Translations under genes and position numbers: made by a program
Shown: positions 1-64,000 of the stretch, piece by piece
Numbering within the stretch: the first letter of the stretch is position 1
How the letters are laid out: each line of letters opens with the position of its first letter
From: Ruminococcus flavefaciens
Lineage (GTDB): Bacteria > Bacillota > Clostridia > Oscillospirales > Ruminococcaceae
Length of the DNA stretch: 64,000 bases
Assembly: GCA_902766595.1 (NCBI GenBank)
Contig: CACXEJ010000013.1
Span: forward strand, 47,935-111,934
Direction of reading: 5' to 3'
Notes under the pieces: model-generated
The model's input: the letters and a program-made list of their open reading frames with translations, nothing else
What the model was told of the DNA's origin: nothing
The model's database searches: none

Positions 1-668
1 TATTGCTTATCTCCGTGGCTGAGGGCTTTCAGTATCTCAGCGACCGAGTCCCTGTCGTTTATGATTATCTCGGAAACCGTTTCCTGCATATCAGTCTGAG
101 GAGAGTCTGACTGAACGGGAGTCAGAACTTCAACAGGGGAAGTTTCCTGTACGGCTGAGACAGCCGTGTTTCTGTCACGGGAGTTATTTCTGTCGAGATA
201 AAGGGCGACGGTCTTTTCGTTGTCTTCGATTTTCGCGGAAATGATGCCGTCTATAAACTTGAAGATTATAGCAAAGATAAGTCCCCAGAAGGTCGAAGTA
301 AGAGCACCGTAGAAGTTTCCGGTAACGTCAGTGTCATCGGCAACGAGTCCGAGCAGAGAAACGACAGTACCGAGGATACCGAGCAGGGGGAAGATACCGG
401 TCATATTGACGAACATAGAGTAGAGCTTGCCGGTGTGGTTGCGCATAGTAACGATATCTGTCTCGCGGATAACTGAGATGTCGTTTTCGGCTTCTTTTCC
501 GGAAGCACCGCCGTCCGGCACAAAAACCGTGAGGTGCATTTTGTTGTAGAGCTTGTCCGCAGATTCGCGCAGTTTATAGTAAATTACTCCTGTAAGGACG
601 GCTGCTATGAAGATTATCAGGTCATATCCCCAGAAGTTCATAAAGATAACGGAAAAAAGTTTTTTCAT
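1..668 (-). CDS. MotA/TolQ/ExbB-family proton channel protein (3' end at window edge)
   Basis: The reading frame opens at ATG 668-666 behind GGAGG (676-680) and stays open for 222 codons to the window edge, where only the first two bases of the next codon (TA) are visible, so it may stop right there. The N-terminus has one hydrophobic segment (residues about 11-30). A second pair lies around residues 85-130, with the PLLGILGTVVSLLGLV stretch and a following ALTSTFWGLIFAIIF segment typical of MotA/TolQ/ExbB channel subunits. The C-terminal ~70 residues are polar. Family members use ion flow to drive a partner protein; no partner (TolR/ExbD/MotB) is visible because the window ends. The assignment rests on motif pattern only. 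Confidence 0.7.
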   Translation of the reverse strand, partial: MKKLFSVIFMNFWGYDLIIFIAAVLTGVIYYKLRESADKLYNKMHLTVFVPDGGASGKEAENDISVIRETDIVTMRNHTGKLYSMFVNMTGIFPLLGILGTVVSLLGLVADDTDVTGNFYGALTSTFWGLIFAIIFKFIDGIISAKIEDNEKTVALYLDRNNSRDRNTAVSAVQETSPVEVLTPVQSDSPQTDMQETVSEIIINDRDSVAEILKALSHGDKQ

Positions 669-689
669 AAAACTGCCTCCTTATATAAC

Positions 690-718
690 ATAATAACATA
701 TTTTTCACAGAATTGCAA
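690..718 (-). promoter_or_regulatory. Promoter of the MotA/TolQ/ExbB-like gene
   Basis: On the minus strand TTGCAA (718-713) is followed after 17 bases by TATTAT (695-690), preceded by TGT as in extended -10 promoters. It lies just upstream of the ribosome site at 676-680. Confidence 0.5.
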
Positions 719-802
719 GGGCTTTTTCGCATTTCTGCTAAATTTTTTATTGACTCTGCAAATGTTTAAAATTGAACATATAGTGAAGTTTTCAGAGAAA
801 AC

Positions 803-831
803 TTGACATACAGAAAAAGTGAATGTATAAT
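803..831 (+). promoter_or_regulatory. Consensus promoter of the leader peptide/methyltransferase unit
   Basis: TTGACA (803-808), 17-base spacer, TATAAT (826-831): a perfect sigma-A consensus. Transcription should begin near 838, just before the leader peptide ribosome site. Confidence 0.85.
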
Positions 832-863
832 GATGATGTAAATTTGAAACTGGAGGAATAACT

Positions 864-902
864 ATGATGATGCCGCGAGGTAACTGCTCGGTGCAGTCCT
901 GA
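864..902 (+). CDS. Leader peptide MMMPRGNCSVQS upstream of methyltransferase
   Basis: A 12-codon reading frame begins with three ATG codons and ends at TGA 900-902. A strong ribosome site GGAGG (852-856) lies 7 bases before the first ATG, within about 30 bases of the predicted transcription start. The second half of the frame is the 5' arm of two competing hairpins (887-894 and 890-898). A short, well-initiated peptide overlapping alternative RNA stems ahead of a methyltransferase is the classic arrangement of ribosome-controlled attenuation. The peptide itself matches nothing I recognise. Translation is inferred from the ribosome site and geometry. Confidence 0.6.
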   Translation: MMMPRGNCSVQS

Positions 903-963
903 GATCTGGTAACAGACCGTACCGAGTAACATATGTTATCAGCTGACTGCACCTTTATAATTT
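879..963 (+). promoter_or_regulatory. Candidate attenuator with mutually exclusive stems
   Basis: Stem A pairs CTCGGTGC (887-894) with GTACCGAG (919-926) and is extended outward by GGTAAC (879-884) with GTTATC (935-940). It encloses a small TCTG-GTAA-CAGA hairpin (905-914 region). Stem B pairs GGTGCAGTC (890-898) perfectly over 9 bp with GACTGCACC (945-953), followed by the T-rich run TTTATAATTT (954-963). A and B share bases 890-894 and cannot both form. B plus the T-rich run would be the terminator. The direction of control is not decided by the sequence. Confidence 0.55.
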
Positions 964-991
964 GCTAAAAACTATAAAAGGAGTAGTTACA

Positions 992-1753
992 ATGAGATTT
1001 GATGAATTAAAAGAATACTGGGAAAGCGAGGAGAAACTCGCTCACATAAAGGGCTGGGACTTCAGCCACATCGACGACCGCTTCACCTCCGAGGAGGACT
1101 GCCTTCCGTGGAACTATACTGCTGTCATAAACAAGTATCGCCGTGAGACGGACAGACTTCTTGACATCGACACCGGCGGCGGCGAGTTTCTGCTGAGTCT
1201 TGGTCACCCGAAAGAGCACACCACTGCCACAGAAGGTTTTCCGCCGAATGTGGAGCTTTGCCGCAGAAAATTTGCTGAGCTCGGAGTCACTTTTCACGAA
1301 ATGACCGATTATGCGAAGATGCCTTTTCCTGACAAGAGCTTTGACATCGTCATAAACCGGCACGGAAGTTTTGATTCGGAAGAAATTTTTCGCGTATTGA
1401 AGCCGAACGGCATTTTTGTCACCCAACAGGTCGGTGAGGATAACGACCGCGAGCTTGTCGAGATGCTCCTTCCCGGCACTGAAAGACCTTTCCCGGGACA
1501 CAACCTGAAAAATAGTCTTGCAAGCCTTGAAAAATCTGGCTTTACAGTCCTTGAGAGCGGTGAAGCATACCGTCCTATCAAGTTTTTCGACACCGGCGCA
1601 CTTGTGTGGTTCGCAAGAATAATTGAATGGGAATTCGCCGGATTTTCGGTTGAGACTTGCTTTGATAAGCTGCTTCGCATTGAGGAAGAGATACAGAAAA
1701 ACGGCTATGTTGCCGGAAAAACTCATCGTTTCTATTTTGCGTCAAGAAAATGA
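992..1753 (+). CDS. Class I SAM-dependent methyltransferase
   Basis: A 253-residue protein. The start is taken at ATG 992, 8 bases after AAAAGGAG (976-983), rather than the in-frame TTG at 962. Motif I reads LLDIDTGGGEFLLSLG (about residues 56-71), then an acidic loop (ATEGFPPNVELC) and a post-motif II segment (PFPDKSFDIVINRHGSFDSEEIFRVLKPNG) typical of Methyltransf_11-like enzymes. The substrate cannot be read from the sequence. The upstream leader peptide and alternative stems suggest inducible expression, a layout used by many ribosome-protecting methyltransferases, but this one could equally act on a small molecule. It is followed by a strong terminator. Confidence 0.8.
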   Translation: MRFDELKEYWESEEKLAHIKGWDFSHIDDRFTSEEDCLPWNYTAVINKYRRETDRLLDIDTGGGEFLLSLGHPKEHTTATEGFPPNVELCRRKFAELGVTFHEMTDYAKMPFPDKSFDIVINRHGSFDSEEIFRVLKPNGIFVTQQVGEDNDRELVEMLLPGTERPFPGHNLKNSLASLEKSGFTVLESGEAYRPIKFFDTGALVWFARIIEWEFAGFSVETCFDKLLRIEEEIQKNGYVAGKTHRFYFASRK

Positions 1754-1759
1754 TTATTA

Positions 1760-1795
1760 ATTCAGCATCCGTCACAGTACGGGTGCTGAATTTTT
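1760..1795 (+). terminator. Rho-independent terminator after methyltransferase
   Basis: A 13-bp stem, ATTCAGCATCCGT (1760-1772) with ACGGGTGCTGAAT (1779-1791), runs straight into TTTTT. Confidence 0.85.
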
Positions 1796-1816
1796 GCTTC
1801 GATTAAACTTAAAGTG

Positions 1817-1845
1817 TTGACAAATCCTCAGCATTGTGGTATAAT
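1817..1845 (+). promoter_or_regulatory. tRNA-Leu promoter
   Basis: TTGACA (1817-1822), 17 bases, TATAAT (1840-1845), a perfect consensus that places the start site a few bases before the mature tRNA. Confidence 0.85.
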
Positions 1846-1856
1846 ATTCAGGTAAT

Positions 1857-1943
1857 GCCGGTGTGATGGAATTGGCAGACGTGTCGGACTCAAAATCCGA
1901 TGGTAGCAATACCGTACCGGTTCGACCCCGGTCACCGGCACCA
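1857..1943 (+). tRNA. tRNA-Leu (anticodon CAA)
   Basis: Acceptor GCCGGTG (1857-1863) pairs with CACCGGC (1933-1939), followed by A and an encoded CCA. The anticodon stem TCGGA/TCCGA holds the loop CTCAAAA, giving anticodon CAA. A long variable arm (GGTA-GCAA-TACC) and a T arm ACCGG-TTCGACC-CCGGT fit a class II leucine tRNA. It reads UUG codons. Confidence 0.95.
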
Positions 1944-1950
1944 GCATAGA

Positions 1951-1982
1951 GCCTGTGCCCCCTTCCACGGGGGCGCTTGTTT
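1951..1982 (+). repeat. Hairpin repeat copy 1 after tRNA-Leu
   Basis: A GCCCCC/GGGGGC hairpin (1957-1962 with 1969-1974) followed by GCTTGTTT. It matches the element at 2065-2097 except for the loop and may act as a weak terminator for the tRNA. Confidence 0.6.
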
Positions 1983-1983
1983 C

Positions 1984-2033
1984 ACTCGCTCACTTTGTAT
2001 GAAAATGTTTATCTGCTTTCGCTTACGGCACTA
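1984..2033 (+). repeat. Degenerate 50-bp direct repeat, copy 1
   Basis: By hand alignment 34 of 50 positions match 2230-2279, including ACTCGCT at the start and TGCTTTCGCT plus GCACTA near the end. It lies after tRNA-Leu, while copy 2 lies after tRNA-Ala. No gene is visible in it. Confidence 0.45.
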
Positions 2034-2064
2034 TTAATTGTTTTGTCAGCTAATCCAGCAAAAC

Positions 2065-2097
2065 GCCTGTGCCCCCATTCTACGGGGGCGCTTGTTT
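2065..2097 (+). repeat. Hairpin repeat copy 2 before tRNA-Ala
   Basis: The 12-base GCCTGTGCCCCC and the 14-base GGGGGCGCTTGTTT blocks are identical to copy 1 at 1951-1982, with a 7-base instead of 6-base loop. The GC-rich stem with a trailing T run could terminate transcription. Confidence 0.6.
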
Positions 2098-2115
2098 TAT
2101 TCTTAAACGCTATAA

Positions 2116-2191
2116 GGGCTTGTAGCTCAGTTGGGAGAGCGCTGCGTTCGCAACGCAGAGGCCGAGGGTTCGATCCCCTTCAAGTCCACCA
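2116..2191 (+). tRNA. tRNA-Ala (anticodon CGC)
   Basis: Acceptor GGGCTTG (2116-2122) pairs with CAAGTCC (2181-2187) and contains the G3-U70 wobble that marks alanine tRNAs. A D arm, the anticodon stem CTGCG/CGCAG with loop TTCGCAA (anticodon CGC), a T arm GAGGG-TTCGATC-CCCTT and an encoded CCA complete the cloverleaf. It reads GCG. Confidence 0.95.
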
Positions 2192-2229
2192 GCGCCGCGC
2201 GGGCGCGCTTGCCGCGTTAGCGCTCGTAA

Positions 2230-2279
2230 ACTCGCTTACTTTATATAGCAGACGTACTTTGCTTTCGCTCGTTGCACTA
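2230..2279 (+). repeat. Degenerate 50-bp direct repeat, copy 2
   Basis: Partner of 1984-2033 (34 of 50 positions by eye). Together with the hairpin copies it suggests that the tRNA flanks were duplicated or filled by related debris. The rest of 2192-2360 holds no gene I can support. Confidence 0.45.
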
Positions 2280-2364
2280 ACATCTTGCACACACGGCAGA
2301 AACAGCACAGCTCCATTAACTGCTTATAACTAATCACTGCATTTCGCAGTAAACTTACATATGC

Positions 2365-2389
2365 CCCACTATTTTTAGTGGGATTTTTT
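2365..2389 (+). terminator. Terminator of the tRNA region
   Basis: CCCACTA (2365-2371) pairs with TAGTGGG (2376-2382), followed by A and six T. Confidence 0.8.
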
Positions 2390-2409
2390 ATTAAAGGCAG
2401 GTGACAGAT

Positions 2410-4572
2410 TTGAAGCTGAAAGGCTCAACACCGCGCACTGCGGCTCGTGATATCCTGACAGGACTTATAATCGCTCTGGTATCCATACCTATCTCAATGG
2501 GCTACGCACAGGTCGCTGGACTTCCTCCTGTATACGGTCTTTACGGCTCGGTATTCCCGATACTCATCTTTGGACTCCTCTCGACATCTGACCAGTTCAT
2601 CTTCGGTGTAGACGCTGCACCAGCGGCACTCGTCGGGGCTTTCATAGCGACAAGAGGTATCGAAGCCGGCAGTGAAGAAGCTGTCCGCTTTGTACCGGTC
2701 CTAACGATATTTGTAGGGTTATGGCTTTTGCTGATGTACATTTTTCGCGCCGGAAAACTGGTCACTTACATTTCAACGCCGGTAATGGGCGGTTTTATCA
2801 GCGGCATATCGACTACGATCATATTTATGCAGATGCCGAAGGTTCTTGGCGGAACGAGCGGCAGAGGTGAGATAGCCGAGCTCGTAAAGCATATTTACCT
2901 GACTTGCCGTGACGACTTTAACACAGTTTCGGCACTGCTCGGCGGCGTTTCACTTGCGGTTCTTCTCATTAGCAAGAAACTATTTCCGAAGTTGCCTATG
3001 TCTGTGATAGTTATGGCAGCCGGTGCTTTATTAGGATATAAGGGCTTTGCCGCTGACCACGACGTAGCGTGTCTTTCTGCGATAGAGCGCGGACTTCCGT
3101 CGTGGAAGATGCCTGATATCCGCGTCAGCGGACTGAGCGACGTCCTCTCGACGAGTCTGACCATAGCAGTTGTGATTATGGCGGAAACTCTTCTTGCCTC
3201 GAACAATTACGCGAACAAAAACGGAGCGAAGCTCAATAATAACCGCGAGATACTGGTCTATTCCCTCGGAAATCTCTCTGCCGGTCTGACAGGCTGCTGT
3301 CCTGTGAATGGCTCTGTTTCGAGAACCGCAATGGGAGAACAGTATGGCGGCAGATCGCAGCTTATGTCGCTGACAGCTTCCGCAGTAATGACTATGATAT
3401 TGCTCTTCGGCACGGGCTTTATCAAGTATCTGCCGGTACCTGTGCTGACCTCGATAGTAATATCGGCGCTGCTCGGAGCAGTCGAATTTGACCTTATCAA
3501 GCGGCTTTACAAGCACGACAGACACGAGCTTACGATATTCCTCGGAGCTTTTTTCGGTGTTCTCGTATTCGGAACCGTTTACGGCGTTATGATCGGTGTT
3601 CTGTTGTCGTTTATATCAGTCATTGCCAGTACTGCAGATCCGAAGCGTTCCTATCTCGGAGTCATCAGCGGTCACGAGGGCTTTCACAGCCTTGAGCGGA
3701 ACAAGTATGCCGTTCCTCTCAAAAAGGCAGTAATTTACCGTTTTTCCGGAAATCTTTACTTTGCGAACATAAATCTGTTCACTTCTGACATTGAGGAAGC
3801 GCTTACTGATGAAACTGAATGCGTTGTAGTTGATTCGGGCGCTGTCTGTAACATTGATATTACTGCTGCCGACAGGATTGCTTCACTGCGAGATCAGCTT
3901 GGCAGAAAAGGCATAAAGCTCTATTTTGCGTCACATATCGGTACTTTGAATGATCGTTTCCGTCAGCTCGGACTCGGTGAGATCATTGAAGAGGGCTACT
4001 GCCGTATGACCATACCGGCAGCACTCCTCAGCGCCGGTATAACGCCGCCTTACGAGACTTCATCTGCACCGCCCGAGGTAACTTCAAGCAGGAAACGCCT
4101 CGAATTCGAGTGGGCTTTCGGAGCTTTGACCGATGAAGAGCTTGAAAAATACACCGAAAAGCTCCTGAGCTGCGTGAAATCGCCTGATGATCCGCAAACG
4201 CAGCTCCAACAGGTTATGAGCTCCGGCGATATGTGGAAGGGTATAAGCGAGCCCGATCAGGAGGAGCTCCTTGCACATATCAGTATCCACATAAGCGAGC
4301 TCGCGCAAAAACTCAATATCGACGAAGTTCAGGTCGAGGAGGCTATCGAAATGCGCAAGCTGCTGCTCGCTCATGACCTTGAAGTGAAGGATCCGGAGAT
4401 GTTCCGGATTGTCCGCGAGCACAGCCGACGTCTTGAAAAGGAGCTTGCCGAAAAGGACAAAAAGCTGTATGAAGCCCTTCTCAGTCACCGCCGTGAGGCT
4501 CTGAACAGTCTCAGGAAGAAAAGCCCCGAGTACAACGATCTGATTGATGAGATGTACGGCAAAGAAATATGA
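2410..4572 (+). CDS. SulP-family anion transporter with STAS domain and C-terminal helical extension
   Basis: A 720-residue protein. TTG 2410 is preferred because AGGTGA (2399-2404) is well spaced; the in-frame GTG at 2401 is the alternative. Residues ~15-410 form the SulP membrane domain (conserved SIPISMGYAQVAGLPPVYGLYG near the N-terminus). Residues ~440-540 form a cytoplasmic STAS domain with VVVDSGAVCNIDITA. Members import sulfate, bicarbonate or other anions; the substrate is not clear here. A further ~155 residues (from ~565) are charged and predicted helical, beyond the usual end of SulP-STAS proteins, and match no domain I know. It appears single-gene, with its own upstream terminator. 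Confidence 0.85.
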   Translation: MKLKGSTPRTAARDILTGLIIALVSIPISMGYAQVAGLPPVYGLYGSVFPILIFGLLSTSDQFIFGVDAAPAALVGAFIATRGIEAGSEEAVRFVPVLTIFVGLWLLLMYIFRAGKLVTYISTPVMGGFISGISTTIIFMQMPKVLGGTSGRGEIAELVKHIYLTCRDDFNTVSALLGGVSLAVLLISKKLFPKLPMSVIVMAAGALLGYKGFAADHDVACLSAIERGLPSWKMPDIRVSGLSDVLSTSLTIAVVIMAETLLASNNYANKNGAKLNNNREILVYSLGNLSAGLTGCCPVNGSVSRTAMGEQYGGRSQLMSLTASAVMTMILLFGTGFIKYLPVPVLTSIVISALLGAVEFDLIKRLYKHDRHELTIFLGAFFGVLVFGTVYGVMIGVLLSFISVIASTADPKRSYLGVISGHEGFHSLERNKYAVPLKKAVIYRFSGNLYFANINLFTSDIEEALTDETECVVVDSGAVCNIDITAADRIASLRDQLGRKGIKLYFASHIGTLNDRFRQLGLGEIIEEGYCRMTIPAALLSAGITPPYETSSAPPEVTSSRKRLEFEWAFGALTDEELEKYTEKLLSCVKSPDDPQTQLQQVMSSGDMWKGISEPDQEELLAHISIHISELAQKLNIDEVQVEEAIEMRKLLLAHDLEVKDPEMFRIVREHSRRLEKELAEKDKKLYEALLSHRREALNSLRKKSPEYNDLIDEMYGKEI

Positions 4573-4580
4573 TTTTACAC

Positions 4581-4609
4581 TTTACATTTATAAAATCTTA
4601 TGGTATAAT
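4581..4609 (+). promoter_or_regulatory. Promoter of secreted GH25 protein gene
   Basis: TTTACA (4581-4586), 17 bases, TATAAT (4604-4609), 30 bases before the ATG. Confidence 0.75.
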
Positions 4610-4639
4610 TTTATAAGAATGTACTGAAAGGATATAGAT

Positions 4640-6028
4640 ATGAAAAAAATTGCCGTGCTGCTCGCTGCACTTTCGTTTGCCGGCGCTTTTTCCTGCGGAA
4701 AAACCGACAGCAGTTCCTCATCGCAGATAACAGAAACGACTTCCGCAGAAGCCGCTTCGTCCACTACTTCTGCCGTTACGACCACTGCTGTTAGCACAAC
4801 TTCTGATGCTTCGGCGTCTTCTGTTACAACAGCTTCAGCGACAGCCGCTATACAAACGACTCAGCCGTTGCAGTCAGCAAGCTTCGCGGCTGTCACAACT
4901 GTACAGCAAGCAACAGATGCAGCTCCTGTTGAGACACAGAACGGAAAAAGCGTTGAGGTCTATTCAGCCGCAACTGCTTCTGAAATATGGGACGGCGAAG
5001 CGTCTGAGCTGCTCGAGCCCGATAAGGCTGTCGATACCTCAGATATAGGCGCACACGAAGTTACATTAGCCTGCAAGCGCGGCGACAAGACTGAAAATGT
5101 CAAGGTGATGTATCAGGTCGTTGACACCGAAAAGCCTATGATACTTAACGGCGGCTGGTCAACCTGTCACGTCGTGAATACGCCGTTCGACCTCAGTGAC
5201 TATGTGGGCTTTGCCGATAATTACGACAGACACCCCACTCTTACATATACCGGCACCGTCGATACTAATGCCCTCGGTGATTACCCAATAACCGCTACCG
5301 TTACGGACAGCTCCGGCAACTCGGAAAGCTGGGATCTGACGATAACCGTTGCCGAGAGCAAGCCGTCTCCGCAGGACAACAATCCCCGTGTGAGCTTCAG
5401 GGATTTTACGGAGAAGTACGCCGGTGAGGGCAGGAGATTTGGTATTGACGTTTCAACATGGCAGGGAAATGTTGATTTCAACGCAGTCAAGGCAGACGGC
5501 TGCTCGTTCGTAGTTATAAGGCTCGGTTATTATTACAGCAAGCCTGTTCTCGATGATTATTTCAGGCAGAACCTTGAAAATGCCAAGGCTGCCGGACTTG
5601 ATGTCGGCGTTTACCTCTATACTGCCGATAACACCGAAGAGGGAGTCCGTGAACACGCGAGGTGGATAGCTGAGGAGCTCGGAGATACAAAGCTCGAACT
5701 TCCTGTTGCGTTCGACTGGGAGGAATTCACTAACTTCCAGCAGTACGGAATGAGCATTCACGATCTGAATCAGCTCTATCTTGCGTTTGCTGATGAGCTC
5801 TCGAAGCACGGTCTGAAATGTATGCTGTACAGCAGCAAGAACTTCCTGAACAACTTCTGGTACGAGAGCACAAAGGCTGCACACCCTGTATGGCTCGCAC
5901 ACTTCGTTGACGAGACTGACTACGCCGGAAAGTACGCTATCTGGCAGGCAAGCTGCTACGGTAAGATAAACGGCATTGCCGGCGATGTTGATATGAACAT
6001 TCTCTATGAACCGCTTCCGCTTGAATAA
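4640..6028 (+). CDS. Secreted lipoprotein with Ig-like region and GH25 lysozyme domain
   Basis: A 462-residue protein. A Lys-Lys signal peptide ends at Cys19 (AFSC), suggesting a lipoprotein anchor. Residues ~20-105 are a Ser/Thr/Ala-rich linker. Residues ~105-250 look like one or two bacterial Ig-like/DUF5011 folds (ITATVTDSSGNSESWDLTITV). Residues ~267-460 are a glycosyl hydrolase 25 domain beginning FGIDVSTWQG, with VAFDWEE carrying the catalytic acidic pair and VWLAHF near the end. GH25 enzymes cut the MurNAc-GlcNAc bond of peptidoglycan. It probably remodels the cell's own wall or attacks neighbours at the outer surface. It has its own promoter and an AAAGG ribosome site. Confidence 0.88.
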   Translation: MKKIAVLLAALSFAGAFSCGKTDSSSSSQITETTSAEAASSTTSAVTTTAVSTTSDASASSVTTASATAAIQTTQPLQSASFAAVTTVQQATDAAPVETQNGKSVEVYSAATASEIWDGEASELLEPDKAVDTSDIGAHEVTLACKRGDKTENVKVMYQVVDTEKPMILNGGWSTCHVVNTPFDLSDYVGFADNYDRHPTLTYTGTVDTNALGDYPITATVTDSSGNSESWDLTITVAESKPSPQDNNPRVSFRDFTEKYAGEGRRFGIDVSTWQGNVDFNAVKADGCSFVVIRLGYYYSKPVLDDYFRQNLENAKAAGLDVGVYLYTADNTEEGVREHARWIAEELGDTKLELPVAFDWEEFTNFQQYGMSIHDLNQLYLAFADELSKHGLKCMLYSSKNFLNNFWYESTKAAHPVWLAHFVDETDYAGKYAIWQASCYGKINGIAGDVDMNILYEPLPLE

Positions 6029-6076
6029 CGGAGCGAGTTACAGATAAGCAAAAATCACCCGTTTGGAGGGGTATAA

Positions 6077-7303
6077 GTGGATATAAGAATAGAACCTTCA
6101 CAGCTCAGAGGAACTGTTGATATACCGGCTTCAAAGAGCTGCGCTCACAGAGCACTCATCAGTGCGGCACTTGCCGAAGGAATTTCCGTAATAAGCGGAG
6201 TTTCGATGTCAAAGGACATTGAGGCGACTATCGGCGCAATGACTGCTCTCGGTGCTGAATTCAGTGTGGACGGCACGACTGTCACAGTTAGCGGTATAAG
6301 CTCGCGTATGGACAAAGCTGTCATAGACTGCAACGAGAGCGGTTCGACACTTCGCTTCGTAATACCGATCGCAGCTGCCCTCGGTACGGACTCGCGCTTT
6401 ATCGGACGCGGACGCCTTCAGCAGAGACCTATCGACATCTATACAAGAGAGCTCGGCAAAAACGGCATAAAGTTCCTGACTGAGACTATGCCGTATGATA
6501 TTACGGGCACTCTTAAAGGCGGCATATTCGAGATAGAGGGCAACGTTTCCTCGCAGTTCGTCACAGGACTCCTCTTTGCGCTTCCGCTGCTTGAGGGCAA
6601 CTCAGAGATACGTCTTACCTCGCACCTTGAGTCAAGACCGTATGTCGATATAACGATAGACATTCTGCGCCGTTTCGGGATAACCGTTGAGAACAGCGAG
6701 AACGGTTTCCGCATTGTGGGAGGACAGAAATACAAGCCTTATGATTACAGAGTCGAGGGCGATTACTCGCAGGCAGCATTTTTCTATGTGGCGAATGCTC
6801 TCGGTTCTGAGGTGAATATAGCAAATCTTGTCCCGGACAGCGTTCAGGGCGACAGGAAAATACTTGAAATTCTTAACGAAACGTGTTATAATGGTAGCAT
6901 AGGCTGTTACAGAGCCGATTGTTCGGATATTCCCGATCTTGTACCGATACTTGCCGTGCTCGGAGCATTCGGCAGCGGAGAGTCTGTGATCTATAACGCA
7001 CAGAGACTCAGGATCAAGGAGAGCGACCGTCTTGTGACTACTGCCGCTATGCTTAATGAACTCGGCGGTGACGTTGCGGTCACTGAGGACGGACTCATCA
7101 TACGCCCCACAGGCAGAATGCACGGCGGTACTATTGACAGTGCCGGCGACCATAGAATAGTTATGGCTGCGGCGATCGCTGCTACAAAAACAGACGGAGC
7201 AGTTATTATCAGGGGTGCTGAGGCAGCCGAAAAATCTTATCCGGACTTTTTCAAGGACTACATTCATCTCGGAGGTAAGGCAAATGTCATCGATCTGGAA
7301 TAA
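6077..7303 (+). CDS. aroA: 3-phosphoshikimate 1-carboxyvinyltransferase (EPSP synthase)
   Basis: A 408-residue protein starting at GTG 6077, 5 bases after GGAGGGG. It joins phosphoenolpyruvate to shikimate 3-phosphate, the penultimate step to chorismate. Family landmarks are PASKSCAHRALISAALA (shikimate phosphate binding), ESGSTLRFVIPIAAALG, the SSQFVTGLLFALPLL region, GDYSQAAFFYVANAL and RLRIKESDRL near residue 315. The length is slightly below the usual 420-430. It overlaps aroC by 20 bases, so the two are translationally coupled. Confidence 0.95.
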   Translation: MDIRIEPSQLRGTVDIPASKSCAHRALISAALAEGISVISGVSMSKDIEATIGAMTALGAEFSVDGTTVTVSGISSRMDKAVIDCNESGSTLRFVIPIAAALGTDSRFIGRGRLQQRPIDIYTRELGKNGIKFLTETMPYDITGTLKGGIFEIEGNVSSQFVTGLLFALPLLEGNSEIRLTSHLESRPYVDITIDILRRFGITVENSENGFRIVGGQKYKPYDYRVEGDYSQAAFFYVANALGSEVNIANLVPDSVQGDRKILEILNETCYNGSIGCYRADCSDIPDLVPILAVLGAFGSGESVIYNAQRLRIKESDRLVTTAAMLNELGGDVAVTEDGLIIRPTGRMHGGTIDSAGDHRIVMAAAIAATKTDGAVIIRGAEAAEKSYPDFFKDYIHLGGKANVIDLE

Positions 7304-8318
7304 CAGGATATCAATATCTATTTTCGGCGAATCACAGGGACCTGCCATCGGTATAACCATTGACGGTCTCCCTGCCGGAGAGCATATTGATGTCGAAGCG
7401 GTATCCGGGTTTATGGCGAGGAGAAATATTGGTCTCGTCAATAACCACGAGAATATAATGCCGCACGTTATGTCTGGTATTTACAACGACAGGACTACCG
7501 GAACTCCTCTCTGTGCCTTTATTCAGAACACTTCCGCAAAAGCTCCGCAGCACACGAATGTTGACAGACTTTCGCGTCCCGGTCACGCTGATTACACCGG
7601 AGCTGTGCGCTACAAGGGCTTTGATGATTTCCGCGATGAGGGACATTTTTGTCAGAGACTCACTATCCCGCTCTGCTTCGCCGGAGCTATATGCGCTCAG
7701 ATACTCGAACGCCGCGGCATCTACACCGGCGCTCACGTTGCGAGCATACATAATATAAAGGACAACCCTTACGATCCGGTGAACATAACCCGTGACGGTG
7801 TAAGGAGCATAAGAGGCAAGAACTTCCCGGTCATCAACGACCGCAGAGGCTGGCTTATGCAGGACGATATTGAAAAAGCCCGTGAAGCAGGGGAGTCGCT
7901 CGGCGGAGTGATCGAATGTGCTTCCGTGAATGTTCCTGCCGGCGTAGGTTCGCCCATATTTGACGGACTTGAGAATAATATCGCTCAGCTCATTTTCGGT
8001 ATCCCTGGAGTTACCGGTCTCGAATTCGGTGCAGGCTTCCGTTCTGCGAGAATGGTCGGAAGTCAGAACCGGGACGAGTTTTACACAAATGAGCGCGGCT
8101 ATTTCGTTACAAAAACAAACAATCACGGCGGTATTCTCAGCGGTATTTCGTCCGGAATGCCCATAACGCTCAATGTAGCGGTCAAGCCGGTCCTCGATTA
8201 CGGTGACGGCGAGACAAAGCCCGAGACCTGTATGGTGCCCTCGGCAGTTGCCTGCGTTGAAGCTGCTGTAAATATCGCTCTGCTTTCACATATGATAGAT
8301 TATCCGAATTTCTGTTAA
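7284..8318 (+). CDS. aroC: Chorismate synthase, divergent
   Basis: A 344-residue protein; ATG 7284 is chosen because of GGAGG (7271-7275) and a protein start matching clostridial AroC (MSSIWNNRISISIFGE). It makes chorismate from EPSP with reduced FMN. Recognisable blocks are RPGHADYTG, GHFCQRLTIPL (the clostridial form of the FMN loop), GLEFGAGF and TNNHGGILSGISSGMP. Oddities: the signature GESHG reads GESQG (CAG codon), so an invariant histidine is missing. Near the C-terminus the usual GRHDPC reads KPETC, and the segment before it is about 20 residues shorter than expected. The overlap with aroA argues it is the working enzyme, but activity is uncertain. Confidence 0.85.
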   Translation: MSSIWNNRISISIFGESQGPAIGITIDGLPAGEHIDVEAVSGFMARRNIGLVNNHENIMPHVMSGIYNDRTTGTPLCAFIQNTSAKAPQHTNVDRLSRPGHADYTGAVRYKGFDDFRDEGHFCQRLTIPLCFAGAICAQILERRGIYTGAHVASIHNIKDNPYDPVNITRDGVRSIRGKNFPVINDRRGWLMQDDIEKAREAGESLGGVIECASVNVPAGVGSPIFDGLENNIAQLIFGIPGVTGLEFGAGFRSARMVGSQNRDEFYTNERGYFVTKTNNHGGILSGISSGMPITLNVAVKPVLDYGDGETKPETCMVPSAVACVEAAVNIALLSHMIDYPNFC

Positions 8319-8327
8319 GGTGATAAT

Positions 8328-8921
8328 ATGCAGGATGAAAATATAATGAAAATGGCGGCATTTGCCGACACTGAGATAAAGGACGTACCCACGCTGAATA
8401 TCCTTATCTGCTACCTTCTCTACAAGATCGCCAAGCCGGTCGAGACGGAACAGCTCTACGATATTGCCATAGGTACAGGCGTTATCAACTACTTCTACTA
8501 TCAGGACTCGATCGACTACCTCCTGAAAAACGGTCTTGTTGCCAAGGAGACAGACAAGGACGGTCTTGAGAGCTTCGTGCTTCAGCCGAAGGGTATAGAA
8601 TGTGCCCGCCATCTCAAAAAATATGCCCCGAAGTCTTACAGGGACAAGCTGGTACTCGGGGCACTGCGCTATTTCGCCCGTCTCAAAGCCGAACAGGAGA
8701 TCAAGATAGAGTATGAGCCTGTCGAGAACGGCTGCTATACTCATATACGCTGTCTTGATGTCAACTGCGACCTGATGGATCTCAAGCTCTATGCACCGGA
8801 CAAGACTCAGGCGAAGATGATAGGCGAGAAGATACTTCTCAATCCTGCCGGATTTTACGGCAAGGTGGTCGAGCTCGCGCTCTCCAACGAAGAGCCGGAT
8901 TACGATCTAAGTGATAACTGA
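8328..8921 (+). CDS. DUF4364 family protein
   Basis: A 197-residue protein behind AAGGTGAT, 9 bases after aroC. The N-terminal half (TLNILICYLLYKIAKPV, then YDSIDYLLKNGLVAKE-like text) reads as a winged-helix, matching the clostridial DUF4364 family, whose members are thought to be DNA-binding or partner-binding regulators. The C-terminal half is mixed alpha/beta with no catalytic motif. It is probably cotranscribed with aroA-aroC. Function unknown. Confidence 0.75.
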   Translation: MQDENIMKMAAFADTEIKDVPTLNILICYLLYKIAKPVETEQLYDIAIGTGVINYFYYQDSIDYLLKNGLVAKETDKDGLESFVLQPKGIECARHLKKYAPKSYRDKLVLGALRYFARLKAEQEIKIEYEPVENGCYTHIRCLDVNCDLMDLKLYAPDKTQAKMIGEKILLNPAGFYGKVVELALSNEEPDYDLSDN

Positions 8922-8976
8922 TAATAAAGCGCCGCTTGAAATACAGTGGTGCTTTGCTATTTTAAAGGAGAAAGAT

Positions 8977-9543
8977 ATGAGACCAGGTGAATTCCTTGAA
9001 ATAATACATTTTGCAGAGAAACTCAAAGATACAACACGTCACTGCACAACTTCCGGCAGACGGCACGAAAGCGTTGCCGAGCACAGCTGGCGAGTCTCGT
9101 TAATGGCTATGCTGCTGAAAAATGAATTCCGTGCGCTTGATACAGACAAGGTTATCCGTATGTGCTTGATACACGATCTCGGTGAGTGCTTCACCGGCGA
9201 TATACCGGCTTTTGACAAGACTAACGCGGACCGCGATACTGAGGAGAAGCTGCTGAATAAATGGGTATCAGGTCTGCCGGAGGAGGTCTCAGGTGAACTC
9301 TCTGTACTCTATAATGAAATGGAGCGGCAGGAGACTAATGAAGCTAAGCTCTTCAAGGCGCTTGACAAGCTCGAGGCGGTCATACAGCACAATGAGTCAC
9401 CGCTTGATACATGGTCGCCCATTGAGCTTGAACTCAACAAGACTTACGGTTCGGATACGGTCGCTTTTTCGGAATGGCTGACCGAATTAAGAGAGCTGCT
9501 CAAATACGAGACCATTGAAAAGATAGAACGCGAAAAGGCATAA
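8977..9543 (+). CDS. HD-domain hydrolase, YfbR-like 5'-deoxynucleotidase family
   Basis: A 188-residue protein; ATG 8977 follows AAAGGAG (8964-8970) and is better than the longer in-frame alternative at 8911. Metal ligands of the HD fold are visible: HESVAEHSW (first His), CLIHDLGE (HD pair) and GDIPAFD, with a later Asp in KALDKLEAV. Relatives such as YfbR dephosphorylate deoxynucleoside 5'-monophosphates. The substrate here is inferred from family only. It ends just before a bidirectional terminator and is the last gene of the aroA unit. Confidence 0.8.
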   Translation: MRPGEFLEIIHFAEKLKDTTRHCTTSGRRHESVAEHSWRVSLMAMLLKNEFRALDTDKVIRMCLIHDLGECFTGDIPAFDKTNADRDTEEKLLNKWVSGLPEEVSGELSVLYNEMERQETNEAKLFKALDKLEAVIQHNESPLDTWSPIELELNKTYGSDTVAFSEWLTELRELLKYETIEKIEREKA

Positions 9544-9545
9544 AG

Positions 9546-9577
9546 AAAAGGCTGCAAGTGCAGCCTTTTGTTATTTT
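9546..9577. terminator. Bidirectional terminator between convergent genes
   Basis: AAAAGGCTGC (9546-9555) with GCAGCCTTTT (9560-9569), T-rich on both strands. It serves the HD gene rightward and the U32 gene leftward. Confidence 0.85.
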
Positions 9578-10797
9578 GTAACGTCTTTGCGTATAACCGT
9601 TCCCTTCGGGAAAGTGAGATCCGAGTCGAACGAGAAGTTCATCATGGCGTGATTTGCGGAAGCTATTTCCTCTCCGTTCTCATCATAGAGCTTGTCGAGC
9701 TTCAACTCGACCGGCTTTTGTGAAGGAGCAAGGAGCTCGACCGTATCACCGGCAAAAAATCTGTTCCTCTGAGTGCAGAATACCTTGCCGTTCTCGCACT
9801 TCTCGACAACAGCCACAACATCATAATTGCGGATATAACCGCTGTTTTCGTAATACTGTGACTCCTCGGGAGTTCCGAAGAAGAAGCCGTTGCAGTATTT
9901 TCTGTGGCTGACCTTATAGACCTCGTCGCGTATCCAGTCGGGGAGCTTGAAATTGTACGGATCCTTGTAGTATTCGTCAACTGCCATACGATAGGCGTTC
10001 GTGACTACTGTTACATAGTACGCGGACTTTGCTCTGCCCTCTATCTTGAGGCTCGTGACACCGGCTTCGGCGAGCTTGTCTATGTGCTCGATCATGCACA
10101 TATCCTTGGAATTGAGGATATATGTGCCCTTTTCGTCTTCATAGACGGGGAAGAACTCTCCGGGACGCTTTTCTTCCATAAGGTGGTAGCCCCAGCGGCA
10201 GGGCTGAGCGCACTCGCCGCGGTTGGCATCACGGTTTACGAGGTACTGCGAAAGCAGGCATCTGCCTGAAAACGAGACGCACATAGCTCCGTGAACAAAG
10301 GTCTCGATGTCGAGGTCGGGGGAGGTCTTAGCGCGTATCTCGGCTATCTCATCAAGTGAGAGCTCACGGGCGAGAACAACTCTTTTCGCGCCCATATTAT
10401 AGAGCTCACCGGCTGTAACGTAGTTGACGATACCGGTCTGAGTCGAAATATGTATCTCCATATCCGGAGCGTACTTCTTTATGAGCATCAGCAGACCGAT
10501 GTCTGCAACGATTAGCGCGTCCACCTTTGCTTCTACTGCTTCGCGGACGAACTTCTCAAAGAAAGGTATCTCGTTATTGCGGGGGAGAGTGTTGCAGGTG
10601 AGGTAGACCTTAACGCCCTTTGAATGAGCAAATTCGACAGCCTTTACGAGCTGCTCGAATTCAAAATTCATCGGTGACGCTCTCATACCGAACTGCTTCC
10701 TGCCGAGGTAGACAGCGTCGGCGCCGTATTTCACGGCAGCCTCAAAACGCTCTTCATCTCCGGCAGGTGCAAGGACTTCAAGTTTACTGCTGAGCAT
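9571..10797 (-). CDS. U32 family protein, TrhP-like tRNA hydroxylation protein
   Basis: A 408-residue protein. ATG 10797 lies inside the end of mltG, with GGAGG 6 bases upstream, so translation is coupled. The N-terminus LEVLAPAGDEERFEAAVKYG and the central FVHGAMCVSFSGRCLLS ... RGECAQPCRW carry the four conserved cysteines of peptidase family U32. Bacillus yrrN/yrrO proteins of this family (TrhP) are Fe-S proteins that make 5-hydroxyuridine at tRNA position 34 using prephenate, and also lie next to mltG. That parallel, not protease activity, guides the call. The C-terminal segment (350-408) resembles the U32 beta-barrel. Confidence 0.8.
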   Translation of the reverse strand: MLSSKLEVLAPAGDEERFEAAVKYGADAVYLGRKQFGMRASPMNFEFEQLVKAVEFAHSKGVKVYLTCNTLPRNNEIPFFEKFVREAVEAKVDALIVADIGLLMLIKKYAPDMEIHISTQTGIVNYVTAGELYNMGAKRVVLARELSLDEIAEIRAKTSPDLDIETFVHGAMCVSFSGRCLLSQYLVNRDANRGECAQPCRWGYHLMEEKRPGEFFPVYEDEKGTYILNSKDMCMIEHIDKLAEAGVTSLKIEGRAKSAYYVTVVTNAYRMAVDEYYKDPYNFKLPDWIRDEVYKVSHRKYCNGFFFGTPEESQYYENSGYIRNYDVVAVVEKCENGKVFCTQRNRFFAGDTVELLAPSQKPVELKLDKLYDENGEEIASANHAMMNFSFDSDLTFPKGTVIRKDVTK

Positions 10798-12208
10798 TAT
10801 TATCCTCCTGTGCATCTTCAGGTGCGGCTTCGTTAGCTTCCTCGGTAGTTTCCATAGTTGCGAGGTACTCAGCTTCTTCCTGCTTTACTTGTGCTACATA
10901 AGCGTTGTGCTCATCAAGAGTCTTGGAGAAGTAGGTCTCGCCGGTGTAGATGTTTGCAACGAAGTACTTGTAATCCGTCTCGATAGCATCAAGAACAGCG
11001 TCGATAGCGTCAAGACCGGGGTTGCAGATAGCTCCGGGAGGGAGTCCTTCACCCTTGTAGGTATCATAAGCGTCGATCATTGTAGTATTCTTGACCTCGA
11101 GGTTCTGCTTGATGAATTTAGCGTAGTCAGATGTAGGATCAGACTGGAGCTTTCCGGCAAATTCAGCAGGATCCTTCATACGGTTCCAGAATACGGAAGC
11201 AACGAGGTTCATAGTTTCGGGAGAAGCAGCCTCGCGCTGAACGATCGAAGCGAAAGTTACGAGCTGGTCGAGAGTAAGACCTCTCTTTTCCATTTTCTGA
11301 TAGCGTTCAGCAGTCATCTTCTTATTGAAGTTGAAGTAGATCTTCTGGCATACCTCAACGGGATCCATTTCCTCGTAGAACATATAGGTATCAGGGAACG
11401 CATATCCTTCCATTCTTCTGAACTTCAGGCTGTTATCGGTGTTCTTGAGCTTCTGTTCAAAGTCGCAGTCATAACCGCCTGAGTTGAAGTTGAAGATGAA
11501 GTCCTTAGCCTTGCAGACCTTGTTTTCTTCGAGCATCTGTGCTATCTCATCGAGACGCATACCTTCCTTGAATGTAAGCTCGACAGCTTCCTTGGCTTCA
11601 GACTCAGTCGTGGTGAGTTTCTGGATAATAGTTTCGTAAGCCATATTCTCCTTGATGAAGTGCTCGCCGGGGATATAAGCGGCATCGGACTTGCGCAGCT
11701 TGGAGAAGTAGATAAACGCCTTTGGTGAACGGATAATACCCTCGTCCTTGAGGAGATAAGCTATATCCTCGGTAGTTGCACCGTCCTTTACGACGATGAG
11801 GTGAGTGGAGTCACCCTTGCCGATACCGAGCATATCCTTGCCGAAAGCAATGATTATGAGTGAAAGCACGATAGATACGGCAACGATGAACGTTGTAAGT
11901 ATCAGAACGCCAGGAACACGGCTTCTGCGCTTTTTCTTCTTTTTGTGCTTGCGTGACTGAACTCTTCTCTGAGGCATCGCAGCTCTCGTGTAAGCCGGAG
12001 CCTCAGGGGAGGGCTGTTCAGGCTCTGAAACATCTTCCTCCGGGAAATCATCAGGCTCAGGGAGAGCAATGTTCCCGTCGTCCTGCGGAATATCATTTTC
12101 CTCGGCTGGAGCGGAATCTGTCACATCTGCGACAGCTTCTTCGCTGCCGTCTGAATTATTGTCGAGCTCTTTGAGAATATTATTGATGAGATCATCATTA
12201 TTACTCAT
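10784..12208 (-). CDS. mltG: Endolytic transglycosylase MltG (YceG-like)
   Basis: A 474-residue protein. It has an acidic cytoplasmic N-terminus (1-70), a basic KHKKKKKRRSR stretch, a single membrane segment at about 99-122, then an extracellular YceG domain. The catalytic glutamate lies in ASIVQREAASPETMNLVASVF (about residue 330), and QSDPTSDY and YKGEGLPPGAICNPG are also typical. MltG cuts nascent glycan strands and limits their length. It sits in the thyX operon between the 5-FTHF cyclo-ligase (8-base overlap) and the U32 gene (14-base overlap). Confidence 0.92.
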   Translation of the reverse strand: MSNNDDLINNILKELDNNSDGSEEAVADVTDSAPAEENDIPQDDGNIALPEPDDFPEEDVSEPEQPSPEAPAYTRAAMPQRRVQSRKHKKKKKRRSRVPGVLILTTFIVAVSIVLSLIIIAFGKDMLGIGKGDSTHLIVVKDGATTEDIAYLLKDEGIIRSPKAFIYFSKLRKSDAAYIPGEHFIKENMAYETIIQKLTTTESEAKEAVELTFKEGMRLDEIAQMLEENKVCKAKDFIFNFNSGGYDCDFEQKLKNTDNSLKFRRMEGYAFPDTYMFYEEMDPVEVCQKIYFNFNKKMTAERYQKMEKRGLTLDQLVTFASIVQREAASPETMNLVASVFWNRMKDPAEFAGKLQSDPTSDYAKFIKQNLEVKNTTMIDAYDTYKGEGLPPGAICNPGLDAIDAVLDAIETDYKYFVANIYTGETYFSKTLDEHNAYVAQVKQEEAEYLATMETTEEANEAAPEDAQEDNNAQQ

Positions 12209-12758
12209 TGCAGAGCACCATCCTTTCTTCTGTTACTATTGAATTGACCTTCAGATCGTGAGGTTCAAGCGGGAGTTCGTTCACGATCATAGCGTCATAT
12301 GCGACTGCTATCGTATAAACGCAGGGATTATCTGAAAGAAAACGGTCGTAAAAACCGCCGCCGTAGCCGAGACGTCCACCATCCGGCGTAAAGGCGAGCC
12401 CGGGCACGATACACACTGTTTTATCAGTTATCTGCGGCTGGGGTAGCGTAAGATCCGGTTCTGGTATGCCGTAGCTTCCCTCGCTGAGCTGTGTGAGCGA
12501 GCTGACATAATGGAAGGTCATATGACCATTTTTGCCGCAGCGCGGAAAAGCGATAGTCTTGTTTCTGAGAAGCAGCATCTCTGCAAGCCTGAAGGTGTTT
12601 ATCTCTGAGCCGAACGAAGCATACAGCAGTATAGTGTCAGCTTCAAGCAAACGCTCGATCCTGAGCAGTCTTGAAGCGATAGTAGCGTCCTTTTCAGGTG
12701 AGTTCAGCTCTTTTCTCAGCGCTGAGAATTCCTTTCGGAGAGTCTTTTTGTCCTGCAT
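12201..12758 (-). CDS. 5-formyltetrahydrofolate cyclo-ligase
   Basis: A 185-residue protein of normal family length. It has KKTLRKEFSALRKEL at the N-terminus, ILLYASFGSEINT in the middle and the ATP/substrate block GLAFTPDGGRLGYGGGFYDRFL. The enzyme converts 5-formyl-THF to 5,10-methenyl-THF using ATP. Its place beside thyX, which consumes methylene-THF, makes folate-economy sense. It overlaps mltG by 8 bases. Confidence 0.93.
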   Translation of the reverse strand: MQDKKTLRKEFSALRKELNSPEKDATIASRLLRIERLLEADTILLYASFGSEINTFRLAEMLLLRNKTIAFPRCGKNGHMTFHYVSSLTQLSEGSYGIPEPDLTLPQPQITDKTVCIVPGLAFTPDGGRLGYGGGFYDRFLSDNPCVYTIAVAYDAMIVNELPLEPHDLKVNSIVTEERMVLCNE

Positions 12759-12759
12759 C

Positions 12760-13302
12760 TCAGAAGCACATTATAGCCTTGCGCTGACGGTCGCTCTCAG
12801 CCTTTGAAACTGCCTTTTCAACGAGCTTGAGACCGAACTCGACTGCCGTACCTGCACCTCTTGAGGTGATGAAGCAGCCGTCCTCGGCAACAGGCTCGGT
12901 ACCGGTCAGAGCGCCCTCGAGCTGAGTCTCGAAGCCTTCGTAGCAAACGGCTTTTCTGCCATTGAGGAGCCCCTTGTGTCCGAGGATAGACGGAGCAGCG
13001 CAGATAGCTCCGATGTATTTATTGTTTTTGACGCAGAAGTCGATAGCTGCCTGAACGTACTGCGACTTTTCGAGGTTTAGAGTTCCGGGCATACCGCCGG
13101 GGAGAACGATCATCTCGAGCTCGTCGTTGAGGGGAGCTTCCTGCGCGATAGTATCAGTCATAAATGTAATGCCGTGAGAGCCGGTAACAACGCTGTCTCC
13201 GACGCCGACCGTAACTACCTTACAGCCGCTTCTTCTGAGAAGGTCGATAGGAGCGATAGCCTCGGTCTCTTCAAAACCGTCGGCGAGAAATACATAGATC
13301 AT
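12760..13302 (-). CDS. DJ-1/PfpI family protein
   Basis: A 180-residue protein. The family's acidic residue lies in FLADGFEETEA and the nucleophile-elbow cysteine in GAICAAPSILG (about residue 100), with ITSRGAGTAVEFGLKLVE near the end. Members of this ThiJ/YajL group are linked to protection from reactive carbonyls and oxidants, though the chemistry is debated. It lies one base from the cyclo-ligase in a leftward operon. Confidence 0.88.
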   Translation of the reverse strand: MIYVFLADGFEETEAIAPIDLLRRSGCKVVTVGVGDSVVTGSHGITFMTDTIAQEAPLNDELEMIVLPGGMPGTLNLEKSQYVQAAIDFCVKNNKYIGAICAAPSILGHKGLLNGRKAVCYEGFETQLEGALTGTEPVAEDGCFITSRGAGTAVEFGLKLVEKAVSKAESDRQRKAIMCF

Positions 13303-13314
13303 AGTTTAGTCCTT

Positions 13315-14202
13315 TCATTTGAATGTAACGATATTTTTCATCAGGAGGAAAGCCGGGTGGTAGGAGAGCTTTGACTTTCTCAGTCCCTCCAGTCCCATAT
13401 CCTCCTCGCGGTTGATATATCTGAAGTCCGCAGCAGCAGACTTTGCAAAGCAATTGTTTATGCCGGCGTATATGCCGGGATATGAAGTGTCAGCCTTTTC
13501 GATGTGAATGCAGAATGTCTCGGAGTTGAGCTGCTCACCGATAGTCAGGGCAGCGATCCTGTCATCAATGCGGATTATGCCTCCGCTGAGACCGAGCTCT
13601 CTGAAATAGCTGAAAAACGTGTTTATAGCAAACTGCTCAACAGTAAGTGAGTAGTCATCGCTTGATCTGCCGTTGTAGGTCTCGGTGCAGAATGCGATAC
13701 ACTCATCGGTGTTGATGTCGGTAATGGATTCAAACCGGTAGCTCAGCCGGTTGAAATTGGCAAGATGATTGCGCTTTGAGTGATACTTTTTACCCGGGAG
13801 CTCGATCAGGTCGGAGACATTATAGATGTAGTCCGAACCGTCCCTGTCAGGCTCAACAGTAAATTCTCCGGTGAAAAGCTCATTCAGGATATCGAGACTG
13901 CGCTCGGTCACTCCTGTGAGAACGAGCGGCTTGCCGAGCTTGGAGGTGAACCGCCTGAGCTCACCGATAACATCAGCGTAGTCCGAACCGCCGGCAGGAA
14001 AAGCACATCTCGGAACCCCGTCCTCAGTGTCAAATCCGCAGCAGATGTAGAAATCCTTGTAAAAAGCTATCTTATAGCCGGCAAGTCTGCGCCACGCCAT
14101 ATTGTTGGCAAAGCTGTATTCGCAGCCCATAAAGTCTGATCGCCGCAAAGCAGCCGTGACCGTTTCCTTGTCAGAAATATCAATTTCTCTGAATTCGAGC
14201 AT
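13315..14202 (-). CDS. DUF2156 domain protein (GNAT-fold, aminoacyl transferase-like)
   Basis: A 295-residue protein matching the clostridial DUF2156 pattern: an N-terminal FREIDISDKE, a central basic PGKKYHSKRNHLANF block, then a C-terminal GNAT-like half with IRIDDRIAALTIGE, HIEKADTSYPGIYAGINN and INREEDMGLEGLRKSKLSY. The fold is shared with the C-terminal domain of MprF lysyl-phosphatidylglycerol synthase and with Fem transferases. There are no membrane segments, so it is not MprF. The substrate is unknown. Confidence 0.82.
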   Translation of the reverse strand: MLEFREIDISDKETVTAALRRSDFMGCEYSFANNMAWRRLAGYKIAFYKDFYICCGFDTEDGVPRCAFPAGGSDYADVIGELRRFTSKLGKPLVLTGVTERSLDILNELFTGEFTVEPDRDGSDYIYNVSDLIELPGKKYHSKRNHLANFNRLSYRFESITDINTDECIAFCTETYNGRSSDDYSLTVEQFAINTFFSYFRELGLSGGIIRIDDRIAALTIGEQLNSETFCIHIEKADTSYPGIYAGINNCFAKSAAADFRYINREEDMGLEGLRKSKLSYHPAFLLMKNIVTFK

Positions 14203-14216
14203 CAGTACCTCCGGGC

Positions 14217-14987
14217 TCAGTTCTTCTTGAAGCTCTCAAAATACTTCCTCACTTCTTTCATTTTACCGCAGGTCATTTTACCCTCAGGACATTTACCGCT
14301 TGCAACGCAGGAAGGTCCGGCGGAGGCAAAAATTGCAGGAGCAGCTTCAAGACATAGACGGAGCATTTCGTTGGCAACAGCTCTTATCTCCCACTGTGCA
14401 CGGTTGCAGCAGCGGTGCTCGAAGAAATTGAAGAGCGATCTGACATTCATAGTTACGATGATCTTGGTCTCACAGGCATTCGGAAGCAGAAAACGCGCGT
14501 CCTCATTTGCGAGCTTTCGCGCCTTTGAAGCGGCAGTCTTTTCATCAACACCCTCAGCTATGAGCTGAGCTTTGTTCTTCTCGGTGAGGAGGTCAGCTAT
14601 CTTCTCGTAGCTCTTCTGAATATCAGCGACAGTCTTGTCGAATTCGGCTTTAGCTTCAGGAATATCGGCGATAGACGGGGGAGTGATGAACTCAAAGCCG
14701 TTTTCGTTGACGTAACGCTGGCTCTTCTGTGAATATGAAGCGATCCTGTGGCGGACGAGCTGGTGTGAACAGGCACGCGAGATACCCTCAATGCCGAAGG
14801 TAAAGCTGACGTGTTCCATAACGCTCTCGTGACCGATAGAGACAAGCATTTCGATAAAGCTGCGGGTCTTATCTTCGGTGAGACCTTCCCTGAGAGAGGA
14901 AATATCGCTGCTTGAATAGCAGAGCTTTGCAGCAGTAGCTACGGTTTTCTCCGGTTCAGGCGTATGAGCGATAAGTTCGACTTTCAT
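14217..14987 (-). CDS. thyX: Flavin-dependent thymidylate synthase
   Basis: A 256-residue protein. ATG 14987 is chosen over the upstream GTG at 15002 because GGGAGG precedes it by 7 bases. The ThyX signature RHR-x7-S reads RHRIASYSQKSQRY, with ESVMEHVSFTF before it and RSLFNFFEHRCCNRAQWEIR after it. It makes dTMP from dUMP with methylene-THF, FAD and NADPH. It is first in a six-gene leftward operon ending at 9571. Confidence 0.96.
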   Translation of the reverse strand: MKVELIAHTPEPEKTVATAAKLCYSSSDISSLREGLTEDKTRSFIEMLVSIGHESVMEHVSFTFGIEGISRACSHQLVRHRIASYSQKSQRYVNENGFEFITPPSIADIPEAKAEFDKTVADIQKSYEKIADLLTEKNKAQLIAEGVDEKTAASKARKLANEDARFLLPNACETKIIVTMNVRSLFNFFEHRCCNRAQWEIRAVANEMLRLCLEAAPAIFASAGPSCVASGKCPEGKMTCGKMKEVRKYFESFKKN

Positions 14988-15020
14988 AAAAAGACCTCCC
15001 ACAAAAATACATATATTAAT

Positions 15021-15049
15021 ATTCTACCATTTTTCGGGGTGCAAGTCAA
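15021..15049 (-). promoter_or_regulatory. Promoter of the thyX operon
   Basis: Minus strand TTGACT (15049-15044), 17 bases, TAGAAT (15026-15021). All gaps between the six downstream genes are short or overlapping, so it probably drives the whole unit. Confidence 0.7.
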
Positions 15050-15131
15050 GGAAATACAGAAAATATTAATTTAATTACATAATTACTTTATGAAAAAATG
15101 TGAAAAAATGCAGAAAAATTTAAATTTGCTA

Positions 15132-15160
15132 TGGACAAACACAAAAAAATGTAGTATAAT
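15132..15160 (+). promoter_or_regulatory. Promoter of Thr-rich lipoprotein gene
   Basis: TGGACA (15132-15137), 17 bases, TATAAT (15155-15160). The leader then carries a small GCAGGA-AAAA-TCCTGC hairpin (15196-15211). Confidence 0.75.
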
Positions 15161-15242
15161 AATACAGTATTTGAAATTTGGACTAATTTTGTCCCGCAGG
15201 AAAAATCCTGCAATCACCATATCTATAATCGGAGGAATTATA

Positions 15243-16511
15243 ATGAAACATTTCAGTAAGCTCACTGCCGCAGCCGCTGCTGTGATCCTTGCAGCTACTT
15301 CAGCCGGATGCAGTGCGCCCGGTGCAATTACTATCGGAAGCGGTACAAAGAATGCTGTTACAATAGACGGATACGATGTCCGCTCAGGTATTTTTATATT
15401 CAACGAGCTTCAGGCATATAACGAAGCATATTACAAGATCTATCAGGAGAGCGGAAGTGCTCCGAGCAACAGCGACATTCAGGACGCTAAGATCGAAGAT
15501 CTCGATTCTGAGGACTGGATCCAGAACAAGGCTACTGATTACTGCAAGCAGTATGTAGGTATACTCCGTGAATTTGAGAAGGTCGGCGAAGAGCTCAGCG
15601 CTGACGATCTCAAGAAGATCAACGATGCAGTTGATGCAGCTAAGGATCAGACGATCTACAAGGATAACGGCGTTGGCGAGAAGTCTCTCAAGGACGTTTA
15701 CACAGTAAGCTATATGCAGAGCCAGCTCTTCAAGCACTATTACGGCATCGACAAAGAGTACGGCTGCTCTGAGGACGACCTCAAGAAGTATTATGAGGAC
15801 AATACTGCAAGAATAAAGTATCTCTCAGTTTCACTCACTGACAGTGACGGAAAGAAGCTCGAGGGCGACGATCTCAAGGAAGTAACTGACCTTGTTGACA
15901 AGTATGTCAAGGAGATCAATGCCGAAACAACAAACGAGGCTAAGTTCAAGAAGTTCGACGAGATCAAGGAAAAGTACAATGAGTACACAACTAAGAAGCA
16001 GGAAGAAGCTGCTGCTGCTCAGGCTGCTGCAAACGGCGAGACGACTACTTCTTCGATAACAACATCAACAGTTACAACAACTGCTGATCCTGATGAGTCA
16101 ACTACAACTACTACAACTGATCCTTTTGCAAATGAAGTAACTCTTGCAAAGCTCACTGAGACCACAGCACCTGTCGGCGAAGCAGTTGAGGTCACAACAA
16201 CCGCTGAGGACGCTTCACAGACAGCGCTCAAGTCCTTCAATAATAAGGTATTCAATGATCTTACTCTCTACAAGGCAGAGAAGTATGATTACGATGAGAA
16301 TACAGTTTACATCGTTATCAAGGGCGATATTAAGGAGCGTCTGAATGCTGACGACATCTGGACTCAGGAGACTATTGATAATACGCTTACAAACCGCTAT
16401 GGACAGGACTTTACAGATATGATGAAGTCGCTCTATGATACTTATGATGTTGATAAGAACAAGCGCGCTTATAAACGTTATGCGCCGTTCAAGCTCAATC
16501 TTGATGAATAA
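15243..16511 (+). CDS. Lipoprotein with Thr-rich insert, SurA/PrsA N-domain-like
   Basis: A 422-residue protein. ATG 15243 follows CGGAGGAATTATA. The signal peptide ends in ATSAGC, a good lipobox. Residues ~30-240 are helical, starting with an ITIDGYDVRSGIF-like motif, and resemble the chaperone part of SurA/PrsA-type foldases. No parvulin catalytic domain is seen. A low-complexity Ala/Thr insert lies around 258-320 (TTTSSITTSTVTTTADP), followed by a C-terminal domain. It is probably a membrane-anchored extracytoplasmic chaperone-like protein, but no function can be proven. It is a single gene with its own promoter and terminator. Confidence 0.6.
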   Translation: MKHFSKLTAAAAAVILAATSAGCSAPGAITIGSGTKNAVTIDGYDVRSGIFIFNELQAYNEAYYKIYQESGSAPSNSDIQDAKIEDLDSEDWIQNKATDYCKQYVGILREFEKVGEELSADDLKKINDAVDAAKDQTIYKDNGVGEKSLKDVYTVSYMQSQLFKHYYGIDKEYGCSEDDLKKYYEDNTARIKYLSVSLTDSDGKKLEGDDLKEVTDLVDKYVKEINAETTNEAKFKKFDEIKEKYNEYTTKKQEEAAAAQAAANGETTTSSITTSTVTTTADPDESTTTTTTDPFANEVTLAKLTETTAPVGEAVEVTTTAEDASQTALKSFNNKVFNDLTLYKAEKYDYDENTVYIVIKGDIKERLNADDIWTQETIDNTLTNRYGQDFTDMMKSLYDTYDVDKNKRAYKRYAPFKLNLDE

Positions 16512-16520
16512 TTAAAAATT

Positions 16521-16550
16521 AAGGACTGTTCTCCGGAACAGTCCTTTTTT
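16521..16550 (+). terminator. Terminator after lipoprotein gene
   Basis: AAGGACTGTTC pairs with GAACAGTCCTT and runs into TTTTTT. It may also serve the convergent loader gene. Confidence 0.85.
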
Positions 16551-16551
16551 G

Positions 16552-17511
16552 TTATGTATCGTTTTCTTTTCGTATCTGGAGTCTTATGTCCTCGCCCTTG
16601 AATTCAAAGCAGGCATAAGCAGCAACTATCCTCGATACCACACGGTCATCGTACCTTCGACGTATGCCTTCAAAGTCGAGGTTCGTGCTTATGATCGTAG
16701 GCTTGCCGCTGTTGAGACGTGTGTTTATGATATTGTAAATAGTTGCGTTGAAAAACGGCGTTTCGTATTCAGTGCCGAGGTCGTCAAGAATGAGGAGGTC
16801 TGTGCTCATAACAGCGTCGATAGTTTCAGCTATGTGGTCACGGCTGAAACGTTCACTTTCGATGTTTCTGAGGATATTAACAGCTGAGTCGTAGATGACT
16901 CCAAATCCCTTGGACAGAACAGTGTTTGCGATCGCGAGTGAAAGGTGAGTTTTACCGAGACCGGTTTTGCCAAACATAAGTATGCTCTTGGAGTTACGCT
17001 GGAAATTTTCTGCGTAATCCTTTGTGAAAGTGAGAAACCGCTGCATATTTTCGCGGTCCGGACCTGAATAGTATTTCAGGTCAAATGTGTCAAAGGACGA
17101 AAGACTGAGCTGAGCGTGTTTATTGAGCTCATCAGCGGAGAGCTTTCCGCATATCTGGTTGAAGCATTCACAGAATTCGCTGCCGCAGTAGCCTGTATCC
17201 CTGCATTTTTCGCAAGTATAATGCATATCGAGGTAGTCCTCCGGGTATCCGTTTGCTGCGAGAATAGTCCGGGACATTTTCTGTGCCTCAAGATTGTACT
17301 TTCTGAGCTTTTCGACCTTTGCGGCTGAATTTCCTCCGCTGCCGATAAGACTTATGAGCTCCCTGCCGGTATTGAAGAGCTCTGCATTTATTTCGCGTAT
17401 CTGAGGGATCTTGTCGTTTATCTCACGGATACGCCGTTCGTTTTCCTCAACAGCACGCAATCGTCTGCCGCTGATTATAGACTGCGCTTTATCAAAAATC
17501 TCGCTGTTCAT
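16552..17511 (-). CDS. DnaC/DnaI-like helicase loader ATPase
   Basis: A 319-residue protein. An N-terminal helical region carries a four-cysteine cluster (YTCEKCRDTGYCGSEFCEC, about residues 110-130). The AAA+ domain has Walker A FGKTGLGKTH (about 173) and Walker B LLILDDLGTE, and it ends with a sensor arginine region (RYDDRVVSRI). Such proteins load the replicative helicase with DnaD. The gene is directly downstream of a DnaD gene (10-base gap), which fits a primosome pair. The Bacillus name dnaI may apply, but orthology cannot be fixed by eye. Confidence 0.87.
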   Translation of the reverse strand: MNSEIFDKAQSIISGRRLRAVEENERRIREINDKIPQIREINAELFNTGRELISLIGSGGNSAAKVEKLRKYNLEAQKMSRTILAANGYPEDYLDMHYTCEKCRDTGYCGSEFCECFNQICGKLSADELNKHAQLSLSSFDTFDLKYYSGPDRENMQRFLTFTKDYAENFQRNSKSILMFGKTGLGKTHLSLAIANTVLSKGFGVIYDSAVNILRNIESERFSRDHIAETIDAVMSTDLLILDDLGTEYETPFFNATIYNIINTRLNSGKPTIISTNLDFEGIRRRYDDRVVSRIVAAYACFEFKGEDIRLQIRKENDT

Positions 17512-17521
17512 ATATTACCTC

Positions 17522-18496
17522 TTAAAATTTATTTATAACTACCTTGTACTTTTCAATATCGTCGCCGTTGGTGTATTTACCGCCGGAAGCAGCCTTCTTC
17601 TTGCGGTATTCGCTGTCGGCTTCGCGAACCTGTTCGGGCGTCGTGAAGCCGCTGTCCTTCCATGAGATGAGTATCTTGTTTATGTAATCGAACGACGGTT
17701 TGTTGATATTATCGATAGTTTTTTCGTAGGCGAGCTGAATGAGCTCGGTGCTGAAGCCGCTGTTCTTCCAGCTTGCGATGAATTCTCCCTGACGCTGTGT
17801 CGGACGGCGGTTCATTTCAAAGAGCTTCATAATTCTGTCGGTATATTCATAAGAAGCGTACATTCTCTGGACTTCTTCATCGGCTGCGGTAAGCGTATTG
17901 ATATCATTCTCAGACCACGAACAGGCGATCTTCTCAATATAAGCGGAACTGGTCTTGCCGATCTTTATGCAGTAGAAGAGCAGAGTGACGATGACCTCTT
18001 TTTTTAGTCCGAGGTAGCTGTACATCCAGATCAGCGAATTCTGCTGAGTGTGACTTAGCTTTCCGAGGGCGGACTCCGCAACCTTGAAGAGCTCGGAAAT
18101 ATCAGATGAATTCTTCATAACATCGGCAATTTCGGACGGCGGAAGATCCTGACGCTTCGGCAGTTCTGGCTTTGGAGTTGAATGCTCGGGAACTGTTTCG
18201 GCAGGCTTTGATACTGGAGCTGCCATAGAGAGCTCCGGCACTTTTTCAGCGGTTGTACGCTGCGGCGTGAGAACATTCACCTGCTGCCAGAAGAGGACAG
18301 CATCAGCGGCTTCCTGCTGAGAAACGCCTGTGTTAAGGGAGATCTCTTCGTCAGAGCAGCTTCGTCCGGAACAGCGCAGAAGATACAGAAGCACCTTTAA
18401 CTGCTGACCTGTTGCAAGTTTCAGAAAATTGTCAGCGACCACGCAGGGGACTCCAAACATTGTGCCCCATATACCGCTGTTAGCTTTATACTCCAC
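17522..18496 (-). CDS. DnaD domain protein (primosome component)
   Basis: A 324-residue protein. The N-terminal part (about 20-75) reads as a winged helix: LLYLLRCSGRSCSDEEISLNTGVS. A Pro-rich linker follows (about 80-120). From residue ~125 there are two DnaB/DnaD-type helical repeats, the second containing the YEKTIDNINKPSFDYINKIL and ISWKDSGFTTPEQV block that defines the DnaD C-terminal motif. DnaD remodels DNA and recruits helicase loading factors during restart and initiation. It pairs with the downstream loader ATPase. Confidence 0.88.
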   Translation of the reverse strand: MEYKANSGIWGTMFGVPCVVADNFLKLATGQQLKVLLYLLRCSGRSCSDEEISLNTGVSQQEAADAVLFWQQVNVLTPQRTTAEKVPELSMAAPVSKPAETVPEHSTPKPELPKRQDLPPSEIADVMKNSSDISELFKVAESALGKLSHTQQNSLIWMYSYLGLKKEVIVTLLFYCIKIGKTSSAYIEKIACSWSENDINTLTAADEEVQRMYASYEYTDRIMKLFEMNRRPTQRQGEFIASWKNSGFSTELIQLAYEKTIDNINKPSFDYINKILISWKDSGFTTPEQVREADSEYRKKKAASGGKYTNGDDIEKYKVVINKF

Positions 18497-18530
18497 GAAA
18501 ACGACCTCCGAAAAAATACTTTAAGAACCA

Positions 18531-18562
18531 TTATACCATATAAGCGCAGCATTATGGTATAA
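18531..18562. repeat. Inverted repeat upstream of dnaD
   Basis: TTATACCATA (18531-18540) and TATGGTATAA (18553-18562) are perfect 10-bp inverse copies with a 12-base spacer. Each arm contains a TATAAT-like -10 pointing outward (18535-18530 leftward, 18558-18563 rightward). It could be a regulator site or a hairpin in the dnaD leader. The remainder of 18497-18712 holds no gene I can support. Confidence 0.5.
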
Positions 18563-18641
18563 TTGCCCGATATGCAGGGAGCAAATCTGTTGATTTGCGT
18601 ATCTGCAAGGGTATTGAATAAAGTCTAATGAATGCTTTTTC

Positions 18642-18670
18642 ATTATACCATATTTTTCATCGGTTGTCAC
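18642..18670 (-). promoter_or_regulatory. Possible upstream dnaD promoter
   Basis: Minus strand GTGACA (18670-18665), 17 bases, TATAAT (18647-18642). It would give a leader of about 140 bases that includes the inverted repeat at 18531-18562. Confidence 0.5.
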
Positions 18671-18712
18671 CGTGCAATTTTAACAATCACACAGCAAAAG
18701 TTTCGTGTATTT

Positions 18713-19147
18713 TTATCCGGCTGATGTCAGAATAAGTTTTGCTTCTTCGTATTTTTTCCGGAGCCGTTTAATTTCAGCCGGAGAAGCTTCCGTGAGCCTT
18801 GAAAAATCAGAATTATGCTCGATATCAGCGAGCTTTACCTTTACCGCAATGGGAGATCTCCTGATATTCCGCACATATTCGGAATAGGGGAGTTCTTTGT
18901 TGTGAGTCAGCAGATGAACTGCTTCAGTGACCTCAGGCGGAAAAATCTTTTCGAGTTCTGCGATAGTCACCTCAGTGTCCTCGACAATATCATGCAGTAA
19001 AGCTACGCAGACCGTGTACTCATCGTTCATCTGTTCCGCGATGTGAAACGGGTGAAAAATGTAGGGGACACCGCTCTTGTCGAGCTGACCGTGGTGAGCA
19101 TCGTATGCGAGCTTCATAGCCTTAATAGTCAGTTCTGTGTAGATCAT
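18713..19147 (-). CDS. HD-domain (p)ppGpp hydrolase-like protein (MESH1/SpoT type)
   Basis: A 144-residue protein containing only the hydrolase half of the RelA/SpoT family. Seen in order: YDAHHGQLDKSGVPYIFHP, VALLHDIVEDTEVT (HD pair and the ED diad) and VKLADIEHNSDF. No synthetase or TGS/ACT domain is present. Small alarmone hydrolases of this type remove pyrophosphate from ppGpp; related folds act on other nucleotides. It overlaps the upstream epimerase by 4 bases. Confidence 0.82.
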   Translation of the reverse strand: MIYTELTIKAMKLAYDAHHGQLDKSGVPYIFHPFHIAEQMNDEYTVCVALLHDIVEDTEVTIAELEKIFPPEVTEAVHLLTHNKELPYSEYVRNIRRSPIAVKVKLADIEHNSDFSRLTEASPAEIKRLRKKYEEAKLILTSAG

Positions 19148-20052
19148 TTCAGGTCACCGAGCTCGCTGTCGATATAGTCAAAGAGCGGCTTACGAACGAT
19201 CAGCTCACGGTTGTTTCTGAACCACTCATACGACTGCGTGAGACCTTCGGATAATGGCGTGAGCTCCGGCATAATGGAGCACATTTTCGCAGCGTCGAGC
19301 ATATACTCATATGCGTAGAAAGGGAAGTAGCTGCGCTGCGGAACGTCCTTGCTTACACTGATGAAGTGAGGATTTTTCCCGAGTACGGTATAACATTTTT
19401 CAACCCATTCGCGGATAGTCACGCCCTCAGGATCGCCAACATTAAAGATATGCTGATCAGGGCTTTTTTCGAGCAGAAGGTCAATAAACCGGCACATATC
19501 TCCGATATGGAAAAACTGGAGCTTCTGCGAACCGTCGCCCGGCAGATAAAATGGTCTGTCGTTTTCAGCACACTCAAACACAAATGATTCGCGGTGGAGG
19601 TTGTTCATAGGACCGTACAGGTATGGCGGTCTGAGAATATAAGCGTCCGGCACCCGTTTCAGAAGAGCTCCTTCGGCTTCGATCTTGTTAGTTCCGTAAG
19701 CACCCCAGACTGAGTTCGGACCGACCTGCTGCTCCTCACTGAAAGGCTGGGGGAGAGTCTCAGGGTAGACTGCACTCGAGCTTATCAGGATATAGTCACG
19801 AAATTCCCCGAGACCGTCGAGCAGATCGCTGACGTCAGTACCGTTGTAAGAGGTGACATCAATTACTGCATCGAAATTGAGAGACCTGAGCTCGCTGCCG
19901 AGGGAATGACGGTCTGCGCATATGAGCTTCACGCCCGTACTCTGAGGCTTGCTGCCGCGGTTCAGAACATACACGCTGTGTCCCTTAGCTGCAAAGTATT
20001 CAGCCGTGTACCTGCTTGCGAAAACCGTTCCGCCTGTTACAAGAATGTTCAT
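19144..20052 (-). CDS. NAD-dependent epimerase/dehydratase family protein
   Basis: A 302-residue extended SDR protein. The Rossmann glycine motif is VTGGTVFASRY, a slightly altered GxxGxxG. A Ser-Ser-Ala-Val-Tyr block (ISSSAVYPE) and GAYGTNKIEAE give the catalytic Ser/Tyr-x3-Lys arrangement. ILRPPYLYGP and FNVGDPEGVTIREW are typical of sugar epimerases and isoflavone-reductase-like members. The exact substrate is not clear. It has its own promoter and is first in a two-gene unit with the alarmone hydrolase. Confidence 0.85.
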   Translation of the reverse strand: MNILVTGGTVFASRYTAEYFAAKGHSVYVLNRGSKPQSTGVKLICADRHSLGSELRSLNFDAVIDVTSYNGTDVSDLLDGLGEFRDYILISSSAVYPETLPQPFSEEQQVGPNSVWGAYGTNKIEAEGALLKRVPDAYILRPPYLYGPMNNLHRESFVFECAENDRPFYLPGDGSQKLQFFHIGDMCRFIDLLLEKSPDQHIFNVGDPEGVTIREWVEKCYTVLGKNPHFISVSKDVPQRSYFPFYAYEYMLDAAKMCSIMPELTPLSEGLTQSYEWFRNNRELIVRKPLFDYIDSELGDLK

Positions 20053-20082
20053 TGAACTTCCTCCTTTTTGTTTAATACAATT

Positions 20083-20111
20083 ATTATAACATATATCCGG
20101 TGAATTTACAA
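20083..20111 (-). promoter_or_regulatory. Promoter of epimerase gene
   Basis: Minus strand TTGTAA (20111-20106), 17 bases, TATAAT (20088-20083), followed by AAGGAGGAAG before the ATG. Confidence 0.75.
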
Positions 20112-20117
20112 CAGTTT

Positions 20118-20801
20118 TCAGAAAGGTGTCGAGTCGTACATTTTCCGGAGCTTTTCAATAGCTTTTTTCTCTATGCGCGAGACGTAAGACCGCGAAATAT
20201 TCATTTTTCTTGCAGTTTCATTCTGAGTGTGGGGCTTTTTGCCGTACAAACCGTAGCGGTGAACGATGATTTCAAGCTCGCGTTCATCGAGGCATTTGCC
20301 GAGAAACGTATAGAGCTGGCGCGACTTGATAAGCGTATCGACCTGTTCGTGAATATCAATTCCGTCATCAATGAGGTCGAGGAGCGTGAGAGCATTGCCG
20401 TCCTTGTCGGTCTCGACCGGTTCATTGATATAAACGTCGCCGGCAGACTTCTTGGCAGCTCTGAAATTCATCAGAATTTCGTTATCTATACAGCGGCTCG
20501 CGTAGGTAGCAAATTTTGCACCCTTAGTGTAGTCAAAGGTCGAAACCGCCTTAATGAGCCCAATGGTGCCGATCGAGATGAGTTCGTCCTGTTCGGCTGC
20601 AGTTGTCGAGTACTTCTTGACGATATGTGCAACCAAACGCAGATTGTGCTCGATTAACATATCGCGGGCAGACCTGTCGCCGTCCACCATTCGTACGAAG
20701 CACTCTTCTTCCTGTTTTCTGCCGAGCGGTTTCGGGAAAGAAGTACCGCTGTCGATATGCAGGGCAAAAACGAAGATATTCCGTAATAGATCAAGCAGCA
20801 T
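20118..20801 (-). CDS. sigK: Sporulation sigma factor SigK (pro-form)
   Basis: A 227-residue protein. The hydrophobic N-terminus (LLRNIFVFALHI) followed by FPKPLGRKQEEE matches the membrane-tethered pro-sequence of SigK that is removed by SpoIVFB in sporulating bacilli. Region 2 reads RDMLIEHNLRLVAHIVKKY, then DELISIGTIGLIKAV and KFATYASRCIDNEIL. The region 4 helix-turn-helix is NETARKMNISRSYVSRIEKKA. It directs RNA polymerase to late mother-cell genes. The gene is continuous, with no skin-type interruption, and has a GGAGGT ribosome site. Confidence 0.9.
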   Translation of the reverse strand: MLLDLLRNIFVFALHIDSGTSFPKPLGRKQEEECFVRMVDGDRSARDMLIEHNLRLVAHIVKKYSTTAAEQDELISIGTIGLIKAVSTFDYTKGAKFATYASRCIDNEILMNFRAAKKSAGDVYINEPVETDKDGNALTLLDLIDDGIDIHEQVDTLIKSRQLYTFLGKCLDERELEIIVHRYGLYGKKPHTQNETARKMNISRSYVSRIEKKAIEKLRKMYDSTPF

Positions 20802-20928
20802 AAATATTACCTCCGATAGCTTTATAGACTATACTATGCCATACAGCTTGAACAATATATCAGATTTAAGCGCGTAAAGCGATAGATCTTGATGTAAATA
20901 AATAAAATAAAAAAACAAAATAATCATA

Positions 20929-20957
20929 TTGACGTTGACCGTGAAATATTATATAAT
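20929..20957 (+). promoter_or_regulatory. Promoter of the rpe-rnf-hprK-dnaE run
   Basis: TTGACG (20929-20934), 17 bases, TATAAT (20952-20957). It may serve the long chain of closely spaced genes from rpe to dnaE. Confidence 0.75.
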
Positions 20958-20988
20958 AAAAGTGTATGAAATTTCAGGAAGTGATAAA

Positions 20989-21648
20989 TTGAAGAATTTG
21001 GTTTCAGCTTCCGTACTCAGTGCGGATATGCTAAATCTTGAGAGCGAGATACGCCGGCTCGAAGCAAGCGGTATAGATATGCTGCACTTCGATGTTATGG
21101 ACGGTGTTTTCGTTGATAATATAACCTATGGTCTGCCTATACTTGAAAAGGTGAGAAGCAGCACAGATATGTTCCTCGACGTTCATCTTATGATAACCGA
21201 TCCGCGCAGATATGTTGAGAGATTTGCGGCAGCCGGTGCGGATCTCATATCGTTCCATATCGAGAGCACCAGCGACACCGCTGATACTATCAGAGCAATA
21301 CGCGCAGCAGGTGCAAAGACTGCCGTTGCGATCAAACCTGCTACTCCTGCTGAGGAGGTGCTCAGATACCTTCCGGAGCTCGATATGGTACTTGTTATGA
21401 CTGTCGAGCCCGGTTTCGGCGGTCAGAGCTTCATACACGACACTGTTTCTAAAATACGCACTATACGAAATAGAATTACCGAACTCGGTCTTGACACTGA
21501 TCTTCAGGTCGACGGCGGTATCAACGATAAAACTGCACCGATAGTCAAGGAGGCCGGAGCAAACGTTCTCGTTTCCGGAAGCTATCTGTTCAGTGCAAAG
21601 GATATGGCGGCATCGGCTGCCGGATTGAAGGAAGAAATAATATGCTGA
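20989..21648 (+). CDS. rpe: Ribulose-phosphate 3-epimerase
   Basis: A 219-residue protein. The start is placed at TTG 20989 because GGAAGTGAT precedes it and the protein then begins in the usual way (KNLVSASVLSADMLNLESEI). TIM-barrel landmarks are MLHFDVMDGVFVDNITYG (metal-binding His/Asp), VHLMITDP, FHIES, MTVEPGFGGQSF and DGGINDKT. It interconverts ribulose 5-phosphate and xylulose 5-phosphate. The end overlaps the RnfD-like gene by 7 bases. Confidence 0.95.
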   Translation: MKNLVSASVLSADMLNLESEIRRLEASGIDMLHFDVMDGVFVDNITYGLPILEKVRSSTDMFLDVHLMITDPRRYVERFAAAGADLISFHIESTSDTADTIRAIRAAGAKTAVAIKPATPAEEVLRYLPELDMVLVMTVEPGFGGQSFIHDTVSKIRTIRNRITELGLDTDLQVDGGINDKTAPIVKEAGANVLVSGSYLFSAKDMAASAAGLKEEIIC

Positions 21649-22640
21649 AAAAAGCCAGAAAAGAGCGGCTTATTTGGCTCGACATAATGATGACACTGAT
21701 GGCACTTGCACTGATGTCCTATTTTTACTACGGAATACGCTCGGCAGCTCTCTGCGGCATATGCGTGGCAGTTTCACTCGTTGCGGAGATAATCTCCCTG
21801 CGTCTTATGGGCAGACACTTCAAGGCTGATGATCTTACCTGTACCTCTGACGCTCTGATATTTGCGCTGATGCTGCCGGCTTGTATGGATTACAGCATTG
21901 CAGTGATCGCAAGCGTTTTTGCAGTAGTCGTCGCAAAGAATGTTTTCGGCGGCAGGAAGAATATGATATTTTCGCCGGCTGCGGCAGCTTATGTTTTCGT
22001 ACTCACATCGTGGGGAAGCAAGCTGCTTATGTTCCCTGAACCTCACAGCAGGCTCGGCGTTTTTGAAAAGCCCGATACGCTCACGCACTCAGCTTCCTAT
22101 TCATTCAACATCTCAGGCAAGCTCGATTACACTGACTTTGAGGTTCTGCTCGGAAATTTCAGCGGACCTGCCGGTTCTGTGAGCGTATTGCTCCTCGTTA
22201 TCTCAGCGGTAATACTGATTTTCAGAGGAGACATCTCTGCCGGTGCATTTCTCGGCTCGATCGTCGGAACCGGACTTTTCGCTTTCATAGCTCCCGTTGG
22301 AAGTTCACGCGAGGACTCGCTCAGCTACTCACTCGTAACGAATATGGTGCTTTTTGCATCGGTCTATATAATCGCTGACAAGAGAATAGCGCCTAAAAGG
22401 GAATATTTCGCGATTTTCTACGGACTTTTCGTTGCTGTTTTCGCCTACACGCTCGTTCTGACGACAGCTAAGGAAAATGCTATCGTTATGGTTTCCGTAC
22501 TGTTCACTCCTGTGGCACTCGGCTTCAAGAACCTTGAAAAGAAGATAAGCCTTGCAGAGCAGGAGGAGCTTGTCAAAGAAACCGAAGCTGCTGATGAAAC
22601 AGCTCAGGAAATCACGGAGGAGGCGATCGTCAATGAATGA
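21642..22640 (+). CDS. RnfD/NqrB-like membrane protein lacking the flavin-attachment motif
   Basis: A 332-residue protein with about nine or ten membrane segments. IFALMLPACMDYSIAVIASVFAVVVAKNVFGG and NMIFSPAAAAYVF match the conserved first half of RnfD/NqrB, and GSVSVLLLVISAVILIFRGD the second half. In standard RnfD the loop before that carries an SGAT motif whose Thr bears covalent FMN. Here the loop reads DTLTHSASYSFN, with no SGAT. The C-terminus is acidic. It overlaps rpe and the RnfE-like gene, so it belongs to one operon. The function of this reduced form is unknown. Confidence 0.82.
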   Translation: MLKKARKERLIWLDIMMTLMALALMSYFYYGIRSAALCGICVAVSLVAEIISLRLMGRHFKADDLTCTSDALIFALMLPACMDYSIAVIASVFAVVVAKNVFGGRKNMIFSPAAAAYVFVLTSWGSKLLMFPEPHSRLGVFEKPDTLTHSASYSFNISGKLDYTDFEVLLGNFSGPAGSVSVLLLVISAVILIFRGDISAGAFLGSIVGTGLFAFIAPVGSSREDSLSYSLVTNMVLFASVYIIADKRIAPKREYFAIFYGLFVAVFAYTLVLTTAKENAIVMVSVLFTPVALGFKNLEKKISLAEQEELVKETEAADETAQEITEEAIVNE

Positions 22641-23265
22641 ACGCAGAAGCAGTATTTTTGACGGTGTTCTCGGTGATAACGCCGTACTGTCAGGACTTAT
22701 GGTCATCTCGCCCGTAATAATCTGCGGAAACACCATAAAGAACGCAGAGGCTCTTATATGTGCATTTTCTGCTATAACCTTCCTGTCCGTGCTGATAGCC
22801 TCATTCGTACCGAAAAAGCTGCCGTACACGGTAAAGGTCATAATCTACGCGCTCATATCCTCAATAGTATATCTGCCGGTTAAGAATGCCGCAGAGAAGT
22901 TCTATCCGGATTCAATAACAAGAATTGGCATATATTTTCCGCTGCTCGCGGTGAACTCGCTTATAATACTCCAGTCCGAAGCACGTTTTTTCAAGATGAA
23001 AAAACCGAGAATGCTTGCGTCACTGACGTTTTATATAATCGGCTTTGATGCCGTTATGCTTCTGACAGCTTTTATACGCGAGCTCCTCGCATACGGAACT
23101 ATCCGCAGCAAAATGGCTGACGTCAATACTCTTATCAGCGGTCTGGGAGAACCCTTCGGCGGTTTCATACTGCTCGGACTGATGTGCGGAGCTTACCGCA
23201 AGATACGTTCGATAGCCAGAAAAGAAAAAAACACAGGGAGTGACTTGAATGTATCTGGTAAATGA
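22633..23265 (+). CDS. RnfE-like membrane protein with cluster cysteines replaced by Ser
   Basis: A 210-residue protein; ATG 22633 sits within the end of the RnfD-like gene. It has six membrane segments in RnfA/E topology. The conserved half-site GLCP reads VISP, and the second NC motif (VNCIILGRAEA in the family) reads VNSLIILQSEA, so both cysteines that hold the intramembrane [2Fe-2S] cluster are serine. FIRELLAYGTI and GGFILLGLMCGAYR are otherwise well conserved. It forms a set with the RnfD- and RnfA-like neighbours. Confidence 0.83.
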   Translation: MNERRSSIFDGVLGDNAVLSGLMVISPVIICGNTIKNAEALICAFSAITFLSVLIASFVPKKLPYTVKVIIYALISSIVYLPVKNAAEKFYPDSITRIGIYFPLLAVNSLIILQSEARFFKMKKPRMLASLTFYIIGFDAVMLLTAFIRELLAYGTIRSKMADVNTLISGLGEPFGGFILLGLMCGAYRKIRSIARKEKNTGSDLNVSGK

Positions 23266-23821
23266 CATAATCGCCTTTCTTGCAGCAAACCTCATACTCA
23301 GTCAGGCTCTCGGAACAAGTACGCTGTTCATAGCGGCTGACAGCAGACGAAAGCTCGTCGGTACGACCTGCTGCATAACATTATTCACAACGATCGGTTC
23401 AGCAGCGGCATTCCTCATAAACAAGGAGCTGCCGTCAGGATATAAAGATCTTACACTGATATTCTACGTCCTGACAGTAGGACTGCTCTATGTGGGACTG
23501 CTCACGACTGCATATTTCATAACTCCGGAGAGATTTGAAAAGATAAGAAAATACATTCATCTCTCAGCTTTTAACTGTGCTGTTATCGGAACTCTTTTCA
23601 CTATGGAGCAGAAGTCTGCCGATGATCCTTCACTTATGACACTGAAGGAATATGTGAAATTCGGCTTTGAAGCCGGTCTCGGATTTATAACGGCAGCCCT
23701 CATACTCACAGCTGCTTTCCGCAAGCTCAATTCCTCAAAAGTCCCCTCATCTTTCAGAGGAGGACCGGCAATTCTTATCTACTTAGGCATTATCTCTATG
23801 GCGGTATATTCGCTTAAATAA
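23249..23821 (+). CDS. RnfA-like membrane protein with one cluster cysteine left
   Basis: A 190-residue protein with six membrane segments. The family's N-terminal LG[IL]CPF motif reads LGTSTLF (Cys lost), while the second motif FNCAVIG keeps its Cys. Near the end, VPSSFRGGPAILIYLGIISMAV matches the VPxxFRG...LITAG end of RnfA. It overlaps the RnfE-like gene by 17 bases. No rnfB, rnfC or rnfG follows; the next gene is a DUF4015 protein. The trio may be a membrane core without its usual redox chain. Confidence 0.83.
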   Translation: MYLVNDIIAFLAANLILSQALGTSTLFIAADSRRKLVGTTCCITLFTTIGSAAAFLINKELPSGYKDLTLIFYVLTVGLLYVGLLTTAYFITPERFEKIRKYIHLSAFNCAVIGTLFTMEQKSADDPSLMTLKEYVKFGFEAGLGFITAALILTAAFRKLNSSKVPSSFRGGPAILIYLGIISMAVYSLK

Positions 23822-23848
23822 TATGTGTGGAATAAACAGGAGAAAAAA

Positions 23849-25060
23849 ATGAGAAGAAAAAATAAAGGAAGGAAAATCTACAAAACCAAAGAAAAAAATT
23901 ACTATGGCAAAACTCCTCTCGGCAAAGCTCTTTCCGTCGGTCTGACCGTGCTTCTCATCGGCGGTATCGGCTTTATCGGTTACAGTGTAGCCGAGCCGGT
24001 ATTCAAGTATACTAAGAAAAAAGGCGACGCTCCCGAGCCGCCTCCGACAGCAGCTTCGAGCGAGCTTCTCGAGCCTACGAGCAGCGCTCCGAAGATACAG
24101 CCCGGAGATCCGTCCGCAGAGACCGGAACAGTTGCACAGCCCGATTACAAGGCGGCTGTCATAAAGACCTCCGACCTCACCGACAAGGCTGCGCTCAAGG
24201 CTGCGATAGAACGCATACCGTCCGGACAGAAGGTAGAATACGTTGAGATACCGCTGAAAACTCAGGGCGGAAAGATCTGGTACACCAGCTCGGTATACTA
24301 TGCAACTCAATCCGGTGCTATACACAACTACATCAATCTCAGTGACATAATCGACACTGTAAAGGCTGCCGGCTATCATCCAGCGGCGCTCATAAGCACA
24401 TTCAACGACAACATTCTGCCCAAGACCGACGGTTCGGCAGGCTTCAAGACAGCTGATGCCGGTGACCAGTGGATAGACAATACTCCGGAAGCAGGCGGCA
24501 AGCCGTGGACTTCTCCCTATTCATCAACCGCTGTAAACTACATCGGTGATATAGTCACAGAAGCTGCCGAAGCCGGATTTGAGAAGATAATCTGCTCGGA
24601 CATTTCCTATCCGCCGTTCAGACCGAGCGATCTCGCTTTACTGCCGCCTGAGCTGAAGGAACCGAGCCGTTTTCAGGCACTGACTTCAGCTGCTAACCTC
24701 TTCTACGACAGGGCAGTCAGGGCTAATTCAACAATGGCGGTCGAGGTATCGGCAACGGACATTCTCAAAGACAACGCAGACGTTATCCGCGAACCCCTCT
24801 ATCTGAACGTCAAGTCGATAATCCTCAGTATAGACATTGACGCTCTCAGCGCCGGAGTCTATACCGACAGCACGGTATACGATTTCAACGGAACTGCTGC
24901 TGAAAAGGTCGAAAAGGTATTGGGGCTCGTAAAGGATAAACTCAAGGATTACACAAATGTTGCAGTTCGCATCTCTGGAAGTACAGTTGGCACAGATGAA
25001 CTGCTCAAGGCAAAAGAAGTCGCATACGAACAGGGCTACACCTCGTTCGTCATAGGATAA
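23849..25060 (+). CDS. Membrane-anchored DUF4015 putative glycoside hydrolase
   Basis: A 403-residue protein; ATG 23849 follows CAGGAG. It has a very basic N-terminus (RRKNKGRKIYKTKEKNYYGK), one membrane anchor at about 36-56, then a Pro/Ser linker. The outer domain reads VYYATQSGAIHNYINLSDII, KPWTSPYSSTAVNYIGDIVTEAAEAGFEKI and later EVSATDIL, matching the TIM-barrel-like DUF4015 group. The usual QFDYVRFP reads CSDISYPPF, so catalytic ability is unsure. It lies between the rnf-like genes and hprK. Confidence 0.65.
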   Translation: MRRKNKGRKIYKTKEKNYYGKTPLGKALSVGLTVLLIGGIGFIGYSVAEPVFKYTKKKGDAPEPPPTAASSELLEPTSSAPKIQPGDPSAETGTVAQPDYKAAVIKTSDLTDKAALKAAIERIPSGQKVEYVEIPLKTQGGKIWYTSSVYYATQSGAIHNYINLSDIIDTVKAAGYHPAALISTFNDNILPKTDGSAGFKTADAGDQWIDNTPEAGGKPWTSPYSSTAVNYIGDIVTEAAEAGFEKIICSDISYPPFRPSDLALLPPELKEPSRFQALTSAANLFYDRAVRANSTMAVEVSATDILKDNADVIREPLYLNVKSIILSIDIDALSAGVYTDSTVYDFNGTAAEKVEKVLGLVKDKLKDYTNVAVRISGSTVGTDELLKAKEVAYEQGYTSFVIG

Positions 25061-25090
25061 AACCGATTTTACGGAGAACGGAGAATAATT

Positions 25091-26050
25091 ATGGCTGAAA
25101 ATTTCAAGGTTTCGCTTCAGAAGGTGATCGACGAATTCAAACTCGAAGCGATCTATATCCACAAGGACGCAAATGAACTGATGATCGATGAAAACGACGT
25201 CAACAGACCGGGACTCCAGCTTATGGGCTTTTACGAATACTTCAACCCGGAGCGCATACAGATCATAGGAAAGATGGAATTCGCATATCTTTCTACTATC
25301 GACGAAAAGACTCGCCGCGAAAGACTCCAGCTGCTCTTTTCTCAGAGGATACCTGCACTCATCATAACCCGCGAGCTCCCGTATTTTGCTGAAATGCTCG
25401 AGCTTGCAAAGGAGTTCGAGGTACCGCTCCTCAGAAGCAAGGAGAGCACGTCCAACTTCATCTCGGGACTCATCGCATTCCTCAACCTCAATCTTGCTCC
25501 GAGAATTACCCGTCACGGCGTACTTATTGAGATCTACGGCGAAGGTGTATTCATAACAGGTGAGAGCGGCGTAGGTAAGAGTGAAACTGCCATCGAGCTT
25601 GTAAAGCGTGGTCACAGACTCGTTGCGGACGACGCAGTTGAGATAAGGAAGGTTTCAAACATCAGTCTCGTCGGAAGCTCACCTGACAATATCCGCCACT
25701 TCCTCGAGCTCCGCGGCATAGGTATCATCAATGCGCGCAGACTCTTCGGTATCGGTGCAGTTAAGCTGACAGAAAAGCTCGACCTCGTAGTTGAGCTCGA
25801 ACAGTGGAATTCCGAAAAGGTGTACGACAGAATGGGCGTAGACACAGAATTTGTATCGCTTCTCGGAGTCAAGGTACCTTCACTGACTATCCCGGTAAAG
25901 CCCGGACGTAACCTCGCTGTTATCCTTGAGGTCGCAGCTATGAACAACAGACAGAAGAAAATGGGATATAATGCAGCTCAGGAGCTCCTCAACAGGCTCG
26001 GTATGGAGTCTGATTCAAAGGAGATCGTTCGCAACTACGAAGCGTTCTGA
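25091..26050 (+). CDS. hprK: HPr kinase/phosphorylase
   Basis: A 319-residue protein of normal length. The N-terminal domain spans about 1-130. The C-terminal kinase domain has Walker A ITGESGVGKSETA (about 155-167), VADDAVEI, and the family signature LELRGIGIINARRLFG, followed by the PVKPGRNLAVILEVAAMN end. It phosphorylates HPr on Ser46 and reverses this, controlling carbon catabolite repression in Firmicutes. It is followed by murB and rapZ in one transcript. Confidence 0.96.
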   Translation: MAENFKVSLQKVIDEFKLEAIYIHKDANELMIDENDVNRPGLQLMGFYEYFNPERIQIIGKMEFAYLSTIDEKTRRERLQLLFSQRIPALIITRELPYFAEMLELAKEFEVPLLRSKESTSNFISGLIAFLNLNLAPRITRHGVLIEIYGEGVFITGESGVGKSETAIELVKRGHRLVADDAVEIRKVSNISLVGSSPDNIRHFLELRGIGIINARRLFGIGAVKLTEKLDLVVELEQWNSEKVYDRMGVDTEFVSLLGVKVPSLTIPVKPGRNLAVILEVAAMNNRQKKMGYNAAQELLNRLGMESDSKEIVRNYEAF

Positions 26051-26095
26051 TCCGGCCGCAAACAGAAATAAGAATAATATCTCAGGAGGAACGCA

Positions 26096-27001
26096 ATGCT
26101 CAATATTGAAGAACTTACCGATCTTTGCAGCAAGCTCGGCTGCCGTATAACTCCGGAATGTTCTCTGAGGGAATACATCACATTCAGATTTGGCGGGACC
26201 TGCCGCGCACTAATCAGCGTGAATTCTGCTGTTTCAGCAGCAAGGCTCCTCAAATATCTGCGTGAGAATTCAATAAAGTTCGGAATTCTCGGAAGAGGCA
26301 GCAACGTCATTGTGCCGGACAGCGGCTTTGACGGCATCATACTCCTATTCGGCAGCGATTTTGCGCGTATAACTACCAAAGGCACAGAAATGCACTGTCA
26401 GGCAGGAGCTCTTCTCGCTTCAGCCTGTGTACACGCTCAGCAGTCCGGACTCACCGGTATGGAAAACCTCTTCGGTATCCCCGGAACTGTCGGCGGTGCG
26501 CTTTATATGAACGCAGGAGCTTACGGCAGTGAGATAAAGGATATAATCGTTTCGGCAGAATATATCGACCTCGACGGCGAAATAAAAACAATAGACCGTA
26601 ACGAAATGGACCTCTCATACAGGCACAGCGTATTCAGTGACAGCGGCAAGGTCATTATTTCCGTTACTCTGAAACTTGCAGAGGGAGATCCCGATGCTAT
26701 CAAACAGGCTATGAACGAATGTATGGCAAAGAGGAGTTCAAAGCAGCCCCTCGAATATCCGAGTGCCGGAAGCACATTCAAGCGTCCGGAGGGCAGCTAT
26801 GCTTCTCTTCTCATAGATCAGTGCGGACTGAAAGGACTCAGCTGCGGCGGAGCAATGGTCAGCGAAAAGCACAGCGGATTTGTCATAAACAAGGGCTATG
26901 CGACCTGTGCGGACGTACTTGAGCTCTGCGAAAAAATAAGGAACATCGTTAAGGAAAAGACCGGCTATATACTTGAGCTTGAACCGGTCATACTGAAATA
27001 A
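26096..27001 (+). CDS. murB: UDP-N-acetylenolpyruvoylglucosamine reductase
   Basis: A 301-residue protein (type II MurB). FAD-binding blocks are FGILGRGSNVIVPDSGFDG and GIPGTVGGALYMNAGAYGSE. The substrate region has SYRHSVFSD and the catalytic Ser region PSAGSTFKRPEGSYASLLID; a C-terminal Glu lies in LELEPVIL. It reduces the enolpyruvyl group to give UDP-MurNAc for peptidoglycan. AGGAGG precedes the ATG at the right distance. Confidence 0.96.
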   Translation: MLNIEELTDLCSKLGCRITPECSLREYITFRFGGTCRALISVNSAVSAARLLKYLRENSIKFGILGRGSNVIVPDSGFDGIILLFGSDFARITTKGTEMHCQAGALLASACVHAQQSGLTGMENLFGIPGTVGGALYMNAGAYGSEIKDIIVSAEYIDLDGEIKTIDRNEMDLSYRHSVFSDSGKVIISVTLKLAEGDPDAIKQAMNECMAKRSSKQPLEYPSAGSTFKRPEGSYASLLIDQCGLKGLSCGGAMVSEKHSGFVINKGYATCADVLELCEKIRNIVKEKTGYILELEPVILK

Positions 27002-27029
27002 GCTCAGATACCCAAGAAGGAAGATCTCT

Positions 27030-27902
27030 ATGAAATTACTGATAGTTACCGGAATGTCCGGTTCCGGAAAATCAAGCGTAATGGACGTCCTCGAGGACAT
27101 CGGATATTACTGTATCGACAACATACCTCCCAAACTCATTTCGAGGTTCGTTGACCTTTGCAGAATGACTGACAATCCGCCGGAGAAGGTCGCAGTTGCC
27201 GTTGATATAAGATCCGGAGATATGTTTGCGGAGATCTTTCTCTCGTGGCAGGCTCTCCATAACGAGCAGGACGTAGAAGTCAAGGTGCTGTTCATCGAGG
27301 CGAGCGACGAGGTGCTCATAAAGCGCTACAAGGAGACCCGCCGCAAGCACCCGCTCGACGAAAAATTCAGCGGTAATATGCACGAGGCTATAAAATACGA
27401 ACGCGAGCAGCTTTCACAGCTCCGCGAAATAGCTGATTTCTACATAGAGACCTCCTTCCTTGCCACATCACAGCTCAAGGAACAGGTAAAGGAGCTCTTC
27501 CTTACCAAGACCTCTGACTCTCTTTCTATAAAAGTGATGTCATTCGGCTTCAAATACGGAGTTTCTACCGAGTCGGACCTTGTCTTTGACGTGAGATGTC
27601 TGCCAAATCCCTATTATGTGGACGAGCTTCGCGGTCACACCGGCTGCGAAAGCTGCGTAAGGGACTACGTTATGAGCTTTGAACAGTCGCAGAAGCTCCT
27701 TGAAAAGCTCAAGGATCTCATCGACTACCTCATACCGCTCTACATACACGAGGGCAAGAGCCAGCTTGTCATTGCATTCGGCTGCACCGGCGGAAAACAC
27801 CGTTCGGTAACATTTGCCGAGCTCATCGCGAAGCATCTTCTGGCTCAGGATTACAGAGTCCAGAGGTACCACCGCGACATTACCAAGGATAAGAAGATAT
27901 AA
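27030..27902 (+). CDS. rapZ: RNase adapter/nucleotide-binding protein RapZ (YvcJ)
   Basis: A 290-residue protein. Walker A is VTGMSGSGKSSVMDVLEDIG at the N-terminus, followed by YYCIDNIPPKL. The C-terminal domain has FGFKYG, VFDVRCLPNPYYVDELR and IAFGCTGGKHRSVTFAELIA. In Proteobacteria RapZ senses glucosamine 6-phosphate and steers sRNA decay; Firmicute YvcJ affects competence and small RNAs. The murB-rapZ-whiA order is common in clostridia. The usual yvcK gene between rapZ and whiA is absent here. Confidence 0.95.
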   Translation: MKLLIVTGMSGSGKSSVMDVLEDIGYYCIDNIPPKLISRFVDLCRMTDNPPEKVAVAVDIRSGDMFAEIFLSWQALHNEQDVEVKVLFIEASDEVLIKRYKETRRKHPLDEKFSGNMHEAIKYEREQLSQLREIADFYIETSFLATSQLKEQVKELFLTKTSDSLSIKVMSFGFKYGVSTESDLVFDVRCLPNPYYVDELRGHTGCESCVRDYVMSFEQSQKLLEKLKDLIDYLIPLYIHEGKSQLVIAFGCTGGKHRSVTFAELIAKHLLAQDYRVQRYHRDITKDKKI

Positions 27903-27918
27903 GCAGAGGTGAACGGTC

Positions 27919-28836
27919 ATTTCTTTCTCAAATGATGTAAGGAACGAGATAATACGATCTCTGAACGATAAAGAAAAGCGCTTTGCGTGTCTGTACGGAA
28001 TGCTGTTGTTCAGCCGCACTCTCACAGCAGAGCGCATCTGCTTTCAGACCGAAAGCAGTATAGCCGCCGAGACCTTCGGTTCGCTCTTTGCTCGTATATT
28101 CGGTGCAAAGCCCGAGTGCAGGAGAACTGAAAGGCGCAGCGGTACAGAGCTATACATTTATGATATTACAGCTCCCGATACCGTGAACGAGGTGTTTTCA
28201 AAGTACCGCTTCACGGACGGCATAAGAGCTATTGATTCCGGGATTATTGCAACAAATAGTCTCGGAGTTTTTGCAGGCGGAGCTTTTCTTGCCTGCGGAA
28301 GCGTGAACGATCCGCAGAAGGAATATCATCTTGAATTCTCAGTCCCCGACGATGAACTTGCAGCCGGACTCGCTCAGCTTCTCGAGGACATAGGAGTGAC
28401 AGCCGGAAGAGTCGTGCGCAGGGGACAGTTCATAGTCTACATCAAGGGCAGTGAGTCCATTGAGGACACGCTGACCTTTATCGGCGCGCAGCAATGCACC
28501 CTTGAGCTTATGAACGTCAAGATCTACAAGGACGTTCGCAATAAAGCCAACAGGATCGCTAACTGCGACTCCGCTAACATTGACAAGGTCGTGAACGCGG
28601 CTATGAAGCAGATCGAGGATATAAAGCTGATCGCTGCTGTATCCGGTCTCGACTCACTCTCGGACGATCTCCGTGAGGTCGCACTGCTTCGCCTTGAAAA
28701 CACTGATATGAGTCTCAAGGAGATAGGGGAGAACCTGTCCGAACCGCTCAGCCGTTCCGGAGTAAACCACCGCTTCCAGAAGCTCTCGAAGATAGCGGAC
28801 AGTCTGCGCTGCGGAGGTGCCAAGAATGAAGCCTGA
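27919..28836 (+). CDS. whiA: DNA-binding protein WhiA, apparent ATT start
   Basis: A 305-residue protein. The frame is open from the TGA at 27910. The family N-terminus (M-SFSSEVK...) is matched by SFSNDVRNEIIRSLNDKEKR only if translation begins at ATT 27919, which has GAGGTG (27906-27911) 7 bases upstream. No ATG, GTG or TTG precedes the ATG at 28000, which would cut 27 conserved residues. The LAGLIDADG-like domain is followed by a C-terminal HTH (LSLKEIGENLSEPLSRSGVNHRFQKL has the family pattern). WhiA influences division and chromosome segregation. It overlaps dnaE by 11 bases. Confidence 0.9.
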   Translation: MSFSNDVRNEIIRSLNDKEKRFACLYGMLLFSRTLTAERICFQTESSIAAETFGSLFARIFGAKPECRRTERRSGTELYIYDITAPDTVNEVFSKYRFTDGIRAIDSGIIATNSLGVFAGGAFLACGSVNDPQKEYHLEFSVPDDELAAGLAQLLEDIGVTAGRVVRRGQFIVYIKGSESIEDTLTFIGAQQCTLELMNVKIYKDVRNKANRIANCDSANIDKVVNAAMKQIEDIKLIAAVSGLDSLSDDLREVALLRLENTDMSLKEIGENLSEPLSRSGVNHRFQKLSKIADSLRCGGAKNEA

Positions 28837-31800
28837 CAGCTTTGTAAATCTCCACGTTCATACGGAGTACAGCCTGCTTGACGGTGCCTGCCGTATCACC
28901 GGACTTATACAGCGTGTTAAGGAGCTCGGGCAGACAACCATTGCGATAACAGACCACGGCAATATGTACGGCGCTGTCGAGTTTTGGAATGAGGCTAAAA
29001 AGAACGACATCAAGCCGATAATCGGCTGTGAGGTATACGTTGCACCGCGCGGACATCTTGATAAAGAGCCGAAGATAGATGGTTCGCCGTATCATCTGAT
29101 ACTGCTCTGTGAGAACAACGAGGGCTACAAAAACCTTGTAAAGCTCGTCTCGATAGCGAGCATTGACGGCTTTTACAGCAAGCCGCGTGTTGACCGTGAA
29201 CTCCTGAAAAAGTACCACAAGGGACTCATCTGCCTGTCCGCTTGTATTGCCGGAGAGATACCGCGTAAAATAGCTGCGGACAACTACGAGGGTGCGAAGA
29301 AAGCTGCCCTCGAGCACCTTGAGATATTTGGTGAGGGCAACTACTTTATCGAAGTGCAGGATCACGGTATAGCGGAAGAAAAAAAGATACTTCCGCTTCT
29401 TTATAAGCTATCGCAGGAGACCGGAATACCGCTTGCTGCCACAAATGACTGCCACTACATCAACAAGACCGACTCAGAAATGCAGAAAGTTTTAATCTGT
29501 ATCCAGACCGGAAAAACTCTCGATGAACCCAATCCGCTAAGCTTCGGGACTGACGAATTTTATCTGAAATCAGCGGACGAAATGGCAGAGCTCTTCCGCG
29601 GTCACGAGGAAGCAGTGACGAATACCGCGAAAATAGCTGAGAGATGCTGTGTTGAGTTTGAGTTTGGCAATATCAAGCTGCCGAAGTTCACGATAGCCGG
29701 AGTCAGCGACAATCAGGCGTATTTCCGCGAACTCTGCCGCAAGGGAATGTACGACAAGTACGGTAATAAACCATCGGCTAAGGTCGTTGAGCGAATGGAG
29801 TACGAGCTCTCGGTCATCACGACTATGGGCTACACAGACTACTACCTTATTGTATGGGATTTTATCAGATATGCCCGTGAAAACAATATCCCGGTCGGTC
29901 CGGGAAGAGGCTCCGGTGCCGGAAGTCTCTGCGCATACTGCATAGGCATAACCGGCATTGATCCGATGAAATTCAACCTGCTTTTCGAGCGCTTCCTCAA
30001 TCCGGAGCGCGTAAGTATGCCGGATTTTGATATTGATTTCTGCATAGAGGGCAGGCAGTCCGTCAAGGACTATGTTGTGCGAAAATACGGCGCGGATCAC
30101 GTCTCAGAGATCATCGCCTTCGATACGCTCAAAGCGAGAGCAGCTATCCGCGATGTCGGAAGAGTTCTCGGCGTTTCGTACCAGATATGCGACCGCGCCG
30201 CGAAACAGATAGATTTCAGGAACACTCTCGACGAAGCGCTGAAGGAGTCTGATGACCTTGCGCAGATGTACCGCTCAGACTCCTCTGTAAGAAAACTCAT
30301 CGACCTCGCCCGTCAGCTTGAGGGTATGCCGCGCCACACTTCCACGCACGCCGCCGGAGTCGTGATATCCGCAGTTCCGCTCAGTGACCTCGTACCGCTC
30401 CAGAAGAATGACGGAACTGTTGTCACTCAGTACACTATGACGGTGCTCGAGTCGCTCGGACTTCTAAAAATGGACTTTCTCGGACTCCGCAACCTCACTA
30501 TCATACGCGACACTGTAAACGAGATAAGGCAGACACAGCCTGATTTCGACATAAACAGCATACCGCTCGACGACAAAGAAGTATACGATATGCTCTCGGC
30601 AGGGGACACAGCCGGAGTTTTCCAGCTCGAGAGCGAAGGTATGACACAGCGCCTTATGGAGCTCTGTCCGGAACGTCTTGAGGACCTCATCGTTGTTATA
30701 TCGCTGTACAGACCCGGACCTATGAAGTCAATACCGGTCTACATCGAAAATAAGAAGGATCCGTCAAAAGTCCATTACAAGCACCCGCTTCTTAGGGAGA
30801 TACTTGAGGACACATACGGCTGTATGGTCTATCAGGAACAGGTTATGGAGATTTGCCGCAGACTCGCAGGCTATTCCTACGGACACGCGGATATAGTCCG
30901 CCGTGCAATGGCTAAGAAAAAGCACGATGTTATGCTCAGAGAGCGTGAGAGCTTCGTTTCGGGCGCTCAGAGCAACGGCGTTCCTGAGAAAACTGCGAAC
31001 GAGGTGTTTGATGAAATGGTATCGTTCACATCGTACGCCTTCAATAAGTCTCACGCTGCGGCATATGCCTATCTTGCGTACCAGACTGCCTACCTGAAAT
31101 GCCATTTCAGAGGGTTCTATATGGCAGCACTTATGTCGAGCGTTATGGGTATGACCGGCAAACTTGCTGAGTATATCAACGCCTGCCGCAGTGCCGGGAT
31201 CGAGATACACCGTCCGGACGTGAACAAGAGTATGAAAGGCTTCACATACACAGACGGGAAGATGTATTTCGGACTCGTTGCAATAAAGAACGCCGGCAGC
31301 GGACTTGCTGACAGGATAATCGCCGAGAGGAACGAAAACGGCAATTTCACTGGACTTCAGGATCTCTGCGAACGTCTTAACGGCAGAGACCTCAATAAGA
31401 AGTCGCTTGAAAACCTCATAAAGTCCGGCGCACTCGACGGTCTTGGCGCAAACCGCCGCCAGATGCTCGACAGCTACGAGCGCATACTTGAGCTTACCGG
31501 CTCGGAAAACCGCGGTGTCATCGAGGGACAGCTCAATTTCCTCGAAACTCAGGATACATCAGCAATGAATATGAAAATGCCGTACAGGGCTGAATTTGAC
31601 TTCAAGAGACTGCTCTCAATGGAAAAAGAAGCTGTTGGTATGTACATATCAGGCAGTCCGCTGACGGAATTCCGTTATTTGTCGGAGCTGCTGCACGTCC
31701 GGAATATCAGCTCGCTGACAGTTGAAAACGGCGCGGCTGACGGTCAGAAGGTCAGGCTTCTGTGTACGATACAGGAAAAGAAGCTGCACAAGACAAAAAA

Positions 31801-32233
31801 CGGCGATAAGATGTGCTTCCTGACACTTGCTGACGATACCGGTGAAGCGGACGCGGTGGTCTTTCCTGATCTGTTTGCAGTTTACGGAGCTCAGCTCGTT
31901 CAGGACGCAGTTTTTGTCATAAACGGCAGGATCTCGGTCAAGGACGAGAGTATAAGCGTAGTTTGCACTTCTGCAGTACCGGAAGCCGAATTCGTTTCAC
32001 AGGCTGCGATGATGAAGCTCTGCATCAAAACGTCATCGGACAAGGCTTCTGTCACGCCCGAACTGGCTGAGGTCTGCCGGAAATACAGCGGAACAACACA
32101 GGTCTGCTTCTACCTTGCCGACCTGAAAAAGACAGTCAGTCCGAAAAGCAGGCTGTCACTTGCTGTAACGCCGGAGTCATTTGACGAATTGTCACGTATT
32201 TTCACGACAAAACAGATCGGACTTATCCGTTAG
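28826..32233 (+). CDS. dnaE: DNA polymerase III alpha subunit (DnaE)
   Basis: A 1135-residue protein; ATG 28826 has GGAGGTG upstream. The PHP domain starts with NLHVHTEYSLLDGA and ITDHGNMYG. The catalytic palm includes GPGRGSGAGSLCAYC and PDFDIDFC (about residue 400) with a further acidic site in KMDFLGLRNL. Then follow the fingers (RPGPM), a helix-hairpin-helix region, and an OB fold near 990-1060 (LCTIQEKKLHKTKNGDKMCF). It copies DNA; low-GC Gram-positives use it together with PolC. It is the last gene of the rpe-dnaE run; pfkA has its own promoter. Confidence 0.97.
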   Translation: MKPDSFVNLHVHTEYSLLDGACRITGLIQRVKELGQTTIAITDHGNMYGAVEFWNEAKKNDIKPIIGCEVYVAPRGHLDKEPKIDGSPYHLILLCENNEGYKNLVKLVSIASIDGFYSKPRVDRELLKKYHKGLICLSACIAGEIPRKIAADNYEGAKKAALEHLEIFGEGNYFIEVQDHGIAEEKKILPLLYKLSQETGIPLAATNDCHYINKTDSEMQKVLICIQTGKTLDEPNPLSFGTDEFYLKSADEMAELFRGHEEAVTNTAKIAERCCVEFEFGNIKLPKFTIAGVSDNQAYFRELCRKGMYDKYGNKPSAKVVERMEYELSVITTMGYTDYYLIVWDFIRYARENNIPVGPGRGSGAGSLCAYCIGITGIDPMKFNLLFERFLNPERVSMPDFDIDFCIEGRQSVKDYVVRKYGADHVSEIIAFDTLKARAAIRDVGRVLGVSYQICDRAAKQIDFRNTLDEALKESDDLAQMYRSDSSVRKLIDLARQLEGMPRHTSTHAAGVVISAVPLSDLVPLQKNDGTVVTQYTMTVLESLGLLKMDFLGLRNLTIIRDTVNEIRQTQPDFDINSIPLDDKEVYDMLSAGDTAGVFQLESEGMTQRLMELCPERLEDLIVVISLYRPGPMKSIPVYIENKKDPSKVHYKHPLLREILEDTYGCMVYQEQVMEICRRLAGYSYGHADIVRRAMAKKKHDVMLRERESFVSGAQSNGVPEKTANEVFDEMVSFTSYAFNKSHAAAYAYLAYQTAYLKCHFRGFYMAALMSSVMGMTGKLAEYINACRSAGIEIHRPDVNKSMKGFTYTDGKMYFGLVAIKNAGSGLADRIIAERNENGNFTGLQDLCERLNGRDLNKKSLENLIKSGALDGLGANRRQMLDSYERILELTGSENRGVIEGQLNFLETQDTSAMNMKMPYRAEFDFKRLLSMEKEAVGMYISGSPLTEFRYLSELLHVRNISSLTVENGAADGQKVRLLCTIQEKKLHKTKNGDKMCFLTLADDTGEADAVVFPDLFAVYGAQLVQDAVFVINGRISVKDESISVVCTSAVPEAEFVSQAAMMKLCIKTSSDKASVTPELAEVCRKYSGTTQVCFYLADLKKTVSPKSRLSLAVTPESFDELSRIFTTKQIGLIR

Positions 32234-32277
32234 CGAAAAGTTTTTTGATTAAAATTGCAAAAATCATTGAATTTCAC

Positions 32278-32306
32278 TTGACAATTTTTCGGCAAAGTAG
32301 TAAAAT
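32278..32306 (+). promoter_or_regulatory. pfkA promoter
   Basis: TTGACA (32278-32283), 17 bases, TAAAAT (32301-32306). The leader can form an ATACGG/CCGTAT stem (32326-32331 with 32348-32353). Confidence 0.8.
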
Positions 32307-32387
32307 ATATATGTATGGAATTACGATACGGGATACAATGAAGTGCTCCGTATATAATATATGCTATGTGCAGATTGGAGAATACTT

Positions 32388-33350
32388 ATGATCAAGAAAA
32401 TCGGTGTATTAACAAGCGGTGGAGACGCGCCCGGTATGAATGCTGCCGTAAGAGCAGTCGTAAGAACAGCTCTCAGCAAGGGTATGGAAGTATACGGTAT
32501 CCGCAGAGGCTACTGTGGTCTTATAAACGGTGACATTTATAAAATGGACGAGAGAAGCGTTTCTGATATAATCCACAGAGGAGGAACCGTTCTTTACACC
32601 GCAAGATGTCCTGAATTCAGAACAGCTGAGGGCGTTGCAAAGGCTAAGGCTAAGTGCGATGAGCTCGGTATCGAAGGACTCGTTGTTATCGGCGGCGACG
32701 GTTCATTCAGAGGTGCAGCTGATCTTTCAGCTCAGGGCGTTCTCTGTATCGGTCTCCCCGGAACTATCGACAACGATATTGCCTGCACAGACTACACTAT
32801 CGGTTTTGATACAGCTATGAACACAGCTATGGAGATGATCGACAAGCTCCGCGATACTTCCCAGTCACACGACAGATGTTCTGTTGTTGAGGTAATGGGC
32901 AGAGGCGCTGGTCACATCGCAGTAAACACAGGTATTGCCTGCGGTGCTACTGATATAATCACAAAGGAAGTTCCTTACGACCTCAACGACATCGCAAATA
33001 CAATGCTCGCTAAGAAGGCTAAAGGCAAGCAGAATTTCGTAGTGATCGTTGCTGAGGGCATCGGTCACGCTAACGAGATCGCTGCTGAGCTTCAGGAGAA
33101 GACTCACATCGAGTCAAGAGCTACTGTTCTCGGACACGTTCAGAGAGGCGGTTCACCCACAGTACGCGACAGAGTTGAAGCTACAAGAATGGGTTACTAC
33201 GCAGTTGAGCTCCTCGAGCAGGGGATCGGCAACCGTGTTGTTGGCGTAAAGGACAGCAAGATCGTTGATTACGATATTCAGGAAGCTCTTTCAATGCAGA
33301 AGGGTTACGACATCAAGCTCCACAAAATGGCTGAGCAGATCGCATTCTGA
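32388..33350 (+). CDS. pfkA: 6-phosphofructokinase
   Basis: A 320-residue protein; ATG 32388 follows TTGGAG. ATP-type PfkA landmarks are LTSGGDAPGMNAAVRA, GGDGSFRGA, the catalytic PGTIDNDI, IGFDTAMNT and EVMGRGAGHIA, plus RGGSPTVRDR. The Gly in GGDGS marks an ATP-dependent rather than PPi-dependent enzyme. It makes fructose 1,6-bisphosphate in glycolysis. The dnaE-pfkA order recurs in clostridia, but here the gene has a separate promoter and terminator. Confidence 0.97.
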   Translation: MIKKIGVLTSGGDAPGMNAAVRAVVRTALSKGMEVYGIRRGYCGLINGDIYKMDERSVSDIIHRGGTVLYTARCPEFRTAEGVAKAKAKCDELGIEGLVVIGGDGSFRGAADLSAQGVLCIGLPGTIDNDIACTDYTIGFDTAMNTAMEMIDKLRDTSQSHDRCSVVEVMGRGAGHIAVNTGIACGATDIITKEVPYDLNDIANTMLAKKAKGKQNFVVIVAEGIGHANEIAAELQEKTHIESRATVLGHVQRGGSPTVRDRVEATRMGYYAVELLEQGIGNRVVGVKDSKIVDYDIQEALSMQKGYDIKLHKMAEQIAF

Positions 33351-33370
33351 GTTAATTATCAAAAATATTT

Positions 33371-33399
33371 ACGGGACTGTTTTTGCAGTCCCGTTTTTT
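33371..33399 (+). terminator. Terminator after pfkA
   Basis: ACGGGACTG (33371-33379) with CAGTCCCGT (33386-33394), then TTTTT. Confidence 0.9.
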
Positions 33400-33400
33400 G

Positions 33401-34318
33401 TCAAAATTCAGATATTATCTTTTTTGGAGAGTCCGGGGTGGAATACTCCCAGCGCGAAATGTGACCGCTGTCAATGTAGTATTTGTTATCCGGCGGCGTG
33501 GGAACGTCCTCGCAAACATCAATTATCACGAGCTTGACCTTCATTTTCTCCGGCAGAATAGCCTTTATGTAAACGCTGACGCTCTGACCGGAGCTGATAT
33601 TTTCCTTTGGTTCGGCAAGTCCGGCAAGATTAGGTGCAAGCTCAACGAATATGCCGTATTCCTCAACGGAACGAACTATCCCTCCGACTGTTTCACCGAC
33701 AGCAAAGTTCTGTACGTTTTCAGCCCAGCTGCCGAGGAGCTCCTTGTGTGTGAGACATATTCTGCCGTTTTCGTTAGAACGGACAGCGACCTTCAGCTTC
33801 TGACCGACAGAAAAGCGATCAGCGGGGTGAGATATGCGCGAGACAGAAATAGCGTCAATTGGTATAAGCGAGGGGATACCGCAGCTTATATCGACAAAAG
33901 CCCCGAACTGCTCAAGGTGCGTGACCTTTGCGTCGATTATGTCACCGCTTGCAAGAGTCCTGACATATTGCTCCATACACTCCTCCTGTGCGGCACGGCG
34001 TGAAAGAATAGCCTTATATCCGCCGTTTTCGCTCGTCTCGATAGATATTACCTTGAAGCAGACTACCTTGTTCACTCTTGAAATAACAGCGATGTCGCGA
34101 GTTGTTCCCTCCCTGACGCCGAGTGCGCCCTCTTCGCGCGGTATTACGCCATCTGCGCAGGGGAGAGCTATTGTCAGATCGTGAGAACTGGTACACATAG
34201 TAACTCTTGCCTCGAGTATGATGCCTTTTTCGAGTGCTTCCGTGAGTCCCTCAACTGATGATATCAAGCGCTCGTTTGCGGGAGTTCCTGCCAATGAGCC
34301 TTCAGGTCTGTAATTCAT
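33401..34318 (-). CDS. S1 RNA-binding domain protein (three S1-type repeats)
   Basis: A 305-residue protein. Three OB/S1 units can be read. The first (about 30-115) is degenerate: GIILEARVTMCTSSHDLTIAL. The second (about 123-195) is canonical: SGDIIDAKVTHLEQFGAFVDISCGIPSLIP. The third (about 208-275) is VGETVGGIVRSVEEYGIFVELAPNLAGLAE. This layout resembles short Gram-positive S1-like proteins that bind mRNA or ribosomes. GGAGG precedes the ATG. The minus-strand gene starts next to a small unknown gene of the same direction. Confidence 0.85.
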   Translation of the reverse strand: MNYRPEGSLAGTPANERLISSVEGLTEALEKGIILEARVTMCTSSHDLTIALPCADGVIPREEGALGVREGTTRDIAVISRVNKVVCFKVISIETSENGGYKAILSRRAAQEECMEQYVRTLASGDIIDAKVTHLEQFGAFVDISCGIPSLIPIDAISVSRISHPADRFSVGQKLKVAVRSNENGRICLTHKELLGSWAENVQNFAVGETVGGIVRSVEEYGIFVELAPNLAGLAEPKENISSGQSVSVYIKAILPEKMKVKLVIIDVCEDVPTPPDNKYYIDSGHISRWEYSTPDSPKKIISEF

Positions 34319-34409
34319 ATTTATACCTCCGTGATAACTTTATTCCGGCATTCGCCTTGCTGACACTCAATTCTATGCAGGGCGACCGGCAGTTATGCAC
34401 GGAAGTTTA

Positions 34410-34763
34410 TTATCTGCCTGTTTTTATATTAAGACCGCCAAGCGAATTAAAGACCGCTTTGACACCTGCTGTCGAACCAGAGTCACAGATGACATACACC
34501 TGAGCTCTTCGTCTGCGTGAGGGCTCCGGGATAACGCTTTCCGCTGCCGGCGACTCCATAACTGCAGTAATGTAATTATGAGAAGTTACAGCGGTCGGTA
34601 TGACTGTGTATATGGTACCGTTGCGCAGTTTCAGAGCTTTATCTGAACGTCTGTCGTAAACAACTCCGGAGGAATATATTCCTCCGACACTCTCACGCGA
34701 GCGTTTCAGAGCGAGCTCTGCCAGCTCTGAGGTTTCAAATTCTGCTGATACTCTTGACACCAT
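34410..34763 (-). CDS. Uncharacterised 117-residue protein
   Basis: It has AAAGGAAAT before the ATG and no overlap with other genes. The N-terminal half has SELAELALKRSRESVGGIYSS and the C-terminal half a basic PSRRRRAQVYVICD stretch, ending in a small-residue segment (GSTAGVKAVFNSLGGLN). There is no signal peptide, membrane segment or motif I recognise. It lies upstream of the S1 protein in the same direction, 91 bases apart, so they may be cotranscribed. Confidence 0.6.
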   Translation of the reverse strand: MVSRVSAEFETSELAELALKRSRESVGGIYSSGVVYDRRSDKALKLRNGTIYTVIPTAVTSHNYITAVMESPAAESVIPEPSRRRRAQVYVICDSGSTAGVKAVFNSLGGLNIKTGR

Positions 34764-34860
34764 AGCGATTTCCTTTCCAAAAATTTGGTCGAGTTCAATA
34801 TGTTTGTGAGTGGTTTTTTATCATTATTACACAAATCCAAAAAAATATACTCTGTAAATA

Positions 34861-34889
34861 TTGATTTGAAGTCCGTTTTGAGGTATAAT
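34861..34889 (+). promoter_or_regulatory. Promoter of DUF951-prfA unit
   Basis: TTGATT (34861-34866), 17 bases, TATAAT (34884-34889). Confidence 0.75.
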
Positions 34890-34929
34890 TAGAAATGTAC
34901 GATTGATTTTTGAAGAGGAGGGAACTGTT

Positions 34930-35118
34930 TTGGATATACGCCCCGGCGATGTGCTCACAATGAAGAAGAACCATCCCTGCGGTGCAAATGAGATGTTTGT
35001 TATCAGAGCCGGTATGGATTTTCGTCTCAGGTGTATGAAATGCTCGCGTGAGTTTATGGTTCCCCGTAACAAAATAGAAAAGAGCATCCGTGCGGTAAAG
35101 CACGCCGATGAAGGTTAG
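34930..35118 (+). CDS. DUF951 family protein
   Basis: A 62-residue protein. TTG 34930 is chosen because GAGGAGGGAA (34914-34923) lies just before it and the product then begins DIRPGDVLTMKKNHPCG as in the family. It has two Cys-containing motifs, KNHPCGAN and RCMKCSREF, that may bind zinc, and ends with a basic PRNKIEKSIRAV. DUF951 proteins are small, widespread in Firmicutes and often near chromosome-segregation or translation genes. Function unknown. It lies 45 bases ahead of prfA. Confidence 0.85.
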   Translation: MDIRPGDVLTMKKNHPCGANEMFVIRAGMDFRLRCMKCSREFMVPRNKIEKSIRAVKHADEG

Positions 35119-35163
35119 CAGTTTTTTCAGACATAATACCAATAAACAACAAGGAGCAGTATA

Positions 35164-36237
35164 ATGTTTGAAAAACTTGCAGCAATGGAAGTAAAATACG
35201 ATGAGATAAGCGAAAAGCTCTCTCAGCCCGAAGTCATAAGTGACAACAAGCTCTACGCTCAGCTTATGAAGGAGTACAAAAATCTAACTCCCATAATCGA
35301 AAATTATCGCGAATACAAAAAGGCGCAGGCTGCCTTTGATGAAGCTAAGGAGCTGCTTGACGGCGGCGGTCTCGACAAGGACTTCCGTGAAATGGCACAG
35401 TCCGAATACGAGGACTCAAAAGAGGCTATGGAAGAGCTCTCACAGCAGTTAAAGGTGCTGCTGCTGCCGAAGGATCCGAACGATGACAAGAACGTTATCA
35501 TTGAGATACGCGGCGGTGCAGGCGGCGAAGAATCCTCACTCTTTGCAAATTCCCTCTATCGTATGTACACTATGTACGCTGAAATGCGCGGCTGGAAGCA
35601 GGAAGTGCTCACAGCTAACCCCACCGAGCTCGGCGGTTTCAAGGAGATCAGCTTCTCGATCGAGGGTGACGGTGCATATTCAAGACTGAAATACGAAAGC
35701 GGAGTTCACCGCGTTCAGCGAGTTCCGGAGACAGAGTCTCAGGGACGTATCCACACCTCTACCGTTACGGTAGCCGTGCTCGTGGAAGCAGACGAGGTTG
35801 AGCTTGAAATAAACCCAACAGATCTGAAAATAGATTATTTCCGCGCAAGCGGTGCAGGCGGACAGCATATAAATAAAACAGAATCAGCTGTTCGTATAAC
35901 CTACCTCCCGACCAACGTAGTCGTGGAGTGTCAGGACGAAAGAAGTCAGCACAAGAACAAAGATAAAGCAATGAAAATTCTGCGCTCGAGGATATACGAG
36001 GCTATGCAGGAGGAGCAAGACGCAAAGATCGCATCGGAAAGGAAAATGCAGGTTGGTACCGGCGACCGTTCCGAGCGTATACGAACATACAATTATCCGC
36101 AGGGACGTCTGACAGACCACAGGATAGGTCTGACGCTTTACAGGCTCGAGGACGTTCTCAACGGAAATCTTGATGAAGTATTTGACGCTCTTGCAACTGC
36201 CGATCAGGCTGCAAAGCTCGCAAATCAGGAAGCGTAA
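35164..36237 (+). CDS. prfA: Peptide chain release factor 1
   Basis: A 357-residue protein. The GGQ motif that reaches the peptidyl-transferase centre is in [16 protein letters not shown] (about residue 230). The RF1 codon-recognition tripeptide appears as PET in [14 protein letters not shown], where other RF1 proteins have PAT or PVT. The family block [13 protein letters not shown] follows. It ends translation at UAA and UAG. AAGGAG precedes the ATG. Confidence 0.96.
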
Positions 36238-36242
36238 TTTTT

Positions 36243-37256
36243 ATGGACACTTTTTTACTGAATGACAGCGAAAATGACCTGCTGAAAGCAGCAGAACTTA
36301 TAAAAAACGGCAGCGTAGTCGGACTTCCCACCGAGACTGTCTATGGTCTCGGAGCTGATGCGGCTAACGAGGAAGCTGTAAGGGCTATATTTGCTGCTAA
36401 AGGCAGACCTGCCGACAATCCGCTGATAGTTCATCTTGCAGATTTTTCTGACGCAGTAAAGTACACTTCTGCAATACCGCAGCTCGCATATAAGCTCGCT
36501 GATCGTTTCTGTCCGGGACCGCTGACAATGGTCCTGCCGAAAAATGACAGGATACCTATGGTTACCTCAGGCGGACTCGATACAGTAGGCATAAGGATAC
36601 CCTCGCACCCGGTTATGCACAGGATAATTGAGCTCTCAGGCTGTCCTATCGCAGCGCCATCTGCAAATACCTCAGGCTACCCGAGCCCGACTACTGCCGG
36701 ACACGTTATGCGCGATATGCAGGGGAAGATTGCTGCTATTGTTGATGGCGGACAGTCTGATTTCGGGGTAGAGTCGACGGTGATCTCATTTGACAGCGAG
36801 GACACCGTCCGCATACTCAGACCAGGAGCTGTTACGCGTGAAATGCTCCTCGAAGTATGCAGTGACGTTATAATTGATCCTGCTATTCTTCACGAGGTCG
36901 AGGAGGGAGCAAAGGTCGCTTCTCCCGGAATGAAATACAAGCACTATTCGCCGAAGGCTGATATAATTATGGTTGAAAGTAACCTTGACGAGTTCCTGAA
37001 CGTAGTTGAGAAGAATTACGGCGAGGACGTTTATGCACTCATATTCGACGGCGATACATGCAACTGCCCTTACAGGCATATGACATACGGCTCAGACAGT
37101 TCACAGCAGGCGCACCTTCTCTTTCAGCGCCTCAGAGAACTTGACGAAGCCGGAGCAAAGAAAGTTTACGTCCGTGCTCCTTCACCGGAGGGCATCGGAC
37201 TTGCAGTATACAACCGCCTTATCAGGGCGGCAGGATTCGAGGTGATAAGGATATGA
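36243..37256 (+). CDS. L-threonylcarbamoyladenylate synthase (Sua5/YrdC/TsaC type)
   Basis: A 337-residue protein of the long Sua5 type. The YrdC domain (about 10-200) has VVGLPTETVYGLGADA, KGRPADNPLIVHL, FCPGPLTMVLPK and APSANTSGYPSPTTA. The C-terminal Sua5 domain (about 230-335) is present. It makes the TC-AMP used to form t6A37 in ANN-reading tRNAs. It lies 5 bases after prfA and overlaps coaE by 4 bases (ATGA), so the translation-termination factor, tRNA modification and CoA genes share a transcript. Confidence 0.94.
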   Translation: MDTFLLNDSENDLLKAAELIKNGSVVGLPTETVYGLGADAANEEAVRAIFAAKGRPADNPLIVHLADFSDAVKYTSAIPQLAYKLADRFCPGPLTMVLPKNDRIPMVTSGGLDTVGIRIPSHPVMHRIIELSGCPIAAPSANTSGYPSPTTAGHVMRDMQGKIAAIVDGGQSDFGVESTVISFDSEDTVRILRPGAVTREMLLEVCSDVIIDPAILHEVEEGAKVASPGMKYKHYSPKADIIMVESNLDEFLNVVEKNYGEDVYALIFDGDTCNCPYRHMTYGSDSSQQAHLLFQRLRELDEAGAKKVYVRAPSPEGIGLAVYNRLIRAAGFEVIRI

Positions 37257-37906
37257 ACAGTCTCAACGGAGTAATGGTCGTTGGACTTACCGGGCAGACC
37301 GGCGCCGGAAAAAGTACGGTCTCAAAGATCTTTTCCGCGAACGGCTTTGCTGTTATAAACGCTGACAACATTGCCCGCAAGGTTGTTGAAAAAGGCTCAA
37401 AATGCCTCGACGAGATCGAAGACCTGTTCGGCAGCGGCGTTATCACCGCTGACAGAACACTCGACCGCAAGGCTCTTGCAGCGATAGTTTTTTCAGACAA
37501 GATCAAGCTGGAAGCTCTCAATACAATAATATATCCTTACATCACAGGTGAGATACTGCGCCGGATACGCGAGTGCTCAGACAACGGCGATAAGCTCATA
37601 CTGCTCGATGCTCCGACACTTTTCGAAAGCCGTGCTGATGACTTCTGTGAGATAATAATTTCTGTTCTTGCAGATCCTGATATACGCCGTGAGCGCATAA
37701 TCTCGAGGGACGGTCTTACACAGGAACAGGCACAGAAGCGTATGAATTCGCAGCTTGACGAGGAATTTTTCAGAACACATTCTGACTACATAATCCGCAA
37801 TAACGGCAAGATCGACACTGTAAACGAGATCTCTAAGGAGGTCTCAGACAGGATAAGAGAGCTGTACAGCAACCGCGAACATACAGAACTGAAATGCTGT
37901 AATTAG
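37253..37906 (+). CDS. coaE: Dephospho-CoA kinase
   Basis: A 217-residue protein. The P-loop is VGLTGQTGAGKSTVSKIF; INADNIARKVVEKGSKC is the substrate-binding Asp region, followed by the ILLDAPTLFES block and a LID-like RIISRDGLTQEQAQKRMNSQ. It makes CoA from dephospho-CoA with ATP. The C-terminus is slightly longer than average. It overlaps the Sua5 stop by 4 bases. Confidence 0.94.
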   Translation: MNSLNGVMVVGLTGQTGAGKSTVSKIFSANGFAVINADNIARKVVEKGSKCLDEIEDLFGSGVITADRTLDRKALAAIVFSDKIKLEALNTIIYPYITGEILRRIRECSDNGDKLILLDAPTLFESRADDFCEIIISVLADPDIRRERIISRDGLTQEQAQKRMNSQLDEEFFRTHSDYIIRNNGKIDTVNEISKEVSDRIRELYSNREHTELKCCN

Positions 37907-37968
37907 TATACTCATAGCCGCCTTATGGCGGTTATTGCTATAAAATCAACATATAAAGGAGAATTGCT

Positions 37969-39372
37969 ATGGCAGAAAAGAAAAATGCTGCAAAGGAACT
38001 CAAGGAAAAGCTCCTTATGCAGCGCAAGAACGCTATATTCAGACTCACAGACAAGGAAGTTGCTGTTTGCGACGATTTCTGCGAGGGTTATAAGGATTTT
38101 ATGAACAACTCCAAAACCGAGCGCGAAGCAGTTGAGACTTCACTTGAAATGCTCAAAAAGGGCGGTTTCAAGGAATACAAGGCTGGTATGAAGCTCAAGA
38201 CAGGGGATAAGATCTACCGTGTGAACCGCGGCAAGGCACTTCTCATCGCAATTATCGGTAAAGCTCCGATCGCTGAGGGAGTTCGTCTCTGCGCTGCTCA
38301 TATCGACTCTCCGAGACTCGATCTCAAGCAAAATCCGCTCTATGAAAACGAGGAAGTTGCATACTTCAAGACTCATTATTACGGCGGCATCAAGAAGTAC
38401 CAGTGGACAACGATACCGCTTTCGCTCCACGGCGTTATCTTAAAGGCTGACGGCGAGTCCGTTAAGGTAAACATCGGCGAGGACGAGAACGACCCCGTTT
38501 TCTGCGTATCAGACCTTCTTCCGCACCTTGCAAACGAGCAGATGAAGAGACCTCTTGCTCAGGCTATAAAGGGCGAGGAGCTCAACATCATCATCGGTTC
38601 AAGACCGTTCCGCGACGACGAGGCAAGCAATGCAGTAAAGCTCGGCATTATGCAGATACTCAACGAGAAATATGGCATTATCGAGGCTGACTTCATCTCA
38701 GCTGAGCTCGAAGCTGTTCCGGCTTTCAAGGCAAAGGACATCGGCTTTGACAGAAGCCTCATCGGTTCATACGGTCACGACGACAGAGTATGTGCTTACC
38801 CTGCACTTATGGCTTCACTCAACTGCAAAGCTCCGAAGCATACTGTTGTAACAGTCCTCACCGACAAGGAGGAGACCGGCAGCGACGGAAATACAGGTCT
38901 TTGCTCCTCTTACCTCGAATACTTCATATACGATCTCGCAGAAGCTCTCGGCTCTGACGGAAGAACAGTTCTTTCGGCTTCTGAATGCCTCTCCGCTGAT
39001 GTAAATGCAGCATTTGATCCGACATTCCCCGAGGTAAACGAGCGCAACAACTGTGCATATGTTAACAAGGGTGTCTGCATCACAAAGTACACAGGTGCCC
39101 GCGGAAAATCCGGCACGTCCGACGCTTCTGCCGAATTTACAGGCAGGATCAGAAGACTTATGGACGCAAACAACGTTATATGGCAGACCGGCGAGCTTGG
39201 CAAGGTCGATGAAGGCGGCGGCGGTACGGTTGCAGCCTATATTGCAAACCTCAATGTTGATACAATAGATATGGGTGTACCGGTACTCTCAATGCACGCA
39301 CCTTACGAGATAGTTTCAAAAATAGATACATATATGGCTTATAAAGCATTTTCAGTATTTATGGCTGACTGA
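37969..39372 (+). CDS. M18 family aminopeptidase
   Basis: A 467-residue protein. The zinc-binding and catalytic blocks of M18 aminopeptidase I can be followed: AAHIDSPRLDLKQNPLYE, YYGGIKKYQW, TVLTDKEETGSDGNTG and, near the end, VLSMHAPYEIVSKIDTYMAYKAF. The length fits the family (about 430-480). It removes N-terminal residues from peptides in the cytoplasm. AAAGGAG precedes the ATG, and a strong terminator follows. Confidence 0.92.
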   Translation: MAEKKNAAKELKEKLLMQRKNAIFRLTDKEVAVCDDFCEGYKDFMNNSKTEREAVETSLEMLKKGGFKEYKAGMKLKTGDKIYRVNRGKALLIAIIGKAPIAEGVRLCAAHIDSPRLDLKQNPLYENEEVAYFKTHYYGGIKKYQWTTIPLSLHGVILKADGESVKVNIGEDENDPVFCVSDLLPHLANEQMKRPLAQAIKGEELNIIIGSRPFRDDEASNAVKLGIMQILNEKYGIIEADFISAELEAVPAFKAKDIGFDRSLIGSYGHDDRVCAYPALMASLNCKAPKHTVVTVLTDKEETGSDGNTGLCSSYLEYFIYDLAEALGSDGRTVLSASECLSADVNAAFDPTFPEVNERNNCAYVNKGVCITKYTGARGKSGTSDASAEFTGRIRRLMDANNVIWQTGELGKVDEGGGGTVAAYIANLNVDTIDMGVPVLSMHAPYEIVSKIDTYMAYKAFSVFMAD

Positions 39373-39375
39373 TAA

Positions 39376-39416
39376 AAAAGTCCTGAGAAGTTGATTTCTC
39401 AGGACTTTTCTTTTAT
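39376..39416. terminator. Terminator between convergent M18 peptidase and DUF308 genes
   Basis: AAAAGTCCTGAGAA (39376-39389) pairs with TTCTCAGGACTTTT (39396-39409), T-rich on both strands. Confidence 0.9.
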
Positions 39417-39425
39417 TTGATCGTA

Positions 39426-39962
39426 TCAAACATCAATTATATTCGGAACGTCGTTATCAATGCGCTGTTTTGCAACGTGAGCAACATAGAAGTTAAATGC
39501 ACCGAGAGCTATCATAAGTAAGCCGATGATTATGCGGACAAGAACGCCTGCTTTGAACGGACTGAACAGGAGAAACGCTCCGAAAACCGAAAGTACAGCG
39601 CCGAAGATGATGCCGGCTTTTTTAGCTGTGGGAGACTTGCTGCCCTTGAGAGAGCTGACAAGTCTCGAAATGCCTGAGTAAAGGAAGATGATACCGGCAA
39701 TTATCGGTATTCCGACAGAGATGAGTCTCGGAAGGAGACAAACGATCGCACCAATGATGATACCGGCAATACCGCTGCCGAAGAGGCTTCCGTCCATACC
39801 CTCACCCAGACCGCCGAGCAGCATAAATACGCTGCCGACGATTATAATGCCGCCTATAATGTAGAAGAGAAGGGATATAACACCGGGAAAGAAGCCTATC
39901 AGAGCGCCGCTGATCGTCAGAACAATGCCTTTAGTTATATAATCAGAACGAATTTTTTTCAT
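39426..39962 (-). CDS. DUF308/HdeD-like membrane protein
   Basis: A 178-residue protein; ATG 39962 has AGGAGG 7 bases upstream and is preferred over the longer frame from 39989. Six hydrophobic segments come in pairs (TKGIVLTISGALIGFFPGVI, LLFYIIGGIIIVGSVFMLLGG, FGSGIAGIIIGAIVCLLP and so on), the repeat pattern of DUF308/HdeD proteins. Function unknown; HdeD is an acid-resistance membrane protein in enterobacteria. It is the last gene of the moxR-DUF58-transglutaminase unit. Confidence 0.75.
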   Translation of the reverse strand: MKKIRSDYITKGIVLTISGALIGFFPGVISLLFYIIGGIIIVGSVFMLLGGLGEGMDGSLFGSGIAGIIIGAIVCLLPRLISVGIPIIAGIIFLYSGISRLVSSLKGSKSPTAKKAGIIFGAVLSVFGAFLLFSPFKAGVLVRIIIGLLMIALGAFNFYVAHVAKQRIDNDVPNIIDV

Positions 39963-39972
39963 ATTTGACCTC

Positions 39973-42579
39973 CTAAATAATAACGTCAACGTATTTCAGC
40001 AGGAGCTTTCTGAAGAAGCCGGAGTCTGCATATAGCCTTCGTGCAAACTTCTCAGCTATCGAGCTGCATTTCTTTACAGCGTCCTCGTCTGGTCCGGAGC
40101 CGCTGAAAGCTGCACATAAAGCCGTGTCCATAATCAGCCTGTAATCACCGTTATTGAAGTATCTGCCGCCGAATTTCTGCTCGACTTCGTCTGCATATTC
40201 GATATAGTTCATCTCACCGATCTCGGTATGCAGAGCCGCAAGCAGCTTATCAGTATAAGCATATACCGCAGTCATTCTGTCACCCGCACTGCCCTTTGTA
40301 AAGCTGTCAGAACGTTTTTCGATAATGTATCTGCGTCTCAGCAGGAAAGCAGCAATGACAAGCAGTACAAAAGCGACAGATATTAAAACCGTCTTTGCAG
40401 TTTTTGAAAGTCCCTTGTGCGAGCTGCTGTTATCAGTTGAACCTTTCACTGCTCCGCTTGGCGATGTGCCGGAGATGCTTGTAGTGGTTGTAAGCTGACC
40501 TCCGCCGCCGCTGCTTCTTGTAGTGGTAGTTACTGTTGTCGTCGTAGGTAAAGTGCCGCTTGGAGCTGTCGTTGTAGGCGGATCATTGGGTGTTTTTGGA
40601 GACTTGTTTCCGGGATCAATAGAGTGTTCGCCGTAACCGGTCGTGAAATCAAAAGGCACCCAGCCAAATCCGTCGAGATACACCTCTGTCCATGCGTGAC
40701 TTCTGTTGTCCTTGACGCTGAGTACATATGAGCCCATATTGTTTCTCTGAGCGTTCTTGAAGTCGTCCTCGACCACAACGTAGCCGGAAGCATAACGAGC
40801 AGGGATACCAGCCATACGCGCAAGCAGGACACCGGCTGTCGCAAAGTGAACGCAGTAACCGCGCTGATTTTTCAGGAGGAAGTAGCTTACAAAATCCTCG
40901 CTGTAAGGAGTCTTGCCGGGAGAAAGAGTATAGGTACAGGTATTGGACATCTGTTCCTTTATCGAGTTCAGCACCTCTATACAGCTCTGAGCGTCCTTGC
41001 GTGCTGTACGGAAGCGTTCGCTGCCGAGGTATTGGAACGCAAGCCTGTGCATATCGTGGGTATCGGGAACCTGGAGATAGTTTTCGTAAACAAATTCGCG
41101 GTAGTATTTCTCAGCACTCTGAACGTCGTAGCTCTCGGGGTGATCGTTCAGCAGTCTGCGGAAGCCGCCGCTGCTCACAGCGCGATTTCCTTCATTGTAT
41201 TCACTGTATGTAGTGATAGAGCTGTCGCCCTGAGCAAGAGATCTGATTATAGCAGATGAGCTTGCGTACCTCACACGGTACTGCTGTTTATCCAAATCAT
41301 CGGTTTCAGCGATAGTATCATCAATAAAGTCGAGACCGCCGTACACGGTGCTGTACGGAGTGAAGAAGCGTTTTCTTTTCATCTGCGGCTCAACAGTTAT
41401 CCTCGTATCATTCTTTTCAGGATAGATATAGCTTGCAAATCTGCCGTAGAATTCCTGAGGATACATAGAACGGACAGCCTTTTTGTAGTTATCATTGTCA
41501 TAAACGCCGTCGCTCAGTGACTTCCACTCATTATCTTCATATATGGCGGAGTTATCCTCCTTGAGGTAAACAGCTCCGTCACAGACATCACTGAAGGTCA
41601 CGATAAGGTCAGTCTCGTTATCGTACTCGATGCTGTCATTAGCACCAAGCTTATTGCTGTCAATCTTGACATTAAAGCCGAATGCAGCTGCAACACGCGC
41701 AAGGCTGCCGAAGAAGTCGTCCATAGTGAATGCGCTGAAAGCGTCACTGATGTCAACACGCTTCTGATTGATCTTGTCACTTCTCTCATAATCGGAAGCC
41801 TTGATATAAGCGGAAGTAATGCCGGTTATAATCATAACAGCGGCTATTATGAAAACTCCGCAGCGTTCAGTGACCTTGAGCTTCATCTTGCGTTTGGGGA
41901 AGAAAAGGTCGTCCTTCCGGACAAAGCCTCCGGAGCCGCCGGTGTACTCACCGACGTCGATAGTTGACATAGCAAAGAGCGCAAGCCAGTAGGCGATAGT
42001 GAGCATTCCCCAGAATATCGGCATTTTTATACCGTTGTAGAGACCAATCTCGATAATGGGGAATGTTATCATCAGCGGAAGGATAGGATTAGGACGGCAT
42101 ATCGTGAAGTAATAGATCACGATAGCGAGCATCCAGACTGCAAAGATGAGCATAGTTGTCACGGCAGCTTTTTCGTTCTTCGCGCTGAGGTTATTGTAGT
42201 AGGCGGTATTGGTGTGGTATGTCTGCTCGTAGATGACATTATAAGTGAACTTGAAGCCCTCGACTATCGTCCCGAGTTTTTTGTAGGCAACTCCCGCAAA
42301 CACAACGGCTGAGGCTGCATATACCCAGAGCGCCTTGCGGTTCAGGACTGTCAGCATTATGTAAAACGCTGAAAATCCGACTGTTGCGAGCATTAGAGAC
42401 TTCCTGTCATATACCAGATGAAACATACCGAGAAACGACATTATGACCGCTGTAAAGCCGCAGACAGCTATGAACAATGCAAGCGGAAAGCGGAAATCAT
42501 GCCGTTTTTTCCTTACCGACATAACGATACTGTCACATATCGTAATGCCGTTGGCATTTGTTTTTCTATTCTTTTTCAT
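39973..42579 (-). CDS. Membrane transglutaminase-like protein (TgpA type)
   Basis: An 868-residue protein. About six membrane segments lie between residues ~30 and 260, then a long extracytoplasmic part with a transglutaminase-like core: Cys in NQRGYCVHFATAGVLLARM, His in NRSHAWTEVYLDGFGW and Asp in FDFTTGYGE. A Pro/Thr/Gly linker follows (~680-730), then one more membrane segment (~735-755) and a short tail (DUF4129-like). It starts within the DUF58 stop (TAATG). The moxR-DUF58-transglutaminase set is widespread and of uncertain role, thought to work on a surface protein or the wall. Confidence 0.88.
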   Translation of the reverse strand: MKKNRKTNANGITICDSIVMSVRKKRHDFRFPLALFIAVCGFTAVIMSFLGMFHLVYDRKSLMLATVGFSAFYIMLTVLNRKALWVYAASAVVFAGVAYKKLGTIVEGFKFTYNVIYEQTYHTNTAYYNNLSAKNEKAAVTTMLIFAVWMLAIVIYYFTICRPNPILPLMITFPIIEIGLYNGIKMPIFWGMLTIAYWLALFAMSTIDVGEYTGGSGGFVRKDDLFFPKRKMKLKVTERCGVFIIAAVMIITGITSAYIKASDYERSDKINQKRVDISDAFSAFTMDDFFGSLARVAAAFGFNVKIDSNKLGANDSIEYDNETDLIVTFSDVCDGAVYLKEDNSAIYEDNEWKSLSDGVYDNDNYKKAVRSMYPQEFYGRFASYIYPEKNDTRITVEPQMKRKRFFTPYSTVYGGLDFIDDTIAETDDLDKQQYRVRYASSSAIIRSLAQGDSSITTYSEYNEGNRAVSSGGFRRLLNDHPESYDVQSAEKYYREFVYENYLQVPDTHDMHRLAFQYLGSERFRTARKDAQSCIEVLNSIKEQMSNTCTYTLSPGKTPYSEDFVSYFLLKNQRGYCVHFATAGVLLARMAGIPARYASGYVVVEDDFKNAQRNNMGSYVLSVKDNRSHAWTEVYLDGFGWVPFDFTTGYGEHSIDPGNKSPKTPNDPPTTTAPSGTLPTTTTVTTTTRSSGGGGQLTTTTSISGTSPSGAVKGSTDNSSSHKGLSKTAKTVLISVAFVLLVIAAFLLRRRYIIEKRSDSFTKGSAGDRMTAVYAYTDKLLAALHTEIGEMNYIEYADEVEQKFGGRYFNNGDYRLIMDTALCAAFSGSGPDEDAVKKCSSIAEKFARRLYADSGFFRKLLLKYVDVII

Positions 42580-43769
42580 TATATCACAATGTCCTTTATT
42601 GAAGCGGAGATCCTGCCGATAATAACAGGCATTATCCTGATATTCTCGTCAGCTATCTTAATCCTGCTGCCCTCCGTGTCATTTTTTACGACGATGAGAG
42701 CGTTGCGGTAATCGGCGTCGATGTCGTCAGCGATGTACGACAATATGTTAGTGTCGGCAGATGTAGAGATGTAAGTGAATGAGGCGGCCGAAATGTCAGT
42801 GTCTGCGAAATATACTTCAGGCTTAGGACAGTAGAGGTTATCATTGAAGGAGGTCACGAGCTCGCCGACAAAGTCTGAAAGTTCACTGCCGTCCCTGATG
42901 CATCTATCAACAAAACGTTTCTTTTTGCCGTTATAGTAAACTATGCTGTGCATTCTCTCGTTTTCCGCAAGGAACTGCGAAACAGAGAGGACTGTTTCGA
43001 GGAGAGTGTCAAACATCGGCAGGGTATTTTCAGAGTCCTCGTAGCATTTGAGGTCAAGGAAGATAGTTGAAGGAATATCGACAGGAAGGCTGTATTCCTT
43101 GACGATGAACTTATTCTTCTTTGAAGTCAGCTTCCAGTGTATACGGTTCAGCTTGTCACCGGCGATGTACTCACGGAGGCTGAATACTTCAGAGGGATCA
43201 TCACCGGGCTTATTTTCGGAGAAAACCTCACTCTCATCGTCTATCCTGTCAGACTCTGTTACTTCACCGTTGATCTCGTGGAATAACGGAAGGACCGTTA
43301 CCTCTGTCTGGATATTTTTGCATATCCTGAATTTGAACAATCTCAGAGGATCGTAGATCGTTATCCGTGCGAGCCTGACAACGATCGTACCGCAGAATTC
43401 AGAGCTTATCTGAAAAGTCATACGCTGGGAATTTGACGGCTGGACAGGCATAAAAATATCGAATGTTGATATGCTGTTATTAAAAACGTTGTAATACTCG
43501 ATGCGGGCTTCTGCCTTGCCAACGGAAAAAATGCTTGTATTCTCAACACAGAGCTGGATAGGAAAATCTGTATTCTTGGTGACAGTCTTGTCCTTCAGGG
43601 CAAAATCCGCTTCGATACATCGGCTCGTAATAAAAGTTGTTGTGAACATAATGATCGGCAGAATGAGCATAACAATGAGCAGAACGAGTGCAAAATCCCA
43701 CACATAGAGGATATAGAAGCACGCACAGATTATGATAATGGCAGCGAATAGTATCTTAGTCAGCAGCAT
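42579..43769 (-). CDS. DUF58 family protein
   Basis: A 396-residue protein. Two N-terminal membrane segments (about 5-50) precede a beta-sandwich-like region; the DUF58 core follows with FSLREYIAGDKLNRIHWKLTSKKNKFIVKEY (the conserved GD.....I.W..sar motif) and a vWA-like C-terminal half with IFLDLKC. DUF58 proteins partner with MoxR ATPases. It lies 8 bases after moxR and overlaps the transglutaminase start by one base. Confidence 0.9.
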   Translation of the reverse strand: MLLTKILFAAIIIICACFYILYVWDFALVLLIVMLILPIIMFTTTFITSRCIEADFALKDKTVTKNTDFPIQLCVENTSIFSVGKAEARIEYYNVFNNSISTFDIFMPVQPSNSQRMTFQISSEFCGTIVVRLARITIYDPLRLFKFRICKNIQTEVTVLPLFHEINGEVTESDRIDDESEVFSENKPGDDPSEVFSLREYIAGDKLNRIHWKLTSKKNKFIVKEYSLPVDIPSTIFLDLKCYEDSENTLPMFDTLLETVLSVSQFLAENERMHSIVYYNGKKKRFVDRCIRDGSELSDFVGELVTSFNDNLYCPKPEVYFADTDISAASFTYISTSADTNILSYIADDIDADYRNALIVVKNDTEGSRIKIADENIRIMPVIIGRISASIKDIVI

Positions 43770-43777
43770 ACTTTCCC

Positions 43778-44737
43778 TTACCTCTGCGGAGCTGATATTC
43801 CGGGAACCGGAACTGCACCGAGTATCTCTGTGATGATGCCTGCAGGAGTTGCATCTGAGAGCTTAGCCTTTGAGTTGAGTATGATACGGTGCTCAAAGAC
43901 ATCGCTGCATATATAACCGATATCGTCAGGGATAACGTAATCGCGTCCCATAGCTACTGCGATGCCCTTGGCGATCTGCATAAGAGCAAGAGTACCTCTC
44001 GGGCTGACACCGAGCTTGACGTAGGGGTGATTTCTTGTTGCGGCAGCGAGTTCAACTATGTACTCGTAAATTCTGTCGTCAACATAGATGTTGTCGATGT
44101 ATTCCTGAAGCTGTGTAATGAAGCCAGCGTCCGCAACAGCCTTTACAGAGTCAAGCGGATTGGTATTGTACTTGGATTTGAGGATAGCGACCTCACCGCT
44201 GAAATCCGGATAGCCCATACTCAGCTTTATCATAAAACGGTCGAGCTGGGAGTCGGGAAGATTGTGAGTACCGGCAGAACCGATAGGGTTCTGAGTCGCG
44301 ATAACTGTATATGGATCGGGCAGCTTGTAGGTATTGCCGTCAACAGTGATATTTTTTTCCTCCATAAGCTCGAGAAGAGCAGACTGTGTCTTGCTGGAAG
44401 TACGGTTGATCTCGTCTGCAAGGAAGAGGTTGCAGAAAGCAACACCGGGACGGAATTCAAACTTGCCGTTAGAGCTGTTGTAAACGGAAAAACCGGTAAC
44501 ATCAGAGGGGAGCACGTCCGGGGTGAACTGCATACGGTTATGCTCAAGGGAGAGAGCCTTTGAAAAAGCGAGAGCGAGAGTTGTCTTACCGACGCCGGGA
44601 ATATCCTCGATAAGAATGTGTCCCTTACAGAGGATAGCGAGAAGGACCTTGATAATAATGGCGTCCTTACCGATAACAGCCTTTTTCACCTCGTTGACGA
44701 TAGTGTTGATCTGGTTTGCGTAATAAGAATTATTCAT
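43778..44737 (-). CDS. MoxR-family AAA+ ATPase
   Basis: A 319-residue protein; ATG 44737 has CAGGAGAT upstream and gives the usual N-terminus, so the longer frame from 44803 is not used. Walker A is IEDIPGVGKTTLAL, Walker B FLADEINRTSSKTQSALLE, sensor 1 VIATQNPIGSAGTHNLPDSQLDRF and the C-terminal ASPRG-like GVSPRGTLALM. MoxR proteins act as chaperones for vWA/DUF58 partners. It is first in the operon. Confidence 0.94.
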   Translation of the reverse strand: MNNSYYANQINTIVNEVKKAVIGKDAIIIKVLLAILCKGHILIEDIPGVGKTTLALAFSKALSLEHNRMQFTPDVLPSDVTGFSVYNSSNGKFEFRPGVAFCNLFLADEINRTSSKTQSALLELMEEKNITVDGNTYKLPDPYTVIATQNPIGSAGTHNLPDSQLDRFMIKLSMGYPDFSGEVAILKSKYNTNPLDSVKAVADAGFITQLQEYIDNIYVDDRIYEYIVELAAATRNHPYVKLGVSPRGTLALMQIAKGIAVAMGRDYVIPDDIGYICSDVFEHRIILNSKAKLSDATPAGIITEILGAVPVPGISAPQR

Positions 44738-44812
44738 AAAACATCTCCTGTCTATTTTATCCGATAATAACGATAAAAATAGTGTATTGATAAATATAAA
44801 CACCTAAAATTT

Positions 44813-44841
44813 ATTATATCATAAAATGGTGGTATTTGCAA
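44813..44841 (-). promoter_or_regulatory. Promoter of moxR operon
   Basis: Minus strand TTGCAA (44841-44836), 17 bases, TATAAT (44818-44813), preceded by TGA. The remaining 44842-44996 shows no gene. Confidence 0.75.
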
Positions 44842-44996
44842 TAGAACAATATCAAAATAGTAAATTTAAAGTTTTCTTAACAATTAGAAATTCTCGTCCG
44901 CTGATCTGACGAACGTTTTTTTGCCCCACTATAAATAATCGTAAAAACTGTAGGATATGTGACATTTTAAAGGAAAAAACGTTGAAAGTCATAGAG

Positions 44997-45021
44997 AAAA
45001 GCTCCCGAAAGGGAGCTTTTT
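44997..45021. terminator. Terminator of parE-parC unit
   Basis: AAAAGCTCCC-GAAA-GGGAGCTTTTT, a GAAA-capped 10-bp stem, T-rich on both strands. It lies just past the parC stop on the minus strand. Confidence 0.85.
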
Positions 45022-45023
45022 GT

Positions 45024-47264
45024 TCAAAATGTTAGCTGGTTTGTGTCACCGAGTTCCTTTGCAGGCTTTCCGGCAGCCGGAACGCTCTTTGAACGGTACT
45101 TTTCATACTGCTCAAGCTCTTCGGCAGGAACTATCGAAGCCGAAGCAAGTACAGCATTCTTTCGCAGGGTAATAACCTGAACGCCCTGAGAGTCTCTTGT
45201 TGACTTCGGAAGTATCATACCTGTGTTGAACAGAAGTGCGTGACCGGAGGAAGTACGGAGGATAACATCGCTGTCCTCACCAACGAAAAGTGCAGCAACA
45301 AGCGGCGATTTTTCGGAATAAGCCTTTGCGAGCTTCTTTCTGTTGGTCTTGGTCTCATAGGACTTCATCGGCACCTTCGCAGCCTTGCCGTTCTCGAAGA
45401 AGAACACGATATATCCGCTGTAATCGGTAGTCGGAACGAGAGTCTTGAGGTTCTCGCCCTCGTCAAAGCTGAGCTTGGCAGGGATATAGTCACCCATAAC
45501 GCTTGCCTTTGTGTCGTCAAATGCGCTCGCACGTGACTTATAAGCCTGAGCCTTATCGGAGAAGAACACGAGCTCGGTCTTGTTAGTAGCCTCGAAGCTC
45601 TGACTGATGAAGTCGCCCTCCTTGAGCTTGTGCTCGCTGCTCATTCTGAGGGACTGCGGTGTTATCTTCTTAAAGTAGCCGCTGTCAGAAACGAAGATAT
45701 TTACAGCATAATCAGGAGTATCATCTATCTCCTCACCGTCATCGACGTCAGACTGATAGTAGAACATCGTCTTTCTCGGCTGAGCGTAATTCTTGATGAC
45801 GTCACGGAGCTCATTCACGATAATTTTGCGTATCTTCTTCTTATCGCGGAGGATCTCCTCCATTTCCTCGATGTCCTTTCTGAGCTGATCGACCTCCTCA
45901 ACACGGCGCAGTATGTACTGTTTATTGATGTTTCTCAGCTTGATCTCAGCAACGTATTCTGCCTGTATCTCGTCGATGCCGAAGCCGATCATAAGGTTAG
46001 GAACAACATCCGCTTCGTTCTCGGTCTCACGGATTATACGGATAGCCTTGTCGATGTCGAGAAGAATTTTGGAGAGTGCTTCAAGGAGGTGGAGCTTTTC
46101 CTTTTTCTTTGTCAGGTCGTAGTAGGTGCGGCGCTGAACACATTCCTCACGGAAGGCAGTCCACTCGGTAAGTATCTCACGAACGCCCATAACACGGGGA
46201 GTTCCGGCGATGAGTATATTGAAGTTGCAGGGGTAGCTGTCCTGCAAAGGCGTGAGACGATAGAGCTTCTGCATCAGCTTGTCCGGATCTGTGCCTTTTT
46301 TCAGATCAATAGCTATCTTGAGACCGTCGATGTCAGTCTCGTCGCGGATATAGGATATTTCGCGGATCTTTCCAGCCTTAACGAGCTCGACTATCTTGTC
46401 GATTACAGCCTCGATAGTGGTCGTGTACGGTATCTCAGTTACTTCGATGCATCTTGCAGCGCTGTCATAATTGTACTTGCAGCGCAGCTTGACGCTTCCT
46501 CTGCCGGTCTCGTAGATCTTGGAAAGCTCTGCTTCGTCATAGAGCATAAAACCGCCGCCGGGGAAATCAGGTCCCTTGAGTGTGCTGAGAATATCGCACT
46601 CCGGATCCTTCATAAGAGCGATAGTTGTTTCGCAGACCTCTTCGAGGTTGAACGGACAGACATTGCTCGCCATAGAAACAGCGATACCTGTATTCGAGTT
46701 GACAAGAACGGTCGGGAATGTAGCCGGCAGGAGAGTCGGCTCCTGCATAGTATTGTCGTAGTTCGGGACGAAATCTACGGTCTCCTTGTCGATATCACGG
46801 AAGAGCTCGCCGCATATCTTCTCGAGCTTTACCTCAGTGTATCGGGGAGCAGCGAAGTGCATCTTGCTTGAATACTGCTTTCCGAAGTTACCCTTAGAGT
46901 CGATATAGGGGTGGAGCAGAGCCTCGTTGCCGCGTGTCATACGGACGAGAGTTTCATAAATAGCCTGATCGCCGTGCGGATTGAGCTTCATAGTCTCACC
47001 GACAACGTTAGCCGACTTTGACCTCTCCTTGTCGGGGCTGAGCAGACCGCGCTTGTACATCATATACAGCAGCTTTCTGTGAGAGGGCTTGAAGCCGTCT
47101 ATCTCCGGGAGTGCTCTTGAAATTATAACGCTCATAGCATAGGGCATATAGTTGTTCTTGAGAACATCAGCTATCTGCTCGTTGACAATGCTTCCGGAGC
47201 CCTCTATATAAGCCTCGTGCTTGAAAGCAGGCTTTTTCTTTTCGGTTTCTTTTTTTCTTGGCAT
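45024..47264 (-). CDS. parC: DNA topoisomerase IV-like subunit A
   Basis: A 746-residue protein, shorter than GyrA. The breakage-reunion domain has YAMSVIISRALPEIDGFKPSHRKLLYMM, NPHGDQAIYETLVRM (quinolone-region equivalent) and the active tyrosine in AAPRYTEVKLEKI. The coiled-coil arm (about 370-480) is RRVEEVDQLRKDIEEMEEILR. The C-terminal part has a few beta-propeller-like repeats rather than the full GyrA pinwheel, and no GyrA box is seen, favouring decatenating topo IV. It pairs with the parE-like gene upstream, separated by an acetyltransferase. Confidence 0.88.
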   Translation of the reverse strand: MPRKKETEKKKPAFKHEAYIEGSGSIVNEQIADVLKNNYMPYAMSVIISRALPEIDGFKPSHRKLLYMMYKRGLLSPDKERSKSANVVGETMKLNPHGDQAIYETLVRMTRGNEALLHPYIDSKGNFGKQYSSKMHFAAPRYTEVKLEKICGELFRDIDKETVDFVPNYDNTMQEPTLLPATFPTVLVNSNTGIAVSMASNVCPFNLEEVCETTIALMKDPECDILSTLKGPDFPGGGFMLYDEAELSKIYETGRGSVKLRCKYNYDSAARCIEVTEIPYTTTIEAVIDKIVELVKAGKIREISYIRDETDIDGLKIAIDLKKGTDPDKLMQKLYRLTPLQDSYPCNFNILIAGTPRVMGVREILTEWTAFREECVQRRTYYDLTKKKEKLHLLEALSKILLDIDKAIRIIRETENEADVVPNLMIGFGIDEIQAEYVAEIKLRNINKQYILRRVEEVDQLRKDIEEMEEILRDKKKIRKIIVNELRDVIKNYAQPRKTMFYYQSDVDDGEEIDDTPDYAVNIFVSDSGYFKKITPQSLRMSSEHKLKEGDFISQSFEATNKTELVFFSDKAQAYKSRASAFDDTKASVMGDYIPAKLSFDEGENLKTLVPTTDYSGYIVFFFENGKAAKVPMKSYETKTNRKKLAKAYSEKSPLVAALFVGEDSDVILRTSSGHALLFNTGMILPKSTRDSQGVQVITLRKNAVLASASIVPAEELEQYEKYRSKSVPAAGKPAKELGDTNQLTF

Positions 47265-47747
47265 TTAATCAGATCCTCCTTTGGAGTCGAGATGCTTGAT
47301 CATATAGTCATAACACAGCTTGTCGCCGTTCGGGGAGTCGATAATGTTGTAGCTTACTTCACTGTAGCCATTCCTGAGGTATATACTTTTGGCTGAAAGC
47401 GAAGCGCTCAGCTCAGCGGTGCTGAATTTCTGCGAAATGAGCTTCTCAGCGAATTCCATAAGCATTCTGCCGAAGCCTTTTCCCTGATGCTCAGGAAGCA
47501 CGAACAAGCGGTTGATCTCGTTGTCATTCACCGTTACTGTTCCGGCAGGAGAGCCGTTTTCGTCCAAAACAAGCCATACGCAGCCAGTTTCGATATCGCA
47601 TACTATCTTTTCTTTGCTGTGGTGCTGCGAAAAGAACTCGACAGCGCCGGCAGGGTAATAGTGCGGATATACAGCTCTTATCGTTGTCTGTGTTATGTCG
47701 TAAACGGCGTCTGTGTCATTCAGCGACGCTTTTATTATCTCACTCAT
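47265..47747 (-). CDS. GNAT acetyltransferase between parE and parC
   Basis: A 160-residue protein with the GNAT fold. The acetyl-CoA loop is NRLFVLPEHQGKGFGRMLMEFAEKLI, the N-terminal strand is SEIIKASLNDTDAVYDITQTTI, and the end has AKSIYLRNGYSEVSY. The target is unknown. It is packed with 3 bases after parE and none before parC, so all three are on one mRNA, but nothing in the sequence shows that it acts on the topoisomerase. Confidence 0.87.
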   Translation of the reverse strand: MSEIIKASLNDTDAVYDITQTTIRAVYPHYYPAGAVEFFSQHHSKEKIVCDIETGCVWLVLDENGSPAGTVTVNDNEINRLFVLPEHQGKGFGRMLMEFAEKLISQKFSTAELSASLSAKSIYLRNGYSEVSYNIIDSPNGDKLCYDYMIKHLDSKGGSD

Positions 47748-47750
47748 AGA

Positions 47751-49730
47751 TCAGCTGATATCAGCGAGTTCAAGATAATCCGCGCCGTATTCGGAAATGT
47801 AGTCCTTACGTCCCTGAAGGTCATCACCGAGAAGCATCTCGAATATCTCAGCGGACTCCCTGATATCATTGACAGTTACCTTGATAAGACGGCGGGTATC
47901 GGGATTCATAGTTGTAAGGCTCATCATATCGGGCTCATTCTCACCGAGACCTTTCGAGCGCTGTATAGTATGCTTTTTGTCGCCGATCTCACTGAGGATA
48001 CGCTGCTTTTCCTGTTCCGTGTAAGCGAAGTAGGTCTTCTCCTTGGTGTTTATCTCAAAGAGGGGAGACTCCGCGATGTAGACGTAGCCCTCGCTGATAA
48101 GCGTAGGAGTCAGGCGGTAGAGCATAGTGAGGATAAGTGTGCGTATCTGGAAACCGTCCACGTCCGCATCGGTACAGATGACTATCTTGCTCCAGCGGAA
48201 GTTGTCGATATTGAAGGTTGAGAGTTCCTTGTTAGCCTTTGCAGTTACCTCGACTCCACAGCCGAGTACCTTGATGAGATCGGTGATTATCTCGCTCTTG
48301 AAGATCTTGGCGTAGTCGGCTTTGAGGCAGTTGAGTATCTTTCCGCGGACAGGTATAACAGCCTGAAATTCCGCGTCACGGGCGAGCTTTACAGAACCGA
48401 GAGCCGAGTCGCCCTCAACGATGTATATCTCGCGCCTTGCAACGTCCTTTGTGCGGCAGTCAACGAATTTCTCGACCATATTTGCGAGGTCGATAGTGCC
48501 TGTCAGCTTCTTTTTGACGTTGAGACGAACCTTTTCCGCATTCTCACGGCTTCTCTTGTTTATGAGTATCTGTTCAGCTATTTTCTGAGCTTCATCGGGA
48601 TTTTCTATGAAGTACACCTCAAGCTGGTGGCGGAGGAACTCAGTCATAGCCTCACGAATGAATTTATTGGTAATAGCCTTTTTGGTCTGGTTAGCGTAGG
48701 AGGTCTGAGTAGAGAATGACGAGGAAACAAGTATCAGACATTCCTCAACGTCGGCATAGGTTATCTTACTCTCATTCTTCTGGTAGCCGTTTATAGATTT
48801 TATATAAGCGTCGATCTGAGCCTGAAAAGCGCGCTTTACAGCTTCGGCAGGCGAACCGCCGTGCTCAAGGAAGCTGGAGTTATGGTAATACTCAGTCAGC
48901 TTAGCCTTATTTGAAAATGTCAGCGCAACATCGAGCTTTACCTTGTATTCCGGCTTGTCGTCACGGTCTCTGCCCTTTTTCTCGGCAGTCCAGTGCTGAA
49001 TGGAGCTGAGAGTATTTTCGCCGGCAATCTCCTGAACGTACTCGGTGATACCAGATTCGTAGAAGAACTCCTGTTCATTGAAGCCGCCGGCTTCATTTTC
49101 GGAGCGGAACAGGAAGAGTATATTCGGATTTACGATAGCCTGTCTCTTGAGGATATCACAGAAATACTCGTCAGAAACGTCAATATCTGTAAAAACTTCG
49201 AGGTCAGGACGCCAGCGTGTTTTTGTGCCGGTCTGCTTCTTTTTGCAGGGCTCTTTTTTCAGACCGCCGACATTGTTTCCCTTTTCAAAGTGCAGCTCGT
49301 ACCTGAAGCCGTCACGAATGACCTCAACGTCCATAAATTCCGATGAAAACTGCGTCGAGCAGAGTCCGAGACCGTTGAGACCGAGGGAGTATTCATATGA
49401 CTCAGCAGAAGTATCGTACTTACCGCCGGCATAGAGCTCGCAATAAACGAGTTCCCAGTTATAGCGCTTTTCATTGTTGTTGTAGTCAACGGGGCAGCCG
49501 CGTCCGAAGTCCTCGACCTCGATAACGTTGTCACGGTAGTGGGTAATGATGATCTTATTGCCGTAGCCCTCACGCGCTTCATCGATCGAGTTTGAGATGA
49601 CTTCAAAGATAGAGTGTTCGCAGCCGTCGAGACCGTCTGAGCCGAAAATAACAGCCGGACGCTTGCGGACTCTGTCAGCGCCCTTGAGCATTGAAATACT
49701 GTCGTTGCCGTAATCCTGTTTCTTAGCCAT
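47751..49730 (-). CDS. parE: DNA topoisomerase IV-like subunit B
   Basis: A 659-residue protein. The GHKL ATPase part has FEVISNSIDEAREGYG, VEDFGRGCPVDYN and YEYSLGLNGLGLCSTQFSS. The Toprim domain has IVEGDSALGSVKLARD and CTDADVDGFQIRTLIL, and the C-terminus shows QRSKGLGENEPDMM. It powers strand passage with the ParC-like subunit. Leftward unit parE-GNAT-parC with its own promoter upstream. Confidence 0.9.
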   Translation of the reverse strand: MAKKQDYGNDSISMLKGADRVRKRPAVIFGSDGLDGCEHSIFEVISNSIDEAREGYGNKIIITHYRDNVIEVEDFGRGCPVDYNNNEKRYNWELVYCELYAGGKYDTSAESYEYSLGLNGLGLCSTQFSSEFMDVEVIRDGFRYELHFEKGNNVGGLKKEPCKKKQTGTKTRWRPDLEVFTDIDVSDEYFCDILKRQAIVNPNILFLFRSENEAGGFNEQEFFYESGITEYVQEIAGENTLSSIQHWTAEKKGRDRDDKPEYKVKLDVALTFSNKAKLTEYYHNSSFLEHGGSPAEAVKRAFQAQIDAYIKSINGYQKNESKITYADVEECLILVSSSFSTQTSYANQTKKAITNKFIREAMTEFLRHQLEVYFIENPDEAQKIAEQILINKRSRENAEKVRLNVKKKLTGTIDLANMVEKFVDCRTKDVARREIYIVEGDSALGSVKLARDAEFQAVIPVRGKILNCLKADYAKIFKSEIITDLIKVLGCGVEVTAKANKELSTFNIDNFRWSKIVICTDADVDGFQIRTLILTMLYRLTPTLISEGYVYIAESPLFEINTKEKTYFAYTEQEKQRILSEIGDKKHTIQRSKGLGENEPDMMSLTTMNPDTRRLIKVTVNDIRESAEIFEMLLGDDLQGRKDYISEYGADYLELADIS

Positions 49731-49768
49731 TTATCTCTTCCTTTCGTTAAATCAGAACATTCTTTATA

Positions 49769-49797
49769 ATGATACCACATTTCGGATATTTTTGCAA
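49769..49797 (-). promoter_or_regulatory. Possible parE promoter
   Basis: Minus strand TTGCAA (49797-49792), 17 bases, TATCAT (49774-49769) preceded by TGG. Confidence 0.55.
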
Positions 49798-49799
49798 GT

Positions 49800-49830
49800 A
49801 TAAAAATAAAAGCGGCAAAAAATTGCCGCA
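49800..49830 (-). terminator. uppP terminator
   Basis: On the minus strand GCGGCA (49829-49824) pairs with TGCCGC (49817-49812), followed by TTTTATTTTTA. Confidence 0.8.
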
Positions 49831-49838
49831 AATAGGTC

Positions 49839-50687
49839 TCAGACAAGGGAAAAATATAGGATAACAAGGGCACCGAGAACAATTCTGTACCAGCCGAAAA
49901 CCTTGAAATCGTGCTTTTTGATGTAGTCCATAAGGAACTTGATTACAAAAATCGAAACAACGAACGCAACGATCATACCAGTTGCGAGAACTGCTACCTC
50001 TCCGCTGCTGAAGCTGCCGTCATACTTGAGGAGCTTGAGGAGACTTGCACCGAACATTACCGGTATAGCAAGGTAGAATGTAAACTCAGCGGCAACAACT
50101 CTCGAAACGCCGATAAGGAGAGCTCCGACGATTGTTGCGCCGGAACGCGATGTGCCCGGAAAAACTGCCGCAAGAAGCTGGAAACAGCCGATGATGAACG
50201 CTGCTTTGTAGGTGAGCTCGTTTATCGAGTTGATCTTGGGAGTCTTGTTCTTGTTCCAGTTTTCTACAACTATGAAAGCGATACCGAAAACTATGAGTGC
50301 GATACTAACTGTCCACGCATTATAAAGGTGTTCATCTATCCAGTCGTCAAGGGTAAGGCCGACAATAATTGCAGGGATACAGGCAACGAGCACCTTGAAC
50401 CACATAACGAATATGTCCTTCTTAACATATGCTCCGAAGCCATTGTCGCTGAGAGGAGCATTGTTGTTCTTTTTACCGAATGGGAAAAGCTTGCTCCAGA
50501 AAATGACAACGACAGCCATTATAGCACCGAGCTGAATAACAACATCAAACATTTCCTTGAAATCGTCAGATTTATCGAGATTAACGAATTCCTGAACAAG
50601 TATGAGATGTCCGGTACTGCTGATAGGGAGCCATTCGGTTATGCCCTCAACGATACCAAGAAAGATTGTCTTAAGTATTTCGATCAT
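49839..50687 (-). CDS. uppP: Undecaprenyl-diphosphatase
   Basis: A 282-residue integral membrane protein of the BacA/UppP family. Catalytic motifs are [21 protein letters not shown] near the N-terminus and [11 protein letters not shown] in the second half. About eight membrane segments are seen. It recycles the undecaprenyl lipid carrier for peptidoglycan synthesis and gives background bacitracin resistance. It is a single gene with a consensus promoter and its own terminator. Confidence 0.96.
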
Positions 50688-50729
50688 ATGTATATTTCCT
50701 TTCAGGTCGATAAAATTGATACAAACGAC

Positions 50730-50758
50730 ATTATAACATATAAAATTGCCTATGTCAA
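50730..50758 (-). promoter_or_regulatory. uppP promoter
   Basis: Minus strand TTGACA (50758-50753), 17 bases, TATAAT (50735-50730), a perfect consensus whose -35 overlaps the stop end of the Crp/Fnr gene. Confidence 0.85.
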
Positions 50759-51423
50759 ATATCCTGTTCTTTCGGGCGTACCAGTCTGAACTTCCGCTTT
50801 GAGATTGTTAATACACCTTTGTTTTTAAGCCGAGTCATCTCGCGCTGGAGAGCGCTGCGGTTGACGCAGAGGTAATCGGAGAGAGCTGTGGTCGAGAACG
50901 GTATCTGCGGCGTTTTGCCTTCGGGGGTCTTATCCTCGATTATCTGGAGGCAGCTTATCAGCTTATCCTCAATAGTCCTCTGACTCAGAACTTCGATACG
51001 TTCACTCAGATTTATAGCCTTTTCGGACATAAGTCCGAGCAGGTTTTCGACGACTCTCGAGTGGCACGGACAGGCATTCTCACATCTTTTGGTAATCTCC
51101 GAACGCCTTACAAACATAACCTCGCAGTCAGTTTCGCTGACTATTTCAATAACGCTCCTTATCGACGGAGAATAAGTGAAAAAAGCTCCGAAAACGCTCT
51201 GTTCACCGAGTGCCTCAACAATTGTGCGGACACCGTTTATATCGTACCTCTCGACAACAGCTCTGCCGCTGAGTATAATGCCTATGCGGTCGCTTTCCCG
51301 CGAGAATTCAGCAATACGGCTGCCGGACTTGTACTTCCTTATATCGGGATTGAAGCAGCTCATCATACGGCGGCAGTCGGACTGGTCAACGCCCTTAAAC
51401 AATATGTTATCTTCCGGTAACAT
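50755..51423 (-). CDS. Crp/Fnr-family transcription regulator
   Basis: A 222-residue protein. A cyclic-nucleotide-binding-like N-domain (about 15-130) has [41 protein letters not shown], without the exact cAMP-contact set of [14 protein letters not shown] cluster (about residues 115-125) holds three cysteines near the start of the dimer helix. A winged helix follows with [31 protein letters not shown]. It may sense redox state or a small molecule. It is divergent from the NrdD-like and reverse rubrerythrin genes, which fits control of oxidative-stress genes. Confidence 0.85.
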
Positions 51424-51437
51424 AAAAAATTCCTCCT

Positions 51438-51453
51438 TGTTGCAATTGCAACA
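51438..51453. promoter_or_regulatory. 16-bp palindrome, likely Crp/Fnr operator
   Basis: TGTTGCAATTGCAACA is a perfect 16-bp palindrome just before the regulator's ribosome site. It lies about 20 bases downstream of the regulator's predicted start. It also contains TTGCAA (51446-51451), the -35 of a possible rightward promoter with TATGAT (51470-51475) at 18 bases. Confidence 0.65.
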
Positions 51454-51470
51454 GATTTTTCACAAGTTTT

Positions 51471-51499
51471 ATGATACAATATTTTCAGACAAAAGTCAA
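51471..51499 (-). promoter_or_regulatory. Promoter of Crp/Fnr gene
   Basis: Minus strand TTGACT (51499-51494), 17 bases, TATCAT (51476-51471). The palindrome 51438-51453 lies downstream of its start site, suiting autorepression. Confidence 0.65.
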
Positions 51500-51560
51500 T
51501 ATTTATTTTTATTTGTCTGTCTGAACTCAACAGTTCTCACTAAAACAGGAGGTAATACAT

Positions 51561-51824
51561 ATGAAAGTAAACGTTATCGGCGAACAGATCTCTCAGGACG
51601 AGATAAATGCCTACATAGAGTACGGCAAAAAGAAGTACAGCGACAGAGAGATCATTGGTATGACTGTCAAGATCGACGGTGAATATGTTGATCTCCAGTA
51701 TGACTTCAAGAATATCCCGTTTGACCGTATTAGAAGAATAACCGGCTATCTCGTCGGTACACTCGACAGATTTAACAACGGCAAGCGTGCTGAGGAGCAC
51801 GACAGAGTTAAGCACAGTGTATGA
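51561..51824 (+). CDS. Small protein resembling the NrdD C-terminus
   Basis: An 87-residue protein behind AGGAGG (51547-51552). The second half RIRRITGYLVGTLDRFNNGKRAEEHDRVKH follows the pattern of the anaerobic ribonucleotide reductase C-terminus (RxxGYLG...RF..GK..E..DRV.H) but lacks the glycyl-radical and zinc-cysteine motifs. Similar small proteins in ruminococci are often labelled NrdD. Function unknown. It lies 48 bases ahead of reverse rubrerythrin, in the same direction, and divergent from a Crp/Fnr gene. Confidence 0.65.
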   Translation: MKVNVIGEQISQDEINAYIEYGKKKYSDREIIGMTVKIDGEYVDLQYDFKNIPFDRIRRITGYLVGTLDRFNNGKRAEEHDRVKHSV

Positions 51825-51872
51825 ATGCCGGAATTACCGGCTTTATAATAATACTACGGAGGTAAAGGAATT

Positions 51873-52424
51873 ATGAAAAAGTATGTATGTCCAGTATGTG
51901 GCTATGTTCACGAAGGAAACGAGCCCCCGGAGAAATGTCCTCAGTGCGGAGTACCCGGCTCAAAGTTCATTGAAAAGGAAGCAGGCGAGAAGCTTGTTTT
52001 TGCCTGTGAGCACGAGCTTGGTGTTGCAAAGGCAGTTTCTGATCCTGAGATAATCGAGGGACTTCGTTCAAACTTCACCGGTGAATGTACAGAGGTAGGT
52101 ATGTACCTCGCAATGGCAAGAGTTGCTTACAGAGAGGGATATCCAGAGATAGGCGCTTACTGGGAGAAGGCAGCATTTGAAGAGGCAGAACACGCAGCTA
52201 AGTTCGCAGAGCTTCTCGGCGAAGTTCTTTCCGACTCAACAAAGGAGAACCTCGAGAAGAGAGTTGCTGCTGAACACGGCGCTACCGAGGGCAAGCTCAA
52301 GCTCGCAAAGAAGGCAAAGGAGCTCAACCTCGACGCTATCCACGACACAGTTCACGAGATGGCAAGAGACGAAGCGCGTCACGGCAAGGCATTCGAGGGA
52401 CTTCTCAAGAGATATTTCGGCTGA
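51873..52424 (+). CDS. Reverse rubrerythrin (NADH peroxidase-type)
   Basis: A 183-residue protein. A rubredoxin domain comes first ([12 protein letters not shown] and CPQCGVPGS, residues 4-35), then the erythrin diiron domain with [30 protein letters not shown] and [16 protein letters not shown]. The rubredoxin-first order defines reverse rubrerythrins, which reduce H2O2 and O2 in anaerobes. A CxxCG pair and the ExxH ligands are intact. It has a GGAGG ribosome site and a terminator after it. Confidence 0.95.
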
Positions 52425-52438
52425 TAACAGCAATTACA

Positions 52439-52470
52439 GCGGCAGGTTTATACCTGCCGCTTTTGTTAAT
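52439..52470 (+). terminator. Terminator after reverse rubrerythrin
   Basis: GCGGCAGGT (52439-52447) with ACCTGCCGC (52452-52460), then TTTTGTTAATTTTT. Confidence 0.88.
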
Positions 52471-52485
52471 TTTTAATGAATTCTC

Positions 52486-52514
52486 TTGCAGGATCGCCTT
52501 ATATTTGCTATAAT
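52486..52514 (+). promoter_or_regulatory. Promoter of GH3 gene
   Basis: TTGCAG (52486-52491), 17 bases, TATAAT (52509-52514) preceded by TGC (extended -10). Confidence 0.75.
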
Positions 52515-52544
52515 GTAATTAGATTATACTTGCGAGGTGAGCAT

Positions 52545-55322
52545 ATGAAAAAAATACTTGACTGGCAAAAATACCTTGACACAGCTGCACAGACGGTCGC
52601 TGAGGGCATCGTTATGCTCAAAAACGACAACGGAGCTCTGCCGCTGCCGGCTGATGAGACCGTTTCGGTTTTCGGCAGGATACAGCTGCATTATTACAAA
52701 AGCGGAACCGGTTCCGGCGGTATGGTGAACGTTTCAAAGGTGACCGATATAGTGGAAGGACTCACCGAAGCCGGAGTGAGCATAAACTCAGAGCTCCTTG
52801 AAATATACCGAAAATGGGACGAGGATAATCCCTTTGATCTCGGTCAGGGCTGGGGCGCAGAGCCTTGGTCGCAGAAGGAAATGCCTCTCGATGACGAGAC
52901 TGCTGCAAATGCCGCAAAAATAAGCGAAACTGCGATAGTCATCATCGGCAGGACCGCCGGTGAAGAGCAGGATGCGCGTCTCGAAGAGGGTTCATATCTG
53001 CTCACAGCGGTCGAAAAGGATATGCTTGCAAAGGTGCGGAAGCATTTCCGAAAGGTCGTTATCCTGCTGAACGTCGGAGGGCTAATTGATATGTCCTTTA
53101 TTGACGAATACTCGCCTGACTCCGTTCTCTATGTATGGCAGGGCGGTATGACCGGCGGTACGGGCACAGCGGCAGTTCTCACCGGTAAAGTCAGTCCGAG
53201 CGGCAAGCTCCCTGATACGATAGCTTACAGTGTTTCCGATTATCCCTCGCACAGCTGCTTCGGCAATAAAGACCGGAATTTCTACCGCGAGGACGTATAT
53301 GTCGGCTATCGCTGGTTCGAGACCTTTGCGCGTGAAAAAGTTCGCTATCCGTTCGGTTTCGGACTTTCTTACACTTCATTTGATATAAAGCCCATCTCTG
53401 TGACCGGAACTGATGAACTCAGTTTCAGGTTCACTGTCAGAAATACAGGCGAACGCTCCGGCAAGGAGGTCGTCCAGCTATACGTTGAAAAGCCGCAGGG
53501 GAAACTCGGTCAGCCGCTCAGACAGCTATGCGGATTTGCAAAGACAAAGGAACTTGCCCCGAATGAGGTTCAGGAGCTGACGATCACGGTCAAGATTGCT
53601 GATTTTGCCTCATATGATGACTCAGGTGTTACCGGCTTTGCGTACAGCTGGGTGCTTGAGGAGGGCGATTATAATTTCTATGCCGGCTCGGACGTAAGAG
53701 CAGCAGAGAAGGTGCTCACAGTGCCGGTTTCAGAGAACAAACTTGTGAAAAAATGCGTTCAGGCAATGGCGCCTGTTATGCCGTTCAAGCGTGTCAAAGC
53801 ACTAGTGGACGGAAGCGGATTTGTCCCCGGAGAGGAGGAAGTTCCGCTCAGCGCTATCGACGAAGTAAAACGCCGTACAGACGCCCTTCCGCAGGAAATA
53901 CCTCAGACAGGCGATAAAGGCATAAAGCTCGCAGATGTGTGTGTCGGTAAGAATACACTTGACGAGTTCATCGCGCAGCTTTCCGACTCCGACCTTGCAA
54001 GCATCATACGCGGCGAGGGTATGGGAAGTCCGCGCGTTACCCCCGGAACCGCCTCAGCTTTCGGCGGAGTTACCGACAGACTCCAGTATTACGGCATTCC
54101 GGCAGCCTGCTGTGATGACGGTCCTTCCGGAATGAGACTCGACTGCGGCACAAAGGCTTTCAGTCTGCCAAACGGCACGATGATAGCCTCCACCTTTAAC
54201 AGCGAGCTCATCACCGAGCTTTTCACCTATATGGGACTCGAAATGTCCGCGAACAAGGTCGAGTGTCTCCTCGGGCCCGGAATGAATATCCACCGTCACC
54301 CGCTCAACGGACGTAATTTCGAGTATTTCTCCGAGGATCCATACCTCACCGGAACAATGGCAGCCGCTGAGCTGACAGGTCTCCATACTTCGGGAGTGAC
54401 CGGTACGGTCAAGCATTTCTGCTGCAACAATCAGGAGACAAACCGTCACTATGCCGATCCTGTTGTTTCCGAACGTGCTCTCAGGGAAATATATCTCAAT
54501 GGCTTTGAAATGGCTGTAAAGCAGGGCAAAGCTGACTCGATAATGACGACTTATGGTCCGGTCAACGGTCTGTGGACAGCCGGAAACTACGATCTCAACA
54601 CCACTATTCTCAGGAACGACTGGGGCTTTACAGGCTTTACGATGACTGACTGGTGGGCGAATGTCAGCGTCCGCGGAAAGAAGCCGGAGCGCGATCTTTA
54701 CGCACCTATGGCTGCGGCTCAGAACGACGTTTATATGGTCTGCGCAGACTGCTCAACGGAGAATTCCGGTATAAATGAAGCTCTTGCAGATGGAACACTA
54801 ACACGCGCGGAGCTTCAGCGAAACGCTAAAAATATCTGCGCTTTCATTATGAAATCCAACGCAATGAAGCGTCTTATGGGGACAGCTGACGAGATCGCCA
54901 TTGTGAACCGCGGAGCTGACTCAGTCGAGTCCGACAGTGATGTTGTGTTCTATGAACTGCCCGGAGACCTGAAGATCGACCTCAAAGGCGTGAAATCGGT
55001 CAAGGGACAGGTACACAGCTTTGCACTGACCGTTCTTCAGCCCGGCTTCTACGATATGAAGATAACTGCTTCGTCAGAACAGAGCGAGGTCGCTCAGATA
55101 CCGGTAACGGTCTTCTTTATGGGAACTCCTACCGCTACATTTACTTGGAACGGTACCGGCGGCAGACTCGTTTCTTTTGAGTCACAAGTGCCGCTGTTCT
55201 CGAAATATACAGCAGCAAGACTCTATTTCGCGCAGAACGGTCTTGATCTTGACAGCATAGAATTCCGTCTTGTTAGAACGGTAAACAGTATGGAAGAAGC
55301 ATTTTTACACGGAGATGAATAA
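52545..55322 (+). CDS. GH3 beta-glucosidase with swapped domain order
   Basis: A 925-residue protein; ATG 52545 follows CGAGGTGA. The order is reversed compared with most GH3 enzymes. The GH3 C-terminal domain comes first (AEGIVMLKNDNGALPLP, VVILLNVGGLIDMSF, about 15-280), then a fibronectin III-like piece (FTVRNTGERSGKEVVQLYV, about 300-400). The TIM-barrel domain comes last (about 490-800) with GPSGMRLD, GPGMNIHRHPLNGRNFEYFSEDPYLTG, VKHFCCNNQETNRH and the nucleophile Asp in FTMTDWWAN. This layout is known from Ruminococcus albus and Butyrivibrio glucosidases. No signal peptide, so it likely acts on imported cellodextrins. Confidence 0.92.
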   Translation: MKKILDWQKYLDTAAQTVAEGIVMLKNDNGALPLPADETVSVFGRIQLHYYKSGTGSGGMVNVSKVTDIVEGLTEAGVSINSELLEIYRKWDEDNPFDLGQGWGAEPWSQKEMPLDDETAANAAKISETAIVIIGRTAGEEQDARLEEGSYLLTAVEKDMLAKVRKHFRKVVILLNVGGLIDMSFIDEYSPDSVLYVWQGGMTGGTGTAAVLTGKVSPSGKLPDTIAYSVSDYPSHSCFGNKDRNFYREDVYVGYRWFETFAREKVRYPFGFGLSYTSFDIKPISVTGTDELSFRFTVRNTGERSGKEVVQLYVEKPQGKLGQPLRQLCGFAKTKELAPNEVQELTITVKIADFASYDDSGVTGFAYSWVLEEGDYNFYAGSDVRAAEKVLTVPVSENKLVKKCVQAMAPVMPFKRVKALVDGSGFVPGEEEVPLSAIDEVKRRTDALPQEIPQTGDKGIKLADVCVGKNTLDEFIAQLSDSDLASIIRGEGMGSPRVTPGTASAFGGVTDRLQYYGIPAACCDDGPSGMRLDCGTKAFSLPNGTMIASTFNSELITELFTYMGLEMSANKVECLLGPGMNIHRHPLNGRNFEYFSEDPYLTGTMAAAELTGLHTSGVTGTVKHFCCNNQETNRHYADPVVSERALREIYLNGFEMAVKQGKADSIMTTYGPVNGLWTAGNYDLNTTILRNDWGFTGFTMTDWWANVSVRGKKPERDLYAPMAAAQNDVYMVCADCSTENSGINEALADGTLTRAELQRNAKNICAFIMKSNAMKRLMGTADEIAIVNRGADSVESDSDVVFYELPGDLKIDLKGVKSVKGQVHSFALTVLQPGFYDMKITASSEQSEVAQIPVTVFFMGTPTATFTWNGTGGRLVSFESQVPLFSKYTAARLYFAQNGLDLDSIEFRLVRTVNSMEEAFLHGDE

Positions 55323-55664
55323 ATGAACATACAGATTTTCGGCACTAAAAAGTGCTTTGATACAAAGAAAGCCGAGCGCTGGTTCAAGGAGCGCGGCATA
55401 AAATATCAGATGATAGATATGAAGGAAAAGGGAATGAGCAAGGGCGAGTTCACGAGCGTTTGTCAGGCTGTCGGCGGTATTGACAATATGATAAACGAAA
55501 AGGCAAGCGACAAGCAGACTCTCACGCTGCTCAAGTACCTCGGTGACGCTGACCGTGAGGAAAAGCTCCTCGAAAATCCGCAGCTCATAAGAACTCCTAT
55601 CGTCCGCAGCGGCAAAAAGGCTGTTATCGGCTTCTGCCCGGAGATATGGAGCGAATGGGAATAA
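55323..55664 (+). CDS. ArsC/Spx-family protein
   Basis: A 113-residue thioredoxin-fold protein. It starts immediately after the GH3 stop. NIQIFGTKKCFDTKKAERWF carries the N-terminal Cys (single, no CxxC), and LIRTPIVRSGKKAVIGF gives the conserved Arg-Thr-Pro near the end. This pattern covers arsenate reductase-like and Spx/MgsR-like proteins; with no arsenic genes nearby, a role in thiol redox or transcription control is possible. Its role cannot be settled from sequence. Confidence 0.8.
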   Translation: MNIQIFGTKKCFDTKKAERWFKERGIKYQMIDMKEKGMSKGEFTSVCQAVGGIDNMINEKASDKQTLTLLKYLGDADREEKLLENPQLIRTPIVRSGKKAVIGFCPEIWSEWE

Positions 55665-55689
55665 ACGGCAATTTAGTGCCTATAGCGCT

Positions 55690-55735
55690 AATAGTGAATA
55701 GTTAATAGTGAAAAATGAATAATGAATAATTATTC
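55690..55735. repeat. A/T-rich low-complexity repeat
   Basis: TAATAGTGAA occurs twice (from 55690 and 55703), followed by AATGAATAATGAATAATTATTC. Such runs are scattered between genes in clostridial genomes and may be remnants of small non-coding elements. Apart from this and the promoter, 55665-55889 shows only small hairpins (AGTCA/TGACT at about 55804-55819). Confidence 0.4.
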
Positions 55736-55765
55736 TCAGAAAACTAACTTTTTCAGCCCTGCATC

Positions 55766-55794
55766 TTGCTATTTCTGAAATAATATGTTATAAT
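55766..55794 (+). promoter_or_regulatory. Promoter of SPFH-zinc ribbon gene
   Basis: TTGCTA (55766-55771), 17 bases, TATAAT (55789-55794) preceded by TGT, an extended -10. Confidence 0.65.
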
Positions 55795-55889
55795 TGTTAT
55801 GTTAGTCATTTTTCTGACTGCTTGTAACGGAGCTTAATATCCGTGAAATATCATTTTATAGGGATAAAAACCCGAAAGGAGTTACTATT

Positions 55890-57239
55890 ATGGGACTTAT
55901 CAGAGCGGCACTTGTCGGAGCAGCTACTACTCTGGCTGATACCTGGGAAGAATTCTATGTTTGCGAATCCTTACCGGCAGACGTTCTCATTTCAAGAGGA
56001 CAGAAGCGCGTAGGCAAGCATTCCTCAAATAAAAAGGGCAATGATAACGTTATTTCCGACGGAAGCACCATCGTAGTACACGAGGGACAGGCGATGATCA
56101 TGGTAGATCAGGGCTGTATCGTCGAGATTGCTTCTGAGCCCGGCATCTACGAGTACCGCACCGGTACTTCACCGAGCATTTTCTCAAGCTCATTCGGTGC
56201 AGGTCTCAAGGACACATTCAAGGAAATGTGGGAGCGTATCAAGCACGGCGGCGATGCTGCAAAGGATCAGCGCATCTACTACTTCAATATGAAGGAAATT
56301 ATGGACAACAAGTTCGGTACACAGAATCCCGTTCCGTTCAGAATGAACTACGCTGACATCGGCAGAAACTTCACTGTCGGAGTACGCTGCAACGGTATAT
56401 ATTCTTACAGGATCTCGGATCCGGTGCTCTTCTTCACAAATGTTGCCGGCAACGTTACAAGCGACTTTGTCCGTTCCAATCTTGATAATCAGCTCAAGGG
56501 AGAGTTCCTCGACGTACTCGCACCTGCTTTCACAAAGATCTCTGCTACCGGCATAAGATACGACGAACTTCCCGGCAGACAGAAAGAGGTCAAGGAAGCT
56601 ATCCAGACCGAGCTTCTTGACAACTGGAAGAACAGAAGAGGTATCACTGTTGAGACAGTTGCTATCAACTCTGTAACTATTTCCGACGAGGACGTAAAGC
56701 GTATACAGCAGTTTGAGGACAGGATCTGGAACGCTGATCCCAATCACGCAGCTGCTACACTCGTTGAGGCTCAGGCTCAGGCACTCCAGAACGCTGCAAG
56801 CAACCCCAATGGCTCAGCAATGGGACTTTTCGGTATGGGTATGGCACAGCAGGCTGGCGGCGTGAACGCTCAGGCACTCTTCAATATGGCACAGCAGCAA
56901 CAGCAGCAGAACAACGCTGCTCAGGCTCAGAACGCAAATGCAGCACCCGCTGCTCCTGCAAACAGCTGGACTTGCGAGTGCGGTGCAGTCAACACCAACA
57001 AGTTCTGTTCCGACTGCGGAAAACCGAAGCCCGCACCTGCAGCAGCAACTGGCTGGACCTGTGAATGCGGCGCTGTAAACAAGGGTAAATTCTGCTCAGA
57101 CTGCGGAAAGCCCAAGCCGGCAGGAGCTCCTCTCTACCGCTGTGACAAGTGCGGCTGGGAGCCCGAGGATCCGAAAAATCCGCCCAAGTTCTGTCCTGAA
57201 TGCGGCGATCCCTTCAACGATTCAGACATCGTAAAGTAA
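55890..57239 (+). CDS. SPFH domain protein with three C-terminal zinc ribbons (YdjI-like)
   Basis: A 449-residue protein; GAAAGGAG precedes the ATG. An SPFH/band-7 (virion core-like) domain spans about 25-285, with RNFTVGVRCNGIYSYRISDP and ITVETVAINSVTISDEDVKRIQ. A Gln/Ala/Asn-rich linker (about 290-360) leads to two nearly identical zinc ribbons (WTCECGAVNxxKFCSDCGKPKP), then a third (YRCDKCGWEPE...KFCPECG). Bacillus YdjI sits with phage-shock-like genes at the membrane. The tandem copy of the ribbon is probably a recent duplication. The role is likely a membrane-associated scaffold. Confidence 0.85.
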   Translation: MGLIRAALVGAATTLADTWEEFYVCESLPADVLISRGQKRVGKHSSNKKGNDNVISDGSTIVVHEGQAMIMVDQGCIVEIASEPGIYEYRTGTSPSIFSSSFGAGLKDTFKEMWERIKHGGDAAKDQRIYYFNMKEIMDNKFGTQNPVPFRMNYADIGRNFTVGVRCNGIYSYRISDPVLFFTNVAGNVTSDFVRSNLDNQLKGEFLDVLAPAFTKISATGIRYDELPGRQKEVKEAIQTELLDNWKNRRGITVETVAINSVTISDEDVKRIQQFEDRIWNADPNHAAATLVEAQAQALQNAASNPNGSAMGLFGMGMAQQAGGVNAQALFNMAQQQQQQNNAAQAQNANAAPAAPANSWTCECGAVNTNKFCSDCGKPKPAPAAATGWTCECGAVNKGKFCSDCGKPKPAGAPLYRCDKCGWEPEDPKNPPKFCPECGDPFNDSDIVK

Positions 57240-57316
57240 AAGCATCATTTCAAGGCTGAAAAAGCATTACTATCAGGTAGTTATACCTGCAATTATAAAC
57301 TGAATGGAGAAATATT

Positions 57317-59155
57317 ATGTGTGGAATAGTTGGCTTCGTAGGAAGCTCACAGGCAGCACCTATACTGCTTGACGGACTCTCAAAGCTCGAGTACAGAGGT
57401 TACGACTCAGCCGGTATAGCTGTCCGTGACGGTAATAACGAAACTGAGGTAGTCAAGGCAAAGGGCAAGCTCAAGGTACTCAAAGAGATGACCAACGACG
57501 GAAAAGCCGTTGTCGGAAGCTGTGGAATAGGTCATACCAGATGGGCTACTCACGGCGAACCCTCAACAACTAACGCTCATCCTCACTGCAGTGACGACAG
57601 CAATGTCATCGCAGTTCACAACGGCATCATCGAGAACTATCAGGAGCTCCGCGAAAAGCTCGCAAAGAGCGGATATACTTTCTATTCACAGACCGATACC
57701 GAGGTCGCAGTAAAGCTGATCGACTATTATTATAAGAAATATAACCTCGGACCTGTTGACTCTATCGCAAGAGCAATGATAAGAATAAGAGGTTCCTATG
57801 CACTTGCAGTAATGTTCAAGGAATATCCGGACGAGATATACACTGCCCGCAAGGACAGCCCGATGATAATCGGTATCTCCAACGGCGAGACATATGTCGC
57901 TTCCGACGTTCCGGCAATACTCAAGTACACAAGAAACGTTTACTACATCGGCAACCGTGAGATAGCAAAGCTCTCAGGCGGTTCAGCAACCTTCTATAAT
58001 ATCGACCGCGAGGAGATACAGAAGGAACTCACTGAGATCAAGTGGGACGCAGAAGCTGCTGAAAAGGGCGGTTACGAGCACTTTATGCTCAAGGAGATAC
58101 ACGAGCAGCCCAAGGTCGTAAAGGATACGATCAATTCCGTAGTCAAGGACGGAAAGATAGACTTCAGCAGCGTAGGACTCACCGACGAGGAAATGAATAA
58201 GATCACTCAGATCTACATCGTAGCCTGCGGCTCTGCATATCACGTTGGTATGGCAGCTCAGTACGTCATCGAGGATATGACATCTATCCCTGTAAGAGTC
58301 GAGCTCGCTTCGGAATTCAGATACAGAAAGATGAAGCTCGCTAAGGACAGTCTTGTTATCATCATCAGCCAGTCCGGTGAGACCGCCGACAGCCTTGCAG
58401 CTCTCAGAGAAGCCAAGGACAAAGGCATCAAGACTCTTGGCATCGTAAATGTAGTCGGCTCTTCGATCGCGCGTGAAGCTGACAACGTATTCTACACACT
58501 TGCTGGTCCAGAGATCTCAGTTGCAACAACTAAGGCTTACAGCACACAGCTCATAGCTTCCTATCTGCTCGCAATGCAGTTTGCAGTTGCAAGAGGGGAG
58601 ATGACTTCCGAGAAGTGCTCCGAGCTTCTTGAAGAGCTCTACACGATCCCCGAAAAGATAGAAAGAATTCTCGCTGACAAGGAACGTCTCCAGTGGTTTG
58701 CAAACAAGCTCGCAGGAGCTAAGGACGCTTTCTTCATAGGCAGAGGCATCGACTACGCTATCAGCCTTGAGGGAAGTCTCAAGATGAAGGAGATAAGCTA
58801 TATCCACTCCGAGGCTTACGCAGCAGGCGAACTTAAGCACGGTCCTATCAGCCTTATCGAAGATGGCATACTCGTTATCAGTGTGCTCACTCAGCACGAG
58901 CTCTACGAAAAGACCGTCAGCAATATGGTTGAAGTAAAGAGCCGCGGCGCTTACCTTATGGGACTTACAACTTACGGCAATTACAGTATGGAGGACACAG
59001 CTGATTTCACTGTGTATATTCCGGAGACCGATCCTCATTTTGCAGGAAGTCTGTCTGTAATACCGCTCCAGCTTCTTGGATACTACGTTTCCGTAGCAAA
59101 GGGATATGACGTAGATAAGCCGAGAAACCTCGCTAAGAGCGTAACAGTTGAATAA
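57317..59155 (+). CDS. glmS: Glutamine-fructose-6-phosphate aminotransferase
   Basis: A 612-residue protein of normal length. The glutaminase domain begins MCGIVGFVGSS, so Cys2 is the nucleophile, with GHTRWATHGEPS and AVHNGIIENY. Two SIS domains follow: YIVACGSAYHVGMAAQYV and VIIISQSGETADSLAALR in the first, FFIGRGIDYAISLEGSLKMKEISY in the second. The end KSVTVE is typical. It makes glucosamine 6-phosphate for the cell wall. No glmS ribozyme is seen upstream, only a CAGGTA-GTTA-TACCTG hairpin near 57275. Confidence 0.97.
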   Translation: MCGIVGFVGSSQAAPILLDGLSKLEYRGYDSAGIAVRDGNNETEVVKAKGKLKVLKEMTNDGKAVVGSCGIGHTRWATHGEPSTTNAHPHCSDDSNVIAVHNGIIENYQELREKLAKSGYTFYSQTDTEVAVKLIDYYYKKYNLGPVDSIARAMIRIRGSYALAVMFKEYPDEIYTARKDSPMIIGISNGETYVASDVPAILKYTRNVYYIGNREIAKLSGGSATFYNIDREEIQKELTEIKWDAEAAEKGGYEHFMLKEIHEQPKVVKDTINSVVKDGKIDFSSVGLTDEEMNKITQIYIVACGSAYHVGMAAQYVIEDMTSIPVRVELASEFRYRKMKLAKDSLVIIISQSGETADSLAALREAKDKGIKTLGIVNVVGSSIAREADNVFYTLAGPEISVATTKAYSTQLIASYLLAMQFAVARGEMTSEKCSELLEELYTIPEKIERILADKERLQWFANKLAGAKDAFFIGRGIDYAISLEGSLKMKEISYIHSEAYAAGELKHGPISLIEDGILVISVLTQHELYEKTVSNMVEVKSRGAYLMGLTTYGNYSMEDTADFTVYIPETDPHFAGSLSVIPLQLLGYYVSVAKGYDVDKPRNLAKSVTVE

Positions 59156-59161
59156 TATTAT

Positions 59162-59193
59162 GAGCGGACTGCAAGGTCCGCTCTTGATTTTCT
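59162..59193 (+). terminator. Terminator after glmS
   Basis: GAGCGGAC (59162-59169) with GTCCGCTC (59176-59183), followed by a T-rich run. Confidence 0.75.
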
Positions 59194-59210
59194 AATGCAA
59201 GGAGAAAACT

Positions 59211-59852
59211 ATGAGTGCAGAAAATAAACCTTCAATAACCGAGCTCGGTGATCCGTCCAGACCTCACGGTGAAGCCGGAGCCGAAATGCTCAGCGGTATG
59301 AACGAACATCATTACGAAGTCACTGGCTGGGGACTCAGCTTTCTCGGGCTCGAAAAGAACAGCCGCGTGCTTGATATAGGCTGCGGAGGCGGCGAGACTC
59401 TCCGGCGAATGTCAGAAGTAGTAACGGAGGGAAGTCTTACCGGCGCCGATCATTCTCCGCTTTCGGTGAAAATGAGCCTTGAGCACAATGCAGAGGCAGT
59501 CAGAAGCGGAAGAATGAACGTCGTTGAAGCCTCTGTCGGTGAACTTCCTTTCGCTGACGGCAGCTTTGACCGCATAATCACGGTCGAGAGCTTTTACTTC
59601 TGGGATAACCCGGCGAGCGATCTCAGGGAAGTTTTCAGAGTGCTTGATAAAGGAGGTACATTCCTGATAGTTGCCGATATTAACGGCGACGCGGAGCTTT
59701 CCGAGGAAGATCTCGCAAATATCCGGAAATACTCCCTCTATAACCCAACTTCGTCCGAGCTTGAAGCGCTCCTGAGACAGGCAGGCTTCAGAGATGTGAA
59801 GATACACAAAAAAGACGGTACAAGCTGGATATGTGCTGAGGGCCACAAATAG
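59211..59852 (+). CDS. Class I SAM-dependent methyltransferase
   Basis: A 213-residue protein behind AAGGAG. Motif I is VLDIGCGGGETLRRM (about 47-61), then GADHSPLSVKMS, ELPFADGSFDRIITVESFYFW and VFRVLDKGGTFLIVADI, a clean Methyltransf_11 pattern. The first ~40 residues are family-typical (GAEMLSGMNEHHYEVTGWGL). The substrate is unknown. It stands alone between two terminators. Confidence 0.85.
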   Translation: MSAENKPSITELGDPSRPHGEAGAEMLSGMNEHHYEVTGWGLSFLGLEKNSRVLDIGCGGGETLRRMSEVVTEGSLTGADHSPLSVKMSLEHNAEAVRSGRMNVVEASVGELPFADGSFDRIITVESFYFWDNPASDLREVFRVLDKGGTFLIVADINGDAELSEEDLANIRKYSLYNPTSSELEALLRQAGFRDVKIHKKDGTSWICAEGHK

Positions 59853-59856
59853 TAAG

Positions 59857-59888
59857 AAAGTCCGGGAACTGCTTAGTTTCCGGACTTT
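59857..59888. terminator. Bidirectional terminator of convergent genes
   Basis: AAAGTCCGG (59857-59865) with CCGGACTTT (59880-59888), overlapping the end of the leftward radical SAM gene. Confidence 0.75.
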
Positions 59889-60829
59889 ATACGATCATTG
59901 AATAACCTTCCCTGAAATGTGTCAAGTTCAGCAAGGCGCTTGTCTATACCGCCGAGAACAGCGAGCTTATCGGCACTCCACATCGGCGCAATGAGCTTGG
60001 ATTTGTCGCCGTCACCGGTTATGCGTTCGATGACGGTTTCCGGCGGAAGGAGCTCAAGCTGCCGCACAACAATGTCGATGTACTCATCACGCGAAAGCAG
60101 CTCAAATTCGCCGTTTTTGTACATATCAGCGAGTTTTGTACCGCGGATAACGTGCAGCATCTGTATCTTTACGGCATCAGGACACATTTCCGTGACCTGA
60201 CGTGCTGTTTCGAGCATCATATCAGAAGTTTCGCCGGGAAGCCCGTTGATAATATGCAGGCACACCCTGATACCGCGCGAAACAATCGAATTATAGCCTT
60301 TCAGGAACTCCTCACGCGTACAGCAGCGATTGATGAGATCAAGCGTAGTTTCGTGAACGGTCTGCAATCCGAGTTCGACAGTCAGATAGGTTCGCTCATT
60401 AAGTTCTGAGAGCAGATCAAGAACGTCGTCAGGCAGACAATCGGCGCGCGTTCCGATCGAAATACCGCAGACCTCAGAAAACGAAAGGGCTTCCTCGAAA
60501 TACTTCCGCAATATATGCACAGGCGCATAGGTATTGGTATTAGCCTGAAAATATGCTATTATTCGCGGAGAACCGCTAATTTTACGGCAAATCCGCTCTA
60601 TTTCCGAAGTGAGCTGCTGTTTCAGCGAAAGTGTCGGCGAAGTAAAGTAGCCGCTGCCGCCGTCACAGAAGATACAGCCGCCGTGACCTTTGGTGCCGTC
60701 GATGTTCGGGCAGGTAAAACCGCATTCGAGTACAGCTTTGTATATTTTTTCGCCGAAATACCGCCTGTTGTGGTAGTTCAGCGTATGATAGCGCTTGTTG
60801 TCAATCGAATATAAAAACGGACTCTTCAT
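59873..60829 (-). CDS. TIGR01212-type radical SAM protein
   Basis: A 318-residue protein. The N-terminus YNHRRYFGEKIYKAVLECG leads to the cluster C-x3-C...GGCIFC with a spacing typical of the YhcC/YtqA group. Later blocks are YFQANTNTYAP, GISIGTRADCLPDD, LTVELGLQTVHETTL and HIINGLPGET. The chemistry is unknown; the fold is related to Elp3-like enzymes. GAGGTG precedes the ATG. Single gene. Confidence 0.88.
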   Translation of the reverse strand: MKSPFLYSIDNKRYHTLNYHNRRYFGEKIYKAVLECGFTCPNIDGTKGHGGCIFCDGGSGYFTSPTLSLKQQLTSEIERICRKISGSPRIIAYFQANTNTYAPVHILRKYFEEALSFSEVCGISIGTRADCLPDDVLDLLSELNERTYLTVELGLQTVHETTLDLINRCCTREEFLKGYNSIVSRGIRVCLHIINGLPGETSDMMLETARQVTEMCPDAVKIQMLHVIRGTKLADMYKNGEFELLSRDEYIDIVVRQLELLPPETVIERITGDGDKSKLIAPMWSADKLAVLGGIDKRLAELDTFQGRLFNDRIKSGN

Positions 60830-60912
60830 AATTACACCTCATAAAATATGTTATCACATCGCAGAAAGAAAGTCAATAAGCGAATTATCCGGCAATATTA
60901 GTCCGTGTGGGG

Positions 60913-60941
60913 TTGACAGAAAGGCAAAAATATGGTAAAAT
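60913..60941 (+). promoter_or_regulatory. Promoter of shikimate kinase-like gene
   Basis: TTGACA (60913-60918), 17 bases, TAAAAT (60936-60941) preceded by TGG. Confidence 0.8.
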
Positions 60942-60996
60942 ATTTCTTAGAAATGCGCAGCAGGCGGTTTACTCTTGCTGTTGAGGAGGGCTTTAT

Positions 60997-61503
60997 TTGA
61001 AAAGTAACCTGATACTCATCGGAATGCCCGGTTCAGGAAAGAGCACAGTTGGCGTAATTCTCGCGAAATTGCTTGGTTACAGCTTTGTTGACTCCGACCT
61101 TCTCATTCAGAAAAGCGAGGGTAAGCTTCTCAGAGAGATAATCGCAGAAAAGGGTATCGACGGCTTTATTGAGGTCGAGAACCGCATAAATTCCGGTATT
61201 GACGCTGGATACTCCGTAATTGCGACCGGCGGAAGTGCAGTCTACGGCAGGGAAGCGATGAAGCACCTCAGAACTATCGGCACCGTTGTCTACCTGCGGC
61301 TGAACTGCGATCTGCTCACGCAGAGACTCGGAAACATAAAGAACAGGGGAGTCATTATCCGCAAAGGTCAGACTCTAAGCGGACTTTATGCCGAAAGATC
61401 GCCTCTTTACGAGCGGTATGCTGATATTATCATAGACGAGGACGGCTGCGATATCGAAGCTACCGTCGAAAAAATACTCGAAAACTATAAAAGTCATTTG
61501 TGA
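60997..61503 (+). CDS. Shikimate kinase-like protein
   Basis: A 168-residue protein starting at TTG 60997, 6 bases after GAGGAGGG. The P-loop is IGMPGSGKSTVG, then SFVDSDLLIQ gives the DxD pair. The shikimate-contact FRxxE motif reads FIEVE, so the substrate-binding Arg is missing, and the GGG motif reads ATGGSAV. The later ERSPLYERYAD arginine is kept. It may still be shikimate kinase, serving aroA/aroC far upstream, or a side branch with another substrate. It stands alone with a strong promoter. Confidence 0.72.
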   Translation: MKSNLILIGMPGSGKSTVGVILAKLLGYSFVDSDLLIQKSEGKLLREIIAEKGIDGFIEVENRINSGIDAGYSVIATGGSAVYGREAMKHLRTIGTVVYLRLNCDLLTQRLGNIKNRGVIIRKGQTLSGLYAERSPLYERYADIIIDEDGCDIEATVEKILENYKSHL

Positions 61504-61571
61504 GATATATACAATAATGCACAAAAAAAAATGGCAATAAACACAATTTTATTTTTTATACAAAAACATCT

Positions 61572-61600
61572 TTGACAAATTTGATACTTTGTGATATAAT
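61572..61600 (+). promoter_or_regulatory. Promoter of MinD-like gene
   Basis: TTGACA (61572-61577), 17 bases, TATAAT (61595-61600) preceded by TGA. Confidence 0.85.
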
Positions 61601-61618
61601 ATATCATAGAATTTTATT

Positions 61619-61685
61619 GCGGAGTTCGCTCCGTCAATATATATTTTTGCAGAGTCCGGTGCCGTTCAGCAGCTATACTGCTCTG
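61619..61685 (+). other. Structured leader of MinD-like gene
   Basis: A UUCG-capped hairpin GCGGAG-TTCG-CTCCGT (61619-61634) starts about 12 bases after the predicted transcription start. Further on AGCAG (61668-61672) can pair with CTGCT (61678-61682), or alternatively CAGAG (61650-61654) with CTCTG (61681-61685). Confidence 0.35.
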
Positions 61686-61712
61686 GCTTGCGGATATCGG
61701 AAAGGAAATGAA

Positions 61713-62447
61713 ATGGCTAAAATCATTGCAGTAACTTCAGGAAAGGGCGGTACGGGAAAGTCTACTATCTGTGCCGGTCTTGGCTACGCTCTTGCTAAGC
61801 AGGGGCACCGCACGCTTATCATCGAGCTCGATTTTGGTCTCAGATGCCTCGACCTTATGTTTGGTATGGAAGGCGAGATCAGGTACGACCTCGGCGAAGT
61901 CCTGAAGGGCACTAAGACAGCACGCGAAGCTGTTACTCAGGTACCTATGGCTACCAATCTCAGCATACTCTGTGCGCCTAAGACTCTTACCCCCGTCAAG
62001 GCTGAACAGATCGGCGAGATATGCTCCTCACTCAAGAAGTATTTCGAGTATATCATCATCGACACCGGTGCCGGTATCAATTCTCATGTATTCGATATCG
62101 TTGAACAGGCTAATCTTATCCTTGTAGTTTCGACTCCCGATCAGGTCTGCATCAGAGACGCAAGCCTTATGTCAGATGAGTTCTACAACAGAGGCAACAA
62201 GAGACAGCGTCTCATTATCAATAAAGTAAGCAAGAAGGTCATCGGAAAGTCTCTCGTAGCCAACCTCGATGAGATCATTGACAAGGTCGGCATACAGCTC
62301 ATCGGTGTTATCCCCGATGATTTCAAGATGACAGTAGCGACCGGTACAGGAAGACCAATCCCGTCCGATTCCGAAGCTCTCAGAGCTATCGACGCTATCA
62401 CAAAGAGACTCGGCGGAGATTTCGTTCCGCTCACTTACAGCAACTAA
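61713..62447 (+). CDS. MinD/ParA-like deviant Walker ATPase
   Basis: A 244-residue protein; ATG 61713 follows AAAGGAAA and gives the usual MAKIIAVTSGKGGTGKST start, with the deviant Walker A lysines. IIELDFGLRCLDLMFG, YIIIDTGAGI (Walker B) and VSTPDQVCIRDA follow. The C-terminal amphipathic membrane anchor of MinD is not evident (the end is LGGDFVPLTYSN). No minC or minE is nearby. It may position division or a cell-surface structure, or be a FlhG-like or septum-site relative. It has its own promoter and a structured leader. Confidence 0.85.
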   Translation: MAKIIAVTSGKGGTGKSTICAGLGYALAKQGHRTLIIELDFGLRCLDLMFGMEGEIRYDLGEVLKGTKTAREAVTQVPMATNLSILCAPKTLTPVKAEQIGEICSSLKKYFEYIIIDTGAGINSHVFDIVEQANLILVVSTPDQVCIRDASLMSDEFYNRGNKRQRLIINKVSKKVIGKSLVANLDEIIDKVGIQLIGVIPDDFKMTVATGTGRPIPSDSEALRAIDAITKRLGGDFVPLTYSN

Positions 62448-62496
62448 GCAGCATTAAGCGATAAGCATATTGTCCTTTAGCACTATTTTTCTTATA

Positions 62497-62591
62497 CCCG
62501 GTCCGACACGGAAGTACAGCATTTCCGGTTATTAAGACATTCAAGATTTCGGCTGTACCGAATGTCTCCTGATACATATTCTAAGACCGGG
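62497..62591 (+). ncRNA. Candidate structured RNA in mgsA leader
   Basis: A 7-bp closing stem CCCGGTC (62497-62503) with GACCGGG (62585-62591) encloses two hairpins: CGGAAG (62509-62514) with TTTCCG (62522-62527), and GACATTC (62536-62542) with GAATGTC (62560-62566). ATATTTTT follows. The shape is a three-way junction just before the mgsA ribosome site. I do not recognise it as a known riboswitch. Confidence 0.4.
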
Positions 62592-62626
62592 ATATTTTTA
62601 CCGAAAAAGGAGAAAGGAAGTATATC

Positions 62627-63028
62627 ATGAAAATAGCAATTATTGCTCACGATGCAAAAAAAGAGCTTATGGTCCAGTTCTGCAGCGCCTACTGCGGAAT
62701 TCTTTCAAAGCATACGCTCATAGCTACCAACACAACAGGCAAACAAGTAAGCGAAGCGACCGGACTTCCTATCAAGAGATATCTCAGCGGACAGGGCGGT
62801 GCAGAGCAGATACTTGCTCTTCTTTCCTGCAATGAAGTTGACGTTCTCCTGTTCTTCAGGGATCCTATAAATCCCAAGGCTTCTGACGTTCACGGCATGA
62901 ATCTTCTCAGACTGTGCGACGTGCATAATGTGCCTGTGGCTACCAATATCGCCACCGCAGAGGCACTTATCCTCGCTCTTGAGCGCGGTGACCTCGACTG
63001 GCGTGAAGTCGGTACCCCCGGTCTCTGA
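62627..63028 (+). CDS. mgsA: Methylglyoxal synthase, catalytic Asp region altered
   Basis: A 133-residue protein behind AAAGGAG. The family is clear: IAIIAHDAKKELMVQF, IATNTTGKQVSEATGLPI, DVLLFFRDPINPK, LLRLCDVHNVPVATNIATAE. The usual SGPxGGDQQ loop, whose Asp is the catalytic base in the E. coli enzyme, reads SGQGGAEQ: one residue shorter with Ala at the Asp position and a Glu next to it. It makes methylglyoxal from dihydroxyacetone phosphate if active. A structured leader precedes it and a terminator follows. Confidence 0.85.
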   Translation: MKIAIIAHDAKKELMVQFCSAYCGILSKHTLIATNTTGKQVSEATGLPIKRYLSGQGGAEQILALLSCNEVDVLLFFRDPINPKASDVHGMNLLRLCDVHNVPVATNIATAEALILALERGDLDWREVGTPGL

Positions 63029-63035
63029 TATTTTC

Positions 63036-63062
63036 AATTGTCCCTTAATTGGGACAATTTTA
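63036..63062 (+). terminator. Terminator after mgsA
   Basis: AATTGTCCC (63036-63044) with GGGACAATT (63051-63059), then TTT. Confidence 0.8.
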
Positions 63063-63107
63063 ATGTAAAGGGCTTAGCCCGCAAACTATATGAAAGGCTG
63101 AATTTAT

Positions 63108-64000
63108 ATGGCTATGAACATCAAACGCCCGAACGGTACGGAGGACGTTCTCCCGAGAGACGTTCACAAGTGGCACACTGTCGAGAAGATCGCCCGTGAA
63201 ACTGCCGAGAGCTTCGGATTTGGAGAGCTTCGTGTACCTACCTTTGAAAACACCGATCTTTTCCTGAGATCTGTCGGTGAGACAACTGACGTTGTGCAGA
63301 AGGAAATGTACACAGTTATGGCAAAGGAGACAAAGTTCACGCTCCGTCCGGAGGGAACTGCCGGTGCTATCCGTGCAATGCTCCAGAACGGTCTGCTCAA
63401 TGAAGCTCTTCCGCAGCGTGTATATTACATTCTCTCCTGTTTCCGTCACGAAAGACCGCAGGCAGGAAGACTCCGTGAGTTCCACCAGTTTGGCGTGGAA
63501 ATGGCAGGCAGTCCCGCTCCGGCAGCAGATGCCGAGGTAATCAGCCTTGCAAAAAAGATCCTCGACAGACTTGAGATAAAAAATGTCGAGCTTAATATCA
63601 ACTCTATCGGCTGTCCGACCTGCCGTGCAAAGTACCACGAGGCGCTCAAGGCTTATTTTGAGCCCCACAAAGAGGAGCTCTGCGATACCTGCAAGGAAAG
63701 ACTTGTCAAGAACCCTATGAGACTTCTTGACTGCAAGAGCCCGATCTGTCAGGAGATAGGCAAAGATGCTCCGCTCATCATTGATTATCTCTGTGAGGAG
63801 TGCAGCACTCACTTTGTAAGTGTAAAAAAATACCTCACCAACTTGGGAATTCCCTTTAAGGTAAATCCGAAGATCGTAAGAGGTCTCGATTACTACACAA
63901 AGACTGTTTTTGAGTTTATAACAACTGAGATCGGCGCACAGGGTACAGTTTGTGCCGGCGGAAGATATGACGGTCTTATCGAGCAGCTCGGCGGACAGCA
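63108..64000 (+). CDS. hisS: Histidyl-tRNA synthetase (3' part beyond window)
   Basis: The first 297 codons are present. Class II motif 2 is seen as CFRHERPQAGRLREFHQFGVE, preceded by the motif TLRPEGTAGAIRAM, and the histidine-binding RGLDYYTKTVFEF lies near residue 260. The N-terminal IKRPNGTEDVLP is canonical. A four-cysteine zone (CPTCRAKYH, CDTCKERL, CKSPICQE, CEECSTHF) is inserted between motifs, as in many Firmicute HisS. It charges tRNA-His. The mgsA terminator separates it from that gene, and no T-box is apparent. Confidence 0.96.
   Translation, partial: MAMNIKRPNGTEDVLPRDVHKWHTVEKIARETAESFGFGELRVPTFENTDLFLRSVGETTDVVQKEMYTVMAKETKFTLRPEGTAGAIRAMLQNGLLNEALPQRVYYILSCFRHERPQAGRLREFHQFGVEMAGSPAPAADAEVISLAKKILDRLEIKNVELNINSIGCPTCRAKYHEALKAYFEPHKEELCDTCKERLVKNPMRLLDCKSPICQEIGKDAPLIIDYLCEECSTHFVSVKKYLTNLGIPFKVNPKIVRGLDYYTKTVFEFITTEIGAQGTVCAGGRYDGLIEQLGGQ

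Follow-up and report, generated by a model that had tools for sequence, protein, structure and literature searches.

The Rnf complex is a ferredoxin:NAD+ oxidoreductase whose activity is coupled to Na+ or H+. In Acetobacterium woodii (A. woodii), its [2Fe-2S] cluster is held by C25 and C113 of RnfA and C25 and C108 of RnfE, and mutants in the cluster ligands showed no autotrophic growth and had lost activity (PMC11889175). The Na+ path has been ascribed to the A/E dimer, which is described as alternating between inward- and outward-open forms under gating by the cluster (PMC11889175; PMC12174285). How electron transfer is coupled to Na+ in Rnf and Nqr is still debated, and the electron and ion paths are hard to part by mutation. 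For Na+-NQR, an origin by duplication of an rnf operon with loss of rnfB has been proposed (PMC4014512). What defines the NQR/RNF-like flavinylated systems of Meheust et al. 2021 is a PF03116-PF00175 protein encoded within a flavinylation cluster (PMC8238504). A distant kinship of RnfD/NqrB with ammonium/Rh and urea transporters has also been described (PMC12174285). The locus analysed here carries a gene trio that is clearly descended from Rnf, an electron-driven sodium pump. It has lost the electron carriers, and what was once energy machinery probably now does other work in the membrane.

The D-E-A trio and its neighbours

Within the window (the whole 64,000-nucleotide stretch of Ruminococcus flavefaciens DNA that was analysed), the earlier note had read the genes at 21642-23821 as RnfD, RnfE and RnfA, lying between rpe and a DUF4015 gene. 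Pfam agrees on the trio, here called tD, tE and tA, and bears out both the neighbours and the lack of any flanking rnfC, rnfG or rnfB (Table 1). All three matches (PF03116 once, PF02508 twice) lie above the curated cut-offs, which rules out chance open reading frames. The best NCBIfam models are rnfD, RsxE and rnfA, each far below its cut-off (85 bits against 207 for rnfD, for example). The 3' end of rpe overlaps the start of tD by 7 bases, and tE starts at the ATG at 22633, overlapping the tD stop, the listed open reading frame beginning at 22552; from such gene overlaps we infer that the D, E and A homologues form one operon. The likelier start of the DUF4015 protein is the ATG at 23849, and M9 is invariant. 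The earlier note had also proposed a search for a second complete rnf cluster in this genome, and one is indeed present, rnfCDGEAB, separate from the trio at G000:C124.

Table 1 Genes and aligned residues of the trio locus (positions in the window; residue correspondences in A. woodii numbering)
Feature	Position	Strand	Basis
rpe, ribulose-phosphate 3-epimerase	20929..21648	+	PF00834 E=5.2e-73; TIGR01163 above cut-off
tD, RnfD-like membrane protein, 332 aa	21642..22640	+	PF03116 E=1.7e-39
tD Ser111, at riboflavin-ligand position N123 of RnfD	21972..21974	+	alignment
tD T-H-S-A-S, residues 148-152, region of FMN-bearing T156; no ApbE-type motif	22083..22097	+	alignment
tD Asp246, at riboflavin-ligand position D249, kept	22377..22379	+	alignment
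tE, RnfE-like membrane protein, 210 aa	22633..23265	+	PF02508 E=3.1e-22
tE Ser26, replaces [2Fe-2S] ligand Cys25	22708..22710	+	alignment
tE Ser109, replaces [2Fe-2S] ligand Cys108	22957..22959	+	alignment
tA, RnfA-like membrane protein, 190 aa	23249..23821	+	PF02508 E=2.8e-18
tA Ser24, replaces [2Fe-2S] ligand Cys25	23318..23320	+	alignment
tA Cys110, sole retained ligand (Cys113)	23576..23578	+	alignment; kept in 35/35 genus loci
DUF4015 protein, one predicted membrane helix then TIM barrel	23825..25060	+	PF13200 E=2.8e-14

Cluster ligands and flavin sites across relatives

Residues were compared at 93 loci in which D, E and A were found, using profiles built for this analysis (at least 25 bits) on open frames, with the first possible start codon taken as the start. 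Left out were L001-L004, L009, L023, L025, L028, L031-L034, L065 and L111 as duplicate identifiers of one stretch or genome, L057 (contig ending in E), L101 (no D called) and L094, L098 and L105 (no E or A beside); the atypical loci, counted without L052, L123 and L132, number 61. The earlier note had considered that relatives might carry rnfB, rnfC or rnfG beside the trio. Neither rnfG nor rnfB was found near D-E-A at any of these 61 loci within the stretch examined per locus, but 12 of them, as well as L057, have an RnfC-like gene (CDEA type), the other 49 being of DEA type, 35 of these from one genus. RnfC-like genes beside the trio, which that note had not recorded, belong to other genera and families and are absent in Ruminococcus; their products lack the NADH/FMN motif and contain both [4Fe-4S] motifs.

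One of the four [2Fe-2S] cysteines is left in the window trio, and mapping onto A. woodii confirms it as the second RnfA cysteine, as had been read from the sequence. Following these sites across relatives, as the earlier note had suggested, showed that the losses of the trio are shared by the atypical lineage. All 60 fully readable atypical loci have at most one ligand cysteine (L017 is gapped at one site), the lost ones being exchanged mostly for Ser or Ala; all four are present in 24 of 26 fully readable ordinary rnf clusters, L106-L110 ending before the second RnfA cysteine. A mere shift of the cysteines is rejected, as outside the four ligand places no column is Cys throughout the lineage. 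This genus does have extra conserved cysteines that had previously gone unremarked, C31 and C185 of E (34 of 35 genus loci), neither of them at a ligand place; outside the genus, 1 of 14 DEA loci has them and none of the 12 CDEA loci does.

The loss of the flavin-attachment motif from RnfD also stands, though not on the grounds first given: the missing literal SGAT proves little, because the ordinary RnfD of the window genome carries SAAT. The pattern D-x-x-[ST]-[SGAT]-A-[TS] is found at the flavin site in 20 of 31 ordinary RnfD proteins and in none of the 61 atypical ones. Nor does the motif lie elsewhere in the protein, D-x-x-[ST]-[SGAT]-A-T being absent from the whole of D at 0/61 atypical as against 19/31 ordinary loci; a looser pattern allowing Ser occurs once off-site (L090), among the matches listed. 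At the position aligned with the FMN residue, 30 of the 31 ordinary proteins have Thr and one has Ser, and the atypical ones mostly have Ser; the alignment is ambiguous in the trio, where T148, S150 or S152 could correspond to T156. ApbE is described as able to use Ser, with minor effects of losing the motif Asp (PMC12052999), and Ser may act as FMN acceptor in atypical D. Of the riboflavin ligands, N123 is Asn in 31/31 ordinary and 11/12 CDEA but only 6/49 DEA loci, and D249 is kept in 53 of 61 atypical loci.

Descent, selection and distribution

In a tree of 50 of the 93 loci a branch with 100/100 support separates the atypical rows from the rest, a grouping to which long branches, unusual composition and the retention of the ligand columns in the alignment could have contributed. 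The ordinary full cluster L053 sits between rpe and a DUF4015-like gene, which suggests that an rnf operon at this site gave rise to the trio. Rnf genes are not a general companion of rpe, as none was found at 13 rpe loci of other families (L117-L121, L124-L131). Values of dN/dS for D, E and A (0.025-0.19 in seven pairs, some frames carrying a few extra codons from the first-possible-start rule) indicate purifying selection like that on rpe and reject a pseudogene; those of hprK are lower (0.005-0.026).

The co-occurrence with rpe and DUF4015 that the earlier note had proposed to map holds closely for rpe, the constant upstream neighbour, which lies near 60 of the 61 atypical loci, and more loosely for DUF4015, which follows A in 50. 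Of the other 11 loci, L018, L020 and L026 are truncated by the limits of the stretch examined, and in their genomes DUF4015 adjoins the trio. Ordinary rnf clusters can likewise be followed by DUF4015-like genes. In genomes G026 and G027 rpe adjoins DUF4015 with both trio and ordinary Rnf absent. An obligate partnership is rejected, as DUF4015 occurs without the trio and, by our profile, the trio without DUF4015.

At E<=1e-72, a strict limit under which diverged copies would stay hidden, a scan of 293 genomes from the class gave D-profile matches in 9 (window genome included), all belonging to one taxonomic order. Trio and ordinary Rnf occur together in 22 of 35 same-genus genomes. Twenty-two genomes of the genus have a completeness of 90% or more, and 18 of these contain the trio; in G006, one of the four such genomes lacking it, DUF4015 lies at a contig end. 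G009 and three g26 genomes have Rnf without the trio. G002 (99% complete, 5% contamination), in which, uniquely among the fairly complete genomes, the trio occurs without ordinary Rnf, has no further PF03116 or PF02508 match and no RnfC_N match. An ApbE gene is present in G002 and in G027, which is without any Rnf core; the window's own genome (82% complete) yielded none.

Possible roles and comparison with known systems

The earlier note had proposed a membrane scaffold kept without electron transfer. This is supported by the lineage-wide loss of ligands, flavin motif, rnfB and rnfG, by purifying selection, by G002 and by the AlphaFold2 model of tD (pLDDT 88.1), whose best Foldseek match is RnfD 9eri_D (TM 0.78) and in which the RnfD fold is predicted to be retained. 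A reused transport or assembly module, as then suggested, fits what was examined as a possible role. The reading we favour, with clear reserve both overall and as to its mechanism, is that an rnf operon was duplicated and that its D-E-A copy shed the [2Fe-2S] ligands, the ApbE flavin motif, rnfG and rnfB and was kept as a redox-independent carrier. A/E would then work by alternating access, with a small cation (Na+ as first choice) or a small solute as cargo, D would be its structural partner and the DUF4015 protein at most a separable one. This proposal draws on the ligand places now being mostly Ser or Ala while several other residues mostly stay: the Asn beside the lost ligands (RnfA N112 in 59/61, RnfE N107 in 56/61 atypical loci) and, in the DEA type, the R/K67-E115 pair of RnfE (K or R at 67 in 49/49, E115 in 43/49) and its gate residue L103 (45/49). 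The retention of E115 says little, since it is kept in only 2 of 12 CDEA loci and an A. woodii E115A mutant grew like wild type. Against a carrier, RnfA T110, whose change to Gly abolished growth in A. woodii, is Ala or Val in 48 of 49 DEA loci, and E88 of the RnfA ion-pair network is lost in all 49.

Alternatively, D-E-A could anchor or serve DUF4015 as an envelope enzyme, moving or positioning a cell-wall or exopolysaccharide component. We consider this unlikely: DUF4015, which in the literature searched appears in the figure legend of one paper, follows A at most atypical loci, comes after ordinary rnf clusters as well, and is a predicted membrane-anchored TIM barrel (model pLDDT 84.8; Foldseek matches 4s1a_A and, weakly, the PgaB hydrolase domain 6au1_A) resembling polysaccharide hydrolases, but it remains beside rpe without the trio in G026 and G027 and was not found with our profile at seven CDEA loci and L100. 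Residual or rebuilt redox chemistry, through a new metal site (C31 and C185 of E, C110 of A), Ser-bound FMN in D or riboflavin, appears unlikely. The conservation of these cysteines in the genus, where they might hold another metal, the use of Ser by ApbE, the ApbE gene of G002, the kept D249, N123 in the CDEA type and the [4Fe-4S] motifs of the RnfC-like proteins all speak for it; the rarity of C31 and C185 outside the genus, the flavin motif missing at every atypical site, N123 lost in 43 of 49 DEA loci, the lack of RnfG, RnfB or (in Ruminococcus) RnfC beside the trio and an ApbE distribution that does not track it speak against it.

It is more improbable still that the trio joins C, G and B of the ordinary cluster in an inactive or uncoupled complex, as a regulator or alternative core. 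The two systems do share many same-genus genomes and are both missing from G026 and G027, but G002 has the trio without an RnfC match or ordinary core, Rnf occurs without the trio in four genomes, and the RnfA residues facing RnfB are mostly gone in the DEA type (K32 in 5/49, R154 in 2/49). The empty rpe-DUF4015 junction of G026 and G027 would suit a decaying, functionless leftover of the duplicated operon; dN/dS resembling that of rpe, even if above that of hprK, and the retention of the trio in most near-complete same-genus genomes make this highly improbable.

The lineage serves as a natural experiment: the electron path has disappeared, selection still acts on the membrane core, and whether A and E can move ions by themselves thus becomes directly testable. 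Where Rnf-family membrane genes are met in this order, the cysteines should be checked before they are counted as an energy-conserving Rnf. No published description of such a D-E-A type was among the matches listed, from searches that lay outside preprints and most subscription journals.

The likeness of tD to ammonium/Rh and urea transporters is weak in fold (Foldseek E 0.01-0.04, TM only about 0.4), with no sequence relation seen here. The systems of Meheust et al. 2021 are likewise partial Rnf complexes with an RnfD/NqrB-type membrane domain (PMC8238504), whereas tD has only PF03116 above cut-off and lacks a flavin motif, with E and A still present beside it. Na+-NQR shares the proposed origin from a duplicated operon, but it recruited a new reductase subunit and is still a redox pump, and the NCBIfam nqrB, nqrD and nqrE models score the trio far below cut-off (51 bits against 414 at best for D). 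Compared with Rnf itself, known from A. woodii (9eri) and Clostridium tetanomorphum (7zc6), the D, E and A proteins are homologous and the DEA type keeps several residues of the RnfE-side Na+ site, while the cluster ligands, the FMN motif, RnfA T110 and E88 and the adjacent B, G and (in Ruminococcus) C genes are lost. Perhaps, then, although we put this forward with considerable doubt, the Rnf family includes, next to Rnf and Nqr, a third type of machine represented by the trio, in which an electron-free A/E Na+ path, its ligand places mainly Ser or Ala, would serve as an ion or solute transporter.

Cofactor sites and gene context of the trio

The three genes that the earlier note had read as overlapping RnfD, RnfE and RnfA proved to be such: D matches PF03116 (E=1.7e-39), and E and A match PF02508 (E=3.1e-22 and 2.8e-18), all above the Pfam cut-offs and far below the NCBIfam Rnf and Nqr cut-offs. 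Modelled with AlphaFold2 (pLDDT 88.1), D is closest to A. woodii RnfD (9eri_D, TM 0.78), and all 15 PDB matches at E<=0.001 are RnfD or NqrB. The window is from Ruminococcus; the nearest named locus comes from an uncultured Ruminococcus whose D is 93% identical, and other named loci are from R. flavefaciens strains. Because the 3' end of rpe lies 7 bases within D, both the D/E and the E/A pair overlap, and the DUF4015 start falls 4 or 28 bases past the A stop, by choice of start codon, rpe-D-E-A-DUF4015 is likely a single transcription unit.

In A. woodii Rnf the intramembrane [2Fe-2S] cluster is ligated by two cysteines each of RnfA (C25, C113) and RnfE (C25, C108), T156 of RnfD is named with FMN, and riboflavin is held by N123 and D249 (PMC11889175). 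Mapped via the ordinary Rnf proteins of the window's own genome (directly for D), the ligand places read S and C in RnfA and S and S in RnfE, which bears out the claimed loss of all these cysteines save the second of RnfA. The riboflavin places of D are S111 and D246. The claim that RnfD lacks SGAT stands in that no ApbE-type flavin-attachment motif was found at the FMN place, but the literal test was too strict, since the same genome's ordinary RnfD has SAAT. The wider pattern D-x-x-[ST]-[SGAT]-A-[TS] occurs at the site in 0/61 atypical D (trio-type loci) versus 20/31 ordinary D. Covalent flavin on atypical D is thus unlikely, yet conceivable, because ApbE can use Ser as acceptor (PMC12052999) and most atypical D have Ser at the FMN place or adjoining it.

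Coordinates of the trio and of other clusters and genes mentioned in the text
Feature	Position	Place
RnfD-, RnfE-, RnfA-like trio	21642-23821	window
tD (D of the trio)	21642-22640	window
tE (E of the trio)	22633-23265	window
C-D-G cluster	5652-9475	L094 (genome G277)
C-D-G cluster	5651-8648	L098 (genome G087)
C-D-G cluster	about 6355-9166	L105 (genome G197)
Second, diverged trio	2664-7308	L058 (genome G020)
MecA-like gene, opposite strand	4461-5039	L046
MecA-like gene, opposite strand	near 8993-9500	L072

Distribution and descent of atypical loci

The residue table covers D, E and A of 93 distinct loci, of which 31 are ordinary, 61 atypical (49 D-E-A and 12 C-D-E-A with an RnfC-like gene) and one, L052, odd. 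A further C-D-E locus, L057, reaches its contig end. All four cysteines are present in 24/26 fully readable ordinary loci and two in the other 2/26 (five of the 31 end early and were left out of this count); at most one is present in 60/60 fully readable atypical loci, L017 being gapped at one site. Neither rnfG nor rnfB was found in the fetched stretch of any of the 61, which for 26 short loci (L005-L030, those used) spans ~1.5 kb each side of D. A same-strand rpe lies nearby in 60/61 (none shown at L100) and DUF4015 downstream in 50/61, three of the remaining eleven ending early. In the RnfC-like proteins of the 12 C-D-E-A loci and L057 the GGxxFP stretch belonging to the NADH/FMN site has gone (13/13) and both CxxCxxCxxxC motifs are retained (13/13); the Nuo51 FMN-binding domain scored above the Pfam cut-off in one of three tested (L046) and below it in two, the end of the L066 stretch being estimated.

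With the window's D as query, the trio is seen in 25 of 35 genomes of the genus, 22 with ordinary Rnf and three alone, while four more have ordinary Rnf only and six neither; among those at least 90% complete the trio occurs in 18/22. In one trio-only genome, G002 (99% complete, 5% contamination), PF03116 and PF02508 matched nothing outside the trio and RnfC_N matched nothing at all; the other two trio-only genomes are 74% and 64% complete. In G026 and G027, two genomes without PF03116, PF02508 or RnfC_N matches, rpe adjoins DUF4015 (gaps of 71 and 11 bases). In other genera of the family, each of the 12 loci fetched is atypical, with rpe on one side and DUF4015 on the other, and three genomes of one genus, g26, have ordinary Rnf only. 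In a class-wide sample the D profile at E<=1e-72 matched 9/293 genomes including the window's, all of the same order. Within the genus, G020 has both the usual trio and a diverged one, whose D is 33% identical and which is accompanied by an rpe and a DUF4015 gene of its own. G009 and G001 (the latter only 79% complete) keep ordinary Rnf but gave no match to rpe, the trio or DUF4015.

A tree was built from 50 of the 93 loci, and in it a branch supported at 100/100 separates the 33 atypical rows from all others. Another branch (100/97) holds on one side 15 D-E-A rows, which belong to the window's genus and four other genera of the family. Repeated loss of the RnfC-like gene is probable, since the D-E-A label requires at least two changes. 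The grouping of atypical rows may be an artefact, as some have long branches or an unusual composition and the alignment still contained the ligand columns; their common place near rpe is independent support. Of the 31 ordinary loci only L053, a full cluster, has both rpe and a DUF4015-like gene as neighbours, which would fit an origin of the atypical copies from an rnf operon at this place.

The DUF4015 protein is modelled as a single long helix (residues 31-64) plus a TIM barrel; its best structural match is the uncharacterised protein 4s1a, with weaker likeness to the PgaB hydrolase domain. Its link to the trio is uncertain, because DUF4015 is found both beside the trio and where the trio is absent, and DUF4015-like genes also stand downstream of ordinary rnfB in other families (L053, L055, L063, L076, L083 and L102, by a purpose-built profile with its weakest match at L083). 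In many loci rpe and the atypical cluster are separated by a MecA-like gene on the opposite strand, which matched PF05389 in both cases tested; at this place G043 carries rpe, a MecA-like gene and DUF4015 but no trio.

Retained residues and proposed function

Over seven pairs, dN/dS of the three trio genes is 0.025-0.19, close to the values for rpe (0.03-0.12) and above those for hprK (0.005-0.026, three pairs), which makes a dead leftover very unlikely. D-E-A-type RnfE retains E115 in 43/49, K/R at 67 in 49/49, L103 in 45/49 and N107 in 46/49; RnfA retains N112 in 47/49, K32 in 5/49, R154 in 2/49, and E88 and T110 in none. In the C-D-E-A type RnfE E115 remains in only 2/12. RnfA K32, R154 and E158 are said to contact RnfB's cluster (PMC11889175). 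In A. woodii, R67A and E115K reportedly abolish autotrophic growth, E115Q reduces it and E115A equals wild type; T110G does not grow and T111G has no phenotype. Set against these phenotypes, the residue evidence is mixed, with much of the RnfE-side ion entry kept and one functionally important RnfA residue lost. Some cysteines are specific to the genus (tE C31 and C185 and tD C41 in 34/35 loci, tD C67 in 31/35), occurring in at most 1/14 other D-E-A and 0/12 C-D-E-A loci.

In published descriptions of Rnf, Na+ passes through the A/E dimer by alternating access, with reduction of the cluster as the gate (PMC11889175; PMC12174285). Because the cluster and electron partners appear to be gone while the dimer, inner Asn residues and ion pair are kept, the trio may be a carrier in which electrons would no longer be the drive, a reading we rate a little short of even. 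It competes chiefly with three other readings: that the trio scaffolds an envelope enzyme, that it regulates ordinary Rnf, or that it has a redox site rebuilt on the genus-specific cysteines or a Ser-bound flavin. ApbE is not decisive, since it occurs in 16/18 genomes tested, including G027 without an Rnf core, and was not found in the window's own incomplete genome.

Other reduced clusters and known systems

Loss of the [2Fe-2S] cluster seems recurrent, because fuller clusters also lost ligands: L061 and L099 (the same place as L133) have G and B and keep two of four, L052 (C-D-E-A-DUF4015, no rpe seen) has lost all, and so, by eye, has L132 (C-D-G-E-A, no B beside). The C-D-G clusters, from one family of the same order, mirror the trio: no E, A or B was found beside them, their C motifs are ordinary, and at L094 an ApbE-like gene adjoins C (by eye). 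An E/A pair is encoded elsewhere in G087 and G197. In G277 (99% complete) PF02508 matched nothing, so this genome may have a half-Rnf that passes electrons outward.

Among the literature matches listed, with preprints and most subscription journals outside that scope, none described an Rnf core free of cofactors. For the partial Rnf systems of Meheust et al. 2021 (PMC8238504) the defining feature is a PF03116-PF00175 protein within a flavinylation cluster. Nqr has been proposed to originate by rnf duplication and rnfB loss (PMC4014512); the trio's history would be similar and its outcome opposite.
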